A stretch of DNA of 64,000 nucleotides from Prevotella sp. E13-17 (lineage in GTDB: Bacteria > Bacteroidota > Bacteroidia > Bacteroidales > Bacteroidaceae): the NCBI RefSeq assembly GCF_022024035.1, contig NZ_CP091787.1, positions 62,001 to 126,000 on the forward strand, given 5' to 3'. The notes under the pieces are model-generated. The model ran no database searches. It was not told where the DNA came from and saw only the letters and a program-made list of their open reading frames with translations. Position 1 is the stretch's first letter, and each line of letters opens with the position of its first letter. Positions 1 to 64,000 of the stretch are shown here, piece by piece. The position numbers and the translations under genes were made by a program.

Positions 1-1
1 G

Positions 2-1351
2 GCTATGCCCAATGCTACTTATGCCGGTACGGCTCGCGCCTACAAGGACTTGAAGTATAATAAGTTGTTCACACGTGCCCTCGGATGGAACGGCGGCGAC
101 GGTGTGCTTACCGTGGGGCTGCCCAATGGCGATGTGCTGTGGACCTTCAACGACAGTTTTTATGGCGTTGTCAACGATCGTCTGCGTGCGCGTGGCAGTT
201 GCAGCTTCCCGCGCAACAGCATCATGGTGCAGAAGTGTCGCGACGGCGTGCTGGGCGAGACGCCTCAGGACCTGGTGTGGCTGGCCGACTATGTCAACTG
301 GACCGATGCTAGCGCTGACCGCTATTTCCATGCCCGTACACACCTGCGCCACCCCCAAGGCGAGAAGACCGATGCCGAGATTGCAGCCGGCGACATCGAC
401 CAGACGAAGGTCTATTGGTCGGGCGATGGCACGGTCTATAACGGAAAGCTGCAGATGATATGGGTGGGCGTGGAGTCGGCCGAACTGCTCAACCTCGACG
501 GTTCGCTGGCCACCTATAGCCTGGATGGCAACGAGCCCGAGGGTTACTATCTGCCCACCATTCCCGACTACCTGCCTCACGAGGGCGACTACCTCTATCG
601 CGAGAGTCACACACCCAACAAGTTTGTGGGTCCTTGCGCCTATGGTTCCACCCTGTGGGAGGACGAAGATGGTCACTGCTATCTCTATGCCGTAGAAAAT
701 ATGGGCACGGTGGTGGCACGTTCGCAGACCCGCGACCTCTATAGTCCTTGGCAATACTATATCAAGGATGCCAACGGACAGTGGAACTGGCAGGACACCT
801 ATCCTACTGAGGAGGAGCGCCGTCGGTCCAACATCATGGCATCCAGCAGCTATGCCATCATGCTGCCATGGGTGTTCAAGCAGGGCGACTGGTATTTCAT
901 GACGTCGCAGGCACCTATCTTCTCACCCGATGTCTATATCTATCGTTCCAGAACGCCTTACGGTCCTTTCGACGAGCGTAAGCTGCTGTTCCGCTTGCCC
1001 GACCATCTTGACAAGCTTGGGTCGCAAGCCTATCACTGGCTCTACATGGTGAACCTGCATCCAGCCCTCTCGCGCCAAGGCGAGCTGGTGTTCTCGACCA
1101 ATAGCGACCCCGATGATTTCTGGATGAACTTCAACGCCAGAGGTTCGGCCGACTACTATCGTCCGTTCTTCTATCGCGTGTTCGACTGGCAGAAGGTCTA
1201 TAGCGACCTGCCCACGTCAACATCGGTCGTTGCGCCTGTCGTCACAGACAGGGTTCACGACAACTCTTATTACAATCTGCAAGGGCAGCGCATCGATCAT
1301 CCTCGTCGCGGACTCTATATTAAAAACGGTAAAAAGGTCTTCATCAAGTGA
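2..1351 (+). CDS. Secreted DUF5005-like protein (5' end outside window)
   Basis: The reading frame is open to the left edge and the visible N-terminus has no signal peptide, so the true start lies upstream. The sequence is rich in Trp, Tyr and Asp with repeated blade-like strands (WNGGDG, LWTFNDS, VGPCAYGSTLWED, YRSRTPYGPFDE), which suggests a beta-propeller like those of GH43/GH32-type proteins. It most resembles the Bacteroidota DUF5005 family. The last 26 residues form the tail YYNLQGQRI...GLYIKNGKKV, which recurs on other secreted proteins here and resembles the end of a type IX secretion sorting domain. A carbohydrate-active role is inferred, not shown. The stop codon lies inside the terminator stem that follows. 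Confidence 0.6.
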   Translation, partial: AMPNATYAGTARAYKDLKYNKLFTRALGWNGGDGVLTVGLPNGDVLWTFNDSFYGVVNDRLRARGSCSFPRNSIMVQKCRDGVLGETPQDLVWLADYVNWTDASADRYFHARTHLRHPQGEKTDAEIAAGDIDQTKVYWSGDGTVYNGKLQMIWVGVESAELLNLDGSLATYSLDGNEPEGYYLPTIPDYLPHEGDYLYRESHTPNKFVGPCAYGSTLWEDEDGHCYLYAVENMGTVVARSQTRDLYSPWQYYIKDANGQWNWQDTYPTEEERRRSNIMASSSYAIMLPWVFKQGDWYFMTSQAPIFSPDVYIYRSRTPYGPFDERKLLFRLPDHLDKLGSQAYHWLYMVNLHPALSRQGELVFSTNSDPDDFWMNFNARGSADYYRPFFYRVFDWQKVYSDLPTSTSVVAPVVTDRVHDNSYYNLQGQRIDHPRRGLYIKNGKKVFIK

Positions 1352-1362
1352 AGACCTTTTTT
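1331..1362 (+). terminator. Intrinsic terminator overlapping the stop codon
   Basis: A perfect 13-bp stem (arms 1331-1343 and 1349-1361) with a 5-nt loop ends in a T run. The arms contain AGGTCTTCA and TGAAGACCT. The TGA stop at 1349-1351 is the first part of the right arm, so the hairpin encodes the last residues of the protein. Confidence 0.85.
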
Positions 1363-1641
1363 CGTATGTTCTATGCAGAAGCTTCGTTAATAATCGTATG
1401 ATTGCTGTTTTTTATAAATCAGATATCTTTTTAAGAAATAATGTATACCTTTGCAATTGAACAAAGACCATCAGACATTAATTTAAATGTGTTTTTAATA
1501 AAAAAAAACAAGAAGTACATTGGGATTATAGGAATCCAGGAGTACCTTTAAATAAAATATGCAAATCCTTCTTAGACATGGTCGATAAGTTAGAGCCTTT
1601 ATGGAATACATAATCATCATGGAGCCTGATTTCGTATCGTT

Positions 1642-1674
1642 TGGCGGCGCTATTCACACCGAATAGTGCCGCTA
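1642..1674. repeat. Hairpin with a competing alternative stem
   Basis: Arms GCGGCGCTATTC (1644-1655) and GAATAGTGCCGC (1661-1672) pair over 12 positions with one G-T wobble. The right arm can instead pair with the following CTATTC through GAATAG(TGCCG)CTATTC, and is followed by CTTTT. The rest of the 1363-1775 gap is AT-rich with no convincing gene. A TACCTTTG box at 1446-1453 could be a promoter -7 element, but no -33 box is visible. Confidence 0.45.
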
Positions 1675-1775
1675 TTCTTTTGGTTTGGCGCTGCTATTGA
1701 CTCGCAAGAGTCAGGATGTTCGGATGAATCAGTATAATAATAACTATTAATTTTTGCACGGAAATCAAAGAATTA

Positions 1776-1807
1776 TTTGGTATTCTGTGCAAGATTTTGT
1801 AGATTTG
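1776..1807 (+). promoter_or_regulatory. Bacteroidota-type promoter
   Basis: TTTG at 1776-1779, a 20-nt spacer and TAGATTTG at 1800-1807 match TTTG-N19-21-TAnnTTTG. It would start transcription near 1812, just ahead of the DUF4160 remnant and the DUF2442 gene. Confidence 0.6.
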
Positions 1808-1817
1808 TAGCGAATAG

Positions 1818-1922
1818 TATCCAAAACATAAGTTGAATGAAATAAAGAAAATAGTAGAAAAATATGCAGACAGATTTAAGGAACAATTCAAGCAGCACAT
1901 CGGCAAGCGTATTGATGATTAA
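1818..1922 (+). pseudogene. C-terminal remnant of a DUF4160-like gene
   Basis: An open frame of 34 codons follows an in-frame stop at 1815 and has no ATG. It encodes a Lys/Glu-rich helix (YPKHKLNEIKK...GKRIDD) resembling the end of DUF4160 proteins, which are often encoded just upstream of DUF2442 as a toxin-antitoxin-like pair. Its stop (1920-1922) overlaps the best DUF2442 start (1915) by 8 nt, as expected for an original coupled pair. The N-terminal part is gone. The identification rests on one short segment and on context. A short leader peptide starting at TTG 1833 is the alternative. Confidence 0.3.
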
Positions 1923-2154
1923 TGCGCAAGGCATTATGCTTTCTGTGCTTGGTAATGATTATTTCCTATCCTATAATCGTATACCTTGGATGAAAGATGC
2001 CCCAATCCGTAGCGTGCTGAATGTGCAGATGTCTGGTTCGGAAGCTATAGAATGGCCTGACCTTGACGTAGATCTTGAAATAGATAGTTTGCGTCATCCG
2101 GAGCGCTATCCGCTCGTTATCAAAAGAAATCCACTAGACTTTGTAAAAGTGTAA
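1915..2154 (+). CDS. DUF2442 family protein
   Basis: This is a small cytoplasmic protein of 79 residues from ATG 1915. A start at 1864 would add 17 Ser/Thr/Asn-rich residues that do not look like the family and would cover the upstream remnant. The family hallmarks are visible: an N-terminal beta-hairpin (IMLSVLGNDYFLSYNRIPW), a central RSVLNVQM strand and the C-terminal GSEAIEWPDLDVDLEIDSL, close to the family's IxWPxLDxDLxxxxL. DUF2442 proteins commonly accompany DUF4160 and have been suggested to act as antitoxins. Since the partner is decayed here, this may be an orphan. The family call is fairly safe and the function is inferred. Confidence 0.6.
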   Translation: MINAQGIMLSVLGNDYFLSYNRIPWMKDAPIRSVLNVQMSGSEAIEWPDLDVDLEIDSLRHPERYPLVIKRNPLDFVKV

Positions 2155-2178
2155 TGAGAAAAAGAAGTGTAATTATTA

Positions 2179-2871
2179 TCAATATCTCTTTGCAGATCCC
2201 AAAGCTTTGTCAATGACTAAGAAAAATGAATAAGGATCATCTTTTAGTTTATCCTTATGGATGGTTCTGATATAATTCTTGATGATAGAGTAGTTATCGA
2301 ACTCATCACAAAGTGTAGCTCTGCGTTTTTCGGTTAGTTTCTTCCCCTTTCTAAATAATGCCTTAGCATACTGCATATCGGGTGTCTTATATAAGTAGAC
2401 ATCCCCTAAGAACAAGTCCCATGCATCATAGATAGTGATATTCTTGCTCTGATAAAGCACATAACACATACTGGGATAACCGTATTCCATAGGAGTTTCG
2501 TTACCATAATAATAATGTACTGGAACAGCGTGGCTAACCAACACCTCATCTGGTTCAGTATCAAACCATATATACATACTGTCTATGTCTGTAGTTGCAT
2601 GTGTCCTGCTTTTGCTGAATAAACCATCCAGATTATTTAACACAACTGTTTCATCATAAACACATACGGTATTATGCCCATTCCTGATATATCCACTATC
2701 GGTAGTTCCATCTTTCAACCAAACCTTTGCATGCCAGAAGTTCTTTATTATTTTCTCCTTTTGTGCAAATGTACCAACAGGCATCATGACAGCGAGCACA
2801 AAGACTATCAACCTTAACTGTTTGAATTTTGCTTTTTTATATGCGTCTTCAAATACTTTTATTTGTTTCAT
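2179..2871 (-). CDS. Secreted protein of unknown function
   Basis: The product is 230 residues. A charged N-terminus of about 18 residues precedes a hydrophobic stretch (LIVFVLAVMMPVGTFAQ) that looks like a signal peptide cleaved after TFA-Q, so the mature protein would be periplasmic or exported. The mature part starts with a beta-rich segment (HAKVWLKDGTTDSGYI) and ends in a Lys-rich helical region (RKGKKLTEKRRATLCDEFDNY). I do not recognise the family. It is transcribed alone on the minus strand, away from the DUF2442 gene end-to-end, behind a possible promoter at 2897-2928. No catalytic motif can be assigned. Confidence 0.65.
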   Translation of the reverse strand: MKQIKVFEDAYKKAKFKQLRLIVFVLAVMMPVGTFAQKEKIIKNFWHAKVWLKDGTTDSGYIRNGHNTVCVYDETVVLNNLDGLFSKSRTHATTDIDSMYIWFDTEPDEVLVSHAVPVHYYYGNETPMEYGYPSMCYVLYQSKNITIYDAWDLFLGDVYLYKTPDMQYAKALFRKGKKLTEKRRATLCDEFDNYSIIKNYIRTIHKDKLKDDPYSFFLVIDKALGSAKRY

Positions 2872-2896
2872 CTATAATCCGAATTTGATTTGTGCG

Positions 2897-2928
2897 CAAA
2901 TGTACTAATATTATTTCGATAAGTAAAA
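2897..2928 (-). promoter_or_regulatory. Probable promoter of the secreted unknown gene
   Basis: On the minus strand TACATTTG (2904 to 2897) fits TAnnTTTG exactly. A TTTT at 2928-2925 lies 20 nt upstream in place of TTTG. The predicted start is about 20-25 nt ahead of the coding start. Confidence 0.5.
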
Positions 2929-2998
2929 TGTTTGCTTGGAAAAATAGAAAAAAAAGAGTAGTATAATCGTTCTCGTAATTCTGGTTCCTAAAATAGCA

Positions 2999-3024
2999 AT
3001 AGCCTACCGACAATGATAGGCTAT
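2999..3024. repeat. Hairpin upstream of the RAYT remnant
   Basis: Arms ATAGCCTA and TAGGCTAT pair around a 10-nt loop, with two more G-C pairs outside one mismatch. It sits near a decayed REP-associated transposase, so a REP-like palindrome is possible. There is no T run. Confidence 0.4.
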
Positions 3025-3050
3025 CGCAAATCCAGTTAGTAGATCATCGG

Positions 3051-3061
3051 GACAGGTCTTT
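3051..3061 (+). repeat. Left inverted repeat around the RAYT remnant
   Basis: GACAGGTCTTT occurs here and as its exact reverse complement at 3400-3410. The two copies bracket the transposase remnant at 3123-3372. The 10-mer CGGGACAGGT around this copy recurs at 4383-4392. Confidence 0.5.
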
Positions 3062-3122
3062 GATTTTTTATAATAAACGCCTCTTCTCTCCGTTATGTAG
3101 GAAATATTAAAGATAAATCACC

Positions 3123-3372
3123 ATGCCGAGGAAAGAACGAAAGCATAGCGAAACGGGTATCTATCATGTAATGATACGTGGTATAAATCGTCAAGATATC
3201 TTTGACGAAGATGCTGATTATTGGACTTTGATAAGAACGCTGTCCTCAATTCAGAGAAGTGAAGTACGAAATTATCCGTTATATTATGCAAGAAATCCGC
3301 ATTGGTCCTCGACAAATGTCACGCGTTAGCGGACTGACATACTCTGTTATATATAAGTTGACAAAACAATAA
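3123..3372 (+). pseudogene. RAYT (IS200/REP-associated) transposase, internally deleted
   Basis: The first 47 codons (MPRKERKHSETGIYHVMIRG...) match the N-terminus of REP-associated tyrosine transposases, including the YHVMIRG strand. Near 3259 the frame shifts by one base. In the new frame the sequence continues as KYEIIRYIMQEIRIGPRQM and then SRVSGLTYSVIYKLTKQ to a stop at 3370-3372, which is the helix-turn-helix tail of Bacteroidota RAYTs. The catalytic core between (the HUH motif region and the Tyr) is missing; a complete protein would be much longer. This is a dead gene. Inverted repeats 3051-3061 and 3400-3410 flank it. Confidence 0.7.
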
Positions 3373-3399
3373 ATATATGGAAATAAATTTGAAAAAATT

Positions 3400-3410
3400 A
3401 AAGACCTGTC
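3400..3410 (-). repeat. Right inverted repeat around the RAYT remnant
   Basis: AAAGACCTGTC is the exact reverse complement of 3051-3061 and lies 28 nt after the transposase remnant's stop. Confidence 0.5.
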
Positions 3411-3456
3411 TCTCAGATCTTTGATTCAAACATATGAAATGGTAAAAATGTTGGCG

Positions 3457-3912
3457 ATGAAAAAAAAACTTATAGTATATTTAATAATATTGCTAAACCT
3501 CTTATCTTGTGATGCTTCATACCCTCTTCTTGTTGAAGGCAGGTCAAAGTATAATTTATCAGAAGATTGTGGTGTTGTTGATATATATGGTACTTCAGCT
3601 TTAAGCGATTGGGTTGAAATGGATATAGACGGGAACTTCGTGGTTTTTCCAGATTCTTTAAGGTTGTCACATTCTTATAGTTCTGATTCGGACTTAAAAA
3701 TGTATTTTTATCTTAATGACAATCTGATAGACAAGAATCATTCCTTTTCTGTTTGCGGTAGGGAACAGTTGAAAATTAGAATCTCTGCCAAGATGCCTTT
3801 GCATTGGGGTAATGTGGGAGTAATAAAACTTTTCCCGTCCAATTTTATCCTGTGTGGTGATAAGCCTGTCATTTCAGATACGATAAGTATTGTTCGCAAG
3901 TCAAGAAGATAA
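3457..3912 (+). CDS. Small lipoprotein of unknown function
   Basis: The start ATG 3457 is chosen because it gives a lipoprotein signal: MKKK, a hydrophobic core (LIVYLIILLNL) and the lipobox LLSC. An upstream TTG/ATG would only add a stretch that spoils the signal. The mature part is about 133 residues, predicted to be beta-rich and Ig-like (SDWVEMDIDGNFVVFPDS, FYLNDNL, LKIRISAKMPLHWGNVGVIKL). I do not recognise the family. It ends 2 nt before the next lipoprotein gene, so the two are probably one transcription unit of envelope proteins. Codon use is AT-richer than in the PUL genes, consistent with an accessory origin. Confidence 0.6.
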   Translation: MKKKLIVYLIILLNLLSCDASYPLLVEGRSKYNLSEDCGVVDIYGTSALSDWVEMDIDGNFVVFPDSLRLSHSYSSDSDLKMYFYLNDNLIDKNHSFSVCGREQLKIRISAKMPLHWGNVGVIKLFPSNFILCGDKPVISDTISIVRKSRR

Positions 3913-3914
3913 TT

Positions 3915-4394
3915 ATGAAAAGAACAAAGAAAATAGTAGGACTATCATTGTTTGTATTAATGATTTTAAGTACATCAGTCTCTTGTGTTATGGATAGAGT
4001 ATCATTATTCTATATAAAGAACTGCACAAAAGACTCATTGCTAATAAACTTGTCCAAGTCAGACACTCTTGAAGATTGGGATTTTTGGGGTATGCAAGAT
4101 GCATATGTTATGCCACGAAGCGATACTAGGGGAAAAGATGGTGCATTTACGAGAGCTATTATTGGCAGTTTAGCACCACCAGACTTCATGATATCTGTTG
4201 ATCCATATATATGTCAACAGTATGATACATGCTACATTTATACTATTAAGTGGAGTGTTGCCAAGAACTATCCTATGGATGTAATTCGCAAGAAGAAGCT
4301 CTATGACAGACGGATTGTAACCAAAAAGGACTTTCATGATCACTTATTGGAGTATAGATATGCGTGCCCTACTAGTGTGTCACGGGACAGGTGA
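3915..4394 (+). CDS. Lipoprotein of unknown function, C-terminus possibly altered
   Basis: A signal sequence with lipobox SVSC (MKRTKK, then VGLSLFVLMILSTSVSC) directs the product to the envelope as a lipoprotein of 159 residues. The mature part (SLFYIKNCTKDSLLINLSKSD, YVMPRSDTR, CYIYTIKW) resembles small Bacteroidota lipoproteins with an 'IxNxTxDSLxI' strand near the N-terminus; none has a known function that I can name. The last codons (TSVSRDR) are encoded by a REP-like segment (4374-4400), which suggests that the original C-terminus was overwritten by an insertion. It shares a transcription unit with the preceding lipoprotein. Confidence 0.6.
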   Translation: MKRTKKIVGLSLFVLMILSTSVSCVMDRVSLFYIKNCTKDSLLINLSKSDTLEDWDFWGMQDAYVMPRSDTRGKDGAFTRAIIGSLAPPDFMISVDPYICQQYDTCYIYTIKWSVAKNYPMDVIRKKKLYDRRIVTKKDFHDHLLEYRYACPTSVSRDR

Positions 4395-4400
4395 CAAAAT
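4374..4400. repeat. REP-like palindromic segment
   Basis: The segment contains GTCAC-CGGGACAG-GTGAC-like symmetry: GTGTCACGGGACAGGTGAC. Its core CGGGACAGGT also lies beside the RAYT remnant (3048-3057). It overlaps the end of the preceding gene. Confidence 0.35.
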
Positions 4401-4401
4401 G

Positions 4402-4436
4402 AACCCCGAAAGTATTTTATATCACTTTCGGGGTTT
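4402..4436. terminator. Bidirectional terminator
   Basis: Perfect 12-bp stem AACCCCGAAAGT / ACTTTCGGGGTT with a 10-nt AT-rich loop, placed between two converging genes. T-rich tracts lie on both sides. Confidence 0.8.
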
Positions 4437-4445
4437 AATTTATAT

Positions 4446-4742
4446 TTACTCACCGTAAACGCGAGTGGTGTGCTTGATGAACAAGCCGCCCAGAACCATC
4501 TGGTCAACATACTCCACCTGAGACACTTTCTTGATGCCACCATTCTCGGCAGCCTTCTGAATGTTGTTCTGCTTGCCCTTCGAGCTCCAAAGGCCAAGGA
4601 TGTAAGAAGACTGTGCTTCACCAACTTTCTGTCCAATCGGAGCCTTCTCAGTCAGAGCTGCACCACTGTTGATTGTTGCGCAACTGCCCAATGTGAGCGC
4701 TGCGAAAGCTGCACAAGCAGCAAGAGTCATCATTTTTTTCAT
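4446..4742 (-). CDS. TRL-like family lipoprotein
   Basis: The product is a 98-residue lipoprotein. It starts with MKKMMTLAACAAFAALTLGSC, whose lipobox LGSC predicts lipidation and envelope anchoring. The mature part (TINSGAALTEKAPIGQKVGEAQ, SYILGLWSSKGKQNNIQKAAENGGIKKVSQVEYVDQMVLGGLFIKHTTRVYGE) matches the TRL-like family pattern: a G-rich 'gxk.G.a....lg....gd..i..Aa..ggI.ki..vd.....~lgi...~t..v.G' scaffold. The family's biochemical role is unknown. It has its own promoter (4814-4845) and a strong terminator. Confidence 0.7.
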   Translation of the reverse strand: MKKMMTLAACAAFAALTLGSCATINSGAALTEKAPIGQKVGEAQSSYILGLWSSKGKQNNIQKAAENGGIKKVSQVEYVDQMVLGGLFIKHTTRVYGE

Positions 4743-4813
4743 ATGCTTTGTAGTTAATAAGTTAATAAAATAGGTATTAAGTTAGAGCTAACTTTTTGTT
4801 ATAATTACGATTG

Positions 4814-4845
4814 CAAAGATAATAAAAGTTATACATATAACGAAA
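4814..4845 (-). promoter_or_regulatory. Promoter of the TRL-like gene
   Basis: On the minus strand TATCTTTG (4821 to 4814) is a perfect -7 element, with TTTC 20 nt upstream (4845 to 4842). The leader would be about 65 nt. Confidence 0.6.
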
Positions 4846-4868
4846 CAAATACACAATTCTTTTTTCCA

Positions 4869-5165
4869 AATAGCATTGCTTTTTTGTCCAGAAAGTTATG
4901 CTTTTACATCCTAAAAGCATAACTTTCGCCCCTCAATAGTATAGCTTTTGCTTCCCATCCAGCCCCTGGATGAGATGTTCCTAGCCCCTAGAAGGACCAC
5001 TTCTAGCCCATAGAAGCAGCCCATCCAGAGGCTAGAAGTGACCATTCTAGGGGCTAGAACAGAAACAATTGTTTTGATTCTAGACTTTAAAAGTGGCGTT
5101 TTTAGACTTTAGAACTAGTGCTTTTAGACTTTAAAATGAACGTTTCTAGAGTCTAGAAATGACCC
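4869..5165. repeat. 22-nt-phased array of 15-nt palindromes (array 1)
   Basis: Thirteen units lie at exactly 22-nt intervals, each a 15-nt near-palindrome plus a 7-nt linker of unrelated sequence. Unit starts and cores fall in three classes. Class A (4869, 4891, 4913, 4935): AATAGCATTGCTTTT type. Class B (4957, 4979, 5001, 5023, 5045): ATCCAGCCCCTGGAT or TTCTAGGGGCTAGAA type. Class C (5078, 5100, 5122, 5144): TTTTAGACTTTAAAA type. Between B and C lies a half-length insert of 11 nt (5067-5077). No ORF is likely. A colinear inverted copy is at 61272-61547. Linker length is kept while linker sequence is not. Confidence 0.85.
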
Positions 5166-5262
5166 ACAACCCCCTCCCGACCTCCCCACAACCCCCTCCC
5201 AACCTCCCCAATGGGGAGGGGAAGAGACCCACTCCCGACCCCTCCCTGAATGGAGGGGAGTA
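5166..5262. repeat. C-rich tract with hairpins beside array 1
   Basis: The segment repeats CCCCCTCCC and CCTCCCC motifs and holds two hairpins: CTCCCCAATGGGGAG (5206-5220) and CCCCTCC(CTGAAT)GGAGGGG (5239-5258). A similar G/C-rich element adjoins array 2 on the same (class C) side. Confidence 0.6.
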
Positions 5263-5267
5263 AATAG

Positions 5268-5470
5268 AAAAGTATGTTCGTAAAAAAAAGTATGTTCGTA
5301 TGTTCTTTCAGTCGCTTCGCTTTCTTGCCTTGCAAGCGTCACCCTTCGGGATGCCGAGCGGTGAAAGCGGCAGAGCCGAGCGATTATGTCTTTTTAAAAA
5401 AAGTATGTTCGTATGTTATTATGTCTTTAAAAAAGGTTATTATGTCTTTCTCCTCTGTTAGTATGTCTGA
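5268..5470. repeat. Non-coding strip with short TATGTTCGTA/TATGTCTTT repeats
   Basis: TATGTTCGTA occurs at 5273, 5291 and 5404; TATGTCTTT occurs at 5385, 5420 and 5441. Between them is a GC-rich inverted repeat (TCGCTTCGCTTTC near 5312 against GAAAGCGG...GAGCGA near 5363-5384). I see no gene in it. Confidence 0.5.
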
Positions 5471-5487
5471 TTTTCGAAAATTCTGTG

Positions 5488-5495
5488 TATCTTTG
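5488..5495 (+). promoter_or_regulatory. Promoter -7 element, near-leaderless start
   Basis: TATCTTTG fits TAnnTTTG and ends only 4 nt before the ATG at 5500. Transcription would begin at or next to the start codon. No clear -33 box is visible. Confidence 0.55.
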
Positions 5496-5499
5496 CGGC

Positions 5500-7617
5500 A
5501 TGAAACTAAAACAACTATTACTAGTATCTCTTCTTTGCTTTGTCTGCTTGCCTATGCCGATGGCAGGCAAACAGAAACGCATACTCACCGAGAAAGATAT
5601 GGGGGCCTATCTCTTCACCTATTTCACAGACCCCACCCACTCGCTGTTCATGGCCATCAGCTATGACGGCTACAACTTCACACCTGTGAACAATGGCGAA
5701 CCTATCATTGCCGGCGATAGCATTGCCGAGCAGCATGGCATACGTGATCCGCATATCTACCGGGCACCCAACGGCAAGTTCTATATTGCCATGACCGACC
5801 TCCATGTGTTTGGCAAGCAGAAAGGACTGCGCACCACACAGTGGGAACGCCCCGACAGGTATGGCTGGGGCAACAACCGCGGACTGGTGCTGATGGCCAG
5901 TGACGACCTGATTCACTGGACGCACCATGTGGCGCGCATTGATAAGCTCTTTCCAGAAAAGTTTGGAGAGATAGGCTGTGCCTGGGCACCGCAGACCATC
6001 TGGGACCCCACGGTGGGCAAGCCCATGGTCTATTTCACCATCCGCGAGAAGGCCGGCGAGCGCACCAAGCTGTACTATAGCTATGCCGATGAGGCTTTCA
6101 CCACGCTGGAGACCGAGCCCCAGCTGCTCTTTGAATACCCCGACGAGCAGACACAGGTGCTCGATGCCGACATCTGCCCGATGCCCGACGGCCGCTACTT
6201 CATGACCTACGTGTCGCAAGAGAACCCTGGCGGCATCAAGTATATGACGAGTGACCGCATCAACCACTTCGACGATTACCATGCCGAGCAGATAGACGGC
6301 GAGAACAGTGGTTGCGAGGCTCCCAATGTGTGGAAGCGCATCGGCGAGAAGAAATGGGTGGTGATGTACGACATCTATAGTGTGAACCCTCATAACTTCG
6401 GCTTCGTGGAGACGTCAGACTTCAAGACCTTCAAGCCGCTGGGCCGATTCAACGAGGGCGTGATGAAGATAAAGGGGGTGAAGTCGCCGAAACATGGGTC
6501 GGTGATTCACATCACCAAGGCAGAGGCCAAGCGACTGGAACAGTATTGGAACCAGCAACAACAGAAGCCGCGCACCCTTGCCAATGGCGCACTGTGGCGC
6601 GACGAGAGTGGCCGTCATATCAATGCCCACGGTGGCGGCGTCATGAAGTATGGCGATACGTATTATTGGTTTGGCGAACATAAGGACGACCATACCAGCA
6701 GTGCCATGGTGGGGGTGATGTGCTACGCCTCGAAAGACCTGGTGAACTGGCGCAACTGTGGTGTGGCGCTGAGTGTCAGCGATGAGCGCGGCCACGACAT
6801 AGAACGCGGCTGCATATTGGAGCGCCCGAAGGTAATATATAATAAGGTGACGGGCAAGTTCTGCATGTGGTTCCACCTGGAACTGAAAGGACAGGGCTAC
6901 GCTGCCGCTCGCTATGGCGTGGCAGTGGCTGATCGCCCCGAAGGACCCTATAAGTTCTTGTATTCGCAAAGGGCCAATGCGGGCACGTGGCCCGTGGAAA
7001 TGCAGAATGCACAGAGTCAGGCGCTATTAGACACACTCAACGTGGCCCATTTTGAGAAGTGGTGGACGCCAGCATGGTACGAAGCCCTGCGAAACGGACT
7101 CTTCGTGAAGCGCGACTTCGCCACAGGCCAGATGGCGCGCGACATGACGCTCTATGTGGATGACGACGGCAAGGCCTACCATATTTTCTCGTCGGAAGAC
7201 AACATGACACTGCACGTGGCTGAGCTGACGGCCGACTACCTGCATCACACCGGTCGTTACACCCGTGTGGCAGCAGGCGGACAGAACGAGGCACCGGCCA
7301 TCTTCAAGCACGACGGCACCTACTGGATGATTACCTCGGGTTGCACCGGTTGGGACCCCAACGAGGCCCGCATGTTCTCGGCACCCAGCATCTGGGGCCC
7401 ATGGACGCAGCACCCCAATCCCTGTCGCGGACCCAAGGCCGAGAAGACCTTCGGCGGACAGAGCACTTACGTGTTGACGCTCGACGACGGTCATCATATC
7501 TTCATGGCCGACATCTGGCGCCCGCGCCATCCCCGCGATGCCCGCTACGTCTGGATTCCCATCGACTTTGAGAATGGCAAGCCAGTTGTGCGCTGGTGCG
7601 ATGAGGTTTCGTTCTGA
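5500..7617 (+). CDS. Exported double GH43 glycosidase
   Basis: From ATG 5500 (a GTG at 5485 would lie inside the promoter) the product is 705 residues with a signal peptide (LKQLLLVSLLCFVCLPMPMAG). Two five-bladed propeller domains follow. Domain 1 (about 30-345) has the GH43 triad pattern: Asp in GIRDPHIY, Asp in VLDADICPMPDG and Glu in GCEAPNVWKR. Domain 2 (about 365-700) begins INAHGGGVMKYGDTYYWFGE, with ERPKVIYN, RDMTLYVDDDG and NEAPAIFKHDG. This is typical of the GH43 subfamilies containing exo-beta-1,3-galactanases and related enzymes (GH43_24/34-like). It probably trims galactan or arabinogalactan side chains. It is monocistronic, between its own promoter and a strong terminator, and is not tied to a SusC/D pair. 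Confidence 0.75.
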   Translation: MKLKQLLLVSLLCFVCLPMPMAGKQKRILTEKDMGAYLFTYFTDPTHSLFMAISYDGYNFTPVNNGEPIIAGDSIAEQHGIRDPHIYRAPNGKFYIAMTDLHVFGKQKGLRTTQWERPDRYGWGNNRGLVLMASDDLIHWTHHVARIDKLFPEKFGEIGCAWAPQTIWDPTVGKPMVYFTIREKAGERTKLYYSYADEAFTTLETEPQLLFEYPDEQTQVLDADICPMPDGRYFMTYVSQENPGGIKYMTSDRINHFDDYHAEQIDGENSGCEAPNVWKRIGEKKWVVMYDIYSVNPHNFGFVETSDFKTFKPLGRFNEGVMKIKGVKSPKHGSVIHITKAEAKRLEQYWNQQQQKPRTLANGALWRDESGRHINAHGGGVMKYGDTYYWFGEHKDDHTSSAMVGVMCYASKDLVNWRNCGVALSVSDERGHDIERGCILERPKVIYNKVTGKFCMWFHLELKGQGYAAARYGVAVADRPEGPYKFLYSQRANAGTWPVEMQNAQSQALLDTLNVAHFEKWWTPAWYEALRNGLFVKRDFATGQMARDMTLYVDDDGKAYHIFSSEDNMTLHVAELTADYLHHTGRYTRVAAGGQNEAPAIFKHDGTYWMITSGCTGWDPNEARMFSAPSIWGPWTQHPNPCRGPKAEKTFGGQSTYVLTLDDGHHIFMADIWRPRHPRDARYVWIPIDFENGKPVVRWCDEVSF

Positions 7618-7641
7618 TAAAAAAGTCAGCAAACAGACAGC

Positions 7642-7679
7642 TTGGGCTACGGCATTTTGACCGTGGCCCAATTTTTTTT
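7642..7679 (+). terminator. Intrinsic terminator after the GH43 gene
   Basis: Stem TTGGGCTACGG / CCGTGGCCCAA (11 bp, one G-U pair), loop of 8 nt, then eight T residues. Confidence 0.9.
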
Positions 7680-7766
7680 GCTTTCCACCTATAGGTTTTT
7701 CGAGAAGCTGCGTCACTATAGGTAGAATCTCTTTTATTATTATTCAATAACCAATACACTATTCTT

Positions 7767-9161
7767 ATGAATCTAAAAACTTTTACGCTTTCCTTGCTTG
7801 TAATGGCAACGCCAGCCATTGCTTCAGCTGCTGACTATTATGTTAGTCCTGCAGGTGCTGGTGAAAAGAACGGTACCAGTGCAGAGAATGCATGGGGTAT
7901 TGACGAACTGCTGGAACAGTTCAACAGTGCGAACGCAGCCAACTTTCAAAATGGTGATAATGTGTACTTCGCTGCTGGCAAATATGTGCCCACAGCTACA
8001 CTCTATGTGAAGATGGGCATCAACCTGATTGGCGCCGAGGGTGCTGAGCGCACCGTGTTCAATGGCGATGCCAATGGCGATGGAGAAATAAACGAGGGTG
8101 ACCGCGACCGCGTGTTCCAGATAAACACCGCCGTTGGTGTGGGAACAACGGAGAAATGTGTCACCATTACAAATATCGACTTCGAAGGTCTGTATATTGC
8201 CCAGGGCGGTAACGACACGAAAGGCGCTATCTATCTGGATAACTGTGGTGCCGAGGTGACCGTCAGCAAGTGTAACTTCAAGGACCTTGTCAATACGGGT
8301 CAGGGTGCCAACGCCTTCTTTTCAAAACGTTCTACGCTGAAGGTCGTTGACTGTACCTTTACGGGCAATAAAGCTGCCAACCGTGGTGTGGTGGCTCGCC
8401 TGCAGGGTGACATTAAGAAAGGATGGACCACCTTTGAGCGCTGTCTGTTTGCCGACAACGAGGCAACGGGTGCTGCCGGTGATCCTTGCGGTATCGTGAT
8501 GATGCAGCATGGTCAGCAGATGAACTTTGTGAACTGCAGCTTTATTAATAATAAGGTGAATGGTAAGGGCTCTTGCATCTGGGACGCTACTGCTCCCGAT
8601 GGTAACTACAGTCGCATCCTGAATGTGGTGTCTTGCACCTTTGCCGACAACAGTTCGGCTGCTGAGGCTGAGGCCGACCAGATGGAAATCCTTCTGAACG
8701 CCACATCAAAAGCTAATATCCTTAACTCCATCGTGCTGGGTGGCATCACCGCAGGCGACGGCATCGCTTTGCAGGGTAACATCACCGACAAGACACGTGA
8801 GGAGGTGTTTGGTGACAATGTCTTGACCGATGGTGTGCTGGCTCCTATTGCCAAGAACGAGACCATGGAGGGTTTCGCCGCTGTAGTCGAGGCGCTCGAT
8901 CCTGCTATCAACCCTGCTGCAGATATCACTCTGGACCAGACAGGTGCCGTTCGTGAAAACAATGTCATTGGTGCCTATGATTTTGCCCCATCAGCAATTG
9001 ATGATAATCCTGATGATGGCGGTGATGATACCAATGCTATCAAGACCGTTGGTGCACAGAACCAACAGAAGGTGGCATACAACCTGAACGGTCAGCGTGT
9101 GACCTCAGGCAAGAAGGGTATCATCATCCTTAATGGTAAGAAAGTAGTTAGTAGTTTATAA
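7767..9161 (+). CDS. Secreted parallel beta-helix protein with Ca-binding loop
   Basis: First gene of PUL 1; 464 residues with a signal peptide (SLLVMATPAIASA-A). The mature part begins DYYVSPAGAG, usual for right-handed beta-helix (pectate-lyase-like/DUF1565) proteins. Repeating rungs follow (ITNIDFEGLYI, VTVSKCNFKDL, LKVVDCTFTGN, TFERCLFADN, VNCSFINN, VVSCTFADN). A dockerin-like loop DANGDGEINEGD (about residues 94-105) should bind calcium. An acidic linker (DDNPDDGGDD) leads to the C-terminal tail YNLNGQRV...GIIILNGKKV, probably for export or surface attachment. No catalytic residues can be named, so binding or polysaccharide lyase roles are both open. It is a close paralogue of the gene at 12907. 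No clear promoter is visible in 7680-7766. Confidence 0.7.
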   Translation: MNLKTFTLSLLVMATPAIASAADYYVSPAGAGEKNGTSAENAWGIDELLEQFNSANAANFQNGDNVYFAAGKYVPTATLYVKMGINLIGAEGAERTVFNGDANGDGEINEGDRDRVFQINTAVGVGTTEKCVTITNIDFEGLYIAQGGNDTKGAIYLDNCGAEVTVSKCNFKDLVNTGQGANAFFSKRSTLKVVDCTFTGNKAANRGVVARLQGDIKKGWTTFERCLFADNEATGAAGDPCGIVMMQHGQQMNFVNCSFINNKVNGKGSCIWDATAPDGNYSRILNVVSCTFADNSSAAEAEADQMEILLNATSKANILNSIVLGGITAGDGIALQGNITDKTREEVFGDNVLTDGVLAPIAKNETMEGFAAVVEALDPAINPAADITLDQTGAVRENNVIGAYDFAPSAIDDNPDDGGDDTNAIKTVGAQNQQKVAYNLNGQRVTSGKKGIIILNGKKVVSSL

Positions 9162-9182
9162 TAGTTAGTAGTTAGTTTTTTC

Positions 9183-12100
9183 ATGGTAAGTTTTAGGATG
9201 ACGTTACTTGTGCTGCTGTTCCTTGTTCTAAGGACGGCAGCGGCACAAGACGTCGTAAAAGTGTTAGCTATTGGAAATAGCTTTTCGCAGGATGCTGTAG
9301 AACAGTATCTGCATGAAATTGCTGAGGCTGACGGTAAACAGCTGATTATCGGCAATATGTACATTGGTGGCTGTTCACTGGAACGTCACTATAACAATAT
9401 GGTGAATAACACGGCCGACTATGCCTATCGCAAGATAGGACTTGACGGCGTGAAGGTTGAGACGGGAAGCATGACCATTGAAAAGGCACTGGCCGATGAA
9501 ACCTGGGACTATGTGAGTCTGCAACAGGTGAGTGGCATGTCGGGACAGTATGACACCTACGAGCCTTATCTCACGGAACTGATTAAGTATGTTAAGGAGA
9601 AGTTGCCTAAGGTCAAGCTGATTCTGCATCAGACCTGGGCCTATGCGCAGAACTCCACGCACAGCGACTTCGCCAAATACGACAAAGACCAGCAGGAGAT
9701 GTATGAGGCCATCATTGATGCCACAACCAATGCTTTCAAAGAGCACGGGATGGATCTGCTCATTCCTTGCGGTACTGCCATACAGAATGCCCGTACAACC
9801 TTCATTGGTGACAACATGACCCGCGACGGCTATCATCTGAATGTGATTCATGGTCGTTATACGGCTGCCTGTACTTGGTATGAGGCTATCTTCGGTCAGA
9901 GTGTGGTGGGCAATAAATATACGCCTACTGGTCTTTCGGCCTCGTTTAAGGAGGCAGCACAGGCATCAGCTCATGCTGCTGTGCAGAACCCTTATGCCGT
10001 AACGGACCTGAGCTATATTCAGAACCGGGCAGGCAATACCCACTACTTCGTTTGTCCTGATGGCAGGGGTAGTGGTGATGGTAGCAGTTGGAACAATGCC
10101 ATGTCGCTGAGCACGCTGAGTGCCAACATCAATAGCTACGAGAGTGGTAACACGTTTCATTTTGCCGGTGGTGTGTATAAGCCGACTGCTCAATTGCAGA
10201 CCACGAATGGCTACACCTTTATAGGAGGCTATGCACTTAACCTGACAGGTACCGTCACAACGATTCCCACATACCCGTCGGCAACGCCTACGGTGTTCTC
10301 TGGCGACAGGAACGGCAATGACACGGCAGACAGTGGCGATTTGTCCGTCATTATGTTCTTTAATACGCAGACTGCCGATGGCGAGACTATCAAGGCAGTC
10401 AACATTACAGGCATCGACTTTACTTGCGCTTTCGACAACACAGACAGTGAGCATCATGGTGCTTTGCTGTTGCGTGACTGTGGCTATGCAAAGGTTGAGG
10501 ACTGTCGGTTCTACGGCAATAAGTGTACGGGAAAATTGGGAGGTATGGCTATTACCTCGCAATATAGTCGTTTGATAGCCGAGCATTGCCAGTTCTATAA
10601 TAATATCTGTAAGGCGCGTGGTGCAGCCTTGCGCTTCTCTTCCAATAGCAATGCGAAAGGAACATCGGTACTGAACCGTTGTGCTATCTATAATAACACG
10701 GTGACGGAAGGAATAGGCTCTGCTGTGCTGGTTCAGCATGGTAAGGCGCTATATATCGTCAACTCGACCATCGCTAATAACGTATCGACCTCAACAGCTT
10801 CGGGTGCAGTCTATACGAATGGTAAGGGTAGTTTCGAAAACAAACTCTATATAGTTGGTTCTACACTGGCAGGCAATACTGGCGGTTCACAGGTAGAGAT
10901 GGCAGACAAGGCTCAGCTTTATCTCGCAAACTCAATTGTTGTTGGCGATGCAACGAACGCCCCTTATAACTTCAAGGGTACGGTCACCACTTTCGTTTCG
11001 GGTGGCTATAATGTGTGTGGGGCTGATGCCAAGCTGACTGCATGGAACAATACCGACAGCTACGTGGGAAATACCTATAGCACTGTTTTTGGCACCAACC
11101 AGCTGAATCAGTTGCAGGTCATAGTTCCTCAGGCTGCAAGCAGTATGTATAGCAGTCAGGATGCTGGTGACAGGGTATCAACATGGAACATCCTCAGCGA
11201 TATCACTGTTGACCAGATTGGTGCCCAGCGCACGGATGGTACATTACCGGGCGCCTACAGTGGCGGAGTGGTTCCCGCATGGCAAACAACCACATCGTTT
11301 GAGGTGGATGATACTGAGGGATGCCGTAACCCCATGCAGGGTTGGGTCATCTATGCTGGTCTGGGTGATGGTCTTTCAGATAACTTCTGGTCACAGTACG
11401 ACAACTTCACTTCTTCAGAAGGACAGGTGAACGTCAGTGATTATGCTACCACACTATTCATTCGTGCCGCATGGAGCTATTTCAATCCGGAAGAGAATGT
11501 CTATGCCTGGCAGAGCACTTGTAACACAAAACCTGCCCAACGACTGAGAATGCTAGTGAACGGAGCCCAACAGCGCAACCTGAAGCTGGCTTTTTCGTTT
11601 ATTACAGATAGTCGCGACAAGCACGACACGTTCACACCGCAGTATGTGCGCGATGCCGGTGCCCAGGGCTTTACCACCACGACAGGAAGCACGCAGGTGT
11701 GGTCACCTTATCCCGATGATCCTGTCTTCCAGGCGAAATACGCACAGTTCCTCACTGCTTTCGCTCAGGAATATAACGACCCAGAGCGCGTACAGTTTAT
11801 CAGTGGAACAGGTCTTGGAAAGTGGGGTGAGGGTCACTCGGTGAGATACTCTACCGGCAACATGACACCACGTGAGAGTGTGTTCAACTGGATTACCAAT
11901 CTCAATGCTTCGCTGTTTACTCAGGTGCCAGTGGTTATCAACTATCATCGTTGGATATTGACGGGCACGGAGTGGAACGGCACTCAGTATGATCCCAACT
12001 CAGAACGCCTGCTTGACAGTGCCGTGGTTCGCGGCTTCTCCCTGCGTCATGATGCGATGGGCATGAAGACCTACTATAGCACGTGGGAAAAGAACTATGT

Positions 12101-12896
12101 GCATAGGTATATCCACCAGCGTCCTGTGTTGAGCGAAGGTGGTTGGGTGAAGGCCTCACACGGGAACAGTCCGATGAACAACGATGGTTATGCCGACTGG
12201 GCAGATGTGCGTCTAGGTGAGTTTATTGATGCGCAGGATGCTCATGCCAACATGATGGACTTCCGCTACAACTCCAACATCACGAGTGGTGAGACCTATT
12301 CTTGGTTTAATGATGCTTTCTATCTGGTGAAACGCTTTATGCGCGAGGGTGGCTATCATCTCTATCCTAAGACAGTCACTGTGCCTTCGATGATGCCCTC
12401 AAGCGGACATGTAACCTTGTCGTCGGTATGGGCTAATAGTGGTTGGGGCTATTGTCCGACCAATATTCCACAGTGGAACCAGAAATATAAGGTTGCTTAT
12501 GCGCTGTTGCAGGGAAACACGGTGAGGAATATCTTCGTAGCAGAGAATAGTGACCTCTCGACCATTGTGCAGAATGATGATCAAAGCTTCTCTACACAGT
12601 TCTCACTGACAGGCGTTCAGCCAGGAAACTATACCTGGGCAGTAGGACTGATAGACAAGACGAACAACAATGCCATAGGTCTTGATGTCTCTGTAGCAGA
12701 TGTGTATAAGAGCAATGGATGGGTGCTGCTCAACAATGTTGTAGTTACTTCGGTAAGCAGTGGCATCAATAGTATAGCTGATATAAAACAAGGGATTTCT
12801 GTTCCCAATCAGTGCTATAATCTCTTAGGTCAGCGTGTCTCAAGAGATACGAAAGGACTCGTGATTGTGAATAACAAGAAACTATTCAGAAAATAG
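9183..12896 (+). CDS. Three-part secreted protein: DUF4886 (SGNH-like), beta-helix, DUF4832
   Basis: The product is 1237 residues with a signal peptide ending near TAAAQ. Residues about 22-265 are DUF4886-like, an SGNH-hydrolase relative (VLAIGNSFSQDAV with the Ser, later TRDGYHLN as the Asp/His block). Residues about 280-690 form a beta-helix (YFVCPDGRGSGDGSSWNNA, repeated Cys-containing rungs) with a dockerin-like loop DRNGNDTADSGD. Residues about 695-1190 are a DUF4874/DUF4832 module (NPMQGWVIYAG, SRDKHDTF, INYHRWI) with Glu883 in GKWGE and Glu985 in SEGGW, placed like a clan GH-A acid/base and nucleophile. The tail CYNLLGQRV...VNNKKLF closes it. A combined deacylase/glycan hydrolase for the PUL 1 substrate is inferred. 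The frame is unbroken. Confidence 0.7.
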   Translation: MVSFRMTLLVLLFLVLRTAAAQDVVKVLAIGNSFSQDAVEQYLHEIAEADGKQLIIGNMYIGGCSLERHYNNMVNNTADYAYRKIGLDGVKVETGSMTIEKALADETWDYVSLQQVSGMSGQYDTYEPYLTELIKYVKEKLPKVKLILHQTWAYAQNSTHSDFAKYDKDQQEMYEAIIDATTNAFKEHGMDLLIPCGTAIQNARTTFIGDNMTRDGYHLNVIHGRYTAACTWYEAIFGQSVVGNKYTPTGLSASFKEAAQASAHAAVQNPYAVTDLSYIQNRAGNTHYFVCPDGRGSGDGSSWNNAMSLSTLSANINSYESGNTFHFAGGVYKPTAQLQTTNGYTFIGGYALNLTGTVTTIPTYPSATPTVFSGDRNGNDTADSGDLSVIMFFNTQTADGETIKAVNITGIDFTCAFDNTDSEHHGALLLRDCGYAKVEDCRFYGNKCTGKLGGMAITSQYSRLIAEHCQFYNNICKARGAALRFSSNSNAKGTSVLNRCAIYNNTVTEGIGSAVLVQHGKALYIVNSTIANNVSTSTASGAVYTNGKGSFENKLYIVGSTLAGNTGGSQVEMADKAQLYLANSIVVGDATNAPYNFKGTVTTFVSGGYNVCGADAKLTAWNNTDSYVGNTYSTVFGTNQLNQLQVIVPQAASSMYSSQDAGDRVSTWNILSDITVDQIGAQRTDGTLPGAYSGGVVPAWQTTTSFEVDDTEGCRNPMQGWVIYAGLGDGLSDNFWSQYDNFTSSEGQVNVSDYATTLFIRAAWSYFNPEENVYAWQSTCNTKPAQRLRMLVNGAQQRNLKLAFSFITDSRDKHDTFTPQYVRDAGAQGFTTTTGSTQVWSPYPDDPVFQAKYAQFLTAFAQEYNDPERVQFISGTGLGKWGEGHSVRYSTGNMTPRESVFNWITNLNASLFTQVPVVINYHRWILTGTEWNGTQYDPNSERLLDSAVVRGFSLRHDAMGMKTYYSTWEKNYVHRYIHQRPVLSEGGWVKASHGNSPMNNDGYADWADVRLGEFIDAQDAHANMMDFRYNSNITSGETYSWFNDAFYLVKRFMREGGYHLYPKTVTVPSMMPSSGHVTLSSVWANSGWGYCPTNIPQWNQKYKVAYALLQGNTVRNIFVAENSDLSTIVQNDDQSFSTQFSLTGVQPGNYTWAVGLIDKTNNNAIGLDVSVADVYKSNGWVLLNNVVVTSVSSGINSIADIKQGISVPNQCYNLLGQRVSRDTKGLVIVNNKKLFRK

Positions 12897-12906
12897 AAAT
12901 AAGGAT

Positions 12907-14424
12907 ATGATGAAATCTTTATTAACTACATTCCTTTTGGCTGCTTGTGCACTCAGCGCATCAGCCAGCGACTACTATGTCAGTCCTGCAGGAGCCGGAA
13001 CAAAAGATGGTTCCAGTTGGGAGAATGCATGGAGTATAGATGAGTTACAGACTAACTTTAATTCAACCAATGCATCAAGTTTTGCAAACGGAGATAACGT
13101 ATATTTTGCCGGAGGAACTTATATGCCGACATCGTCTCTCTATGTGAAGATGGGTATAAACCTCATTGGATCAGAAGGTGCTGAGCGTACCGTATTCAAC
13201 GGTGATGCTAATGGTGATGGAGATGTTAACGATGGTGACCGCGACCGTGTATTCCAGATAAATACGGCAGTTGCTGCAGGAACAACCGATAAATGCGTTT
13301 CCATTACAAATATTGATTTTGAAGGCTTGTATATTGCACAGGGCGGTAACGACACGAAAGGTGCAATCTACTTGGATAACTGTGGCGCCCTGGTGACCGT
13401 TAGCAAATGCAACTTTAAAAACCTTATTAATAGTGGTCAGGGTGCCAATGCCTTCTTCTCAAAGCGTTCATCGCTGAAAGTCGTGGATTGTATCTTTACC
13501 AATAATAAAGCAGCCAACCGTGGTGTGGTAGCTCGTCTGCAAAGTGATAACAAAACAAAGGGATGGACGACATTTGAGCATTGCTTATTTGCTAATAATG
13601 AGACGACAGGTGCAACAAATGACCCTTGTGGATTGGTAATGATGCAGCATGGTCAGGAGTTGACACTCAATAGCTGTACTTTTGTAGATAACACCATAAA
13701 GGGAAATGGTGCAAGCATTTACAATGCCACGGAACCAAATGCGACATACGCCCGTGTTCTTAATGTGACAAACTGCCTTTTCTATAATAACACTTCGGCT
13801 GATAACCAGAATGTTCTTGGCAATTCTGTATCAACGGTTACAAACTCTGTGGTTCATGATGACGCTACAAGTGCTGCCATAAACATTACTTCTGTAGGTG
13901 TAGGTACATATTACCTTGGTCTTCCTTTTACAATGCCTGCAGGATTAATGGGAAAAACTTTCAGTAGTGATAATGCTGGTGTATTGACCATTGGAGAAAC
14001 CTATACCGCTGGTGATATTGTTCCTGCTGGGACCGCTCTGTTGGTTGAAGGTACAGAAGGCGTGTATGACCCTGTTGTTGCGGTTTCGGATGAGGCTGCT
14101 CCCACCAACTTATTGAAGGGTTCTGACGTTGCAGAGACGACAACAGGCGATGGTAAGCATTACAAGTTGGCCAATGGCGAAAGCGGATTGGGATTCTACT
14201 ATGCTGAGGCTGGTGGTGCTGCCTTTATGAACAAGGCACATAGAGCCTATCTGGTGCTGGGTGGTTCTGAAGCCCGCTCGTTTGTATCATTCGAGAATGA
14301 GGCAGCAAGTGTGAAAGGCTTGCAGAATAGTGGCACGAAGCGTAGTGGCAAGTTCATAGAGAATGGTCGAATTGTCATGATGAAGAATGGTATTAAATAC
14401 AATGTCGTAGGCCAGAAACTATAA
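12907..14424 (+). CDS. Secreted beta-helix protein, paralogue of the 7767 gene
   Basis: The product is 505 residues with a signal peptide (LLTTFLLAACALSASA-S). Residues about 20-300 are nearly the same as in the 7767-9161 protein, including DYYVSPAGAG, the calcium loop DANGDGDVNDGD and the Cys-containing rungs. From about 310 it diverges into a different C-terminal domain (YYLGLPFTMPAGLMGKTF, VPAGTALLVEG, GLGFYYAEAGGAAFMNKAHRAYL), a module that I associate with Prevotella secreted proteins. The tail is cut to GIKYNVVGQKL, so the GKKV end of its paralogues is missing. Pairing with the 7767 protein around the fusion gene suggests local duplication. Its function is unknown; glycan binding is a guess. 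Confidence 0.65.
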   Translation: MMKSLLTTFLLAACALSASASDYYVSPAGAGTKDGSSWENAWSIDELQTNFNSTNASSFANGDNVYFAGGTYMPTSSLYVKMGINLIGSEGAERTVFNGDANGDGDVNDGDRDRVFQINTAVAAGTTDKCVSITNIDFEGLYIAQGGNDTKGAIYLDNCGALVTVSKCNFKNLINSGQGANAFFSKRSSLKVVDCIFTNNKAANRGVVARLQSDNKTKGWTTFEHCLFANNETTGATNDPCGLVMMQHGQELTLNSCTFVDNTIKGNGASIYNATEPNATYARVLNVTNCLFYNNTSADNQNVLGNSVSTVTNSVVHDDATSAAINITSVGVGTYYLGLPFTMPAGLMGKTFSSDNAGVLTIGETYTAGDIVPAGTALLVEGTEGVYDPVVAVSDEAAPTNLLKGSDVAETTTGDGKHYKLANGESGLGFYYAEAGGAAFMNKAHRAYLVLGGSEARSFVSFENEAASVKGLQNSGTKRSGKFIENGRIVMMKNGIKYNVVGQKL

Positions 14425-14450
14425 TTACCTTAATTTATACATATACGATT

Positions 14451-14645
14451 ATGAGTAAAAAGACATATATACCCTGTAGTGTCAAAGTGATGAAGATAGA
14501 ATGTACCAGCATGATAGCTGCCAGCTATTTCAATGTAGTGACTACTTCGGAGCAATTGTCCAGAACTTGTGATTTCGAGGAAGAGGAACTGGAAGAGGGC
14601 AATGGCTGGTGTAACTATAAGGGCGTTTTTGCTGAAGATGAATAG
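14451..14645 (+). CDS. Small Cys-containing protein, coupled to the SGNH gene
   Basis: A 64-residue ORF starts MSKKTYIPCSVKVMKIECTS, passes a short hydrophobic stretch MIAASYFNVV and ends in an acidic tail (CDFEEEELEEGN, VFAEDE). It resembles the short 'KKxYxxPxxxVxxxxxxxMLAAS' peptides that I associate with Prevotella genomes, whose function is unknown. It has four Cys and no normal signal peptide. Its stop TAG (14643-14645) overlaps the next gene's ATG (14638) by 8 nt, so translational coupling with the esterase is likely. It could be a precursor peptide or merely a leader ORF. Confidence 0.55.
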   Translation: MSKKTYIPCSVKVMKIECTSMIAASYFNVVTTSEQLSRTCDFEEEELEEGNGWCNYKGVFAEDE

Positions 14646-15336
14646 GTTGACAATAAAAGGATTATTTTTCGTGCTTCTCCTGCTGATGTCTGTCACTATG
14701 ATGGCAGAAACGCAGGAGAAGCGTTTCTCTGTGATGGGTATGGGTGATTCGATCACAGAAGGTGGCGATGAGTTCAACTCATACCTCTATCCATTATGGC
14801 AGTTGTTCCAGAGAAAGGGTTATGAGGTGGACTTCATTGGTCCGCGAGAGCGAATGACGCCAGCGGGAGTTTTGCGTCATTGTGGCTTTAGTGGCAAACC
14901 TGTTGAGTATATTGAGGCGCGAGTGGATAGTCTTTATCGCTTGTATCCTGCAGATATCGTTCTGCTGCATGCCGGACATAATCATTTCGCTGATCAACAA
15001 CCTGTGGACGGAATGATAAAGGCCTATCAGCATATCATCAGTACGATTCATACGATTAACCCCGAGGCATTGGTGTTCATTGCACAGGTGACACCTAGTG
15101 GGAAGCTACCTAAATACAGTTATATCCCAGAACTAAACAGACGTATTGCCGAGATGGTGACAGGTGGTGCCGACAAGCATCTGTTCCTGGTTGACATGGC
15201 AACAGGACATGATTGGCGAACAATGACTATTCACGACCGTGTTCACCCTAATCAGAAGGGAGCCAAGAGGATGGCAAAACGATGGTTTAAGGCTATCAAG
15301 AAAGGGCTGAAAAGCATGAAGGAAAGAAAAAAATAA
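14638..15336 (+). CDS. Exported SGNH/GDSL-type carbohydrate esterase
   Basis: ATG 14638 is chosen over 14569 because it gives a clean signal peptide (LTIKGLFFVLLLLMSVTMMA-E) and an 8-nt overlap with the small upstream ORF. The product is 232 residues. SGNH blocks are present: MGDSITEGGD with Ser38 as nucleophile, HAGHNHF with the Asn of block III, and DRVHPNQKG with Asp200 and His203. Such enzymes remove acetyl or other acyl groups from polysaccharides in the periplasm or at the surface. Within PUL 1 it would deacylate the substrate before the glycosidases act. The C-terminus is Lys-rich. Confidence 0.75.
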   Translation: MNRLTIKGLFFVLLLLMSVTMMAETQEKRFSVMGMGDSITEGGDEFNSYLYPLWQLFQRKGYEVDFIGPRERMTPAGVLRHCGFSGKPVEYIEARVDSLYRLYPADIVLLHAGHNHFADQQPVDGMIKAYQHIISTIHTINPEALVFIAQVTPSGKLPKYSYIPELNRRIAEMVTGGADKHLFLVDMATGHDWRTMTIHDRVHPNQKGAKRMAKRWFKAIKKGLKSMKERKK

Positions 15337-15368
15337 ATTTTATGCAGAAGAGTACTATATATTTTTAT

Positions 15369-15376
15369 TATTTTTG
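15369..15376 (+). promoter_or_regulatory. Possible promoter -7 element for the sigma/anti-sigma pair
   Basis: TATTTTTG fits TAnnTTTG and lies about 28 nt ahead of the sigma-factor ATG. No TTTG is visible at the right distance upstream, so it could be weak or regulated. Confidence 0.4.
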
Positions 15377-15404
15377 CGTCATGATTAGTAGAAAACCCTG
15401 AACA

Positions 15405-16001
15405 ATGGCTGAGACAGACCGAGAACTAATCCTCATCTCGAAGGGAAACGAACTGGCCCTTCAGCACTTTATGCGAAAGCATTCCGAGCGAATGTACTTT
15501 CAGGCATATGGTATGCTTGGCGACAAGGAGAGTGCCGAGGAGGTGGTCAGTGATGTCTTTTTGGAGGTGTGGTCACACCGTAAGTCGCTGGGGGAAATAG
15601 ATAATGTCAACGCTTGGCTTTCTACTATTGTTTATCACAAGGTGATCTCGCTGATGCGTAAGACCTCAAAGAAGAAGTTAGAAATAAACATTGATGACTT
15701 TCCCAACTTTGAGTTCCCTCACATGCTGACACCAATGGACAGCATGATTTCGGAAGAGGAGGTTAATTCGCTGCACGAAGCCATCGAGGGACTGCCACTG
15801 AAGTGCAAGCGTATCTTCTATATGGCGAAGATAGACCAGATGCCTTATGCGGAGATATGCAAACTGACAGGCATCACACTCGCAACGGTCAATTACCATA
15901 TTGCCTACGCCATGAATGCTTTGAAGAAGAAACTGCTTGGACGAAGAGATGGTGACAGGGCCAAGGACGGGAAGATAGTCTCAATGACAGGCAATTATTA
16001 A
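15405..16001 (+). CDS. ECF-type RNA polymerase sigma factor
   Basis: The product is 198 residues, the normal size for an ECF sigma factor. Region 2 (about 17-85) includes QAYGMLGDKESAEEVVSDVFLEVW, matching the core-binding helix, and INAWL-type residues (VNAWLSTIVYHKVI). Region 4 (about 125-180) has LPLKCKRIFYMAKIDQMPYAEI and the HTH TGITLATVNYHI. It would be held by the FecR-type protein encoded 25 nt downstream and released when the STN-type SusC senses its glycan, directing polymerase to PUL promoters. The 2-region architecture without extra domains is clear. The exact regulon is inferred. Confidence 0.85.
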   Translation: MAETDRELILISKGNELALQHFMRKHSERMYFQAYGMLGDKESAEEVVSDVFLEVWSHRKSLGEIDNVNAWLSTIVYHKVISLMRKTSKKKLEINIDDFPNFEFPHMLTPMDSMISEEEVNSLHEAIEGLPLKCKRIFYMAKIDQMPYAEICKLTGITLATVNYHIAYAMNALKKKLLGRRDGDRAKDGKIVSMTGNY

Positions 16002-16026
16002 AAACGTCAACACATACATATAATAT

Positions 16027-16932
16027 ATGACTATACAAAGAAATGATAATAACAACATAGGAAATGCCCTTTCCGACTATGCTTATGGCGATAGTCTGGA
16101 GGATCGCAAACTCAAGGCTTTCGTTGATGACGGAGTGCCTGAGGGCGTGAACCTGAGCAGGATAGAGCAACTCACCTTCCGCAAGATACACCAGAGGAAG
16201 TCGCGCCGTCGTGTCGTTTTGTCGTTGGCAGCCTCGCTGGCTGTTGTCCTTGTGATGAGTTTCAGTTTCTTTGCTTATCGCTCTTCAATGGGCGTTGACG
16301 AAGGAACGCTGATAAGTCAGGCTGCGCTGGAGTATGTTTCCATCAAGGTGCCTGTTGGTGAGAAGATGACCATTATGCTGAGCGATGGTACAAAGATTAT
16401 CGCCAATTCGCGTTCAGAGGTCAGGTATCCTAAGGTCTTCAATGGTGAGCGCCGTGAGGTCTATGCCTGTGGAGAGGTGTACTTTGATGTGGCTCACGAC
16501 AAGAATCATCCCTTTATTGTTAATACTGATGGCGTGAGTGTTAAGGTCCTGGGTACCAAGTTCTGTGTCAACCACTATAGTAATAATCAGACAGAGGTGG
16601 TGCTTATAGAGGGTTGTGTATCGGCAACGACAAGTAATAATGATGCCGTGACGATGCGTCCTAACCAATTGCTGCAATTGGAAAATGGCACCTTCAAGAG
16701 CCTTCGGGAGGTAGATGCTCAGGAATATGCCGGTTGGCTGAACGGGGTGCTTAGCCTACATGGTGAAGACCTGGGTATGGTGATGACTCGAATAAATGAC
16801 TACTATGGTACAAACTATACTGTTGATGAAATGCATTCCGATATCCAGTTGTATGGAAAACTGCTTTATCAGAAGGATGTTCGCGATGTGATAAAGTCGG
16901 TTAACGCACTGGCTGGCACCGATTTCCATTGA
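16027..16932 (+). CDS. FecR-type anti-sigma factor
   Basis: The product is 301 residues. An N-terminal cytoplasmic part (about 1-58) would bind the sigma factor. A single membrane span follows (RRVVLSLAASLAVVLVMSFSFFAY, about 58-81). The periplasmic FecR domain (about 105-210) has VPVGEKMTIMLSDGTKIIANSRSEVRYP and GEVYFDVAHDKNHPFIV. The C-terminal part (about 225-300) is the DUF4974-like region (LHGEDLGMVMTRINDYYGTNY, DIQLYGKL) typical of Bacteroidota FecR proteins, which contacts the STN domain of the TonB-dependent transducer. It is encoded directly after the ECF sigma gene and upstream of an STN-type SusC, completing the relay. Confidence 0.85.
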   Translation: MTIQRNDNNNIGNALSDYAYGDSLEDRKLKAFVDDGVPEGVNLSRIEQLTFRKIHQRKSRRRVVLSLAASLAVVLVMSFSFFAYRSSMGVDEGTLISQAALEYVSIKVPVGEKMTIMLSDGTKIIANSRSEVRYPKVFNGERREVYACGEVYFDVAHDKNHPFIVNTDGVSVKVLGTKFCVNHYSNNQTEVVLIEGCVSATTSNNDAVTMRPNQLLQLENGTFKSLREVDAQEYAGWLNGVLSLHGEDLGMVMTRINDYYGTNYTVDEMHSDIQLYGKLLYQKDVRDVIKSVNALAGTDFH

Positions 16933-16984
16933 TGGAGTCTTCTCTCGTCAAATCGATATTATACTAGAAACCAACCTTAAGACA

Positions 16985-18478
16985 ATGAGATATAAATTAT
17001 TTGCTATCTTACTGATGGCAGCATGCCATACGCTTCAAGCCAAGATGGTTACGACCACTTTCTTGCCTGATAGCACTCGCGTTTTGCGCAACCCGCTAAA
17101 CGGATGGGTGATGTATATAGGAAGAACGTGGGACGAGAACTTCTGGGACAAGATGGGGTATGACAAAATGAGTGTGGGAGACTCTGTTGTCCGTGTCTCT
17201 GACTATGCCAATACGTGCTATGTGCGTACCTCTTGGAGCTCTTTGGAGCCTGAGGAGGGACAATATGCTTGGCAGAATCCTGATTCCCGCATTAGCAGGC
17301 TCTTCCAAAGTGTGTTGGATCGCAACATGAAACTGGCCTTCCGTATTGTGGTGGATAGTCGTGACCAAGGACAGAATACGCCGCTCTATGTGAAGGAAGC
17401 TGGTGCCTGTGGCTTCCAAGACCCCAACAACCCTTCTGTTTGGTCGCCTTATCCCGATGATCCTGTGTTTCAAGAGAAATATGCCAAGTTCTTGAAAGCG
17501 CTTGCTACTGCTTTCAATGATCCTGACAAGGTGGACTTTATCGATGCCTATGGACTTGGAAAATGGGGCGAGGCTCATGGCGTGAAATATGGTGACTATA
17601 GTAATAAGGAAAAGGTGTTCAACTGGATTACCGACCTTTACACGAAGACCTTCACGAAGATTCCCCTGATTATCAACTATCATCGGTTGGTAGGCGACAC
17701 GATTAGCTGGTCGGCACCTCACGAGCGTAGTCAGGCATTGCTCGAGGGTGCTATCAATAAAGGCTATAGTCTGCGCCACGATGCGTTTGGTATGACTGGC
17801 TATTATGAAAAGTGGGAAAAGGACTTTGCTGAGAAATGGAACTTCCGTCGCCCCATTATCATGGAGGGAGGCTGGATAACAGGTGCTCATCACCGCTACT
17901 GGCGTGATCCTAGCGGAAAGTATCGTGAGGGACATCCTGAGGATGTGCGCTTGGGAGAGTATCTGGATGCGAAGGAAGCCCATGTGAACATGATGGACTT
18001 GCGCGTGAATGACGAGACTCGTTCGTGGTTTGCCACCTCTTTCGATTTGGTTAAACGCTTTGTGGCAGAAGGGGGCTATCGACTCTATCCCTCGTCAGTT
18101 ACTGTACCAGACAGGGTGAAAGCCGGCGCTAAGGATGTAACAATCAGTTCCGTTTGGACCAATATGGGATGGGGCTACTGTCCTACCAATATCCCACAAT
18201 GGAACCAGAAATACAAGGTTGCCTATGCCCTGTTGCAGGACGGTGAAGTAAAAGCGGTACTTCTCGATGAGAAAAGTAACCTTTCTCTATGGGAAAAGGG
18301 GCACTTTTCTACCAGTAAAGTAACGCTTTGCTCCAAGGAACTGAAAAAGGGCGTGTATCAATGGGCTGTGGCACTGGTCGATGTGACTAAAGAAAACAGG
18401 CCTGCTCTTGAGATAGCTGTTGATAAAAGTCTGCTCCACAATGGCTGGCTAATATTAAACAATGTGAGTATTCATTAA
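16985..18478 (+). CDS. Exported DUF4874/DUF4832 protein (putative TIM-barrel glycosidase)
   Basis: The product is 497 residues with a signal peptide (LFAILLMAACHTLQA-K). The DUF4874/DUF4832 core shows NPLNGWVMYIG, SWSSLEPEEGQYAW, VVDSRD, PYPDDPVFQEKYAKFL, GLGKWGEAHG, INYHRL, LRHDAFGM, MEGGW, NMMDLR and GYCPTNIPQWNQKYKVAYALL. Glu196 (GKWGE) and Glu294 (MEGGW) are kept in all three paralogues in this PUL, about 100 residues apart, as a catalytic pair on strands 4 and 7 of a clan GH-A barrel would be. The C-terminal 110 residues are a beta-sandwich. There is no lipobox, so it is periplasmic or secreted. The enzymatic role is inferred; no activity is known to me for this family. Confidence 0.65.
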   Translation: MRYKLFAILLMAACHTLQAKMVTTTFLPDSTRVLRNPLNGWVMYIGRTWDENFWDKMGYDKMSVGDSVVRVSDYANTCYVRTSWSSLEPEEGQYAWQNPDSRISRLFQSVLDRNMKLAFRIVVDSRDQGQNTPLYVKEAGACGFQDPNNPSVWSPYPDDPVFQEKYAKFLKALATAFNDPDKVDFIDAYGLGKWGEAHGVKYGDYSNKEKVFNWITDLYTKTFTKIPLIINYHRLVGDTISWSAPHERSQALLEGAINKGYSLRHDAFGMTGYYEKWEKDFAEKWNFRRPIIMEGGWITGAHHRYWRDPSGKYREGHPEDVRLGEYLDAKEAHVNMMDLRVNDETRSWFATSFDLVKRFVAEGGYRLYPSSVTVPDRVKAGAKDVTISSVWTNMGWGYCPTNIPQWNQKYKVAYALLQDGEVKAVLLDEKSNLSLWEKGHFSTSKVTLCSKELKKGVYQWAVALVDVTKENRPALEIAVDKSLLHNGWLILNNVSIH

Positions 18479-18509
18479 TCTAAACATAAACTATTAATAT
18501 TATTATTGT

Positions 18510-21500
18510 ATGAGAACACTCAGAATCAAATCCCTATGTCGTCAGCGATTGGCAGCGTTGGTTGTGTTGTCAGCTCTGACTATCGCATCTCCGATGTGGG
18601 CAGGCGTTATCACGCTGAACCATGCAAACGGGATGTATATACTGAAGGCTGAGAAAACAACAATCAAGTCTGTCTTTAAGTATATCGAAGCACAGGGTAA
18701 GTATGTATTTGTTTACGATCAGGCTGTGGAAAAACGCCTGAGTGAACAAGTGACTATTGAGTTGCAGGGACGCAGCATTGAGAAGATTCTTGCAGATCTG
18801 TGTGCCACTGCCTCTTTGTCCTACACTATTAACGGAAAGCAAATCGTCATTGCAAGTGCCAAGAAGGCAAAGACTTCTGGCAAGGCAGCGAATGATGATA
18901 AGCCTCGCACTGTGACAGGACACATCGTGGACCAGAGCGGTGAGCCGCTCATGGGTGCCACGGTGAAGATCAAAGGAAGCAGTAAGGGAACCATCAGTGA
19001 TATGGATGGTAACTATACGATTGAGTGTGGAAAGGATGATGTCATAGAGGTAAGCTATATGGGATTCAACACCCAGGAAGTGAAAATAGCTGCCAGTGGC
19101 AAATACGATATAACCTTGGTTGAGACCAGCAACAGTCTTGAAGAACTGGTTGTCATTGGTTATGGTACGGTGAAGAAAAAGGATCTTACTGGTGCTGTGA
19201 GTGCTGTGAAGGGTGAAGACTTGGTGGCAAGACACAATACTCAGTTGTCCAACGCCTTGCAGGGTTCGCTCTCTGGTATCATGGTAAGACGAAACAGTGG
19301 CGCTCCTGGCAGTGGCGCCAGCAGTATCCATGTGCGTGGTGTCACCACCATGGGCGACTCGTCACCACTTGTTATTGTCGATGGCGTGGAAGGTTCGCTG
19401 GATAATGTTAATTCAAACGATGTAGAGAACATCACCGTGTTAAAAGATGCTGCTGCTGCCAGTATCTATGGTGCCAAGGCTGCTGCAGGTGTTATCCTTG
19501 TAACCACTAAGCGTGGTCAGGATGTGGGCAAGCTGTCGTTGCACTATACTGGTGAGCTGGGTCTTGAGATCCCAACCACACAGCCAAGCATGGTGGGTGT
19601 GACTCGCTATTTGGAGATGAACAATGAGTTGCAGTATAATGATAATCCTTCAGGCGGACTGTTTCAGGTATATACGGCAGACCAGACAAAGAACTGGATG
19701 CGCTATCATGAAACCAACCCAGACCAGTATCCTGTTACGGACTGGCAGGGATTGATGTTGAAGTCCAGTGCACCTCGTAGCTCGCACAATCTGACCATGA
19801 CAGGTGGTAATAAGGTGGTACGCTCTGTGGTCACATTGTCATACGATGATGTTGACGGATTGTATGATGGTCGTGGTTTCAAGCGCTATATGATGCGTGC
19901 CAACAACGACTTCACCATCAATAAATGGTTGACTACCAGCATTGACTTCAGTCTGCGCCATGCAAAGAGTGACAATACCGTTTACGATCCCTTTAGTGAC
20001 ATGCGTAAGATGCCTGCCATCTATCCTGCAACATGGGAAGACGGACGTCTGGCTTCTGGAAAGAGTGGTGCTAACCCTTATGGTTTGCTGACTGAGGGTG
20101 GCTACTCACATAATAGCAGTACTCAGTTTCAGGGTAAGGGAAGCATTACCATTAAACCTTTCGATGGCTTTTCACTGCAAGCCATTGTTTCGCCCTATCT
20201 GAACTATAGCAAAGGAAAAACCTTCAAACTGGCTTGTGGCTATACTCTGGTCGACGACCCCAATACCTTTGGGGGTTACTTTGATGCCGGTTCTATCTAT
20301 GCAACCAACAAACTGACAGAATCACGTAATGAGAGTTGGCGCGTAACATCTCAGATTATTGCCAACTATATGAAATCCTTTGGAGACCACAGCCTGACCT
20401 TGATGGCAGGTTATGAGAACTACTCTACAGAGTCGGAGAGCCTTAGTGCAGCACGCGACCAGTATGAGTTGACAGGCTATCCCTATCTGAACATTGGTCC
20501 AGAAGACTTCAAGGATAACAGCGGTACTGGTTCTGAGTATGTATCAAACTCATTCTTCGGACGTGTACTTTATTCTTATGCCGACCGTTATCTGTTCCAG
20601 GCTAATGTGCGTCATGATGGATCTTCTCGTTTTGCCAAGGACTATCGTTGGGGAACATTCCCTTCGTTCTCGGCTGGTTGGGTGATGACCCAAGAGCCTT
20701 TCATGAAGAAAATCACAAATCAAGGTTATCTCTCACACTTGAAGTTGCGTGCTTCATGGGGTATGCTGGGTAATGAGCGCATAGGCAGTAACTACTTCCC
20801 CTACATGGCTCTGATGTCGTTTGGTAACTCTTTCTTCTATATGGCCGATGGCTCTGTGGTTTCAGGAAAGACAGCTCGTCCGTCGGTATTGCCTGTTGAG
20901 GACATCACATGGGAGACCACCACTTCTACCGACTTAGGTCTTGATGCCCATTTCCTGAACGGTCGTCTGCGTTTCACCTTCGACTATTATTGGAAGCAGA
21001 CACGCGATATGCTGTTGGCTATCCAGATTCCTTATACCATGGGTTACAACGATCCTAATACCAATGCTGGTAAGATGTCAACAAAGGGATGGGATCTGGA
21101 TATCACATGGAACGACCATATTGCTGATCTCAAATACCATGTAACTATAAATCTCTCTGATTTCAAGTCGCGTATTGACTACCTGAATAACTCCGATATC
21201 ATCAGTGGAGGAAAGGTAAAACGTGAAGGTGTACTCTTCAATGAGTGGTATGGCTATGTGTGTGAGGGCATCTATCAGACACAGGAAGAGGTGAACAACT
21301 CTGCACGTACGGCAACAACAGTAACTGTGGGTGACCTGAAGTACCGTGATATCAGTGGCCCTGACGGTGTGCCCGATGGAAAAATATCGCCAGAGTACGA
21401 CCGTGTTCCCCTTGGCAACTCACTGCCTCGCTATCAGTTTGGCGTACAGTTAGGTGCTGAATGGAAGGGATTTGACCTGAATATGGCCTTCCAGGGTGTA

Positions 21501-21911
21501 GGTAAGCAGAACTCATACTTAGAGACTGCCATGGTGCAGCCCTTGCGCGATAACTATGGTAACATCCCCTCAATCATAGAGGGCAACTACTGGAGTCCGC
21601 TGAATAGTGCGGAAGAGAACGCGTCAGCCTTCTATCCCCGTTTGAGTAGTGTGTCGAAGAGTAATAACTATGCCACTTCAGACCACTGGATCTTCAATGG
21701 TGCTTATCTGCGAATGAAAAACCTCTCGCTGGGTTATACACTCCCTAAGAAGTGGATGGATGCCCTCACGATAGAGAAAGTGAGAGTCTATGCAAGTGCT
21801 TCAGACCTCTTCTGCATCAGCAATTTCCCCAAAGGGTGGGACCCTGAAATGGGCGTTAGCTCTTATCCTATTACCACATCACTGCTCTTTGGCATACAAG
21901 TCAATTTCTAA
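18510..21911 (+). CDS. SusC-like TonB-dependent transporter with STN signalling domain
   Basis: The outer-membrane glycan importer of PUL 1 is 1133 residues. A signal peptide (about 1-31) precedes an STN domain (about 33-116; LKAEKTTIKSVFKYIEAQG, IVIAS), then a carboxypeptidase-like Ig domain (about 133-207; VTGHIVDQSGEPLMGATV), a TonB-box-like stretch (LEELVVIGYGTVKKKDL), the plug (VRGVTTMGDSSPLVIVDG, ITVLKDAAAASIYGAKAAAGVILVTT split across two strands) and a long beta-barrel ending in ...LLFGIQVNF with terminal Phe. The STN domain is what couples SusC proteins to FecR/ECF sigma pairs, and that pair is encoded just upstream. The SusD partner follows 12 nt downstream. Confidence 0.9.
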   Translation: MRTLRIKSLCRQRLAALVVLSALTIASPMWAGVITLNHANGMYILKAEKTTIKSVFKYIEAQGKYVFVYDQAVEKRLSEQVTIELQGRSIEKILADLCATASLSYTINGKQIVIASAKKAKTSGKAANDDKPRTVTGHIVDQSGEPLMGATVKIKGSSKGTISDMDGNYTIECGKDDVIEVSYMGFNTQEVKIAASGKYDITLVETSNSLEELVVIGYGTVKKKDLTGAVSAVKGEDLVARHNTQLSNALQGSLSGIMVRRNSGAPGSGASSIHVRGVTTMGDSSPLVIVDGVEGSLDNVNSNDVENITVLKDAAAASIYGAKAAAGVILVTTKRGQDVGKLSLHYTGELGLEIPTTQPSMVGVTRYLEMNNELQYNDNPSGGLFQVYTADQTKNWMRYHETNPDQYPVTDWQGLMLKSSAPRSSHNLTMTGGNKVVRSVVTLSYDDVDGLYDGRGFKRYMMRANNDFTINKWLTTSIDFSLRHAKSDNTVYDPFSDMRKMPAIYPATWEDGRLASGKSGANPYGLLTEGGYSHNSSTQFQGKGSITIKPFDGFSLQAIVSPYLNYSKGKTFKLACGYTLVDDPNTFGGYFDAGSIYATNKLTESRNESWRVTSQIIANYMKSFGDHSLTLMAGYENYSTESESLSAARDQYELTGYPYLNIGPEDFKDNSGTGSEYVSNSFFGRVLYSYADRYLFQANVRHDGSSRFAKDYRWGTFPSFSAGWVMTQEPFMKKITNQGYLSHLKLRASWGMLGNERIGSNYFPYMALMSFGNSFFYMADGSVVSGKTARPSVLPVEDITWETTTSTDLGLDAHFLNGRLRFTFDYYWKQTRDMLLAIQIPYTMGYNDPNTNAGKMSTKGWDLDITWNDHIADLKYHVTINLSDFKSRIDYLNNSDIISGGKVKREGVLFNEWYGYVCEGIYQTQEEVNNSARTATTVTVGDLKYRDISGPDGVPDGKISPEYDRVPLGNSLPRYQFGVQLGAEWKGFDLNMAFQGVGKQNSYLETAMVQPLRDNYGNIPSIIEGNYWSPLNSAEENASAFYPRLSSVSKSNNYATSDHWIFNGAYLRMKNLSLGYTLPKKWMDALTIEKVRVYASASDLFCISNFPKGWDPEMGVSSYPITTSLLFGIQVNF

Positions 21912-21923
21912 ACATACCATTCT

Positions 21924-23642
21924 ATGAAAGTAAAAAATTCAATTATCATAGCCGCCCTGTTGGCATTCACAGCATGTGAGGATATGGACCTTGTCCCCAA
22001 GTCACAGGGTAATACCGCAGCTTGGTATACTACCGAGAATGAACTCGAGATGGCAACCAACGAATTCTATATCCTGGGCTATTGGCAGGAGCCCCTTAAC
22101 TCCTCTGAGCAATGGTCTGACAATACAACCTACCGTTTGCAAAACCGTAACCCAGGTAGTAATGGCTGTGTGCTCGACGCTACACTCAACGGACAGCAGT
22201 ATGAGGTATATACTCTTTGGAACCAGAGCTATAAGCTGATAGCTCGCTGCAACACGTTGCTTGAGAATATTCACAAGGCTACTTGCGACGAGAAGACACG
22301 CAACCGCTATGCCGGTGAGGCATACTTCTGCCGTGCATGTAAATACGCCGACTTGACCTTCTTCTATGGAGATGTGCCTTACATGGATGAGACAAAGACC
22401 ATCTCAGAGGCAGAGAGCATGGGACGCATGGATAAGAATGAGGTTAAGCAGAAGACTTATGATGATTTTGACAAGGCTATCGAGTACTTGCCTGAGAGCT
22501 ACTCCCAGAATTCAACCATTCATGCTACCAAGGGAGCAGCGCTGGCTATGAAGGCTCGTTATGCACTCTATATGCACGACTATGACATTGCAGAGAAGGC
22601 TGCTGCTCAGTGTATTGCCTTGAATCAGTACTCTCTCTATCCCAGCTTCTCGGATCTGTTCAAACAGCAGACCAAGAATGTGCCAGAGAAGATCTTTGTT
22701 CTTCCACGTTCTATAGAGAATGATGTGGTTCTGGACTCATGGATTGTTAAGAACGCACTGCCACGTAACGCAGGAGGCTATGGCTCTTATAACCCCTCAT
22801 GGGATTTGCTCGCTGCTTTCCTCTGTACCGATGGAAAGCCTATCGACGAGTCGCCACTATTCGATCCTCACAACCCATTCCAGAACCGTGACCCCCGATG
22901 TGCAATGACCATTGTTGAGTTTGGCACTAATCATTGCGGATATGAGTTCAATCCAAGTCCTGCTGCCACGCAGATCATGAACTATACTACAGGTAAACTG
23001 CAGTCAAATCAGGATACACGTATTGTGGCTCAATACACTTCTTACAATGGCTTGTTGTGGAAGAAAGGCATCGATGCTACTTGGATGGACAACGGACTGA
23101 AGGTAGAGCAAGACTATGTGATTATGCGCTATGCAGACCTGCTGCTGATTTATGCAGAGGCGCTGATAGAGCAGAATAAAGACCTGGATGTTGCTGCCGA
23201 TTGTATTAATCAGGTAAGAGCACGTGCCTATGGTGTCAACAAGAGCGAGACAACGGCATATCCTGCCGTAAGTGCTGTCAGCCAGTCGCAGATGCGCTAT
23301 GAGGTTCGCATAGAGCGCCGCATGGAGATGGCTATGGAGAACCAGCGTCTGCAGGACTTGATGAGATGGAATCTGGCAGAGAAGGCACTCAATGGTTATA
23401 ACTATATCTTGCTCATGGATCCCAATGCTGTGCTGACAAATGTGGTCAACAAGGGCAACTGGTTCTGGGGCATGACTCCTATGATTGATGAAGATGGACT
23501 GGCAGACTTCTCTGCTCTGTTCAAGGCTGGTCTATGTACAACGGGTGCAGAGCGTAAGTTCCCTGCTCGTCAGATGTTGTGGCCTATTCCTACACACGAT
23601 ATGGAACTCTGTCCAGCACTTACAAACAACGAAGGTTATTAA
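21924..23642 (+). CDS. SusD/RagB-like glycan-binding lipoprotein
   Basis: The product is 572 residues with a lipobox (LLAFTAC). SusD proteins form the extracellular lid of the SusC transporter and bind the glycan through a TPR-rich scaffold. Family features are YTTENELEMATNEFY, the central TPR helices (AGEAYFCRACKYADLTFFYGDVP), TKGAALAMKARYALYM, and the C-terminal MRYADLLLIYAEALIEQ...INQVRARAYG with RRMEMAMENQRLQDLMRW. The final residues LWPIPTHDMELCPALTNNEGY match the normal SusD end. It is complete and directly downstream of its SusC. Confidence 0.9.
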   Translation: MKVKNSIIIAALLAFTACEDMDLVPKSQGNTAAWYTTENELEMATNEFYILGYWQEPLNSSEQWSDNTTYRLQNRNPGSNGCVLDATLNGQQYEVYTLWNQSYKLIARCNTLLENIHKATCDEKTRNRYAGEAYFCRACKYADLTFFYGDVPYMDETKTISEAESMGRMDKNEVKQKTYDDFDKAIEYLPESYSQNSTIHATKGAALAMKARYALYMHDYDIAEKAAAQCIALNQYSLYPSFSDLFKQQTKNVPEKIFVLPRSIENDVVLDSWIVKNALPRNAGGYGSYNPSWDLLAAFLCTDGKPIDESPLFDPHNPFQNRDPRCAMTIVEFGTNHCGYEFNPSPAATQIMNYTTGKLQSNQDTRIVAQYTSYNGLLWKKGIDATWMDNGLKVEQDYVIMRYADLLLIYAEALIEQNKDLDVAADCINQVRARAYGVNKSETTAYPAVSAVSQSQMRYEVRIERRMEMAMENQRLQDLMRWNLAEKALNGYNYILLMDPNAVLTNVVNKGNWFWGMTPMIDEDGLADFSALFKAGLCTTGAERKFPARQMLWPIPTHDMELCPALTNNEGY

Positions 23643-23662
23643 TAGTCTAACTTGAAGAGTAT

Positions 23663-25309
23663 ATGAATAAGAACATAATGAAATATGCAAAGATGCTAGG
23701 TTCGGCAGTCTTGGTCCTGTTGTTGGCATCTTGCGATCAGGAGATTGACAACTGGTTGTCGCGAAATCATTCAGACATGCAGTTCTCCGATATACCAGAA
23801 TATATTAAACTGGACGAAGACCACCCTGATGATGTTGCATTGAATTTCAGTTGGTGCGCCGCACATGATTATGGTAATGATTACATTACCGTCTATAAAT
23901 ATCAATTCTCTGTTGATGGCAGTGCTGCTGAGGATATTGTGGAATATGAGGATGACGGAAAGTTCTCGCGTTCCTATACCAATGCAGAGATGCAGCAGAT
24001 GCTGGTGGAACACTTCGGACAGATGACAAGTTCTCCTTGCAAGGTCATCATAACGGTGACGGCTTCTTTCGAAGGTCCGCAGATGAAGGTGCCCGATGTA
24101 TCGACTGCTTCATTCACGGTGAAGACCTATGGTCCTAAGCAGTTCCTGGCTGATCAGCTCTTTGTAGATGGTACGGCTGTAGCCGATGGTCGTGCAGAAC
24201 TCAGTAAGAGTGATGACGATATGGTCTATACAGGTACGATGCACCTCAAGCCTGGTAAGATCAACTTCCCTGTTATCTATGCCGACGAGCAGAATGCGGT
24301 CGGTCCGCTGAATGCTGATGAGGCTATCACAACAGGCGATATGCCATGTGTGATTACTGATGAGGCAAAGGCTAATAGCTGGGTCATCACAGAAGAGGAT
24401 AACTATCGCGTTAACATCAATCTGCGTGCGAAGACGGTTCGTATTCTGGCTGCAGGCGCCCTTGTGGAGGCCGATCAGATGTTCTTGGCAGGTAGTGCAA
24501 CTGGTGGTGAACAGATAGAGGTTCAGCAGACACTTGAGAATGAGAATCTATACGCATGGCGTGGCGAGTTGAAGGCTGGTCAGCTTTACATACCTTTGAC
24601 ATTCAATGATGCTCAGGAGATGTCGATTGTTCCACAGGAGGCAGACAATCATGCAATCGCTGATGGCACCTCAGCTTCGTTTGCCCTGGCTCAGACCACC
24701 AAGACAAACCAGCGCTATTGGACCATTCCTGCTGATGGCACATACCGCATTGTCATCAACGTAGCGGAGAAGACCATCATCATCTATTCTCCTGCCACAG
24801 ACTTGAAGAACAAGACCGTGTCATATAACAACACGTCAATAGGCAAGAACTCATATACACAGGAGGTTGTCAAACTCTGGATGTGGGGCTCATTCAACAG
24901 TTTTGCCTACGACGCTGGTTCGGCAGAAAACTGTGATGATAAGGAAGTGAACATTGCTGTTGGTTTCCAAGAGGCCTATACGCTGAAACAGAGCTTGGCT
25001 AATCCTAATGTGTTCGTTTATAAAGGTGCTGTTCTGCCACGTGAGACAGCGACTATTGGCAGCGACAATCCAAAGGGTGCCGTGAAGTTCTGTGTCTCTA
25101 ACCATCATAATAATGTATATGCCTATGGTTCTACTGCTGACGCCAAGCGTAACGATCATAATGGCTTTGTAGAGGTTACGGACAGTACCCCACAGGGACT
25201 GGTAGAGGGTCAGGGTGACAACCGTTATGCCTTCTTCCTGCTGCCTGAGAACTGCAACTTTGTTGTTGTTGACATTGAGAAGCTCACCGTTACATTTGCA
25301 ACTAAGTAA
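23663..25309 (+). CDS. SusE/SusF-like surface glycan-binding lipoprotein
   Basis: The product is 548 residues. A signal with lipobox (LLLASC) precedes an N-terminal SusE-type Ig domain (about 30-165; LNFSWCAAHDYGNDYITVYKYQFSV split over two strands). Two repeated modules of about 105 residues follow (AADQLFVDGTAVADGRAELSKS; EADQMFLAGSATGGEQIEVQQT), each ending in YRVxINxxxKTVxI, as in the starch-binding repeats of SusE/SusF. A third, more divergent module (VVKLWMWGSFNSFAY to the C-terminus) ends in NFVVVDIEKLTVTFATK. Position right after SusD is standard for surface glycan-binding proteins. An alternative start at Met6 would not change the mature protein. Confidence 0.8.
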   Translation: MNKNIMKYAKMLGSAVLVLLLASCDQEIDNWLSRNHSDMQFSDIPEYIKLDEDHPDDVALNFSWCAAHDYGNDYITVYKYQFSVDGSAAEDIVEYEDDGKFSRSYTNAEMQQMLVEHFGQMTSSPCKVIITVTASFEGPQMKVPDVSTASFTVKTYGPKQFLADQLFVDGTAVADGRAELSKSDDDMVYTGTMHLKPGKINFPVIYADEQNAVGPLNADEAITTGDMPCVITDEAKANSWVITEEDNYRVNINLRAKTVRILAAGALVEADQMFLAGSATGGEQIEVQQTLENENLYAWRGELKAGQLYIPLTFNDAQEMSIVPQEADNHAIADGTSASFALAQTTKTNQRYWTIPADGTYRIVINVAEKTIIIYSPATDLKNKTVSYNNTSIGKNSYTQEVVKLWMWGSFNSFAYDAGSAENCDDKEVNIAVGFQEAYTLKQSLANPNVFVYKGAVLPRETATIGSDNPKGAVKFCVSNHHNNVYAYGSTADAKRNDHNGFVEVTDSTPQGLVEGQGDNRYAFFLLPENCNFVVVDIEKLTVTFATK

Positions 25310-25318
25310 AAAAACAAG

Positions 25319-26926
25319 ATGATGAACAATATATTATTCAGTAAATATACGCTCATCGTAGGCGTATTAATGTCTCTGATGCCCGTTCTCGGAACTTCGT
25401 GTTCCGAGGATGAGCAACAGGAAACAGCTACCGTAGATTGGAATATCAGTGGTAACGAGATAGTAAACTTCAAACCCGAACGTTATAAGATTCAGAAAGA
25501 GAATCCCATGCAGGGATGGGTTATCTATGCCGGTATTGGCGATGGCATGATGGATAATTTCTGGGAACTGTATGATAACTTTGAATCGGCCGAGGGTAAG
25601 GTGAAGGTCTCTGACTACGGAACAACGCTGTATATGCGTGGTGCCTGGTCGCAGTTCAATCCCGAGGAAGGAAAGTATATCTGGCAGGATGATGTGGATA
25701 CAGCTCCTGCTCGTAGATTCCGTATGCTCATGAAGGGCGCAAAGGAACGTGGACTGAAGATTGCCTGGACCTTTGTGACAGACTCACGCGACAAGCACGA
25801 GAACTTCTCGCCGGAGTATGTAAGGGAAGCTGGAGCAAAATATTTTGAGACAACTACAGGTAGTTTCAAGGGGTGGACACCTTATCCTGATGATCCTATT
25901 TTTCAGGAGAAATACGGAAAGTTCCTGCGCGACTTTGCTGCCAAATACGATGACCCGGAGGTTACACAGTTCGTTAGTGGTTTCGGACTCGGAAAGTGGG
26001 GTGAAACCCATACGCTTGTTTACTCTACCGGTGATGCTTCTCCCCGTGAGGCAGTCTTTGAGTGGATTACCGACCTCATGGTCGATGCTTTCAAGCGTGT
26101 GCCTATCATGATCAACTACCACCGTTGTCTGCTTAACACCAATGAGACGGCTGATAATGGTTTGGAGAAGTCAGAGGAACTGATTGATCGTGCGGTAAAG
26201 AAGGGTTTTTGCTTGCGTCATGATGCCTTTGGTATGAAGAATTACTATAAGGCATGGGAACGTGGCATCGCTGCAAAATATCGTTATCAGACACCTTTCG
26301 TCATGGAAGGTGGTTGGGTAGAGTCTTCTCATGGAAACTCTATCAAGGGTGATGGCTATAATAACTTTGCTGAGGTACGACAGGGTGAGTTTAACGAGGG
26401 TAAAGGTGCCAATGTAAATATGATGGACCTTCGTTTCTCGTCAAATGTTAATACTGGTGAGACACACTCTTGGTTTAACACCGCATTTAATCTGGTCAAG
26501 GAGTTCATTGCCGAGGGTGGTTATCGTCTGTATGCCGATAAGATTTCAGTACCCACATCAGCTAATTCAGGTAGAAAGGTATCTATTGTGCATCGCTGGT
26601 CAAACTTGGGATGGGGCTATTGTCCTACTAATATCCCACAGTGGAATCAAAAGTACAAGGTATGCTTTGCTCTCCTTGACGCACAGGAAAAACCGGTTTA
26701 TCAGTTTGTTGATGACAATCCGCAGATCAACGAATGGGTAAAGGGAACACCCCATACCTATAAGACAGATATCACCCTGAGCAATGTTGCTGCAGGTAAA
26801 TACACATGGGCCGTTGGTTTGGTTGATACACAGAAGGATAATGAGATAGGTATCCGTATATCGGCCCGTGATGAGGTGCTGACCTCTGATGGCTGGATGA
26901 AGATAGCGGATGTGACCGTGAAGTAA
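25319..26926 (+). CDS. DUF4874/DUF4832 lipoprotein (putative surface glycosidase)
   Basis: The product is 535 residues, the third DUF4832 paralogue of PUL 1 and the only one with a lipobox (LMPVLGTSC), so it is probably anchored at the surface. It is closest to the C-terminal module of the 9183 protein (NPMQGWVIYAGIGDGMMDNFWELYDNF split by two variable sites, SRDKHENFSPEYVREAGA). Candidate catalytic Glu229 (GKWGE) and Glu330 (MEGGW) are kept, as are INYHR, LRHDAFGM and GYCPTNIPQWNQKYKV. Position between the SusE-like protein and the glycosidases suggests an early, extracellular cut of the substrate. This function is inferred from placement and residue pattern alone. Confidence 0.65.
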   Translation: MMNNILFSKYTLIVGVLMSLMPVLGTSCSEDEQQETATVDWNISGNEIVNFKPERYKIQKENPMQGWVIYAGIGDGMMDNFWELYDNFESAEGKVKVSDYGTTLYMRGAWSQFNPEEGKYIWQDDVDTAPARRFRMLMKGAKERGLKIAWTFVTDSRDKHENFSPEYVREAGAKYFETTTGSFKGWTPYPDDPIFQEKYGKFLRDFAAKYDDPEVTQFVSGFGLGKWGETHTLVYSTGDASPREAVFEWITDLMVDAFKRVPIMINYHRCLLNTNETADNGLEKSEELIDRAVKKGFCLRHDAFGMKNYYKAWERGIAAKYRYQTPFVMEGGWVESSHGNSIKGDGYNNFAEVRQGEFNEGKGANVNMMDLRFSSNVNTGETHSWFNTAFNLVKEFIAEGGYRLYADKISVPTSANSGRKVSIVHRWSNLGWGYCPTNIPQWNQKYKVCFALLDAQEKPVYQFVDDNPQINEWVKGTPHTYKTDITLSNVAAGKYTWAVGLVDTQKDNEIGIRISARDEVLTSDGWMKIADVTVK

Positions 26927-26945
26927 TTGTTATTTGAAAGGTTTT

Positions 26946-27001
26946 GTATGGTCAAACCTGCAGTTTCGGAGTGCCAAACTTCAACTGTAGGCTTGACATA
27001 C
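26946..27001 (+). terminator. Long hairpin, possible attenuator or terminator
   Basis: GTATG-GTCAAACCTGCAGTT pairs with AACTGTAGGCTTGACATAC over about 18 bp, with one bulge, one mismatch and one G-U pair. It lies just after the DUF4832 lipoprotein gene. No strong T run follows, so partial read-through into the enzyme genes is possible. Confidence 0.5.
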
Positions 27002-27008
27002 AATTTAA

Positions 27009-27074
27009 ATTGCCGACCAAAATAAATTTAATTGTACGGCAAAATAAATTATATTGCTGAGCAAAATAATCTAA
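27009..27074. repeat. Three 22-nt tandem units, AT-rich
   Basis: Three units start at 27009, 27031 and 27053 with exact 22-nt spacing; a fourth ATGG lies at 27075. Each has ATTG, a variable 5-nt stretch (CCGAC, TACGG, CTGAG) and CAAAATAA-type sequence. Read across unit borders the kept part, CAAAATAAATTTAATTG, is a loose palindrome. The period is that of arrays 1 and 2 but the sequence is different. Confidence 0.6.
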
Positions 27075-27091
27075 ATGGTTATATCAAGGCA

Positions 27092-27121
27092 TAGCTTTGA
27101 CCACATGAAACTTTAGGTTTG
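27092..27121 (+). promoter_or_regulatory. Possible internal promoters before the enzyme genes
   Basis: TAGCTTTG (27092-27099) and TAGGTTTG (27114-27121) both fit TAnnTTTG. Neither has a clear TTTG at 19-21 nt upstream, so at most weak or regulated promoters are suggested. Confidence 0.35.
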
Positions 27122-27191
27122 ATAACGTCATAGGACAAAGCTTACAAAAAGAACAATAATAAAAAATACAATACAAGCAGTATTATCGTCG

Positions 27192-30100
27192 ATGAAAAGA
27201 TTTCTTTTATCTCTGATTTCTATAGGCTTTTCACTACTGATAGGTGCAACAGATATCCTGATTGAGACGGAAGCTTTCCAGAACAAAGGTGGCTGGGCCG
27301 TTGATCAGCAGTTCATGAACCTGATGGGGTCGCCCTATCTGTTGGCTCACGGACTGGGAACCCCCGTGGCAGATGCTACGACAATATTATCTGTAAAGAA
27401 GGGTGGAAGGTATCGTGTCTATGTGCGTACGTACAATTGGACAGCTCCTTTTAGTGGCGGAAAGAAAGGACCTGGCGCCTTTCAGTTGACCATAGGTGAA
27501 AACTTCCGTTCAGAACAGTTGGGTACTATCGGTCATGGATGGTATTGGCAAGAGGCAGGACAAGTGGAATTGGAAAAAGGAGAGACCAAGCTTGCTCTTC
27601 ACGACCTGACAGGCTTCGATGGTCGTTGTGACGCGATACTGCTGACTACATCAAAGACTTTTAACCCCAATGCCGTTGCACAGCCCACGGCGTGGCGCAG
27701 AAGCTTGCAGAAGGTGCAGGCAGACCAGTCACAGACGTTCGACCTTGTTGTCGTTGGTGGTGGCATTGCGGGCATGTGTGCAGCGATGGCTGCAGCCCGT
27801 CAGCATCTGCGTGTGGCCTTGGTCAACGACCGTTTCGTACTGGGCGGCAACAACTCATCGGAGGTGCGTGTTCATCTGAGTGGTGTCAGTGAGACGGGTA
27901 AGTATCCGCGATTGGGACGCATGATTCGTGAGTTTGGTCACACACGAAGTGGCAATGCCATGCCAGCCGAATATTATGAAGACCAGAAGAAAGACTCTTT
28001 CATCCTCAGTGAGAAGAATATCACTTTGTTTGCAGGCTTTCGTGCCATCGACGTGAAGACGACGAATAACCGGATAGACCATGTTGTAATAGAACAAATT
28101 GAGACTGCACAACGTATAGTCCTCGAGGCAGGCTTGTTCTCAGACTGCACGGGTGACGGAACGATAGGCGCATTGGCAGGTGCCGACTATTCTATGGGAC
28201 GAGAGGCTCGCTATGAGTACAACGAGAGTCTGGCACCAGAGCATGCCGATACGCTTGTGATGGGCTCTTCGTTGCAATGGTATTCTAAGCCAACGGATAA
28301 ACCCGTGGCTTTTCCTCTCTTTGAATATGGTATGGCGTTCAATGAACAGAATGCGCAGTTTGTCACTAATGGTGAATGGACCTGGGAGACAGGTATGAAC
28401 AAGAACCAGATCACACAGGCGGAGCAAATCCGCGACTATGGTATGTTTGTGGTTTATTCCAACTGGAGCTTCCTGAAGAACAGATCCAAACGTAAAGACA
28501 AGTATGCGCGTCGTCAGCTCGACTGGTTGGGCTATGTGCAGGGAAAGCGTGAATCACGCCGACTGTTGGGTGACTATGTGCTGACGCAAAACGATATTGA
28601 TAATAACATACAGCACAAGGATGCCTCGTTCTGTACCACATGGGCTATCGATTTGCACTTTCCTGACCCAGCGAATACGAAGTACTTTCCGGGTGAGGAG
28701 TTCAAAACCAGGACTGTGCACAACTGGATTCATCCTTATGACGTACCCTATCGTTGTCTTTACTCTCGTAACATCAGCAACCTGTTTATGGCAGGACGTA
28801 ACATCAGTTGCACGCATGTGGCACTGGGCACGATACGCGTCATGCGTACCACAGGCATGATGGGCGAAGTGGTGGGTATGGCAGCTTCGCTATGCCATAA
28901 ATATGGTGTGAGTCCACGCGGCGTCTATGAGAGATATATCCCTGAACTGCAACAGCTCATGCAGGCTGGTGCGGGTGCTGAGGATGCACCAGACAACCAA
29001 CGTTTCAACGCTCCCAACATCATGCTCGACCAACCCAAGAAACCGTCGCTTCTTCAGGGCTATGCGCAATTAAATGATGATACCTTGCGAATGGGTAATG
29101 ACTGCATGGAACGCATTTTCCTATGGAATGGTGGAGACTTGAAGACGATCGGTGTGCTGAATAAGAAGAACGGTCGCTATCTGTCGGCACAGGGCAAGAA
29201 TCCTGATATGCTCATGGTGAAAGGTGAGGCACGCGATGGTCATCTTGAAACAGAGGCTGTTGTTGGAAATTCACTACATAATGGTTATCTGTCAGTAAAG
29301 GTATCATTCTCTAAAGGCAAACTGGATGTGATCCGAGAGTATCGCATCTATGATGATGTAGCTGCCATTGCTTGTCAGACCTATTTAAGAGGTCAACTTG
29401 AAGGACAGCAGACGGAGAAAGAAGTTTCAGGCGCCGATAGAAAGAATATTGAATCGACGGCAGATATGAGCGTGGCAGTAAAGGTGCCCGTGCTCGACCG
29501 TTTGGAATTGGATGGTCATCACTGGCAGACACGTACGGTGGAGTTTCTTGACTATACAGACTGGAATAATAATCTGGTAAGTGAGCATTCGTTTATTCCC
29601 TATAGAGAAAGTTCTCATCGTGGCAACCTGCTCTTTGCAAAGGATGGAATCTCTAATGATGGCTTCTTTTTTCTGAAAGAGGCTCCTTGTTCCAGTACAC
29701 AACTTCACTATCCTGGTTATGACTTCCGTACGGACTTCGGAACCTTCAAGGTGACGGGGACTGGTTTGGCAGCTAAGGATGTCTCGCCTGCGGAATGGGT
29801 GCCTACGTATGGTGTAGTACTTGGGGTGTACGACGGTAGCGATTTAGATGCCTTGACAAACCTGCGTGGTTATCAGAAACAGGCACGTATATGTCAGCGT
29901 GCTAACGACGAGATGGTGATGCTGAACACGTGGGGCGACCGCAGTCAGGATAGCAAGATAGATGAGGCTTTCTGTCTTGCTGAGCTGGATAAGGCTGCTC
30001 GTTTAGGTGTTAGTGTGTTTCAGTTGGATGATGGCTGGCAGATAGGCAAGAGTCCCAATTCAAAGGTGGCGAAAGGTTCCTTTAATGATATATGGAAACA

Positions 30101-31046
30101 AGCAGACTACTGGATGCCGGACACCATCAAGTTTCCCAATGGCTTGACACCTATTGTGGAGAAAGGACGGCAGTTGGGCATTCGTATTGGCTTGTGGTAT
30201 AACCCAAGCATCCAGAATGATTTTGCCGACTGGCAGAAAGATGCTGATGCAATTTTGGCATTGTGGAAGAAATACGGCATCACTATTTTCAAAATTGACG
30301 GTTTGCAGATTCCTACCAAACGGGCTGAGCAAAACCTGCGAAGGCTGTTTGACAAAGTCATGCAGGAGAGTCATCAGGAGGTGATGTTCAATCTGGACGC
30401 TACAGCAGGTCGCAGAGGTGGCTATCACATGTTTGCTGAATATGGCAACGTGTTCTTGGAGAATCGCTATACAGACTGGGGTAACTATTATCCCTATCAG
30501 ACGTTGCGCAACTTGTGGCAGCTCTCGCGCTATGTTCCCACTGAGCGTCTGCAGGTGGAATTCCTGAATAAGTGGCGCAACGAGGACAAGTATCCTGAGA
30601 ATGATGTCTTTGCTCCCCATAACTATCGTTTCGACTACCTTTTCGCTGTGGCAATGGCCGGACAGCCATTGGCATGGATGGAAGCGCAGAATCTGCCAGA
30701 TGCAGCATTCAATGCGGAAAAGGTTGTTAAGCAGTATCGAAAGGTCCAGGAAGAACTGCATAAAGGTTGTATTCTTCCGATAGGAAACGAGCCAGACGGA
30801 CGCTCATGGACAGGCTTTCAGTCTATCCTGAACGATGAAGAGGGCTTCCTGCTTGTTTTTCGTGAAGACAACGAGGCAAATAGTGCTCTGATGAAGACTT
30901 GGCTGAAGGAAGGCGACCGCTTGCTACTTCAACCTGTCTTCGGAACGGGTGCCTCGACAGAGGTCTCTGTGGAAGCAGACGGAAAGATACGTTTCTCACT
31001 GCCTGAAAAGAATGATTATCAATTATATCGCTATCATCGAAAATGA
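27192..31046 (+). CDS. Exported FAD-dependent oxidoreductase fused to a GH36/GH27-like glycosidase
   Basis: An unbroken 1284-residue frame with signal peptide (LLSLISIGFSLLIGA). Residues about 22-165 are a beta-sandwich (IETEAFQNKGGWAVDQ). Residues about 183-600 are a FAD-binding oxidoreductase: VVVGGGIAGMCAA at about 186, then LGGNNSSEVRVHLSG, DCTGDGTIGALAG and FMAGRNISCTHVALGTIRVM. Residues about 640-1284 are a clan GH-D glycosidase: a beta-sandwich, then FQLDDGW (Asp946/947), FKIDG (nucleophile Asp1036) and ENRYTDW (likely acid/base Asp1095, 59 residues on, as in GH27/36). Alpha-galactosidase-like activity is the best guess. The flavoprotein half may oxidise the sugar before or after cleavage. 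It overlaps the next gene by 4 nt. Export of such a flavoprotein would imply an unusual cofactor-loading route, or an inactive fold. Confidence 0.75.
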   Translation: MKRFLLSLISIGFSLLIGATDILIETEAFQNKGGWAVDQQFMNLMGSPYLLAHGLGTPVADATTILSVKKGGRYRVYVRTYNWTAPFSGGKKGPGAFQLTIGENFRSEQLGTIGHGWYWQEAGQVELEKGETKLALHDLTGFDGRCDAILLTTSKTFNPNAVAQPTAWRRSLQKVQADQSQTFDLVVVGGGIAGMCAAMAAARQHLRVALVNDRFVLGGNNSSEVRVHLSGVSETGKYPRLGRMIREFGHTRSGNAMPAEYYEDQKKDSFILSEKNITLFAGFRAIDVKTTNNRIDHVVIEQIETAQRIVLEAGLFSDCTGDGTIGALAGADYSMGREARYEYNESLAPEHADTLVMGSSLQWYSKPTDKPVAFPLFEYGMAFNEQNAQFVTNGEWTWETGMNKNQITQAEQIRDYGMFVVYSNWSFLKNRSKRKDKYARRQLDWLGYVQGKRESRRLLGDYVLTQNDIDNNIQHKDASFCTTWAIDLHFPDPANTKYFPGEEFKTRTVHNWIHPYDVPYRCLYSRNISNLFMAGRNISCTHVALGTIRVMRTTGMMGEVVGMAASLCHKYGVSPRGVYERYIPELQQLMQAGAGAEDAPDNQRFNAPNIMLDQPKKPSLLQGYAQLNDDTLRMGNDCMERIFLWNGGDLKTIGVLNKKNGRYLSAQGKNPDMLMVKGEARDGHLETEAVVGNSLHNGYLSVKVSFSKGKLDVIREYRIYDDVAAIACQTYLRGQLEGQQTEKEVSGADRKNIESTADMSVAVKVPVLDRLELDGHHWQTRTVEFLDYTDWNNNLVSEHSFIPYRESSHRGNLLFAKDGISNDGFFFLKEAPCSSTQLHYPGYDFRTDFGTFKVTGTGLAAKDVSPAEWVPTYGVVLGVYDGSDLDALTNLRGYQKQARICQRANDEMVMLNTWGDRSQDSKIDEAFCLAELDKAARLGVSVFQLDDGWQIGKSPNSKVAKGSFNDIWKQADYWMPDTIKFPNGLTPIVEKGRQLGIRIGLWYNPSIQNDFADWQKDADAILALWKKYGITIFKIDGLQIPTKRAEQNLRRLFDKVMQESHQEVMFNLDATAGRRGGYHMFAEYGNVFLENRYTDWGNYYPYQTLRNLWQLSRYVPTERLQVEFLNKWRNEDKYPENDVFAPHNYRFDYLFAVAMAGQPLAWMEAQNLPDAAFNAEKVVKQYRKVQEELHKGCILPIGNEPDGRSWTGFQSILNDEEGFLLVFREDNEANSALMKTWLKEGDRLLLQPVFGTGASTEVSVEADGKIRFSLPEKNDYQLYRYHRK

Positions 31047-34000
31047 AAAGAAATATTGCTATTCTCCTTTTATATATTATAATAGGTGCCACCCATGCTG
31101 TTGCAGCCACCTCTTATGTAGCTAATGTTTATGGTCGAAGTTGTACGAGTCTTAACGGGAAGTGGGCAGCGCTTATTGATCCTTTTAGCGCGGGCGAGCG
31201 GATGCCGGTCTATAAGAATGCGAAGCCACAGACGAAAGAGGAATTCTACGAGTTCTCTTTCGAGGGAGGGCTTCGACTGAATGTTCCTAGCGACTGGAAT
31301 AGTCAGGCTGCGGAACTGAAATACTACGAGGGAACGGTGTGGTATGCACGTCACTTCGACTATCAACCGAAGAGGGCTGGTAAGGAGATACTTTATTTTT
31401 CGGGTGTAAGCAATCGCTGTGCTGTTTACCTGAATGGAGAGAAGGTGATGGAGCACGAAGGTGCTTTTACTCCTTTTCAAGTGGATGTTACGAGCCAACT
31501 AAAAGAAGGAAGTAACTTCTTGTGCATCGCAGTGAATAATACACGACGCAAGGAGGCAATCCCTGCAATGTCGTTTGACTGGTGGAACTATGGCGGTATC
31601 ACGCGTGATGTGATGTTGGTCAGTGTGCCGGAGGTCTATATCAGTGATTATGTTGTTCAGTTGGACAAACACTTGCCTGATATTATCAATGTTCGGGTAG
31701 AACTGTCGAAGACCATAGCAGGGGAAAACGTACAAGTGGAGATTCCCGAATTGAAGCAACACCTCCAGTTGAAGACCGACAGCGAGGGTGTGGCTTGCGG
31801 TCGTATAAAGGTCAAGGGCCTGAAGCGCTGGTCGCCAGAGATGCCTAAATGCTATGCGGTGACGATAAAAACTGTTGCAGACGAGGTGAAGGATGAGATA
31901 GGCTTCCGTAATATAGAGGTAAAAGGAACGCGCATATATCTGAATGGCAAGGAGACGTTCCTTCGTTCTGTTTCTTTCCATGAGGAGATACCTCAGCGCA
32001 TGGGGCGCGCTTATAGCGAGGGCGATGCGATGATGCTGCTCTCAGAGGCAAAGGCACTTGGCGTCAATATGGTGCGCTTGGCGCATTATCAGCAGAATGA
32101 GTATATTGTCAGACTGGCAGAGAAAATGGGCATCATGCTCTGGCAGGAGATTCCTGTATGGCAGGATATAGATTTCGGCAACAAGGAAACACTTGCCAAA
32201 GCTTCGGATATGTTGCGCGAGACAATTCGTCGCGACCGCAACCGTTGTGCAGACTGTTTCTGGGGAATTGCCAATGAGACAAAGAATACGCCTGCGCGTA
32301 ATGCTTTCTTGCGTGAGTTGCTGCGTGTTGGTAAGGAAATGGACTCTACCCGTCTCTTCACTGCTGCCTACGATCTAGCTGCCTATGATTCGGAGAAAGA
32401 CCGCTTTGTAATGGATGATGACTTCTATCACAACCTCGACGTGATAGGTATTAATAAATATATGGGTTGGTATGCGGCATGGCCGAAGAACCCAAAGGAC
32501 TTGTTCTGGGATGTTGCTAAGGAAAAGCCTCTCTTTATCTCGGAGTTCGGTTGTGAAGCACTCTATGGACAACATGGCGACAGGGAGGTGGCAAGTAGCT
32601 GGAGTGAGGAATATCAGGCAGAACTCTATCGCCGTAACCTGACGATGTTTGAGAATATCGATAACCTCTGTGGCGTTTCCCCATGGATACTCTTCGACTT
32701 CCGTAGTCCTACCCGTCTGCATCCTACCAATCAGGACGGATGGAATCGTAAGGGACTGGTGTCTGACCAGGGACAACGAAAACAGGCATGGTATATCATG
32801 CATGATTATTATACAAAGAAAGCAAAGACGCCTTTCTCTAAATCGCAATCACTCGCTATCCGCGAGCAGTTACCTGTATATAAGGACACAGCAGCGTCTG
32901 TTTCAAGAAGGGTGGAAGACTTGTTGGGTAGGATGACGCTGGACGAGAAAATCATGCAGCTGGTGCAGTTCACACTTGGACGTAATAATATCGAGAACAA
33001 CAAGGGACGTGAAGTAGTAAACATACCTGCAGAAGTGGGGTCGCTGATCTATTTCGGTACAGATCCAAAGTTGCGCAACATGATGCAGCGCACGGCTATG
33101 GAGAAGTCGCGGCTTGGCATCCCCATTCTCTTTGCACACGATGTTATTCACGGATTCCGTACCATTTTTCCTATACCTCTGGCACAAGCCTGCAGCTTTA
33201 ACGAACAGTTGGCGGAACAGTCGTGTCGTGTGGCTGCTCAAGAGTCAAGGATGTCGGGCGTTGACTGGACCTTCTCGCCAATGGTCGATGTGGCTCATGA
33301 TCCTCGTTGGGGACGTGTGGCAGAGGGCTATGGCGAGGATCCTTACCTAAACGGTATGATGGGTGCTGCTGCTGTGCGTGGTTATCAAGGCTCATCGTTG
33401 AACGACAGTCTTTCTATCGCATCCTGTTTGAAACACTATGTGGCTTATGGCGCTTCGGAAGCTGGACGTGACTATGTATATACGGAGGTGTCGCAGCAGA
33501 CATTGTGGGATACTTATCTCACTCCCTATCGCCTGTGTATGAAGGAGAAACCAGCTACGATTATGAGCTCGTTTAATAATCTGAACGGCACGCCTGTGAC
33601 ATCAAACAGTTATGTGCTGCGGGATGTGCTGCGCGACAAACTTGGTTTTGAAGGTATCGTGGTGTCGGACTGGGCTGCTATCGCCCAGTTGAAAAGCCAA
33701 GGTGCTGCTGCTAGCCTTGGAAGTGCAGGCGAGATGGCCATAAAGGCAGGCGTTGATATAGACATGATGTCGCATGCTTATGATGAGCATTTGAGACAAT
33801 CGGTAGAGAAGGGGACTGTTGACTTGTCGTTGATAGATGATGCCGTAAGGCGTATCCTTACCCTGAAATTTGAATTGGGACTGTTTGAGCATCCTTATAC
33901 ACCAGAACCTGTTGACGATAGTCGATTCCTGCGTGGGGACAGCCGTCAAACAGCAGAGCAGTTGGCGGCAGAATCGATGGTTTTGTTGAAGAACACACAT

Positions 34001-34993
34001 TCGCTACTGCCACTGAGCGGTAAGCGTATCGCTGTCGTTGGTCCTTTAGCGAAAGCACAGGAGGAAATGATGGGCTGTTGGATGGGCCATGGTGAAAAAA
34101 AGGATGTGACAACGATATGGGAAGCTTTGATGGATGAGTTCGGAAAAGAAACCATAGTAGGATATGCCAAGGGTTGCGACTTTGAAGGAGAAGTTATTGC
34201 GGGATTTGAGGAGGCTATACGCTTGGCACAGCAGGCCGATGTTGTCATTGCCTGTCTGGGTGAGCGCCGCAAGTGGAGCGGTGAGAATACATCGCGCTCT
34301 ACCATCGAGCTACCTCAGATACAATTGGACTTACTGAAACATCTTCGTGATACGGGTAAAAAGATAGTGCTTGTGCTGAGTAACGGACGTCCCCTGCAGC
34401 TGAATCGCATGGAACCGCTTGCTGATGCTATCGTTGAGATGTGGCAACCCGGTACTCCTGGCGGAAAACCGTTGGCAGGAATCCTCTCCGGACGTATCAA
34501 TCCATCCGGTAAGTTGGCTATCACGTTCCCGTATACGTCTGGTCAGATTCCAATCTACTATAACCAGCGTGCCAGTGCACGCCATCATCAGGGTTTCTAT
34601 CAGGATATTCCCAGCACACCTCTCTATTCTTTCGGATATGGACTGAGCTACACAACATTTCAGTATGGAGCTATCAGCATATCGAAGAAAGAACTGAAGG
34701 CAAACGAGGATTTCGAAGTAACCATACCTGTTCGTAATACGGGTAAGCTGGATGGCAAGGAAACGGTACTTGGCTTTGTGACTTGCAAGTATGCACCATT
34801 GACGCGTCCTGTTAAGGAGTTGAGGTTCTTTGCAAAAAAGGATATCCCAGCAGGAAAGAGCGAAAACTACACATTCCATCTGAATACCACACGTGATCTT
34901 GGCTTTGTGGATAGTGAGGGAAATAATGTCTTGGAACCAGGAACCTATATCATCATGGCCGGTAATCAATCAGTAGAAATAACAATTAAATAA
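31043..34993 (+). CDS. GH2-GH3 fusion glycosidase
   Basis: A 1316-residue exported enzyme (signal IAILLLYIIIGATHAVA). Residues about 35-610 form a GH2 enzyme: sugar-binding jelly roll (WYARHFDYQP, VYLNGEKVMEHEGAFTPF), Ig domain, and TIM barrel with acid/base Glu412 (WGIANET) and nucleophile Glu501 (ISEFGCEA). Residues about 625-1316 form a complete BglX-like GH3 enzyme: RMTLDEKIMQLVQF, FAHDVIHGFRT, PRWGRVAEGYGEDPYL, KHYVAYG, nucleophile Asp876 (VVSDWAA), the alpha/beta sandwich and a fibronectin-like C-terminus (EVTIPVRNTGKLDGKE). Both active sites look intact, so it is probably a bifunctional beta-galactosidase/glucuronidase-like plus beta-glucosidase/xylosidase-like enzyme. Specificity cannot be read. 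It overlaps the upstream gene by 4 nt (ATGA). Confidence 0.85.
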   Translation: MKRNIAILLLYIIIGATHAVAATSYVANVYGRSCTSLNGKWAALIDPFSAGERMPVYKNAKPQTKEEFYEFSFEGGLRLNVPSDWNSQAAELKYYEGTVWYARHFDYQPKRAGKEILYFSGVSNRCAVYLNGEKVMEHEGAFTPFQVDVTSQLKEGSNFLCIAVNNTRRKEAIPAMSFDWWNYGGITRDVMLVSVPEVYISDYVVQLDKHLPDIINVRVELSKTIAGENVQVEIPELKQHLQLKTDSEGVACGRIKVKGLKRWSPEMPKCYAVTIKTVADEVKDEIGFRNIEVKGTRIYLNGKETFLRSVSFHEEIPQRMGRAYSEGDAMMLLSEAKALGVNMVRLAHYQQNEYIVRLAEKMGIMLWQEIPVWQDIDFGNKETLAKASDMLRETIRRDRNRCADCFWGIANETKNTPARNAFLRELLRVGKEMDSTRLFTAAYDLAAYDSEKDRFVMDDDFYHNLDVIGINKYMGWYAAWPKNPKDLFWDVAKEKPLFISEFGCEALYGQHGDREVASSWSEEYQAELYRRNLTMFENIDNLCGVSPWILFDFRSPTRLHPTNQDGWNRKGLVSDQGQRKQAWYIMHDYYTKKAKTPFSKSQSLAIREQLPVYKDTAASVSRRVEDLLGRMTLDEKIMQLVQFTLGRNNIENNKGREVVNIPAEVGSLIYFGTDPKLRNMMQRTAMEKSRLGIPILFAHDVIHGFRTIFPIPLAQACSFNEQLAEQSCRVAAQESRMSGVDWTFSPMVDVAHDPRWGRVAEGYGEDPYLNGMMGAAAVRGYQGSSLNDSLSIASCLKHYVAYGASEAGRDYVYTEVSQQTLWDTYLTPYRLCMKEKPATIMSSFNNLNGTPVTSNSYVLRDVLRDKLGFEGIVVSDWAAIAQLKSQGAAASLGSAGEMAIKAGVDIDMMSHAYDEHLRQSVEKGTVDLSLIDDAVRRILTLKFELGLFEHPYTPEPVDDSRFLRGDSRQTAEQLAAESMVLLKNTHSLLPLSGKRIAVVGPLAKAQEEMMGCWMGHGEKKDVTTIWEALMDEFGKETIVGYAKGCDFEGEVIAGFEEAIRLAQQADVVIACLGERRKWSGENTSRSTIELPQIQLDLLKHLRDTGKKIVLVLSNGRPLQLNRMEPLADAIVEMWQPGTPGGKPLAGILSGRINPSGKLAITFPYTSGQIPIYYNQRASARHHQGFYQDIPSTPLYSFGYGLSYTTFQYGAISISKKELKANEDFEVTIPVRNTGKLDGKETVLGFVTCKYAPLTRPVKELRFFAKKDIPAGKSENYTFHLNTTRDLGFVDSEGNNVLEPGTYIIMAGNQSVEITIK

Positions 34994-35000
34994 AAATATC

Positions 35001-37448
35001 ATGACTCGACTCTTAATTATCGGAGCCTTCCTTTGCTCCTCTTTGTTTTCCGTTGCGCAACCTATTACGAAAGAGGCAAAGCAACGTGCTGATGCCATCG
35101 TAAAGAATATGACGCTCGAGGAGAAGGTGTCTTACCTCTCGGGTGCGACATCTTTCTCGTTACGAGCTATACCAAGGGTTGGAATCCCCACTGTATTGCT
35201 GGCCGATGGTCCGGTGGGACTGCGTAATCATGCGCCTCATAGCACGCTCTATCCTGCTTCAATCCTTAGTGCTGCAACATGGAACCGCAGTCTCTTCCAT
35301 CGCCTTGGCGTAAGTCTTGGTGATGATGCTCGTGCCCGTGGTGTGGGTATTTTGTTGGGACCTGGTGTCAATATCTATCGCTCACCGCTGTGTGGCCGTA
35401 ACTATGAATATTTTGGTGAGGATCCGTATCTTACCAGTCAGATAGCTTGTGAATATATAAAAGGTGTGCAGTCGAGAGGTGTAATGGCAACCATCAAACA
35501 TTTCGCAGGTAATAACCAGGAATGGAATCGCCATCATGTCAACTCGGAGATAGATAGTCGTACGCTTTACGAAATCTATTTTCCTGCTTTTAAAACGGCG
35601 GTTACAAAGGCTGGCGTAGGAGCAGTTATGAATAGCTATAATCTTCTCAATGGCGTTCATGCCACGGAGAATGCATGGCTAAACCGCGATGTATTGCGTA
35701 AGGAATGGGGATTTGAAGGTCTCCTGATGTCGGACTGGACGTCGGTCTATTCTTCTATTGCAGCTGCCAATAATGGATTGGATTTAGAGATGCCTAAAGG
35801 CAAGTTCCTGAATATGGACAACCTGAAGGAGGCACTGAAGAATGGTACCGTAGATGAACGTGTCATTGATGAGAAGGTGAAGCATATCCTACAGACGATC
35901 ATCAGTTTCGGACTCTTCGACCGTCAGCAGAAAGACGAGTCTATACCCTTGGACTATGAACAGTCTGCTCAAACAGCCCTGGAACTGGCTCGTGAGGGTA
36001 TTGTGCTGTTGCGCAATGAAGGAGATGTGCTGCCCTTGAAAGGTGTTACTGCTGTCATGGGTACAAATGCCAGTGAGATTACAACGGGTGGTGGTAGTGG
36101 TAATGTAGAACCTTTCCATGCCACATCACTCTGTAAGGGTATGACCTCGCTTCGTAAAAAAACGTTGATGCTGACAGATGATGTCATCTTCGATAATATT
36201 CAGGCGGAGGTATTTACTGATAGCACCAAGACGGAGAAAGGCTTTTGTGGCGCTTACTATAACAATAAGTCACTCGAAGGAAAACCCTTTGCCCTGCGTG
36301 TTGATGAGAAGGTTGACTTCGACTGGGAGTATGGTCGTGCGATGAAGGGAATGCCTACTGATACTTTCTCTGTGCGTTGGACTGGTTATTATGAACCACA
36401 GAAAGATGAGACACTGAAAATCCATATTGGTGGTGATGATGGCTATCGCATTAAGATTAATGGCAAACAGGTGGCTGCCGACTGGGGAAATCATGCTTAT
36501 TCCTATCGTGAGAAGACTCTCCATCTGAAGGGAAAGAAAGGCTATCATCTGGAGGTTGAATACTTTGACAATATCTCTTCTGCTAACATTAAGCTCACGC
36601 TACAACGACTTAACGAGGATGTCCTTCGAAAAGGACTGCGAAAGGCCAATAATGTGGTTTATGCTGTTGGTTTTAATAGCAGTATCGAAGGTGAGGGCTT
36701 CGACCGTCCTTTCATGTTGCCAGAATTCCAACGTGAAATGATAAAGAATGTGGCAGAAATCAATCCGAATACTGTAGTGGTTATCAATGCTGGAGGTGGT
36801 GTTGAGATGGATAGTTGGATTAATGATGTCAAGGGTATCGTGATGGCATGGTATCCTGGTCAGGAGGGAGGAATGGCTTTAGCTGAGATTCTAACAGGAA
36901 AGCTGTCGCCCAGTGGTCGTCTGCCAATTTCTATTGAACGCCGTTTGGAGGATAACCCTTCTGCCGCCAATTACAATGAAAATACGAAGGCGCGTGAATT
37001 AAGGACCGTAGAATATCGTGAGGGTGTCTTCGTGGGCTATCGTGGTTATGAGCGTGCTGGTATCAAGCCGCTGTTCCCCTTTGGTTTCGGTCTTTCATAT
37101 ACCAATTTCAAGTATAGTGACTTGAAAGTGAACCAACTCTCTGATGGTCAGGTGGAAGTGGCATTCACCATCACTAATACAGGGAAAAAGGAGGCCAAAG
37201 AAGTGGCACAGGTATATGTTGGTGAGCAACAACCCATTGTTGTGCGTCCAGCTAAGGAACTGAAGGGTTTTGAGAAGGTCTCACTGCGCCCAGGTGAAAG
37301 TAAGCATGTGACTGTATTGCTTGACAGAGATGCTTTCATGTATTATGATGTCATCAGTGAGTCTTTCCGTATGCAGCCGGGCGTATTCAGTATCATGGTA
37401 GGTCGTTCTTCGGCTGATATCGTTCTCAATGCTGACATCAAATTATGA
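35001..37448 (+). CDS. GH3 beta-glycosidase with PA14 insert
   Basis: An 815-residue exported enzyme (signal LLIIGAFLCSSLFSVAQ). N-terminal GH3 barrel (about 22-300): MTLEEKVSYLSGA, LADGPVGLR, CGRNYEYFGEDPYL, KHFAGNNQEWNRHHVNS, nucleophile Asp245 (LMSDWTS). The alpha/beta sandwich (about 330-670) is split by a PA14 domain (about 405-535; FSVRWTGYYEPQKDETLKI, GGDDGYRIKINGK), which narrows the active site in characterised GH3 enzymes with this layout. The fibronectin-III-like domain closes it (about 705-805). It acts on short beta-glucosides or related oligosaccharides, most likely in the periplasm. It lies 7 nt after the GH2-GH3 gene and overlaps the next by 4 nt. Confidence 0.85.
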   Translation: MTRLLIIGAFLCSSLFSVAQPITKEAKQRADAIVKNMTLEEKVSYLSGATSFSLRAIPRVGIPTVLLADGPVGLRNHAPHSTLYPASILSAATWNRSLFHRLGVSLGDDARARGVGILLGPGVNIYRSPLCGRNYEYFGEDPYLTSQIACEYIKGVQSRGVMATIKHFAGNNQEWNRHHVNSEIDSRTLYEIYFPAFKTAVTKAGVGAVMNSYNLLNGVHATENAWLNRDVLRKEWGFEGLLMSDWTSVYSSIAAANNGLDLEMPKGKFLNMDNLKEALKNGTVDERVIDEKVKHILQTIISFGLFDRQQKDESIPLDYEQSAQTALELAREGIVLLRNEGDVLPLKGVTAVMGTNASEITTGGGSGNVEPFHATSLCKGMTSLRKKTLMLTDDVIFDNIQAEVFTDSTKTEKGFCGAYYNNKSLEGKPFALRVDEKVDFDWEYGRAMKGMPTDTFSVRWTGYYEPQKDETLKIHIGGDDGYRIKINGKQVAADWGNHAYSYREKTLHLKGKKGYHLEVEYFDNISSANIKLTLQRLNEDVLRKGLRKANNVVYAVGFNSSIEGEGFDRPFMLPEFQREMIKNVAEINPNTVVVINAGGGVEMDSWINDVKGIVMAWYPGQEGGMALAEILTGKLSPSGRLPISIERRLEDNPSAANYNENTKARELRTVEYREGVFVGYRGYERAGIKPLFPFGFGLSYTNFKYSDLKVNQLSDGQVEVAFTITNTGKKEAKEVAQVYVGEQQPIVVRPAKELKGFEKVSLRPGESKHVTVLLDRDAFMYYDVISESFRMQPGVFSIMVGRSSADIVLNADIKL

Positions 37449-39883
37449 AAAGACTTTTATTCTTCCTATTGTTATCACAGTCGGTAGCTCTGGCATTTGC
37501 CCAGCGAAGTGAGACCTTGCTTTCAGACGGGTGGCACTTTCTGCTGGGTGATGCACCTGGTGCTGAGGCTAAAGATTATGATGACGGCCGGTGGCAGCGC
37601 GTCAGTGTGCCACATGACTGGGCCATTCATAAGCCTTTTGATCGCAACAACGACCTACAGTCTGTGCGCAACATACAGAATGGTGAGAAGAAGGTTCATT
37701 TAAAGACGGGACGAACGGGAGGACTGCCCTATATGGGCAAAGGCTGGTATCGCAGGCATTTCACGGTAAAGGCATCAGGACGGACGTGGCTTTACTTCGA
37801 TGGTGCCATGAGTCGTGCGCATGTTTATGTCAATGGTCAGCAGGTCGCTTTTCAACCTTATGGTTATGGCGCTTTCAGTGTTGATATCACTGAGATGGTA
37901 TGCCCAGGGGATAACGTGTTGGCCGTTAGTATTGATAATCCTGCATACTCGTCAAGATGGTATCCTGGTGCAGGACTCTTCCGACCAGTTACCTTGGTAG
38001 AAACCGGTGCCAGCTATGTGCCGCAGTGGGGCATACAGGTTACTACGCCTGTTGTCAAGAGCGATTATGCCATCGTCAAGGCCACAGTTTCCGTCAATAG
38101 TAATCGTCAGGATAGTTTGACGATATGTTCAGAGGTGGTGGCTCCCAATGGCGATGTAGTGCAGAACTATATCCAACAGTATGCGCCCACTTCGCAATTG
38201 AAGGCTGTGCATCATCTTCGCATCAGCCATCCAAAATTATGGTCTGTCGATAGTCCTAGTCAATACACCTTGCGTACAAAGATATCCGTACAGGGGAAAG
38301 TTACTGACGAAACCACGACCAGTTTCGGTATTCGAAACATTGAATACATTCCGCATGAGGGATTTTTTCTCAACGGCCAGCATACAAAGATAAAAGGCGT
38401 TTGCGTCCATCATGACCTTGGCGCTCTTGGGGCCGCTGTTGATAAGGATGCCATACGTATGCGTTTGAAGATGTTAAAGGACATGGGGTGTAACGCTATC
38501 CGTACTTCACATAACCTGCCTTCGTCCATGCTTGTTGAACTTTGCAGCGAGATGGGACTGATGCTCATGATAGAGCCATTTGATGAATGGGATGCTCCTA
38601 AATGCGAAAATGGATTCCATCATTTCTTTGCCGAAGAGGCCGACAATGTACTACGTAATATGGTGCGACATTTCCGCAATGCACCATGTGTGATACTCTG
38701 GGGTATCGGCAATGAGGTTCCTAATCAACGTGACGAAAAGGGCTTCCGTATGGTAGAGCATCTGCAGGCTATTGTACATGCAGAGGATCATACACGTCCT
38801 GTCACCGTTTGCATGGATCAGATACCCTACGTTTTGAAAAATGGTTTCGCAGCTCCCGTTGATATTCCTGGTATCAACTACAATACATGGAACTATGCCA
38901 AGGCATGGAAGCAATGGGATCAGAATTTAATTCTTGGTTCTGAGACGGCATCAACGGTTAGCTCACGCGGTGTTTACAAGTTTCCGCTCGCCCTGAAAGC
39001 GATGGCTACCTACTCAGACCATCAGTCTTCGGGCTATGATACGGAATACTGTTCATGGAGTAATGTGCCAGATGTTGATTTTGCACTTAGTGATGACAAT
39101 CCCTGGTATATAGGACAGTTTGTATGGACTGGCTTTGACTATCTGGGTGAACCCACGCCTTATAATAATGATGCATGGCCAAGTCATAGCTCTTTATTTG
39201 GAATCATTGATTTGGCAAACTTGCCCAAAGACCGCTATTATCTCTATCGCAGCGTGTGGAACACTGATAGTCATACGTTGCACGTTCTGCCTCACTGGAC
39301 ATGGCCAGGCAGGGAGGGACAGGTAACCCCAGTGATGGTCTATACGGATTACCCCGAAGCAGAGTTGTTTCTTAATGGAAAGAGCATGGGTCGGCAGAAG
39401 AAAAGTGATAATGCTTCTTCTGAGTCTGATTCGTTAGCAATACTTCGTCGATATCGACTTATATGGGATCATGTCAGATACGAACCGGGTACTATAGAGG
39501 TCGTTGCTTATGATGGTCATGGGAAGATAGCAGATAAAAAGAAGATATCTACGGCAGGACGTCCCGCTGCTATTCAGGTTTCTTTTGTGCGTGAAGGATT
39601 ATTAACGATGTTTACGGTCACTATTACAGATAAAAATGGAAATCTTTGTCCGCAAAGCAATAATCTGATAAATGTTACTGTCAGGGGGAAGGCGACATTC
39701 TGTGGTATGGCCAATGGAGACCCAACTTGCCTGACATCTTTAGGCTCTCGTCAGATGCCAGTATTTGGAGGACAGTTGACATTCTTTGTCCGTAATGACA
39801 ATATGACGGGAAAGAATCCTGCTGTTGTTAAGATAACTTCGAAAGGTCTTCCTACTTATACTGAAACCATCTATAATCAATAA
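37445..39883 (+). CDS. GH2 glycosidase (beta-galactosidase-like)
   Basis: The last gene of PUL 1 is an 812-residue exported enzyme (signal LLFFLLLSQSVALAFA-Q). Jelly roll domain: LLSDGWHFLLGD, VPHDWAIHKPFD, GKGWYRRHF, VYVNGQQVAFQPYGYGAF. Ig domain about 210-310. Barrel (about 310-620): KGVCVHHDLGALGAA, acid/base Glu424 (WGIGNEVPNQ), nucleophile Glu500 (LGSETAS). A DUF4982-like domain (about 625-700; YTDYPEAELFLNGKSMGR) and a final Ig-like domain follow. This architecture is common in Bacteroidota beta-galactosidases. Start overlaps the previous stop (ATGA). A strong terminator follows at 39917. Confidence 0.85.
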   Translation: MKRLLFFLLLSQSVALAFAQRSETLLSDGWHFLLGDAPGAEAKDYDDGRWQRVSVPHDWAIHKPFDRNNDLQSVRNIQNGEKKVHLKTGRTGGLPYMGKGWYRRHFTVKASGRTWLYFDGAMSRAHVYVNGQQVAFQPYGYGAFSVDITEMVCPGDNVLAVSIDNPAYSSRWYPGAGLFRPVTLVETGASYVPQWGIQVTTPVVKSDYAIVKATVSVNSNRQDSLTICSEVVAPNGDVVQNYIQQYAPTSQLKAVHHLRISHPKLWSVDSPSQYTLRTKISVQGKVTDETTTSFGIRNIEYIPHEGFFLNGQHTKIKGVCVHHDLGALGAAVDKDAIRMRLKMLKDMGCNAIRTSHNLPSSMLVELCSEMGLMLMIEPFDEWDAPKCENGFHHFFAEEADNVLRNMVRHFRNAPCVILWGIGNEVPNQRDEKGFRMVEHLQAIVHAEDHTRPVTVCMDQIPYVLKNGFAAPVDIPGINYNTWNYAKAWKQWDQNLILGSETASTVSSRGVYKFPLALKAMATYSDHQSSGYDTEYCSWSNVPDVDFALSDDNPWYIGQFVWTGFDYLGEPTPYNNDAWPSHSSLFGIIDLANLPKDRYYLYRSVWNTDSHTLHVLPHWTWPGREGQVTPVMVYTDYPEAELFLNGKSMGRQKKSDNASSESDSLAILRRYRLIWDHVRYEPGTIEVVAYDGHGKIADKKKISTAGRPAAIQVSFVREGLLTMFTVTITDKNGNLCPQSNNLINVTVRGKATFCGMANGDPTCLTSLGSRQMPVFGGQLTFFVRNDNMTGKNPAVVKITSKGLPTYTETIYNQ

Positions 39884-39916
39884 TCAATAATCAATAAAAT
39901 AACCACGTTTTAATTC

Positions 39917-39954
39917 AAATCATCCATTGATAATACTATCATTGGATGATTTTT
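39917..39954 (+). terminator. Terminator of PUL 1
   Basis: A 16-bp stem with one mismatch (arms 39917-39932 and 39937-39952), 4-nt loop, then T-rich sequence. It closes the enzyme operon. Confidence 0.85.
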
Positions 39955-39966
39955 GTTTAAAATTAA

Positions 39967-39998
39967 TTTGCCTGTTTCCTTACTTATTAGTACCTTTG
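39967..39998 (+). promoter_or_regulatory. Consensus Bacteroidota promoter
   Basis: TTTG (39967-39970), 20 nt, TACCTTTG (39991-39998). Transcription would start near 40003, giving a leader of about 18 nt before the ATG at 40021. Confidence 0.8.
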
Positions 39999-40020
39999 CG
40001 GAGTTTTTTATAAAAAGACA

Positions 40021-41004
40021 ATGAACGAGAAGATACTAAAAAGCCTAAAATCAACGGAAACAGAGGATGTTTTCGACCTTTACATAGTAAGACCAATATG
40101 CTTTTATCTGGCAGAATTCTTTAATAAGTTTGGCATTCATCCCAACACGGTGACGATATGGTCGATGGTGTTTGGGGCTGTCAGCTGTTTCTTCTTTGCC
40201 CATGGCAGCTATCACTATGAGTCGTGGACAGGACTGCTGCTCAACCTGGTAGGTATCCTGCTGCTGATGGTGGGCGACATCCTTGACTGCACCGATGGTC
40301 AGCTGGCGCGCATCTCGGGCAAGAAGAGTCGCATGGGGCGCATCCTCGACGGTGTGGCCGGCTTTGCATGGTTCGTACCCATCTACCTGGCATTGATCTG
40401 GCGCTTCTATCAGCATCACGACATTGAGTTCGGATGGCTGGGCATTGAGGACACACCGACGAATGCGATTGTTGCAACCATCGTAGTGTTCGTCCTGGCT
40501 GCCTATTCCGGACTGCACGGACTGGCAGGTCAGCAGCGTCTGGCCGACTACTACATCCAGGTGCATCTGTTCTTCCAGAAAGGCGAGAAAGGCAGTGAGC
40601 TCGACAACTCACAGCGTCAGCAGGAGATACTGGACGAGATGCCGAAAGATGCGCCCTTCGTGGAACGGTTGTTCCAGCAGCAGTATGTGGAATACACGAA
40701 GAAGCAGGAAGCGGTGACACCACAATTCCAGCGCCTGATGGCAGTGCTGAAAAAGAAGTTTGGTGCCTCTGACCAGATACCGCGCGACATTCGGGCCCAG
40801 CTGCATGCTTACTCTAAGCCCTTGGTGAAGTGCGTGGGCTTGATCGTGTTTAACTTCCGTTCGGCCTTCCTGTTCTTGTTCTGTTTGCTGGATGTGCCCG
40901 TCATGAACTTCCTGTGGGAGATCATCGGTCTGGGACTCATCGCATGGTGGATCAACCATCGGCATGAGGCTTTCTGTAAAAAGATGGTGGAGAAACTCTC
41001 TTAG
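40021..41004 (+). CDS. CDP-alcohol phosphotransferase family membrane protein, last motif Asp missing
   Basis: A 327-residue inner-membrane protein with several spans (AVSCFFFAHG, LLNLVGILLLMVGDIL, FAWFVPIYLALIW, AIVATIVVFVLAAYS). The CDP-alcohol phosphotransferase motif is D-x2-D-G-x2-A-R then G-x3-D-x3-D. It is present as Asp89, Asp92-Gly, Ala96-Arg97, Gly106 and Asp110, but position 114, the usual fourth Asp and proposed catalytic base, is Gly (RILDGVAG). A soluble segment of about 90 residues (175-265) breaks the membrane part. It may make a phospholipid headgroup from CDP-diacylglycerol, or be a non-canonical or inactive relative. The YbhN-like gene downstream suggests a shared role in lipid or envelope assembly. 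Confidence 0.75.
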   Translation: MNEKILKSLKSTETEDVFDLYIVRPICFYLAEFFNKFGIHPNTVTIWSMVFGAVSCFFFAHGSYHYESWTGLLLNLVGILLLMVGDILDCTDGQLARISGKKSRMGRILDGVAGFAWFVPIYLALIWRFYQHHDIEFGWLGIEDTPTNAIVATIVVFVLAAYSGLHGLAGQQRLADYYIQVHLFFQKGEKGSELDNSQRQQEILDEMPKDAPFVERLFQQQYVEYTKKQEAVTPQFQRLMAVLKKKFGASDQIPRDIRAQLHAYSKPLVKCVGLIVFNFRSAFLFLFCLLDVPVMNFLWEIIGLGLIAWWINHRHEAFCKKMVEKLS

Positions 41005-41031
41005 GTTGTATTAAAAAGAACGGGCAAACAC

Positions 41032-42078
41032 ATGACGTGGACTAAAAAGAAAATCAATAATTTCTTATTCTTTATTGGCGTGCTGGCTGTCGTGGTGATG
41101 ATGTTCACCTTCGACGTGAGCTTCGTAGAACTGTGGGAACACATCTGCCATGCCGGCTATTGGCTGATACCGATTGTGGGCGTGTGGGTGTTTGTCTATG
41201 GCATCAACGCACTGTCGTGGCAATGCGTGATACGCAGTGTGAGCAGCAACGATGAGCATGTGGGTTTCTGGCGCATCTTCCGACTGACTATCACGGGCTA
41301 TGCCTTGAACTATGCCACACCTGTGGGTGGGCTTGGCGGTGAGCCATACCGCATCATTGCGCTGTCGCGCGACATGAGCAAGGAGCATGCCTCTTCGTCG
41401 GTGGTGCTCTATGCCATGATGCACATCTTTGCGCATTTCTGGTTTTGGTTCACGTCTATCTTCCTGTATCTGGCCTTGGTGGCCATCGGGGACCTGAAGC
41501 TGACGCCGGTGATGGCATTCATGTTTGCACTGGCCATCGCCTTTTGTTTGGTGGCTTTCTACCTCTTCTCGCGCGGTTACCGCAAGGGACTGGTGGTGAA
41601 GGGCGTGCGCTGGATTGGCAAGGTGCCGGGACTGAAGAACTGGAGTGCCCGTATGCTGGAGACCCATGCTGAGACACTGCATCATGTGGACGAACAGATA
41701 GCGGCGCTGCACCAGACCGACAAGCGCGCTTTCTACAGCAGTCTGCTGTTAGAGTATTTCTCTCGCGTGGTGCAGAGCCTGGAGATTATGTTCATGCTCC
41801 TGCTGTTCGGCATCGACTGTGGCGGAGGCATGAGCGGTCTGGTGCTGACGTTCCTGCATTCCGTGCTGATACTCTCGTTCACCTCGCTGCTGGCCAACCT
41901 GATTGGCTGGTTGCCGATGCAGATAGGTGTGCAGGAAGGTGGCTTCGTGGTGTCCATCGCTGTGATGGAACTCTCGGCAGCCCTCGGCATCTTTGTCAGC
42001 ATCATCTGCCGTGTGCGTGAGATCATTTGGATTCTTATCGGGCTTCTGTTGATGAAGCTGGATAAGACAAGTAATTAA
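41032..42078 (+). CDS. YbhN/UPF0104 (flippase-fold) membrane protein
   Basis: A 348-residue protein with about 8 membrane spans (FLFFIGVLAVVVMMFTF, LIPIVGVWVFVYGINALSW, FWFTSIFLYLALVAI, PVMAFMFALAIAFCLVAFYL, LVLTFLHSVLILSFTSLLANL, IIWILIGLLLM). Family marks are the NYATPVGGLGGEPYRI motif in the third segment and IGWLPMQIGVQEGGFV near the end. It is related to the membrane half of MprF-type lysyl-phosphatidylglycerol synthases, and similar proteins are thought to move or modify lipids. It lies 28 nt after the CDP-alcohol phosphotransferase-like gene and probably shares its promoter. It converges with the minus-strand flavoprotein gene, overlapping by 4 nt. Confidence 0.8.
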   Translation: MTWTKKKINNFLFFIGVLAVVVMMFTFDVSFVELWEHICHAGYWLIPIVGVWVFVYGINALSWQCVIRSVSSNDEHVGFWRIFRLTITGYALNYATPVGGLGGEPYRIIALSRDMSKEHASSSVVLYAMMHIFAHFWFWFTSIFLYLALVAIGDLKLTPVMAFMFALAIAFCLVAFYLFSRGYRKGLVVKGVRWIGKVPGLKNWSARMLETHAETLHHVDEQIAALHQTDKRAFYSSLLLEYFSRVVQSLEIMFMLLLFGIDCGGGMSGLVLTFLHSVLILSFTSLLANLIGWLPMQIGVQEGGFVVSIAVMELSAALGIFVSIICRVREIIWILIGLLLMKLDKTSN

Positions 42079-43247
42079 GCATTGACTGATTGACTGATGG
42101 CTTGGGCTACGGTATAGGCTGTGGTCCAAGCGGCTTGGAAATTGAAACCGCCTGTCACACCATCGATGTCGAGCACTTCGCCGGCAAAATAGAGGTGTGG
42201 CTGGATGCGACTTTCCAATGTGGATGGGTTGACGGCCGACAGGGCAACACCGCCACAGGTCACGAACTCATCCTTAAAGGCGGCACGACCCTGGATGGGG
42301 TAGGTGTCGTTGACCAGCGTGTTGGTCAGTCGGTTGAGCTCTTTTCTGTTCAGACTGCCCCAGGGAGCATGGGCACGTGCGCCCAGACTTTTCTCTGACA
42401 GGTAGTTCCAAAGGCGAGTGGGGAGGCTGAACGGACGGACTGAGGATAACAGTTTCTGACGGTTGGCAATGGTCATCTCGTCGAGCACCTGCTGCACCTC
42501 GTTCTCGTTACAGCCTGTCCAGTTGATGGCAAGCGGCATCTGGTAGCGGGCTTCGCTGAGTGCTCTGGCGGCATAGCTGGAGAGTCGCAGGATGCATGGT
42601 CCGCTCACGCCCCAGTGGGTGATGAGCAGGGCGCCAGAAGCCCTGAATTTGGTGCCAGGTATCATGGCGCTGGCTTCGACCACGGTGCCCATCAGCTCGC
42701 GCAGCTGGGCATCGTCGATGCTGAAGGTGAAAAGCGACGGGATGGGCGTCTCGATGTCGTGAGAGCTAAGCAGACTGTCGTGAGACGACATGCCGCCAGT
42801 GGTGACGACCACATAATCGTAGTTGCTCAGTTGTTCTAAACTGTTTATGCGGTGATTGGTGCGCACGTTGATGCCCAGTCGATGTGCCTCGCTGAGAAAC
42901 AGGTTGATGATGGTATGTGAGTCTTGTGATTGTGGGAAGACGCACTGATCTTCCTGAGTGACCAGTTTGACACCGCGCTGCTCGAACCATTGATAGGCAG
43001 CGCGGTGGTCAAACTGTTTGAAAAGGCGTTTCAGCAGACGGTGACCGCGTGGATAAACCTGTTTCAGGTCTGTAACATCACGAAAAGAGTTGGTGCAGTT
43101 ACAGCGCCCGCCGCCCGAAACTTCCACCTTTCTCAGTACGCGTGAGCCAGCTTCAAGAATGTCTATCTGCATTCCTGGACAAAGCTCTTTCAGGTTGATG
43201 GCCAGAAAGAAGCCTGCTGCGCCGCCTCCCACGATAGCTGTCTTCAT
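42075..43247 (-). CDS. HI0933/BaiN-like FAD-dependent oxidoreductase
   Basis: A cytoplasmic flavoprotein of 390 residues. The N-terminal dinucleotide-binding motif is AIVGGGAAGFFLAINL. It is followed by the family-specific VLRKVEVSGGGRCNCTN, by VVTTGGMSSHDS, by GALLITHWGVSGPCILRLS in the middle (two adjacent strands) and by the second FAD contact LYFAGEVLDIDGVTGGFNFQ near the C-terminus. Physiological substrates are unknown for most members. Its start (43247) overlaps the rnc stop by 4 nt, so it is the last gene of the acpP-fabF-rnc unit. Confidence 0.85.
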   Translation of the reverse strand: MKTAIVGGGAAGFFLAINLKELCPGMQIDILEAGSRVLRKVEVSGGGRCNCTNSFRDVTDLKQVYPRGHRLLKRLFKQFDHRAAYQWFEQRGVKLVTQEDQCVFPQSQDSHTIINLFLSEAHRLGINVRTNHRINSLEQLSNYDYVVVTTGGMSSHDSLLSSHDIETPIPSLFTFSIDDAQLRELMGTVVEASAMIPGTKFRASGALLITHWGVSGPCILRLSSYAARALSEARYQMPLAINWTGCNENEVQQVLDEMTIANRQKLLSSVRPFSLPTRLWNYLSEKSLGARAHAPWGSLNRKELNRLTNTLVNDTYPIQGRAAFKDEFVTCGGVALSAVNPSTLESRIQPHLYFAGEVLDIDGVTGGFNFQAAWTTAYTVAQAISQSVNA

Positions 43248-44272
43248 GCGTCGTAGGCAGCGGCTTCGGCTGCCGCAATAATGTCTTCGCGTGACTGTTC
43301 CTTGGGTTGATGGCTGATGTCTGAAAGGTCGAACTCGTCAACGTCGCTTTCAGCAGCCTTCTCCTGTTTGTCGGCAGGACGAGGGGCTTTGGTCTTCTGA
43401 GGCGTATCTGCCTTCTCTTTCTTCTCGGTCTGGATGATGAACTCCTTTTCCTTCTCCAGATCGGGCGCGATGGCCGTAGGCTCTTCTTCCATCTTGGTGC
43501 GTTCAGACTTGGCATGGAAGATGGCATCGATGAACTGAGGTTCGCGGCGCAGACGTTGAAGCGTCTCCTTAGAGGCATTCTGCTGGGCCTCTTTCTTCGA
43601 GAAGCCCTGCCCCTTGCCACCTTCCACACCTTCTATCATGACGATGAATGAGAAGACGGGCGAGCCGTTCTCGTCCTGTGTCTCCTTCTGTATTTTGAAG
43701 TCCATGCGAACGCGGTTCTTCTGGGTCCACTCCAACAGCTTGGACTTGAAGTTCACCTCCTTATAAGCCACCTTGTCTATGTTCACCATCTGAGCCAGGA
43801 TGCGCTGCTTCATAAACAGCATGACGGCATCATAGCCTTGGTCCAGATAGATGGCTCCAACGAGAGCCTCGAAAGCATTGCCAGCCATATAGCTGTTGTG
43901 CGAGCGCTGTGTGCCGCTGCTCTGAATCAGTTCGGTGAGGCCCATCTCCTGGGCCAGTTTTCCCAAAGTCTCTCTGCTCACCAACTTAGAACGAGTGTTG
44001 GTGAGAAATCCTTCTCGCTTGCCTTCGAAATGCTCATAGACGATGTGTCCCACCACGGCATCAAGTAGAGCATCGCCGAGAAACTCCAGGCGCTCGTTGT
44101 TCAGCGGACGTCCTTTCTCGTTTCTCTTCCCCGAGCTTTTATGTGTCAGGGCCATTTTGTAGTACTTGATGTTGCGGGGGTAGAAGCCGATGATGGCATA
44201 CAGAGAAGAATAAAGCTCCTTTTCCTTGCGGAAAGGGAGCTTTATACAGTCAATAATATCTTTAATCTTCAT
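43244..44272 (-). CDS. rnc: Ribonuclease III with long charged C-terminal tail
   Basis: The enzyme cuts double-stranded RNA in rRNA and mRNA processing. ATG 44272 (MKIKDIIDCIKLPF) is preferred; a GTG at 44332 would add 20 residues encoded across an 18-nt palindrome. The RNase III domain (about 20-155) has the signature NERLEFLGDALLD and the second catalytic Glu region NAFEALVGAIYLD. The dsRNA-binding domain follows (about 165-240; FKSKLLEWTQKNRV, KKEAQQNASKETLQRL). About 95 extra residues, rich in Glu, Lys and Pro (KMEEEPTAIAPDLEKEKEF, KTKAPRPADKQEK), lie after it; they are absent from typical RNase III and look disordered. Gene order acpP-fabF-rnc is conserved in many bacteria. Confidence 0.9.
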   Translation of the reverse strand: MKIKDIIDCIKLPFRKEKELYSSLYAIIGFYPRNIKYYKMALTHKSSGKRNEKGRPLNNERLEFLGDALLDAVVGHIVYEHFEGKREGFLTNTRSKLVSRETLGKLAQEMGLTELIQSSGTQRSHNSYMAGNAFEALVGAIYLDQGYDAVMLFMKQRILAQMVNIDKVAYKEVNFKSKLLEWTQKNRVRMDFKIQKETQDENGSPVFSFIVMIEGVEGGKGQGFSKKEAQQNASKETLQRLRREPQFIDAIFHAKSERTKMEEEPTAIAPDLEKEKEFIIQTEKKEKADTPQKTKAPRPADKQEKAAESDVDEFDLSDISHQPKEQSREDIIAAAEAAAYDA

Positions 44273-44305
44273 ACTTATCTTCGATGAATTTTCTTTCGTT
44301 CGAAA

Positions 44306-44323
44306 GTGAAAGCGCGCTTTCAC
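44306..44323. repeat. 18-nt perfect palindrome between fabF and rnc
   Basis: GTGAAAGCGCGCTTTCAC is self-complementary. In the fabF-rnc mRNA it forms a hairpin 34 nt ahead of the preferred rnc start. It could be an RNase III processing site or could control rnc translation. Confidence 0.6.
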
Positions 44324-44332
44324 CTTGTTCAC

Positions 44333-45595
44333 TTAATCTGAAAATTTCTTGAATACAACGCAGGCATTGTGTCCGCCAAAACCGAAGGTGTTGCTCAGAC
44401 CTGCGCGCACGGTGCGCTTCTGTGCCTTGTTGAAAGTGAAGTTCAAGTTATAGTCAATCTCAGGATCCTCGTCGCCATCCTCATGATTGATGGTTGGAGG
44501 AACGATGTCGTTCTTCACTGCCAGGATGGTGGCCATGGCCTCTACGGCACCGGCAGCACCAAGCAGGTGACCAGTCATTGACTTGGTCGAAGAGATGTTC
44601 AGCTTGAAGGCTGCATCGCCAAAGACATCCTTGATGGCCTTAGCCTCAGAGATATCGCCGACGTGTGTTGACGTACCGTGTACGTTGATGTAGTCGATAT
44701 CCTCGGGCTTCATGTTGGCATCTTCCAGTGCGTTCTTCATCACCAGCTTGGCGCCCAGTCCTTCGGGGTGTGAAGCGGTGATGTGGTGAGCATCGGCACT
44801 CATGCCAGCACCAACCATCTCTGCATAGATCTTGGCACCACGAGCCTTAGCATGCTCCAGTTCCTCCAGGATGAGGCAACCAGCACCTTCTGCCATGACG
44901 AAACCATCGCGTGAAGCGCTGAATGGACGGCTGGCCTTCTCGGGCTCGTCGTTGCGAGTTGACAGGGCGTGCATGGCATTGAAACCACCTACACCGCTCT
45001 CGCAGATAGCTGCCTCGGCACCACCGGTAACGATAGCGTTAGCCTTGCCCAGACGAATCAGGTTGAAGGCATCAGCCAGTGCGTTGCTTGATGAAGCACA
45101 TGCAGACGATGTGATATAGTTGGGACCATGGAAACCGTACATGATAGAAATCTGTCCGGCTGCGATATCGGCAATCATCTTGGGGATGAAGAAGGGGTTG
45201 AACTTAGGACCGTCTTCGCGGTGAACACCATAGTAGGTGATCTCGTCCTCAAAAGTCTTAATACCGCCGATGCCTACGCCGAAGACAACACCGATGCGGT
45301 CTTTGTCTTCCTGCTCAAGGTTCCATCCGCAGTCCTCGACAGCCTGCTTGGCAGCAATCAGTGCCAGCTGAGTGTAGCGGTCCATCTTGCGGGCCTCCTT
45401 GCGATCCAGGAAGTCGTTCACATTGAGGTTCTTTACCTCACATGCAAACTTGGTTTTGAAATTTGTGGTATCAAAAGTTGTTATAGGTGCTGCTCCGCTA
45501 ACGCCGTTGATGAGGTTATTCCACATCTCGTCGGGAGTGTTACCCACTGGCGTAACTGCGCCCAGACCTGTGACAACGACTCTTTTTAATTCCAT
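44333..45595 (-). CDS. fabF: 3-oxoacyl-ACP synthase II (KAS II)
   Basis: The condensing enzyme that elongates acyl-ACP with malonyl-ACP in fatty acid synthesis, cytoplasmic, 420 residues from ATG 45595 (ELKRVVVTGLGAVTPVG). A second ATG at 45601 would add two residues. Active-site parts are intact: nucleophile Cys near residue 166 (SSACASSSNAL), first His in VHGTSTHVGD, and KSMTGHLLGAAGAVEA with the second His, plus the final GFGGHNACVVF. It lies between acpP, whose product is its substrate carrier, and rnc. The acpP-fabF gap holds a long inverted repeat. Confidence 0.95.
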   Translation of the reverse strand: MELKRVVVTGLGAVTPVGNTPDEMWNNLINGVSGAAPITTFDTTNFKTKFACEVKNLNVNDFLDRKEARKMDRYTQLALIAAKQAVEDCGWNLEQEDKDRIGVVFGVGIGGIKTFEDEITYYGVHREDGPKFNPFFIPKMIADIAAGQISIMYGFHGPNYITSSACASSSNALADAFNLIRLGKANAIVTGGAEAAICESGVGGFNAMHALSTRNDEPEKASRPFSASRDGFVMAEGAGCLILEELEHAKARGAKIYAEMVGAGMSADAHHITASHPEGLGAKLVMKNALEDANMKPEDIDYINVHGTSTHVGDISEAKAIKDVFGDAAFKLNISSTKSMTGHLLGAAGAVEAMATILAVKNDIVPPTINHEDGDEDPEIDYNLNFTFNKAQKRTVRAGLSNTFGFGGHNACVVFKKFSD

Positions 45596-45607
45596 AAACA
45601 TTAATTA

Positions 45608-45727
45608 GAATGAAGAATGAAGAATGAAGAATCTTTGTACATATATACAAAAGCGAAGAATGAAGAACTTACTACCACGCTATGGGCGGCAGCAAATTCT
45701 TCATTCTTCATTCTTCGTTCTTCATTC
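45608..45727. repeat. Long inverted repeat of GAATGAA units between acpP and fabF
   Basis: Arms 45608-45632 (tandem GAATGAA/GAAGAAT) and 45696-45720 (ATTCTTC tandem) pair at 24 of 25 positions around a 63-nt loop. A third short copy (GAAGAATGAAGAA) lies in the loop at 45655-45667. It would form a very stable stem in the acpP-fabF mRNA. Confidence 0.75.
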
Positions 45728-45735
45728 AGAAAACT

Positions 45736-45972
45736 TTATTTTGCGTTCTCCTCAATATAAGAAATGGCATCAGCAACGGTGCCAATCTTCTCGGCCTTAT
45801 CATCGGGAATTGAGATACCGAACTCCTTCTCGAACTCCATGATGAGCTCTACGGTGTCCAGTGAGTCTGCACCCAGGTCGTTTGTGAAACTTGCTTCGGG
45901 CTTAACCTCTGCTTCGTCAACACCGAGCTTATCAACGATAATAGCCTTTACTTTGCTTTCAATTTCTGACAT
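45736..45972 (-). CDS. acpP: Acyl carrier protein
   Basis: A 78-residue acidic protein that carries growing acyl chains on a 4'-phosphopantetheine arm. The arm attaches to Ser37 in [10 protein letters not shown]. Length and four-helix pattern ([46 protein letters not shown]) are standard. It is the first gene of the acpP-fabF-rnc unit, behind a promoter at 46038-46069, with a leader of about 60 nt. Confidence 0.97.
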
Positions 45973-46037
45973 AATTTTTTCTTTTAATTGTTAATACTTA
46001 TGTTCAACTTTGATTTAGTTTTCTTCAAAATCGGGTG

Positions 46038-46069
46038 CAAAGTAACTCATTTTCTTCCAATTACGCAAA
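46038..46069 (-). promoter_or_regulatory. Promoter of acpP
   Basis: On the minus strand TTTG (46069 to 46066), 20 nt, TTACTTTG (46045 to 46038), one mismatch to TAnnTTTG. It diverges from the MATE promoter. Confidence 0.65.
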
Positions 46070-46137
46070 TTTTTTTAAAGAAAACTACCTTTTGTGTGCA
46101 CACACATGGTGGTTTTGTGCAGTTTATATTACTTTTT

Positions 46138-46170
46138 TTTGATTGTTATTCTTGTTTTTTATTACTTTTG
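46138..46170 (+). promoter_or_regulatory. Promoter of the MATE gene, near-leaderless
   Basis: TTTG (46138-46141), 21 nt, TACTTTTG (46163-46170). Transcription should begin around 46175, 4 nt before the ATG at 46179 and 10 nt before ATG 46185. Confidence 0.7.
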
Positions 46171-46178
46171 TACTCGAA

Positions 46179-47489
46179 ATGGATATGTCTTTGAACAAAA
46201 AGGTTTTAGCATTGGCGGTGCCAAGCATCGTTTCCAACATCACGGTGCCTCTTTTGGGGCTCTGTGATGTGGTTGTCATGGGGCATGTGGGAGGTGCGCG
46301 CCATATTGGTGCCATTGCTGTGGGGGCCATGATTTTCAATGTGATGTATTGGCTTTTCGGATTCCTGCGCATGGGGACGAGTGGTCTGACGGCACAGGCT
46401 CTTGGTGCGCGCCAGTTGCAGGTGGCTGCCACCATGTTGCGCCGCGGCTTGCTGGTGGCGCTGTCGGTGGGACTGTTGATTGTGCTGCTACAATGGCCTT
46501 TGCGTGCGTTGATGTTTTTCTTGATGCAACTGACGCCCGAGGTGGCTCCTCTCTGTACATCTTATTATAATATATGTGTATGGGGTGCGCCCGCCATGCT
46601 GGGGCTTTATGTGTTGATGGGGTGGCTTATAGGTATGCAGAACACGCGTATCCCGATGTTGTTGGCCATTGGTCAAAACGTGGTCAACATTGGGTTGTCG
46701 CTCCTGTTGGTCATCGGCTTCGGCATGGAGATACAAGGTGTGGCTCTAGGCACGATGGTGGCGCAGTGGTCCACGTTCTTGGTGGGCATAGCTCTGATTC
46801 TCAGGTACTATGGGCGTCTGTTAAGGCGTCATCGCTCGCGGTGGAGCGAACTGCGACGGGGGCTGGCTCGCTTCTTCAGCATTAATCTCGACATCTTCCT
46901 GCGGACCGTCTGTCTGGTGGCGGTCAACCTCTACTTTACTTCTGCGGGTGCCATGCAGGGTGCCGAGATACTGGCTGCCAACACGCTGCTGTTGCAGTTC
47001 TTCATGTTCTTCAGCTATGTGATGGATGGTTTCGCTTTTGCGGGCGAGGCTTTGGCAGGTCGCTACCTGGGTGCCCGCAATCAGTCCATGTTGAAGCGCA
47101 CTGTGCGACATATCTTTGGCTGGGGTGTGTTGGTGGCTTCGTTGTTCACGTTGGTCTATTATTCCTGCGGCAGTGCGGTGCTCCGTCTGCTGACCACCGA
47201 TGCCGACGTGGTTCACACAGCCACTCGTTATCTGTGGTGGGCGGTAGCAGTACCGTTTGCCGGTATGGCAGCCTTTGTGTGGGACGGCATCTTCATCGGT
47301 ATGCTGAAGACGCGCGGCATGTTGCTTTCGTGTTTGGTGGCAGCCCTTGCCTTCTTCCTCATTTATTGGTGGATGTTCCCCGTCATGCAGAATCATGCAC
47401 TGTGGTTGGCCTTTATTATCTATCTGCTGACCAGAGGATTGGTGCAGACTTTTATTTCCTTTAGACCCTTTCCGAAACACTTTTTTTGA
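46179..47489 (+). CDS. MATE family efflux transporter
   Basis: A 12-span inner-membrane exporter of about 436 residues (start ATG 46179; the upstream TTG at 46143 falls inside the promoter). The first span carries LALAVPSIVSNITVPLLGLCDVVVMGHVGG, seen here as two adjoining motifs, with the family's AIAVGAMIFNVMYWLFGFLRMGTSGLTAQ pattern after it. A second homologous half starts near residue 225 (FFSINLDIFLRTVCLVAVN, AANTLLLQFFMFFSYVMDGFAFAGEAL). MATE proteins export drugs or metabolites using Na or H gradients. The substrate is unknown. It is monocistronic; I see no convincing terminator before the next promoter. Confidence 0.9.
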   Translation: MDMSLNKKVLALAVPSIVSNITVPLLGLCDVVVMGHVGGARHIGAIAVGAMIFNVMYWLFGFLRMGTSGLTAQALGARQLQVAATMLRRGLLVALSVGLLIVLLQWPLRALMFFLMQLTPEVAPLCTSYYNICVWGAPAMLGLYVLMGWLIGMQNTRIPMLLAIGQNVVNIGLSLLLVIGFGMEIQGVALGTMVAQWSTFLVGIALILRYYGRLLRRHRSRWSELRRGLARFFSINLDIFLRTVCLVAVNLYFTSAGAMQGAEILAANTLLLQFFMFFSYVMDGFAFAGEALAGRYLGARNQSMLKRTVRHIFGWGVLVASLFTLVYYSCGSAVLRLLTTDADVVHTATRYLWWAVAVPFAGMAAFVWDGIFIGMLKTRGMLLSCLVAALAFFLIYWWMFPVMQNHALWLAFIIYLLTRGLVQTFISFRPFPKHFF

Positions 47490-47506
47490 TTTTTGACTTG
47501 TTTTTT

Positions 47507-47538
47507 CTTTCTCATAACATAAATAATGTGTAATTTTG
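47507..47538 (+). promoter_or_regulatory. Promoter of the GH125/GH76 operon
   Basis: TAATTTTG (47531-47538) fits TAnnTTTG, with CTTT 20 nt upstream. The leader would be about 36 nt before the ATG at 47579. Confidence 0.6.
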
Positions 47539-47578
47539 CACACAGAACTGAATAGTAACGAGAAAAGAATAAATTTTT

Positions 47579-49045
47579 ATGAACCTAAAACCAATTGCTT
47601 TGTCAGTAATGGTCGCCATGACTATGCCTGTGGCGGCACAAAACAATCAAGTTTCAATGAAGTATGCAGACCAGATTGCTGTGCCTGCCGATAACATTAA
47701 AGTGTGCCGACGTCCGGCAGCCAATGAGCGTCTTTTCCATGCAGAGGTCATTGAGAAGAAGATCAAGGAAGTGAAGAAGCTCCTCAAGGATGCGCCCTAT
47801 CTGGCTTGGATGTTTGAGAACTGCTTCCCAAATACACTGGACACGACCGTACACTACAGTGATAGCGAAGGCGATGATGACACCTTTGTCTATACAGGTG
47901 ATATCCACGCCATGTGGTTGCGCGACTCTGGTGCACAGGTCTGGCCCTATGTGCAGTTTGCCAAACAGGATAAGGATATCCGTAAGATGGTGCGTGGCAC
48001 CATCCTTCGTCAGCTGAAGTGCATCATCATCGATCCCTATGCCAACGCCTTCAACATGGGTCCCACCGGTGGTGAGTGGCAGAGTGACTACACCGACATG
48101 AAACTCGAACTGCACGAGCGCAAGTATGAGATAGACTCTCTCTGCTATCCCATCCGTCTGGCTTACTACTACTGGCTGGTGACGGGCGATGACAGCATCT
48201 TTGGCGACCTGTGGCAGCGGGCTATGCAGAAGATTCTGCAGACCTTCCGCGAACAGCAGCGCAAGGACAATCTCGGTCCTTATCATTTTGAGCGTAAGAC
48301 CAACCGTCAGTTCGACACCACCAGCAACAACGGCTACGGTACGCCTGTCAACCCCGTGGGCCTGATTGTCTCTTCTTTCCGTCCTTCCGACGATGCCACC
48401 ACGTTCCAGTTCCTGGTTCCTTCCAACTTCTTTGCTGTCACCTCTCTGCGTAAGGCTGCCGAGGTGCTGACCAAGGTGAATCATAATGCGGCCTTGGCAA
48501 AGGAGTGCAGGGTGCTGGCCAACGAGGTAGAGACCGCTCTGAAGAAATATGCCGTCTATGACCATCCCAAGTATGGCAAGATTTATGCTTTCGAGGTGGA
48601 TGGCTTCGGCAATCACCTGCTGATGGACGATAGCAACGTGCCCAGTCTTCTGGCAATGCCTTATCTGGGCGACGTGCCCGTAGATGATCCTATCTACCAG
48701 AACACCCGCCGCTTTGTGTGGAGCAAGGACAATCCTTATTTCTTCAGCGGCAAGGCCGGCGAGGGCATTGGTGGTCCTCACGTGGGCTACGACATGGTTT
48801 GGCCGATGTCTGTCATGATGAAGGCTTTCACCAGTCAGGACGACGAAGAGATACTGTGGTGCCTGCAGCAGCTGGTCAACACAGACAATGGCACCGGCTT
48901 CATCCACGAGTCATTCCACAAGGATGATGCCGCCAACTATACCCGTTCATGGTTTGCTTGGCAGAACTCTCTCTTTGGCGAGCTGATCCTGAAGCTTATC
49001 GACGAGGGAAAATTGGAACTCTTGAAGAAAGTACAGAAGCAGTAA
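47579..49045 (+). CDS. GH125 exo-alpha-1,6-mannosidase
   Basis: A 488-residue exported enzyme (signal LKPIALSVMVAMTMPVAA-Q) that releases single mannoses from alpha-1,6-linked chains without a metal. It has an (alpha/alpha)6 barrel: NCFPNTLDTTVHY, TFVYTGDIHAMWLRDSGAQVWPY (seen as two consecutive segments), YANAFNMGPTGGEWQSDYTDM, ELHERKYEIDSLCYPIRLAY, LMDDSNVPSLLAMPYLG and GGPHVGYDMVWPMS. These are all strong GH125 blocks and the length is normal. It lies 3 nt upstream of the GH76 gene, so it and the endo-mannanase are co-expressed in PUL 2. Confidence 0.9.
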   Translation: MNLKPIALSVMVAMTMPVAAQNNQVSMKYADQIAVPADNIKVCRRPAANERLFHAEVIEKKIKEVKKLLKDAPYLAWMFENCFPNTLDTTVHYSDSEGDDDTFVYTGDIHAMWLRDSGAQVWPYVQFAKQDKDIRKMVRGTILRQLKCIIIDPYANAFNMGPTGGEWQSDYTDMKLELHERKYEIDSLCYPIRLAYYYWLVTGDDSIFGDLWQRAMQKILQTFREQQRKDNLGPYHFERKTNRQFDTTSNNGYGTPVNPVGLIVSSFRPSDDATTFQFLVPSNFFAVTSLRKAAEVLTKVNHNAALAKECRVLANEVETALKKYAVYDHPKYGKIYAFEVDGFGNHLLMDDSNVPSLLAMPYLGDVPVDDPIYQNTRRFVWSKDNPYFFSGKAGEGIGGPHVGYDMVWPMSVMMKAFTSQDDEEILWCLQQLVNTDNGTGFIHESFHKDDAANYTRSWFAWQNSLFGELILKLIDEGKLELLKKVQKQ

Positions 49046-49048
49046 ACC

Positions 49049-51424
49049 ATGAAAAAGTCTTTTTTTAGTCTTCTTCTTTTATCCACATGCTCTATAGCCA
49101 TGGGGGCTGTAGAGGTGGGCAAGACCTACCGCATCGCTCCAGTGGCAGACACCACGAAGTCGCTGATGGTCAGCAACTCATCTACAGACAACAAAGCCTC
49201 TGTGGTCGTGTGGACCGAGACTCATGTGCCCGTTCAGCAGTGGACGGCTGAGGATGCCGGCGAGGGCCAGATAGCCTTTCGCAATGTTTATACGGGCAAG
49301 TATCTCGATGCCAGTAGCGCTTCTTTGACGCAGGTTGCTGAGCAGTCTGCATGGACTCTGATTGCTGACGAAGAACAATCGGATTGTTATCTGCTGAAAC
49401 AGAGGGCTGCTCTTCGTCTGACCAATCCTGTTGAAGGCCGTCAACCAATCATTGGCGGTGCCGGTTCATTGTGGCTCGTGGAGGAAGTGCAGCCACAGAC
49501 GACTTTCGATGAGACCGCACGTCAGCGCATGCTGAACGGCTATCTGTTGCAATATATGCAAGACCGTGGCAAAGGCTATCGCACGTTCTGTGCTGGCGGA
49601 TGGGGCGAGGCCGAGACGCTCGAGAGCATTCTCGACTGCTATGAGGCCACGGGCGATAACCGTGTGCTTGATGTTTTCGAGTCTTGCTACAATTATCTCA
49701 GAAGCCAAGTAGGCGCCAGTTGGAATATTCTGGTCTATAAGGATGAATACAAATGGTATGGCCACGACTTCAATGATGATGTGATGTGGCTCATCATTGC
49801 TGCAGCCCGAGCCCATTTGTTGACAGGCAAGGCGATATATCTGAACGATGCAAAGCGCAACTTTGACATCATCTGGAACCGTGCTTATCTGGGTTATATT
49901 GGCATGTTGCGCTGGGCCGAGAACTCTGGCGATCGCAATGGCACCAACTCGTGTATCAATGGTCCTGCCGAGGTGGCAGCCTGCTATATCGGCATGGGCA
50001 CTGGCGACGAGAGCTATTTTGAAAAGGCCCGTGAACTGTATCAGAACCAGCGTCAGTATCTGTTTGAACCTTCTACGGGCAGGGTGTGGGACAGTGTGGT
50101 ACTCGACCCCAACACGCTGGCAGTGAAGAGTCGCAACAACTGGGTTTCTACCTACAACCAGGGCACCATGTTGGGTGCTGCCACGTTGTTGTATCGCCAT
50201 TATGGCACCGCCCAATATAAGCAAGATGCCGACAAGATTATCAATCGGGCACGTGTTGACCTCTGCAATCAGGAGGGCATTATCCATGTCTGTCAGAGTG
50301 CCGATGGCGACTTTCAGGGCTTCAAGGGCATCTTGATGCGCTATGCTGGTCTGTATGCTCGCGAGTTCAATAGCGAGGACTATCAGCAGTGGGTGCTCAC
50401 GAATGCTGCCCGTGCCTACAACAACATGAACTCCCATTCGTTTGGTCATTCAGCTTGGCTGACCAAGGCTAGCGAAGACTTTATGTTTGGTTCTGGCGAT
50501 AAGGCCGTAGATTACAGTCGCGAGGGTTGTGCTTTCGGTGGTGCCACCTCGTTGTCGGCGGCTTTCAGCGTTCCTGTTGGAAAACTGCAAAAAACTGCCA
50601 TTTCATCGGCAGATGCTCAGCGTGACGAGCATCGCAGTCTGATTTTCAACTATCAGGCCGAACGTGCCGGTCACTACATGGTGAAGTTGTTCTATCGTTC
50701 AGATAGCAAGACGACTCTGTCGCTGGATGTTAACAATGCCTACACCATTTCTTCTGCGCTGGCTACCACAGGCAGTGCACAGGGGCAACGCATGTTGTTC
50801 ATCACCCTTCATGCAGGCGATAACATCCTCAGTTTCAGCAACAGCAGTAACCAGCTGCCAGACATTGAGAAGATTGAAGTGACCTTCCTCAGCGAGGTGT
50901 TCAACACGCTGGAAGCCGAGTATGCCGTCACCTCAGGTAACGTGACATTGAGTCAGTCGGACGATGCTTCTGGTGGCATGTATGCCCGTAATATCGGTAA
51001 TGGCTCTTCTAACACCATCACCTTCAAGTATGATGCAGCCGAAGCTGGCGACTACTATGTTGATGTCACCTACTTCTACTCACAGAACCGTCAGATGTAC
51101 GTACGCGTGAACAATGGCACTAAGGTTTCCACCACCTACGAGAGCACAGGCAGTCTGGATGCTGCCAAGGCCAAGGTGAAACGCTTGCAGGTGACGCTCA
51201 AGGCGGGTACCAACACCATTACGTTTGGCAACGATAATGGCAGTGCACCCTATATCGATGTGATTTCGCTGAACCGTGTGGACGATCCTGCAGCCATGAT
51301 GACTGTAGCTCGCAATGCAGAATCGAAAGACCAGTTCTGGTATTCGTTGACGGGCGTGAGGCACCAAACGGTCGTTAAGCCCGGTATCTACATCCGTGGT
51401 CAAAAGAAATATGTGGTTCGATAA
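49049..51424 (+). CDS. GH76 endo-alpha-1,6-mannanase with CBM modules
   Basis: A 791-residue secreted enzyme (signal FFSLLLLSTCSIAMG). Residues about 20-145 are a ricin-like beta-trefoil (YRIAPVADTTKSLMV, QWTAEDAGEGQIAFRN). Residues about 155-495 are the GH76 barrel with the catalytic Asp pair Asp243-Asp244 (YGHDFNDDVMWLI) and GYIGMLRW, INGPAEVAAC, YNQGTMLGAA. Two beta-sandwich CBM6/35-like modules follow (about 500-620 and 625-755; EAEYAVTSGNVTLSQ, AEAGDYYVDVTYFY). The tail YSLTGVRHQTVVKPGIYI...KKYVVR is the export tail also seen on PUL 1 proteins. It cleaves the alpha-1,6-mannan backbone, as in fungal cell-wall mannan; the modules suggest binding to insoluble or cell-wall substrate. Confidence 0.85.
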   Translation: MKKSFFSLLLLSTCSIAMGAVEVGKTYRIAPVADTTKSLMVSNSSTDNKASVVVWTETHVPVQQWTAEDAGEGQIAFRNVYTGKYLDASSASLTQVAEQSAWTLIADEEQSDCYLLKQRAALRLTNPVEGRQPIIGGAGSLWLVEEVQPQTTFDETARQRMLNGYLLQYMQDRGKGYRTFCAGGWGEAETLESILDCYEATGDNRVLDVFESCYNYLRSQVGASWNILVYKDEYKWYGHDFNDDVMWLIIAAARAHLLTGKAIYLNDAKRNFDIIWNRAYLGYIGMLRWAENSGDRNGTNSCINGPAEVAACYIGMGTGDESYFEKARELYQNQRQYLFEPSTGRVWDSVVLDPNTLAVKSRNNWVSTYNQGTMLGAATLLYRHYGTAQYKQDADKIINRARVDLCNQEGIIHVCQSADGDFQGFKGILMRYAGLYAREFNSEDYQQWVLTNAARAYNNMNSHSFGHSAWLTKASEDFMFGSGDKAVDYSREGCAFGGATSLSAAFSVPVGKLQKTAISSADAQRDEHRSLIFNYQAERAGHYMVKLFYRSDSKTTLSLDVNNAYTISSALATTGSAQGQRMLFITLHAGDNILSFSNSSNQLPDIEKIEVTFLSEVFNTLEAEYAVTSGNVTLSQSDDASGGMYARNIGNGSSNTITFKYDAAEAGDYYVDVTYFYSQNRQMYVRVNNGTKVSTTYESTGSLDAAKAKVKRLQVTLKAGTNTITFGNDNGSAPYIDVISLNRVDDPAAMMTVARNAESKDQFWYSLTGVRHQTVVKPGIYIRGQKKYVVR

Positions 51425-51496
51425 CTTTCAGTAGTGATTGTTGGGAGTTTGGGTGGGGCAACAGTATCCTCATCAACTCCCCTTTAATATATAAAT

Positions 51497-52480
51497 ATGT
51501 ATAAGAAGATTATTTTTGTTCTCTCGTTGCTGATGTGTGCAGGTTCTATGACCTATGCCAAGAAGTCGCGCACCAGCGGAAACCCTTTGTTTGAAGGCTG
51601 GTATGCCGATCCCGAGGCAGCCATACTCAACCACCAGTATTGGATATTTCCCACTTTCTCTGCCGAGTATGACGATCAGTTGCATTTCGATGCCTTCTCT
51701 TCTCGCGACTTGGTGAAGTGGAAGAAGCACCCTCGTGTGCTCACCAGCGAGAATGTCAGCTGGGCACGTCGAGCCATGTGGGCACCAGCTATCCTTGAGA
51801 AAGATGGGCTCTACTACCTGTTTTTCTCAGCCAACGACGTTCACGAAGGCGAGGTCGGTGGCATCGGTGTGGCTGTCAGCAAGAAGCCCCAAGGACCCTA
51901 TAAGGATGCTATCGGCAAACCTCTGATACAGAAAATAGTGAACGGTGCGCAGCCCATCGACCAGTTTGTGTTCCGTGATGATGATGGTCAGTACTATATG
52001 TATTATGGTGGCTGGGGCCATTGCAATATGGTTAAGATGGCCCCCGATCTACTCAGTCTTGAGCCTTTGGCCGATGGAACCATGTATAAAGAGGTTACGC
52101 CTGAGAACTACGTAGAGGGCCCTTTCATGCTGAAGCGTGATGGCAAGTACTACTTCATGTGGAGCGAAGGTGGCTGGGGCGGTCCCGATTATAGTGTTGC
52201 TTATGCCATCAGCGATTCTCCCATGGGTCCGTTCAAGCGTATTGGCAAGATTCTGCAGCAAGACCCGACGGTGGCCACCGGTGCCGGACATCACTCGGTG
52301 GTGAAAGGAGCTGGCGCCGACGAGTGGTACATCGTTTATCACCGTCGTCCGTTGGGTGACACAGGCCGCGATCACCGCGTCACCTGCATCGATAAATTAG
52401 AGTTCGACGACCAAGGATTTATCAAACCCGTCAAGATGACTTTTGAGGGTGTGAGCCCCTCTCCGCTTAAAAAAAGGTAG
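51497..52480 (+). CDS. GH43 glycosidase of PUL 2
   Basis: A 327-residue exported five-bladed propeller (signal IIFVLSLLMCAGSMTYA). The GH43 triad is Asp38 (WYADPEA, base), Asp155 (PIDQFVF) and Glu207 (YVEGPFML, acid). Other family marks are RAMWAPAILEKDGLYYLFFS, GIGVAVSKKPQGPY and TGAGHHSVVKG. Specificity (arabinofuranosidase, xylosidase, galactofuranosidase) cannot be told from the sequence. With GH76 and GH125 it may remove side groups from mannan. The gene ends inside the terminator stem (stop TAG at 52478-52480). Confidence 0.85.
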   Translation: MYKKIIFVLSLLMCAGSMTYAKKSRTSGNPLFEGWYADPEAAILNHQYWIFPTFSAEYDDQLHFDAFSSRDLVKWKKHPRVLTSENVSWARRAMWAPAILEKDGLYYLFFSANDVHEGEVGGIGVAVSKKPQGPYKDAIGKPLIQKIVNGAQPIDQFVFRDDDGQYYMYYGGWGHCNMVKMAPDLLSLEPLADGTMYKEVTPENYVEGPFMLKRDGKYYFMWSEGGWGGPDYSVAYAISDSPMGPFKRIGKILQQDPTVATGAGHHSVVKGAGADEWYIVYHRRPLGDTGRDHRVTCIDKLEFDDQGFIKPVKMTFEGVSPSPLKKR

Positions 52481-52498
52481 CTTCGGCTACCTTTTTTT
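52469..52498 (+). terminator. Intrinsic terminator overlapping the GH43 stop codon
   Basis: AAAAAAAGGTAGC pairs perfectly with GCTACCTTTTTTT around a TTCG tetraloop. The TAG stop lies in the left arm. Confidence 0.92.
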
Positions 52499-52589
52499 GT
52501 GTTGTATAACGCCAAAAATCTAATATTTCGGTTATACAAAACCGCTTTGCCAGTTTTTTTAATTGCTTGATTATCAGTACCATTACAAA

Positions 52590-52617
52590 TTGTATTAATC
52601 GTTTTTCATTAATACAA
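52590..52617. promoter_or_regulatory. Inverted repeat upstream of the second SusC, possible operator
   Basis: Perfect 10-bp arms TTGTATTAAT and ATTAATACAA separated by 8 nt, centred about 53 nt upstream of the -7 box. A partial relative (TATACAAAACCG) lies at about 52534-52545, matching the AATACAAACCG half of the right arm. It could bind a dimeric regulator of PUL 2. Confidence 0.5.
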
Positions 52618-52652
52618 ACCGTTATTCCTTAGTTATTATTTTAAAATATGCT

Positions 52653-52660
52653 TAATTTTG
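52653..52660 (+). promoter_or_regulatory. Promoter -7 element of the second SusC operon
   Basis: TAATTTTG matches TAnnTTTG, 36 nt ahead of the ATG at 52697. There is no clear TTTG upstream, fitting an activator-dependent promoter. Confidence 0.55.
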
Positions 52661-52696
52661 CACAAAAGTCATTAATAGCTAAAAACGTAAGTAAGT

Positions 52697-55600
52697 ATGA
52701 TGAAAAAGCAATTATCAAAGTTTTGCAAAGAATGGCTGCCAACAGGCACCATGATGCTCTGCACAATGACTATGTTGGTTGCAGCTCCTGCACTTCAGCA
52801 GGCTCGCGCTGATGTACAACAGAGTGCTAACAAAGCACAGGTGACCGGTTTGGTGACCGATGGTGAGAAACAGCCTCTTATCGGAGTTACCGTGACGGTT
52901 GTTGGCTCAGATGTACACGCCATCACTGATTTCGATGGTATGTTTAAAATCATGGCTCCCACCAAGAGCAGCACCATGCTGGAGTTCAGTTACATGGGCT
53001 TCAAGAAGAAGCAAGTGAAACTGAATGGTGCCAGACTGCTGAACGTACAGATGGAGGAAGACGTCAACGAGTTCAGCGAGGTGGTTGTTACTGGTTATAG
53101 CAGTCAGAAAAAGGCTTCTATCATCGGTTCTATCGAGACCATCAAGCCTGCCGAGCTGCAGTTTGGTACTACGCGTACATTATCTAATAATCTGGCTGGT
53201 AAGCTGGCAGGTGTGATTGGTATTCAGCGTTCTGGTGAGCCTGGCTACGACGATTCAGAGTTCTGGATTCGTGGTATGTCAACGTTCCACGGCAACAATG
53301 CGCCTCTGGTGCTGATCGATGGTGTGGCTCGCGACCTCAACAATGTCGATGTTGCCGAGATCGAGTCATTCTCAGTGTTGAAGGACGCATCTGCCCAGGC
53401 CATGTATGGTGTTCGTGGTGCTAATGGTGTCATCGTCATCACCACCAAGCGTGGTAAGATTGGTGCCCCTCAGGTGCGTTTCCACGTAGAGCACGCTATC
53501 AGCGAGCCTACCAAGTTCCCTGAGTTCCTGAACGCCCCCGACTACATGACCCTGTTGAACGAGCTGGCTGCTCAAGATGGCAAACCACTTCCTTTCACGC
53601 AGGACCGTATCGACCGTACACGTTCTGGCTATGACCCCGACCTCTATCCCGATGTCAACTGGATTGATGTCATCACCAAGGATCATGCCTATACCACACG
53701 TGGCAATGTGGACGTCAGCGGTGGTAGCGACTTCCTTCGTTACTCTATCGTGGCTTCTTACTTCAAGGAGGGTGGTATTCTCGAGCAAGACAAGACATTG
53801 CCTATTGACAATGCCACCAACAACCAGCAGTTCAACCTGCGCACCAATATCGATATGGACGTCACCAAGACCACTTTGCTGCGCGTCAACATCGGTGGCT
53901 ACCTGAACCGATTCAAGAAGCAGGGCGTTGACACCAACGTGGCTTTCGACCATGCCTTCATGACCCTGCCGTTCGCTTATCCCGCACGCTATAGCGATGG
54001 TGCCATTCCCTTGGTTTCCAACCGTTCAAACCCCTGGCGCGATGTGACACAGGGTGGTTATAACTTCCGTACGTCCTCTAAGTTGCAGACCCTTTTCTCT
54101 GTTGAGCAGGATCTGAAGATGATCACCAAAGGCCTGAAGGCAAAGGTGCTGTTCAGCTTCGACCGCTGGAACCAGAGTGAGCGCGGCCGCAACACCAACG
54201 TGAGCACCGTGTTCCCTGCCACTGGCCGTGATATTGAGGGTAACCTCATCTACACCCAGTATCAGACGGGTGACGAGTCTATGCCTCACTATTCTAAGGG
54301 CGAGTATGGTAACACTAACATCTATCTCGAGGCCGACCTGATGTATAACCGTCGTTTCGGCAAGATGGATGTTGATGCTCTGTTCCTCTACAACCAGCAG
54401 GCCTACGACAGTGGCGACATTCAGGACTACCGTAAGCAGGGTATTGCCGGACGTCTGTCGGGCACCTACGACAACCGCTACGTGGCTGAGTTCAACTTCG
54501 GCTACAACGGTTCTGAGAACTTTGCCAAAGGTCATCGCTTCGGTTTCTTCCCCTCATTCGCACTCGGTTGGTTGATCAGCGAGGAGCCCTGGATGGAGTC
54601 GATGAAGTCAACCTTCAGCAAGATCAAGCTGCGTGGTAGCATCGGTCTGGCTGGTGACGATAACATCGGTGGCCGCCGCTTCGCATACCTCGGCGTGGTG
54701 GGCTATGATGAAAACTATCGTTACTCATGGGGTACCACCGGTCAGCGTACCACCGATGGTATCAAGGAGAAAGAGTATGGTGTGACCAACCTGACTTGGG
54801 AGACCGTGCTGAAGAAGAACCTCGGTTTCGAGATTTCTGCACTGAACGCCATCGACTTCACCTTCGATGTGTTCACCGAGAATCGTAAGGACATCTTCAT
54901 GCGTCGTAGCAGCGTGCCCTCACAGAGTGGTATCCCCTACGAGAGCCAGCCTTACGCTAACTATGGTAAGATGGAGAACAAGGGTATCGAGTTCACCCTC
55001 AACTTCCACAAGCAGTGGAACAAGGACTGGTACACCTCTGCCTATGGAAACTTCACCTTTGCCAAGAACAAGATTACTGAGTACGACGAACCTGAGGCCA
55101 AGGCCGCACACCAGCGCCAGACTGGTCGCTCAATGGGCGAGCTCTATGGTCTGACAGCCGAGCGTCTGTTCGCCTACAGCGACTTCGAACTCAATGACGA
55201 CGGTTCGCTGAAGCTCGACGGTGCCGGCAATCCTATCCTCCTCGAAGGCATTCCTCATCAGAATGCCGGTGCTGCAGCCGTATGGCCTGGTGACATCAAG
55301 TACGTTGACGTGAACGACGATAAGGTTATCGACGACAAGGATGAAGGCTTCATCGGTGGCACACTCAACCCACGTATCGTCTATGGTTTCGGTGGCGTTG
55401 TCAGCTGGAAGAGCCTCGACCTGAACTTCTTCTTCCAGGGTTCTGGCGACATGTACCGCATCATTGGTGGTCAGCCTTACTTCCTCCCTGGTGGCGGTAC
55501 CACAACCGAGGGTAATGCTTACTCTATGTATATCAACGACCGCTGGACCGACGACAACCAGGATCCCTATGCTTTCTGGCCTCGTCTGACCTATGGTCCT

Positions 55601-55861
55601 AACAAGAACAACTACCGTGCTTCTACATGGTGGAAGAAGAACATGAGCTTCCTGCGCTGTAAGACCATCGAGATTGGCTACACTCTGCCTAAGGAGTGGA
55701 TCGAGCCTATCTATGGCAAGAGCTGCCGCGTGTTTGTCAGCGGCAACAACCTGTTCTGCCTCTCTTCATTCAAGTTGTGGGACCCCGAGATTTCAACCAG
55801 CAACGGTCTGAACTACCCGCTCAACCGCTCTGTTATGTTTGGTCTGGATATCACATTCTAA
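52697..55861 (+). CDS. SusC-like TonB-dependent transporter of PUL 2
   Basis: A 1054-residue outer-membrane importer. After a signal peptide (MLCTMTMLVAAPALQQARA) comes the carboxypeptidase-like Ig domain (about 47-125; VTGLVTDGEKQPLIGVTVTV). No STN domain is present, unlike the PUL 1 SusC, so control is probably not through FecR/ECF sigma. The TonB-box region is EFSEVVVTGYSSQKKASIIG. The plug has WIRGMSTFHGNNAPLVLIDG, seen here, and FSVLKDASAQAMYGVRGANG. The barrel ends MFGLDITF with terminal Phe. The SusD partner follows after 22 nt. Confidence 0.9.
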   Translation: MMKKQLSKFCKEWLPTGTMMLCTMTMLVAAPALQQARADVQQSANKAQVTGLVTDGEKQPLIGVTVTVVGSDVHAITDFDGMFKIMAPTKSSTMLEFSYMGFKKKQVKLNGARLLNVQMEEDVNEFSEVVVTGYSSQKKASIIGSIETIKPAELQFGTTRTLSNNLAGKLAGVIGIQRSGEPGYDDSEFWIRGMSTFHGNNAPLVLIDGVARDLNNVDVAEIESFSVLKDASAQAMYGVRGANGVIVITTKRGKIGAPQVRFHVEHAISEPTKFPEFLNAPDYMTLLNELAAQDGKPLPFTQDRIDRTRSGYDPDLYPDVNWIDVITKDHAYTTRGNVDVSGGSDFLRYSIVASYFKEGGILEQDKTLPIDNATNNQQFNLRTNIDMDVTKTTLLRVNIGGYLNRFKKQGVDTNVAFDHAFMTLPFAYPARYSDGAIPLVSNRSNPWRDVTQGGYNFRTSSKLQTLFSVEQDLKMITKGLKAKVLFSFDRWNQSERGRNTNVSTVFPATGRDIEGNLIYTQYQTGDESMPHYSKGEYGNTNIYLEADLMYNRRFGKMDVDALFLYNQQAYDSGDIQDYRKQGIAGRLSGTYDNRYVAEFNFGYNGSENFAKGHRFGFFPSFALGWLISEEPWMESMKSTFSKIKLRGSIGLAGDDNIGGRRFAYLGVVGYDENYRYSWGTTGQRTTDGIKEKEYGVTNLTWETVLKKNLGFEISALNAIDFTFDVFTENRKDIFMRRSSVPSQSGIPYESQPYANYGKMENKGIEFTLNFHKQWNKDWYTSAYGNFTFAKNKITEYDEPEAKAAHQRQTGRSMGELYGLTAERLFAYSDFELNDDGSLKLDGAGNPILLEGIPHQNAGAAAVWPGDIKYVDVNDDKVIDDKDEGFIGGTLNPRIVYGFGGVVSWKSLDLNFFFQGSGDMYRIIGGQPYFLPGGGTTTEGNAYSMYINDRWTDDNQDPYAFWPRLTYGPNKNNYRASTWWKKNMSFLRCKTIEIGYTLPKEWIEPIYGKSCRVFVSGNNLFCLSSFKLWDPEISTSNGLNYPLNRSVMFGLDITF

Positions 55862-55883
55862 TCGTATAAAGCATTAAAGAATT

Positions 55884-57908
55884 ATGAAGACATTTAAATT
55901 CACAAAATATATGGCGGCCGGACTGATGGCCCTGTCGCTCACACAGCTCACCACTTCTTGTGCCGACTATCTGGACAAGGAGCCCGATACCGAGCTTGAT
56001 ACAGACATGGTGTTCTCCAACCGCGATAAGGTCTATGGCTGGTTGGCTACCGTCTATAACGTTATTCACAAGCCCGACAAATGGTCGCTCACAGCCGATG
56101 GCTACGAGATCATGTCTGACGATATGGTGCCCTCAGAGCGCTGGCGTCAGTGGGACTGGGCTCAGGTGATTGATAAGATCACTGGCTCATGGACCGTCAA
56201 CTCTCCTTGGGATGGCGACCTTTGGGCACGTATGCCCCTCTATGTGCGCCATGGTCTGATCTTCCAGCAGAAGATTCATGCCATGCCCGACCACGACCTG
56301 CCCCAGAGCGAGGTTGACAACATGAAGAACGAGGTGAAGTTCCTCAACGCCTATGCTTGGTGGCTCATGGCCGAGAACTATGGTGGTGTGCCTTTCACAG
56401 GCAACACGATTGCTGCTACCGATGCCGACATCTCTACGCTGATGACCGGTCAGTCAACGTTCGACGACGTGGTGAACTACTGTGACAAGGAGATGCTCGA
56501 GGCTGCCAATGCCCTGCCTGCTGTCTATAGCGACCCTGCCAAGTATGGCCGCATCAACAAGATCATGGCGCTGACCGTGCGTTCACGCATGTTGCTCTTC
56601 GCTGCCAGCCCACTGGTCAACGGCAATAAGAAGTTTGCCGACGAGTATGCTAAGTATAAAAACGACAAGGGCGAGCAGATCTTCAATCCTGTCTATGACC
56701 ACAACAAGTGGATCAAGGCTGCCGAGGCTTGCAAACTCTGTATCGACGAGGCCGAGAAGGGTGGCTATGCCCTCTATACCGAACAGGGCCCCAACGGCAA
56801 GATCGACCCCTTCATGTCAACCTATAACGTGCACATCAAGAAATGGTCTGAGGGCAACCGCGAGATCACGTTCCCTGTGACCAAGGGCAACGACTACCGC
56901 AACACCTTCCTCCGCTGCGTATCGGTGCGTGAGTACGGTGGCGGTAACGGTCTGGGTGTTTACCAGGGCTTCGTTGATGCGTTCTTCACCAGAAATGGTC
57001 TGCCCATCAGCGATCCTAACTCTGGCTATCAGGAAAACACGGCAGACGGCAAGCCTATCTTTTCAACAAAGGTCGACGACCGTTCGGACATCACCTCGTG
57101 GAACTTCGGTTCGGGCAATAGTGGCGAACCGGGCGAACCCGGTATCATCACGGGCAAGGGCATCTATGCCATGTACTGCAACCGTGAGCCCCGTTTCTAC
57201 AATGCCGTTTCGTTCCATGGCTCACGCCTCTGCGTGACTGGCGGCGAGCGTGCCTACGACTTCTTCTATGATGGCCGCGACAACATCCAGTCTTCATCTC
57301 CCCACGATGCTCCTCAGAATGGTTACCTGGCTCGCAAGGGACTTTGCGTGACCGACAACTATAAGGAGGGTACTATCACCGACCGTCAGGGCTTCATCTA
57401 TCGTCTGGCCTTCACCTATCTCGACTATGCCGAGGCTGAGAATGAGGCTTACGACACCGATGCTGCCCGCCTGGAGTCGCTGAAGTATCTGAACAAGATC
57501 CGTGAGCGTGCCGGTGTGCGTCAGTACACCTTCGATCCCGTCGAAATCGAGGATCCCGATTACATCCACATCGACAATACCCAGGAGGCTGTTCGCAAGG
57601 TTGTCTATATGGAGCGCCGCGTAGAGCTGTGCTGCGAGAACAACCGCTGGTTCGACATCCGTCGTCTGATGCTGGCCGAAGACATTCCCGAGATGAACGG
57701 TGCTTGCTACGGCATGAACGCACAGGGCGACAACAAGGCCGACTTCTTCAAGCGCACCAAGTTCATGACCCGCGTATGGCGTCCTGCTTACTATTGGTTC
57801 CCCATCTACTATCAGGAAGCCGACAAGAACCCCAAGCTGCACCAGCCTCCTTTCTGGGATGAGACTAATACTTCTACCGGTGATGACGCCGATGGTGGTG
57901 ATGAATAA
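55884..57908 (+). CDS. SusD/RagB-like lipoprotein of PUL 2
   Basis: A 674-residue surface lipoprotein with lipobox-like LTTSC. SusD features: DYLDKEPDTELDTDMVF at the mature N-terminus, VKFLNAYAWWLMAENYGGVPF, INKIMALTVRSRMLLFAASP, YRLAFTYLDYAEAENEAY, YLNKIRERAGVRQY and the VYMERRVELCCENNRWFDIRR end block. It is about 100 residues longer than the PUL 1 SusD because of longer loops in the glycan-facing part. It works as the lid of the SusC transporter encoded just upstream. Confidence 0.9.
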   Translation: MKTFKFTKYMAAGLMALSLTQLTTSCADYLDKEPDTELDTDMVFSNRDKVYGWLATVYNVIHKPDKWSLTADGYEIMSDDMVPSERWRQWDWAQVIDKITGSWTVNSPWDGDLWARMPLYVRHGLIFQQKIHAMPDHDLPQSEVDNMKNEVKFLNAYAWWLMAENYGGVPFTGNTIAATDADISTLMTGQSTFDDVVNYCDKEMLEAANALPAVYSDPAKYGRINKIMALTVRSRMLLFAASPLVNGNKKFADEYAKYKNDKGEQIFNPVYDHNKWIKAAEACKLCIDEAEKGGYALYTEQGPNGKIDPFMSTYNVHIKKWSEGNREITFPVTKGNDYRNTFLRCVSVREYGGGNGLGVYQGFVDAFFTRNGLPISDPNSGYQENTADGKPIFSTKVDDRSDITSWNFGSGNSGEPGEPGIITGKGIYAMYCNREPRFYNAVSFHGSRLCVTGGERAYDFFYDGRDNIQSSSPHDAPQNGYLARKGLCVTDNYKEGTITDRQGFIYRLAFTYLDYAEAENEAYDTDAARLESLKYLNKIRERAGVRQYTFDPVEIEDPDYIHIDNTQEAVRKVVYMERRVELCCENNRWFDIRRLMLAEDIPEMNGACYGMNAQGDNKADFFKRTKFMTRVWRPAYYWFPIYYQEADKNPKLHQPPFWDETNTSTGDDADGGDE

Positions 57909-57953
57909 TCATGAGTGTACCAGTTTTTAATGAAACATCAAAGAAAGAACGTT

Positions 57954-59108
57954 ATGAAAAAGATATTTAGTTTTGCAAGTATCGTTTGCATGTTTGCCAT
58001 GCTGGCCTCATGTAATGAAGATCCCACCTATTATCAGGTGCCCGACGTGTCTGGCAGCATGCAGATGAACCTCACATGCTCTCAGGAGAACGTTAAACTC
58101 GACAAGTCTCAGAGCGAGGCTACGGCTGTCACCTTCAGCTGGGATGCAGTCAAGAGCCCCCTGTCTGCCAACGACTCTGTGGCCTACTTCCTGCGCTTCT
58201 ACGATCCCGCTTCTAAGACCGATCATATCTCAGACACTATTCCTATGGGCAACGCCACGACCAAGAGTTTCACTCATAATGAACTGAACAACATCGTGTC
58301 GCGCTGGATCCATCCTGATGTGCCCATCGAGGTGACCGCTCAGTTGCTGTGCTATGTGTTCAACAAGCAGAAGTTTGTCAAGCCCGTTCAGTCTGAGACC
58401 AAGTTCTGGGTGACTTGCTATGAGAAGTTCCCCACCTACCTCTACCTCCGCATCACCGACAATGCCACGGGCAATACTAAGACCGAGCGTCTGGAGCAGG
58501 TGGAGACTGGTTCGGGCATCTATCAGTATGACGCACCCATGACACCTTCAACCTTCGTATTCGGCACCAGTGCCACAGACGAGTATCCCGTCTATGCCCA
58601 CGACAGTGGTGAGAAGCTGAAGTATGTGCCCTCTGGTGAGTATGAGCCATTCTCTACCACTGCCACTGGCGATCGCACCATGATCATCGACCTGAACGAC
58701 GGCTATGCCGACTGTCGCGTCGTCGAGATGATCAAGCTGCCCCGTCCCGGACACATCTGGATTGTGGGCGACGGTTGCTCAGTGGGCTGGAACCCCAACA
58801 ACTCTGCTGGTCTCTTCGATATGGTTGGCGGTCTGCGCGAGCCTTGGATCTATGCCTGGACGGGCGAGTTCCACTCTGCCAAGGACGGCTCTGAGGGCAT
58901 GTTCAAGATTGGTCTGGAGAGCGACTACAATGGTCAGTTCTTCTTCGCACCTTCTAATGGTGCCAACCCCATGACCGAGATTGGCATCGACGGTCCCCGC
59001 ACGCAGGGCGGCTCTGACAATAAGTGGCAGGTACCTGCCGAGGGCGAGGGCGTCCACACCCTGAAGCTCATCCTGCTGGCCGACGACCTGCACCTCGAGT
59101 TTGAATAG
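57954..59108 (+). CDS. SusE-like surface glycan-binding lipoprotein
   Basis: ATG 57954 is chosen because it begins a clean lipoprotein signal (MKKIFSFASIVCMFAMLASC); the frame is open 13 codons further up. The product is 384 residues. An N-terminal SusE-type Ig domain (about 35-145; VTFSWDAVKSPLSANDSVAYFLRFY in two strands) is followed by a second domain (about 155-255; PTYLYLRITDNATGNTKTERL) and a C-terminal starch-binding-like domain (about 265-384; HIWIVGDGCSVGWNPNNSAGL, LILLADDLHLEFE). It resembles the SusE/F glycan-capture proteins and follows SusD directly. Confidence 0.75.
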   Translation: MKKIFSFASIVCMFAMLASCNEDPTYYQVPDVSGSMQMNLTCSQENVKLDKSQSEATAVTFSWDAVKSPLSANDSVAYFLRFYDPASKTDHISDTIPMGNATTKSFTHNELNNIVSRWIHPDVPIEVTAQLLCYVFNKQKFVKPVQSETKFWVTCYEKFPTYLYLRITDNATGNTKTERLEQVETGSGIYQYDAPMTPSTFVFGTSATDEYPVYAHDSGEKLKYVPSGEYEPFSTTATGDRTMIIDLNDGYADCRVVEMIKLPRPGHIWIVGDGCSVGWNPNNSAGLFDMVGGLREPWIYAWTGEFHSAKDGSEGMFKIGLESDYNGQFFFAPSNGANPMTEIGIDGPRTQGGSDNKWQVPAEGEGVHTLKLILLADDLHLEFE

Positions 59109-59128
59109 TTTCTAATTGGAGCATCATA

Positions 59129-59166
59129 GGAAGTTGAAGGGGCGTTTCTGTTCCCCTTTAACTTCC
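59129..59166 (+). terminator. Stem-loop between SusE-like and GH43 genes
   Basis: GGAAGTTGAAGGGG pairs with CCCCTTTAACTTCC (14 bp, one G-U pair) around a 10-nt loop, followed by ATTTCTT. It may be a partial terminator that lowers expression of the last gene or an mRNA-stabilising hairpin. Confidence 0.65.
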
Positions 59167-59195
59167 ATTTCTTAACTCCTCCTTAAATTGATATA

Positions 59196-60443
59196 ATGAA
59201 AAGATTATTTGTTGCATTATCACTTGTCTGCTGCCAGCTGTCATTCAGCATGGCGCAAGATTACTATTACAACCCCGTCATCAATCGCAGTCTGCCCGAT
59301 CCCAGCGTCATCAAGGCCTCCGATGGCTACTTCTACTTGTATGCCACCGAGGACACCCACAACGTGCCCATCTATCGCTCTAAGAACCTGGTGAACTGGC
59401 GCTATGTCGCCACGGCCTTCACCGATGCCACACGTCCCATGGACTATTGTCCTAACGGAGGCATCTGGGCGCCCGACATCAACTACATCAATGGTCAGTA
59501 TGTGCTCTACTACTCCAAGTCGGAGTGGGGCAAGACCTGGGAGAATGGCATTGGTGTGGCTGTCAGCAGTCGCCCCGACGGCGGTTTCCACAGTGCCCAC
59601 AAGCTATTCCTCTCCAGCGAGATTGGCATCGAAAACTGCATAGACCCCTTCTTCATCGAGGACGACGGCCACAACTATCTGTTCTGGGGCTCGTTCCACG
59701 ACATCTATGGCGTAGAGCTCACCGAAGACGGACTGGCCATCAAGGAGGGCTGCACACCCAAGAAGATTGCCGGCGGACTGATCGAGGCCACCATGATTGT
59801 CAAGCACGATGGCTACTTCTACCTCATCGGCTCGGCTGGCTCATGTTGCGAGGGTGCTAACAGCACCTACCGCTTGGTGATGACGCGTGCAACAGATATC
59901 TTCGGACCCTATCTCGACCGTAACGGACGCACAGCTGTAGGCGACAATTTCACACTTCTGCTCCAAAAGAGTCCTGAGGTCTATGGCCCTGGCCACTGCT
60001 CTGAGTTTGTCGAAGACGATGCCGGTCAGACCTGGGTGCTCTATCATGGTTTCCCGTCAGATAATGTCAACCTGGGTCGCGTCACCTATCTCGACCGCAT
60101 TGTCTGGAAGAAAGACGGTTGGCCATCTATTGCGCGCAGCATGCCTTCTACCGAGGCCGAGGTGCCTCTCTTTGGTGATGCTGTCGGCATCGACAGTGTC
60201 TCTGCTTCGGCCGACGATGAGTTCCTCTTCCTGCCCACCGAGGCTCCTGGCATGTACCGCATTGAGAGCCCCGACAGCGAGCCCTACACGTGGCGACTGG
60301 TCAATGCCAACGGTGTGCAGAAGCTCAGAGGCACCGGCACTGGCACCATCATCGTTGATGCCTCGCAGATGCCTTCCGGCATGTATGTCATTGAAGTTCA
60401 GACCAAGCATGGTCATCAATCTAAAAAGATCGTCAAAGGATAA
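59196..60443 (+). CDS. GH43 glycosidase with C-terminal sorting domain
   Basis: A 415-residue secreted enzyme (signal LFVALSLVCCQLSFSMA-Q). The propeller has the GH43 triad Asp35 (LPDPSVI), Asp150 (NCIDPFF) and Glu197 (LIEATMI), and the blocks GGIWAPDINYINGQYVLYYS (one strand pair) and VYGPGHCSEF. It resembles the arabinanase/arabinofuranosidase branch of GH43. Residues about 345-415 are a beta-sandwich resembling a full type IX sorting domain (RLVNANGVQKL, MPSGMYVIEVQTKHG, KKIVKG). It is the last gene of PUL 2, behind a stem-loop and before a strong terminator. Confidence 0.85.
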   Translation: MKRLFVALSLVCCQLSFSMAQDYYYNPVINRSLPDPSVIKASDGYFYLYATEDTHNVPIYRSKNLVNWRYVATAFTDATRPMDYCPNGGIWAPDINYINGQYVLYYSKSEWGKTWENGIGVAVSSRPDGGFHSAHKLFLSSEIGIENCIDPFFIEDDGHNYLFWGSFHDIYGVELTEDGLAIKEGCTPKKIAGGLIEATMIVKHDGYFYLIGSAGSCCEGANSTYRLVMTRATDIFGPYLDRNGRTAVGDNFTLLLQKSPEVYGPGHCSEFVEDDAGQTWVLYHGFPSDNVNLGRVTYLDRIVWKKDGWPSIARSMPSTEAEVPLFGDAVGIDSVSASADDEFLFLPTEAPGMYRIESPDSEPYTWRLVNANGVQKLRGTGTGTIIVDASQMPSGMYVIEVQTKHGHQSKKIVKG

Positions 60444-60471
60444 CTATCGCACAGCGATATCTCGATGTTTG

Positions 60472-60508
60472 TCGGGCTCCTGTCAAAAGGCATGGAGCCC
60501 GATTTTTT
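60472..60508 (+). terminator. Terminator of PUL 2
   Basis: TCGGGCTCC pairs with GGAGCCCGA (9 bp) around a 13-nt loop, then six T residues. Confidence 0.88.
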
Positions 60509-60560
60509 GTCTCAGTCCAATCGGCACCGCCTTAGTGGTTCGTCTTCAGTCTGTGTTTAT

Positions 60561-60655
60561 TGAACCTTGCGCAGCCCCTCCCCTCCCATGTAGGGGAGGG
60601 GTCGGGGGTGGGGTCAGTGATGTTCTAACTGCCAATGGAGATACAGACCCCACCC
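60561..60655. repeat. 95-bp GC-rich repeat, copy 1 (G-quadruplex motif)
   Basis: It matches 61111-61205 at 93 of 95 positions (differences at 60569 and 60620). It holds the hairpin CCCCTCCCCT / AGGGGAGGGG and four G runs (GGGG, GGGG, GGGGG, GGGG) at 60593-60613. Its GGTGGGGTC can pair with the later GACCCCACC. Confidence 0.85.
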
Positions 60656-60746
60656 CGGCCCTCCCGGGGGAGGGAGATATTCTCGATTGGATTCCTGTTT
60701 CTAGTTTCTTCATTGTATTATTCGGTTAATTGTTTGTTTTTAAACG

Positions 60747-60843
60747 CCTACGGATTTTACGGATTATACGAATTAAAAATCGATATGAATACGTTGACTC
60801 CGTAGGCTGAAAAAAAATTCGTAAAATCCGTAAAATCCGTAGG
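60747..60843. repeat. 28-bp inverted repeat of TACGGATTT units
   Basis: Arms 60747-60774 and 60816-60843 pair at 27 of 28 positions around a 41-nt AT-rich loop. Each arm contains CCTACGGATTTTACGGATT. It resembles dispersed repeats of Bacteroidota genomes and has no ORF. Confidence 0.8.
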
Positions 60844-60984
60844 TAAAATAAAGTTTTCATTGGTTGGAACCGCCTACGGCGGGAAATTCTTCAAAATTGA
60901 AAACAAAATTTTTCATTTTTATTTTTTTTCTTGTCTGACACAAGCCGAATGGATAAAAGATCCTGTTTAATTTTGAATCAGATT

Positions 60985-61087
60985 TTGAAAAATTTCCCTG
61001 CGCAGCAGGCTAAAACTTCCGCGATTGAGGCCGCCTACGTCGGGAAGGTTTAGCTCGACGGCCGACAGGGGAAGTCAAATTTTTCAA
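60985..61087. repeat. Structured non-coding element
   Basis: The ends TTGAAAAATTT (60985-60995) and AAATTTTTCAA (61077-61087) are exact inverted repeats. Inside are GC palindromes (CTGCGCAGCAG, GCCTACGTCGG against CGACGGC). CCGCCTACGGCGGGAA at about 60870-60885 is an outside relative of the inner CCGCCTACGTCGGGAA at about 61030-61045. No protein is encoded. Confidence 0.5.
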
Positions 61088-61110
61088 CCTGTGCGGTTGT
61101 TTCCTTAGCT

Positions 61111-61205
61111 TGAACCTTACGCAGCCCCTCCCCTCCCATGTAGGGGAGGGGTCGGGGGTGGGGTCAGTGTTGTTCTAACTGCCAATGGAGATACAGACCC
61201 CACCC
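61111..61205. repeat. 95-bp GC-rich repeat, copy 2 (G-quadruplex motif)
   Basis: Direct repeat of 60561-60655, 550 bp downstream, with the four G runs at 61143-61163. A degenerate part repeat (CCCCACCCCGGCCCTCCC) follows at about 61222-61239, next to array 2. Confidence 0.85.
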
Positions 61206-61271
61206 GGCCCTCCAAAAGGAACCCCACCCCGGCCCTCCCAAGGGAGGGAGATATATGTCTTGAATTGGCAT

Positions 61272-61547
61272 TTCCAGAGTCAGAAGAGGGCCGCTTTTAA
61301 AGTCTAAAAGCACGTGTTCTAATGTCTAAAAGAGGCGCTTCTGAAGTCTAAAACCGAAGCTATCATTTCTGGTCTAGCCCCTGGATGCTCTACATCCAGC
61401 CCTTAGAACGACCGCATCCAGGGGCTAAAACGACCCGTTCCAGGGGCTGGATACACCACATCCAGGGGCTGGACGGACATCAAAAGTAAAGCTATTACAA
61501 CGCAAAAGCGAAACTATAACAAGACGAAAGCAGCACTATGACAGTGC
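61272..61547. repeat. 22-nt-phased array of 15-nt palindromes (array 2, inverted)
   Basis: Unit starts: class C at 61272 (slightly decayed), 61295, 61317, 61339; an 11-nt insert 61361-61371; class B at 61372, 61394, 61416, 61438, 61460; class A at 61482, 61504, 61526. A decayed unit may follow at 61548. Spacing is 22 nt throughout apart from the decayed first unit (23 nt). Read on the minus strand, the order A-B-11-C and the sequence of unit centres (CCCC, CCCC, CCCC, AGGG, GGGG in class B) match array 1 unit by unit, while the 7-nt linkers differ. Confidence 0.85.
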
Positions 61548-61813
61548 GAAACCGTTCCTATCCCGACCAAGAACACCCCCACCACGACTTTCCCGATGGA
61601 GGTTTTTGTTACTAAAAAATGGCTGCAGAGCTTGCTTGGGGTGGGATGGAGAGAAAAAATGTCATATTTTTCTCGATTTTCTATATAAAAAAGGTGCTTG
61701 ATAGCGATTTCTTTTTGCTTCAAAAAACATCGGTTTCATCGGCGATTTCGTGAATTATTCACTTTTTGTGTTCAAAAATGTTCGAAAATGTTCGATTTTT
61801 TATGGGAAAAACA

Positions 61814-61845
61814 TTTGGCTGATTCCTTAATTGTTTCTACTTTTG
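61814..61845 (+). promoter_or_regulatory. Consensus promoter of the M16 peptidase genes
   Basis: TTTG (61814-61817), 20 nt, TACTTTTG (61838-61845). The start site would be near 61850, leaving an untranslated leader of nearly 200 nt before the ATG at 62048. I see no riboswitch that I can name in that leader. The gap 61548-61813 has short AAAATGTTCG repeats (61770-61795) and no gene. Confidence 0.8.
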
Positions 61846-62047
61846 CACCCGACCAATGACTAAATAGTCAACTCAAAACTTTAAGTAATAATGACTGTTG
61901 TGATATTTTAGGTGATAAGACGGAAGAGCTTAAGACGCTTGCTCCGATCACAAGATGGTTAAAGCATGTCATACGATAAGTGTGCGTGTTTGAACCTCAC
62001 AACGACTGTGCATCTATATGTAAATATCTGAATAAAAAATAAAACTT

Positions 62048-63505
62048 ATGGAGAGAAATAAACTGTTACTCTTGCTTGTCTGTTTTCTGGGATTACAGGC
62101 AATGGCGAAAACAGAAAAGGTTAAGTATGAAGATTTTCTCTTAAGAGATTCTTCACGTGTTATTTGCAGAACGCTGGACAATGGCTTTCGGTATTTTATA
62201 CAAAAGCAACCAATGGGAAGCCTGCAAATGTCTTTGATACAGAAAACCGGATTCTTGCAAGATGGAGAAACGGTAGAGTGCTCGCATTTCGTGGAGCACA
62301 TGATGCTGACCGCTAACCGAGTGATGGCAACAGGAGATACGTTAAGAAGCTATCTTAATAAGCTTGGTATGGACTACGGCATGAACTTCAACGCCTATAC
62401 TTCTAGGACGTTTACGAAATATGACTTAGTAAGCTCAAGAACAGACGAGGCGTATGTTGATTCTTGCCTGGAGATACTCTCTGATATTGCCGGTGGCGCC
62501 AGTATCTGTGCCATGGACTTGGAAGAACAGAGAGAAAGAATGTATAATGAGGTGTACAACAGATATTTTAATGTTTTTGCCAGACAGGCAGATGCTTCTG
62601 AAGCCGTTTTCTTGTATGGACGCACTCCCGACGAATGGCACCAGATGAGGTTGGACGGCACAAAGAGGATGACACAGTCTCAGCTTGAGAACTTCTATAA
62701 CACATGGTATCAGCCACAGCATCAGTGCCTCGTGCTGACAGGCGATGTCACCGATGGGGTGGAGGATATGATAAAGCGTAAATTCGGCAGTCGTCCAAGC
62801 ATGCCGACCCCTGCAGTGGCGGTAGGTGACTTTAGCAAGCAGAATCTGATGATAGAAAGACACGGGAAAGCGGAATTTAGAATCAAGCTAACGTTCACTC
62901 AGCCTCTTCTGACTCAGTCAGAGAAAGAGACCCCCAAGTTTTTTAAAGACTACTTTGCGCTGAAAAAAAGTTGTTCTGCACTACATGACAGAATGGTGAA
63001 GAGTGCAAATGACGATCTGGCTTTGGTTGTTGGCTATCAATTGGAAGATCGTTTTGCTTTGCTGATGCAATATATATATAGCATCAATGGCGAGGATGCT
63101 GACGGTGGCTTGATGGCTCTCGCAGATAGCGTGGCAAACTTCCTCGATGACATTCGCAACAATGGCGTACAGATAAAAATGCCTAAGGATATGCTTAACA
63201 AGAAAGAGTTTGCGCTGCAACGTGCGCAGGCACTGAAGAAATTGCAGGAGGGCGACGGCAAGGATAATACCATTGATCCTGTAACGCCTATAAGTGAATG
63301 CGCCATTTATTCCTTGCCACTCTACAAGCAGGAAGACACCGACGCTTACTGGTCGTATGAACTCAGCGGCAAAGATGTGTCGGATTATTGCAAGCAGTTC
63401 ATCAAAAAGTCTGGCTTAAAGATAGAGTGTATCCTGCCATACGGTTATCCCGAGCGTGAGATTTCAGAGAAGTTGAATGCTCTTTTGAGACAATATAATA
63501 ATTAA
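62048..63505 (+). CDS. Exported M16 family zinc peptidase
   Basis: A 485-residue exported peptidase (signal LLLLLVCFLGLQAMA-K). The inverted zinc motif H-x-x-E-H is present as His80, Glu83, His84 (CSHFVEHMM), and the third ligand Glu lies about 76 residues on (LEEQRERMYNEV, near residue 160). RTLDNGFRYFIQKQPMG is the family's first strand pair. The second half (about 250-485) is the inactive M16-like domain (MIERHGKAEFRIKLTF). It is shorter than the large Bacteroidota M16 proteins of about 940 residues. It acts in the periplasm on peptides and is followed 39 nt later by a related gene, so a heterodimer is likely. Confidence 0.85.
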   Translation: MERNKLLLLLVCFLGLQAMAKTEKVKYEDFLLRDSSRVICRTLDNGFRYFIQKQPMGSLQMSLIQKTGFLQDGETVECSHFVEHMMLTANRVMATGDTLRSYLNKLGMDYGMNFNAYTSRTFTKYDLVSSRTDEAYVDSCLEILSDIAGGASICAMDLEEQRERMYNEVYNRYFNVFARQADASEAVFLYGRTPDEWHQMRLDGTKRMTQSQLENFYNTWYQPQHQCLVLTGDVTDGVEDMIKRKFGSRPSMPTPAVAVGDFSKQNLMIERHGKAEFRIKLTFTQPLLTQSEKETPKFFKDYFALKKSCSALHDRMVKSANDDLALVVGYQLEDRFALLMQYIYSINGEDADGGLMALADSVANFLDDIRNNGVQIKMPKDMLNKKEFALQRAQALKKLQEGDGKDNTIDPVTPISECAIYSLPLYKQEDTDAYWSYELSGKDVSDYCKQFIKKSGLKIECILPYGYPEREISEKLNALLRQYNN

Positions 63506-63544
63506 CCTGATTCAGTCTTAACTATAAAAAAGCTTTTGATTATC

Positions 63545-64000
63545 ATGATGAAAACAAAACTGTCTCTTTTCTCGGTCGTTTTTTGTTTCGCCATTCAAGT
63601 GTTGGCCCAGTCCGAGAATGTCAGATATGAGGATTTTCTGGTGACCGACTCGTCTAATATCTACCAGGGTATCCTGGACAATGGCTTTCGCTATTATATT
63701 TGCAATAATAACAGGCCTGGCAATGAGCTGGAGATGAGGCTCATTCAGAAATCGGGAACCGACGATGATGTGGAAGCGCCAGGCATCTCGCTCTTGCTGA
63801 AAAGAATGCTTTCCTCAGAAAATCTCTCTGTAGGAACAGACGGCATGCTGAAAAACAGACTTGAAGGTCTGAAGTTGGAACGGAAAACCAAATTCAGAGG
63901 GCTGACTCCCGGCGTTCCTGCCTACCATTCAGAAATCGATAACAGATGTACGGAGTTTTGCTTGTTTCAGTTGAAAAAAGAAAAGGCCTATGTGGCATCG
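63545..64000 (+). CDS. M16-like protein lacking the zinc motif (3' end outside window)
   Basis: The frame is open from ATG 63545 to the window edge (152 codons). The start gives a signal peptide (LSLFSVVFCFAIQVLA-Q). The mature part is colinear with the upstream M16 protein: NVRYEDFLVTDSSNIYQGILDNGFRYYI against KVKYEDFLLRDSSRVICRTLDNGFRYFI, here split by variable sites. Where the upstream protein has SHFVEHMM this one has APGISLLLKRM, so His, Glu and His are all lost. It is probably the non-catalytic partner of an M16B-type heterodimer, or a substrate-holding subunit. The C-terminal part is not seen. Confidence 0.75.
   Translation, partial: MMKTKLSLFSVVFCFAIQVLAQSENVRYEDFLVTDSSNIYQGILDNGFRYYICNNNRPGNELEMRLIQKSGTDDDVEAPGISLLLKRMLSSENLSVGTDGMLKNRLEGLKLERKTKFRGLTPGVPAYHSEIDNRCTEFCLFQLKKEKAYVAS

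What the first reader, a model, noticed from the sequence alone, without database searches (positions are those of the whole stretch)
4869..5165. Undescribed array: thirteen 15-nt palindromes phased at exactly 22 nt
Units start at 4869, 4891, 4913, 4935, 4957, 4979, 5001, 5023, 5045, then after an 11-nt insert at 5078, 5100, 5122, 5144. Every core is a near-palindrome centred on its 8th base, with a 7-nt linker of unrelated sequence. Three core classes (AATAG..CTTTT, ATCCAG/TTCTAG..CTGGAT/CTAGAA, TTTTAGACTTTAAAA) occur in blocks. 22 bp is about two helical turns and the 11-nt insert about one, so all centres would lie on nearly the same DNA face. This fits an array of binding sites for a dimeric protein, or a transcript that folds into a row of small hairpins. 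It is not a CRISPR: cores vary and linkers are too short.
Basis: partly seen in the sequence, partly recalled or inferred. Interest (0 to 1): 0.8.

Follow-up and report, generated by a model that had tools for sequence, protein, structure and literature searches.

The report
Phased palindrome arrays across Prevotella genomes
The array is real and is one of at least forty in this bacterium's genome, with similar ones in many related genomes, all built on a strict 22-base lattice of paired half-sites that look like docking sites for a two-part DNA-binding protein not yet identified.

Summary
Confirmed, and larger than reported. The 13 units at 4869-5158 lie on an exact 22-bp lattice with one 11-bp half-step, beyond Markov nulls. 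The window holds two more arrays (26942-27132, weaker; 61295-61562); the host chromosome has at least 40 composite copies of one architecture: A units, five C units, half-unit, T units, sometimes A units again. Xylanibacter brevis ATCC 19188 and Prevotella sp. RUI122 carry divergent versions, several at orthologous loci; other genus members carry A-only arrays (AAAAG-n5-CTTTT). In an order-wide sample of 295 genomes only the host and three genomes of other families matched.

Half-site positions change less than linkers between orthologous arrays (3.3% against 7.9%, p=5e-6). Arms within a unit do not covary in class C and do so only weakly in class T, which favours protein-DNA recognition over small hairpins. 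A small, diffuse excess of complementarity between units remains and keeps an RNA or cruciform rival alive. RAYT/REP, CRISPR and replication-polar motifs do not fit. One species group's version is in print as PINSR, a 188-bp repeat of unknown function; what I read of that paper mentions no lattice. Best reading: intergenic lattices for dimeric DNA-binding proteins, unidentified; a mobile-repeat origin is the main rival.

The parts
4869..4949 (+). Class A block: four units (xAWAG-n5-CTWTx) at 22-bp steps
   Evidence: model R1 match 46.5 bits, E 1.9e-13
4957..5059 (+). Class C block: five units (xTYYAG-SSS-CTRRAx); the usual pattern is three CCC-type cores then two GGG-type cores, here with small deviations
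5067..5077 (+). 11-nt half-unit insert that keeps the lattice in phase
   Evidence: present in divergent arrays
5078..5158 (+). Class T block: four units (TYYAGACTTTRRA-like) at 22-bp steps
5163..5210 (+). Adjacent C-rich tandem repeat, also period 22 (2.2 copies); a flanking module, not part of the palindrome lattice
   Evidence: not palindromic on the lattice
61295..61562 (-). Second composite array, reverse orientation: T units, half-unit, five C units, four A units; a fourth T unit near 61272 lies one base out of phase
   Evidence: (L007)
26942..27132 (.). Third, weaker array between two genes: nine lattice positions at 22 bp, with a W-rich centre (AAAAT-aaatt-TAATT type)
   Evidence: model R1 E 3.9e-5 and 2.8e-3 in the 64-kb window; best of 22 offsets, 29 of 45 pairs, second best offset is 11 bp away
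4446..4742 (-). Left neighbour gene (small predicted protein); its start lies 127 bp from the array
5485..7617 (+). Right neighbour gene; the array lies in a divergent gap here

Best explanation
The array is one member of a Prevotella-group class of intergenic repeats whose working unit is a 22-bp lattice of dimer-binding sites on double-stranded DNA. SHOWN: exact phasing; conserved half-sites; more variable linkers; class order A-C-half-unit-T in composites, sometimes with a second A block; placement outside called genes and without orientation preference in the host; positional conservation of a number of arrays between close species; species-specific cores. INFERRED: each 22-bp unit holds one protein dimer (a half-site about every 11 bp, alternating in direction), neighbouring dimers touch, and the site classes are read by related proteins or by one protein with relaxed specificity, so that each array becomes a coated, overwound or bent tract. 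The most likely role is architectural (supercoil barrier, domain or gene insulation). The protein is unknown.
For: At least 40 composite copies in the host chromosome (40 distinct places; only 40 of 96 candidates there, and 40 of 111, were scored). Intervals of 12-48 bp between neighbouring exact A units: 114 of 132 are 22, 15 are 44, 3 are 21; exact C/T units: 85 of 117 are 22, 29 are 44; with one mismatch allowed in A units 241 of 353 are 22, the rest spread. In 12 orthologous array pairs (some share a member) key half-site positions differ at 30 of 919, linkers 93 of 1170, other unit positions 104 of 1372, flanks 126 of 2202; key against linker p=5e-6. No arm covariation in class C (pos 4/12 p=0.82, pos 3/13 p=0.65; 77 distinct units); class A pos 3/13 is most often a T-T mismatch, 63 of 159; none within units in 10 divergent composites. 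In all 30 loci examined no called gene overlaps the matched stretch; both neighbours could be typed at 24: 14 tandem (7 each way), 6 convergent, 4 divergent. The 40 places are spread as at random (KS p=0.95) with no strand domains. Model R1 at E<=1e-3: 38 of 301 family genomes, host included, of which 23 by my count also at 1e-4; at E<=1e-4 in the order sample: 4 of 295, host included.
Against: No protein identified and no binding data. HU-HIG number does not track arrays. Between units the stem geometry shows more complementarity than 150-300 column shuffles (52.1% against 48.0% of cells, none of the shuffles as high), not explained by general relatedness or by direct unit similarity; it is diffuse, in arms not cores, and no unit pair stands out. 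Class T shows weak arm covariation (p=0.02 and 0.005, 38 distinct units), and A units of other species a weak association at positions 5/11 (p=0.013). Arrays can fold into very stable RNA. A close subfamily has 34 copies in the host and one each among the scored candidates of two relatives, which suggests mobility. At least two complete genus genomes have no match with 150 candidates scored, so the system is dispensable.
Confidence: 0.45

Rival explanations
1. Selfish miniature repeats (MITE-like) in which the lattice is the set of binding sites for a transposase supplied in trans, or simply hitch-hikes; no role for the host.
For: Close subfamily with 34 copies (91% identity or more) in the host but one each found in two relatives; mosaic ends, with at least two left and several right modules; the 188-bp G110 element has TGTAAA...TTTACA ends; copies gain or lose whole 22-bp units.
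Against: No gene recurs beside arrays apart from orthologous or overlapping loci and common families such as ABC-transporter ATPases (host loci L001-L030 were left out of that call). At the one occupied/empty pair examined (L051 against L083/L084) intergenic DNA is replaced, with no clean insertion or duplication. Many divergent arrays sit at orthologous places with conserved half-sites. The lattice is shared by elements with unrelated ends. [quoted passage not shown]
Confidence: 0.3
2. The arrays work as RNA or as extruded cruciforms: long stems between units that end, stabilise or process transcripts or are bound as structures.
For: Predicted energy far below shuffles on both strands (z -10.4 and -8.6); some arrays contain near-perfect inverted unit pairs; diffuse between-unit excess of complementarity; weak covariation in class T. 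The broader scan found 61 covarying column pairs over 0.2 against 38-60 in 20 shuffles, several of them in stem geometry.
Against: No covariation within class C units; no particular unit pair carries the between-unit signal and cores do not take part; in G110 the most variable inner pair of the unit 2/unit 4 stem is mismatched in 17 of 23 copies, the other inner pairs being mostly invariant; no orientation relative to genes; a strict 22-bp phase is not needed for stems.
Confidence: 0.15
3. Phased A-tracts give static curvature or bendability; any bending protein (HU, IHF) or none uses it.
For: A arms and T arms alternate at 11-bp steps; predicted curvature exceeds 99.5% or more of 200 shuffles for two of four pure A arrays (L041, L158; the other two 95% and 86%, wedge values recalled, mononucleotide shuffles).
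Against: The two composite arrays in the window are no more curved than shuffles; class C units have no A-tracts yet keep the same phase; bases next to the arms (G5/C11, or A5-G6/C10-T11) are conserved.
Confidence: 0.08

Closest known systems
[quoted passage not shown]
   Same: Intergenic, high copy, non-coding, 188 bp. In G110 two copies align over exactly 188 bp, a copy lies about 230 bp after the stop of a tryptophanase-like gene, as reported downstream of P. intermedia tnaA, and a named P. nigrescens record carries it (100% covered, 79.8% identity, 12 places). It contains five units on the 22-bp lattice.
   Different: The abstract, passages and section that I read mention no palindromes or periodicity in it; its figure with the consensus is not held. 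The authors found it only in that species group; the X. brevis-type composite with C and T blocks is not PINSR.
BrickBuilt MITE of Porphyromonas gingivalis, PMC4596501
   Same: Intergenic repeats built of tandem short units in a member of the same order; predicted long stem-loops; function unknown.
   Different: 23-nt direct repeats with IS5-like terminal repeats, leader and tail, 19 copies, reported only from Porphyromonas; the sections read do not describe a palindromic lattice with changing classes.
BIMEs / REP sequences with RAYT transposases (PMC3733652 passages, PMC6006769 passages and section on subclass 2.6)
   Same: High-copy intergenic palindromes, often in alternating orientation; Bacteroidetes RAYTs of subclass 2.6 are said to be flanked by atypical structures with copies elsewhere in the genome.
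   Different: Units are not 20-40 bp hairpins tagged by GTAG or CGTC; 9 of 13 array-rich genomes have no Y1 transposase match; the host's RAYT beside an array (L203) has its own GATCATGGGGACAGG hairpins, read by eye.
Iteron or centromere-like operator arrays (parC/ParR, TubR; recalled)
   Same: Works-like comparison only: rows of sites with a spacing of about one or two helical turns bound cooperatively.
   Different: Dispersed over the whole chromosome in dozens of copies; no partition genes were searched for.

Membership tests
PINSR | 188-bp intergenic repeat of the P. intermedia/nigrescens group | tested here: not met
   The window's arrays are composites of different length and sequence; the G110 and P. 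nigrescens elements fit it. They share the lattice, not membership.
MITE (such as BrickBuilt) | Terminal inverted repeats matching an IS | tested here: inconclusive
   Ends are mosaic. An AAAGGTCTC motif in the left module of some copies resembles BrickBuilt's TIR, but I saw no matching right end. No IS search was made.
MITE (such as BrickBuilt) | Target-site duplication at an occupied/empty site pair | tested here: inconclusive
   One locus only (two empty relatives): intergenic DNA replaced, no duplication seen.
REP/BIME with RAYT | Cognate Y1 (RAYT) transposase in the genome | tested here: not met
   PF01797 in 4 of 13 array-rich and 3 of 7 genomes without R1 matches; 1 of 13 Y1 loci has a detected array within its fetched flanks.
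REP/BIME with RAYT | Stem of each palindrome maintained by base pairing | tested here: not met
   No covariation within class C units; T-T mismatch common in class A; weak signal in class T.
CRISPR array | Near-identical repeats with spacers of 20 nt or more | tested here: not met
   Linkers 7 nt, units vary.
Known structured RNA | Rfam match | tested here: not met
   No Rfam match at gathering score in the window.
Dimer-operator array | A protein that binds the units | not testable with these tools
   Only sequence evidence.

The most novel reading that the evidence does not exclude
An unrecognised chromosome-organising system of Prevotella and relatives: one or more related dimeric proteins coat intergenic lattices of 22-bp units, with co-assembling site classes in a fixed order, and partition the chromosome into domains or mark it as self; species-specific cores reflect co-evolution of protein and site.
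Probability: 0.27. Interest if true: 0.85.

Novelty: new variant of a known kind. Interest (0 to 1): 0.65.

Why it matters
Prevotella is a major gut, rumen and oral genus, and little is known about how its chromosomes are organised (recalled). A shared lattice in dozens of places per genome would explain PINSR and similar unexplained repeats as versions of one system, gives a precise bait to find the binding protein, and offers a natural example of a long, composite, phased operator.

Tried and rejected
RAYT/REP: rejected. HU-HIG expansion as the partner: counts do not follow arrays (13 array-rich genomes 3 to 65 matches, 7 without R1 matches 5 to 19). Replication-polar or segregation motif: positions uniform (KS p=0.95), no strand domains. 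Convergent-gene terminator: all gap types occur. Recurrent neighbour gene: groups seen were orthologous or overlapping loci or common families (ABC-transporter ATPase, a possible sigma factor); host loci L001-L030 were left out. Phages and plasmids: no match to the window array at E<=0.01; the 188-bp element in two P. nigrescens records at E<=1e-3 (at E<=10 adds only short chance-like matches), in no phage record, and its exact 27-base pattern in three viral contigs, where my detector called no array but lattice units are visible by eye. The subfamily pattern is in no viral contig. Literature: the listings of searches showed no description of this lattice; only open-licence full texts are covered. 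Alignment A2 was made with approximate coordinates and not used; one search used lattice coordinates.

Caveats: loci were fetched by queries that carry the 22-bp spacing, so interval counts are partly conditioned, although the searches allow gaps. Covariation used only units within one mismatch of the class motif (others dropped), so mainly C/T against G/A changes are visible. Gene calls came from a simple dicodon script; 6 of 30 loci lacked a call on one or both sides. R1 matches are counted on both strands of a near-palindromic motif, so loci are about half, and 150 candidates per genome were scored; only 15 per genome with stricter filters, so genomes 'without' matches there may have some. 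Searches used different E-value limits. In one search some pairs share a member; single-base gap pairs shift a few columns; one array (L106) has a 20-bp unit.

Full report
1. Observation. On an order-3 Markov null of 60 windows, five units at period 22 never exceeded 21 paired positions (22 at any period 16-30), against 26 here. The reversed window gives no array with my class detector, while the window gives two. Tandem Repeats Finder had already shown 22-bp signals at 5078-5162, 5163-5210, 27005-27076 and, in three rows, 61292-61543.

2. More arrays. Reading 60201-62400 shows a second composite array in reverse order at about 61295-61562. A third, weaker lattice with a W-rich centre fills the gap between two genes at 26942-27132. 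Searching the host genome (one contig, 3,454,626 bases; window at 62001-126000) with the array gave 49 matches at 40 distinct places; 96 candidates existed and 40 were scored. A second query gave the same places at 91% identity or more for 34 copies. In all 30 loci examined no called gene overlaps the matched stretch; 24 could be typed as 7 tandem forward, 7 tandem reverse, 6 convergent, 4 divergent. The 40 places are uniform along the chromosome and show no strand domains.

3. Anatomy. A unit is 5 nt arm, 5 nt core, 5 nt arm, 7 nt linker. Class A: xAWAG-n5-CTWTx. Class C: xTYYAG-SSS-CTRRAx, usually three CCC cores then two GGG cores. Class T: TYYAGACTYTRRA. Order: A block, C block, 11-nt half-unit, T block and, in some copies, another A block. 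Of 19 printed arrays with both C and T blocks, 17 have the direct C-33-T step. Copies differ by whole units. Left and right ends are mosaic.

4. Relatives. A contiguous pattern in genome-contig hit Xylanibacter brevis ATCC 19188 (L049) and Prevotella sp. RUI122 (L050). L049 matches a host locus with 97-98% identical flanks, so the host is X. brevis or a near sister (inference). Among 40 scored candidates each (of 88 and 57), these two genomes carry one close copy each and many divergent composites. Several arrays are orthologous by flanks: L002/L087/L100, L003/L108, L004/L094, L010/L103/L106, L049/L060, L088/L089, L091/L102, L096/L097, L085/L086. The finding's own array matches an array (91% over query 1596-1813) on the same RUI122 contig, upstream of the orthologous right-hand gene but further away; the left-hand gene was found only in ATCC 19188, on a contig with an array (92%) at its end and a 36-bp array piece beside the gene. 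So the locus is shared but rearranged, and orthology rests on one flank.

5. Wider spread. In other genus members the arrays that I read are class A. A sequence-only model R1 from 31 four-unit windows matched 38 of 301 family genomes, host included, at E<=1e-3 (29 of 169 of good quality; 12 of 30 genera); by my count of its table 23 of them reach 1e-4. Of 11 chosen genomes 9 matched, with 38 to 228 matches counted on both strands and 150 candidates scored each; two had none. Each species has its own cores. In an order sample of 295 genomes, host included, 4 matched at E<=1e-4, 3 of them in other families; by eye G647 has tandem repeats of about 21 bp, G600 a different spacing, and in G558 I saw no array.

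6. Link to print. PMC4755523 (abstract, passages and section 3.4 read) describes PINSR: 188 bp, intergenic, 177 and 184 copies, non-coding, no terminal inverted repeats according to the authors, also downstream of tnaA. In unnamed G110 (two contigs, 1,965,935 and 708,235 bases) two copies align over exactly 188 bp; the element has TGTAAA/TTTACA ends, and one lies downstream of a 459-codon tryptophanase-like gene. It covers 100% of the query in a Prevotella nigrescens record, 12 places. I therefore read PINSR as one species group's version; the published consensus figure was not available. BrickBuilt (PMC4596501; abstract, passages, sections 5, 7 part 1 and 8 read) is similar in style but not shown to be homologous. 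PMC3733652 (passages) and PMC6006769 (passages and one section) were used for REP/RAYT.

7. What is selected. In 12 orthologous pairs, key half-site positions changed at 30 of 919 (3.3%), linkers 93 of 1170 (7.9%), other unit positions 104 of 1372 (7.6%), 150-bp flanks 126 of 2202 (5.7%); key against linker p=5e-6, against other unit positions p=1e-5, against flanks p=0.004. Larger indels sum to 22, 22 and 44 (L096/L097) and 22 (L085/L086), but to 20 in L106. If each palindrome were a stem, its arms should covary. In 77 distinct class C units positions 4/12 are 17:22:18:20 (p=0.82) and 3/13 p=0.65; class A positions 3/13 are T-T in 63 of 159; class T shows weak covariation (p=0.02, 0.005; 38 units). 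In 194 distinct A units of other species positions 5/11 are weakly associated (p=0.013), 3/13 not (p=0.45); in 23 G110 copies the between-unit pair u2.11/u4.5 is mismatched in 17.

8. Between units. RNA folding is very stable on both strands, which repeated palindromes give in any case. A scan of all column pairs in 10 divergent composites gave 61 pairs over 0.2 against 38-60 in 20 shuffles, one above the highest, with the same top score. A targeted test found more complementarity in between-unit stem geometry than any of 300 or 150 shuffles (52.1% against 48.0% of 1180 cells; double changes 0.079 against 0.053), while within-unit pairs, linkers and all column pairs showed none, and direct unit similarity little. 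The excess sits in arms (548 of 950 cells, 504.9 expected), not cores (67 of 230, 65.3 expected), and no unit pair exceeds 95% of its shuffles. This is against a purely half-site reading; it could also come from arm preferences that drift together over an array, as a protein of changing taste would cause (inference).

9. Mechanism. Rigid phase (114 of 132 exact A intervals are 22, 15 are 44), an 11-bp half-step that keeps phase, alternating half-sites, more variable linkers and lack of orientation point to cooperative dimers on DNA. Curvature alone fails because the window's composites are not curved beyond shuffles. RAYT presence and HU-HIG number do not track arrays. The architectural role is inference; a mobile-repeat reading remains the main rival, fed by the burst of the close subfamily.

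10. Verdict. Real, widespread within the genus and present elsewhere in the family, partly known as an unexplained repeat (PINSR), new as a phased half-site lattice as far as the searches named above show.

Noticed in passing
window 3123-3329: Remnant resembling the start of a Y1 (RAYT) transposase (GIYHVMIRGINRQDIF, by eye), with GGGACAGG-type repeats near 3041 and 4380; an intact relative in the genome (L203) is flanked by GATCATGGGGACAGG hairpins, a separate REP-like family.
   Followed up: partly
window 5163-5270, 60575-60680, 61120-61250: C-rich repeats (CCCTCCC/GGGAGGG) that lie beside arrays at many host loci; another dispersed repeat that forms one type of left flank.
   Followed up: no
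window 60741-60850: Inverted and tandem repeats of TACGGATT/AATCCGTA near the second array.
   Followed up: no
L009, L014, L021, L025, L026, L027 left flank: A left module with AAAGGTCTC resembles the terminal repeat of BrickBuilt and ISPg1 (IS5 family) printed in PMC4596501.
   Followed up: no
L216 (G647): A genome of another family has tandem repeats of about 21 bp (CATAGTGAAACTTTGCATTCT) that resemble class A units.
   Followed up: partly
G316: 65 HU-HIG (PF18291) matches in one genus member, against 3 to 19 in the other 19 genomes of that search.
   Followed up: no
L158 1443-1630 and other G110 copies: The 188-bp element has short inverted ends TGTAAA/TTTACA, although the PINSR paper reports no terminal inverted repeats.
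   Followed up: partly
L191, L192 (G110): Unit order is shuffled relative to other copies, as if units recombine or are exchanged between copies.
   Followed up: no
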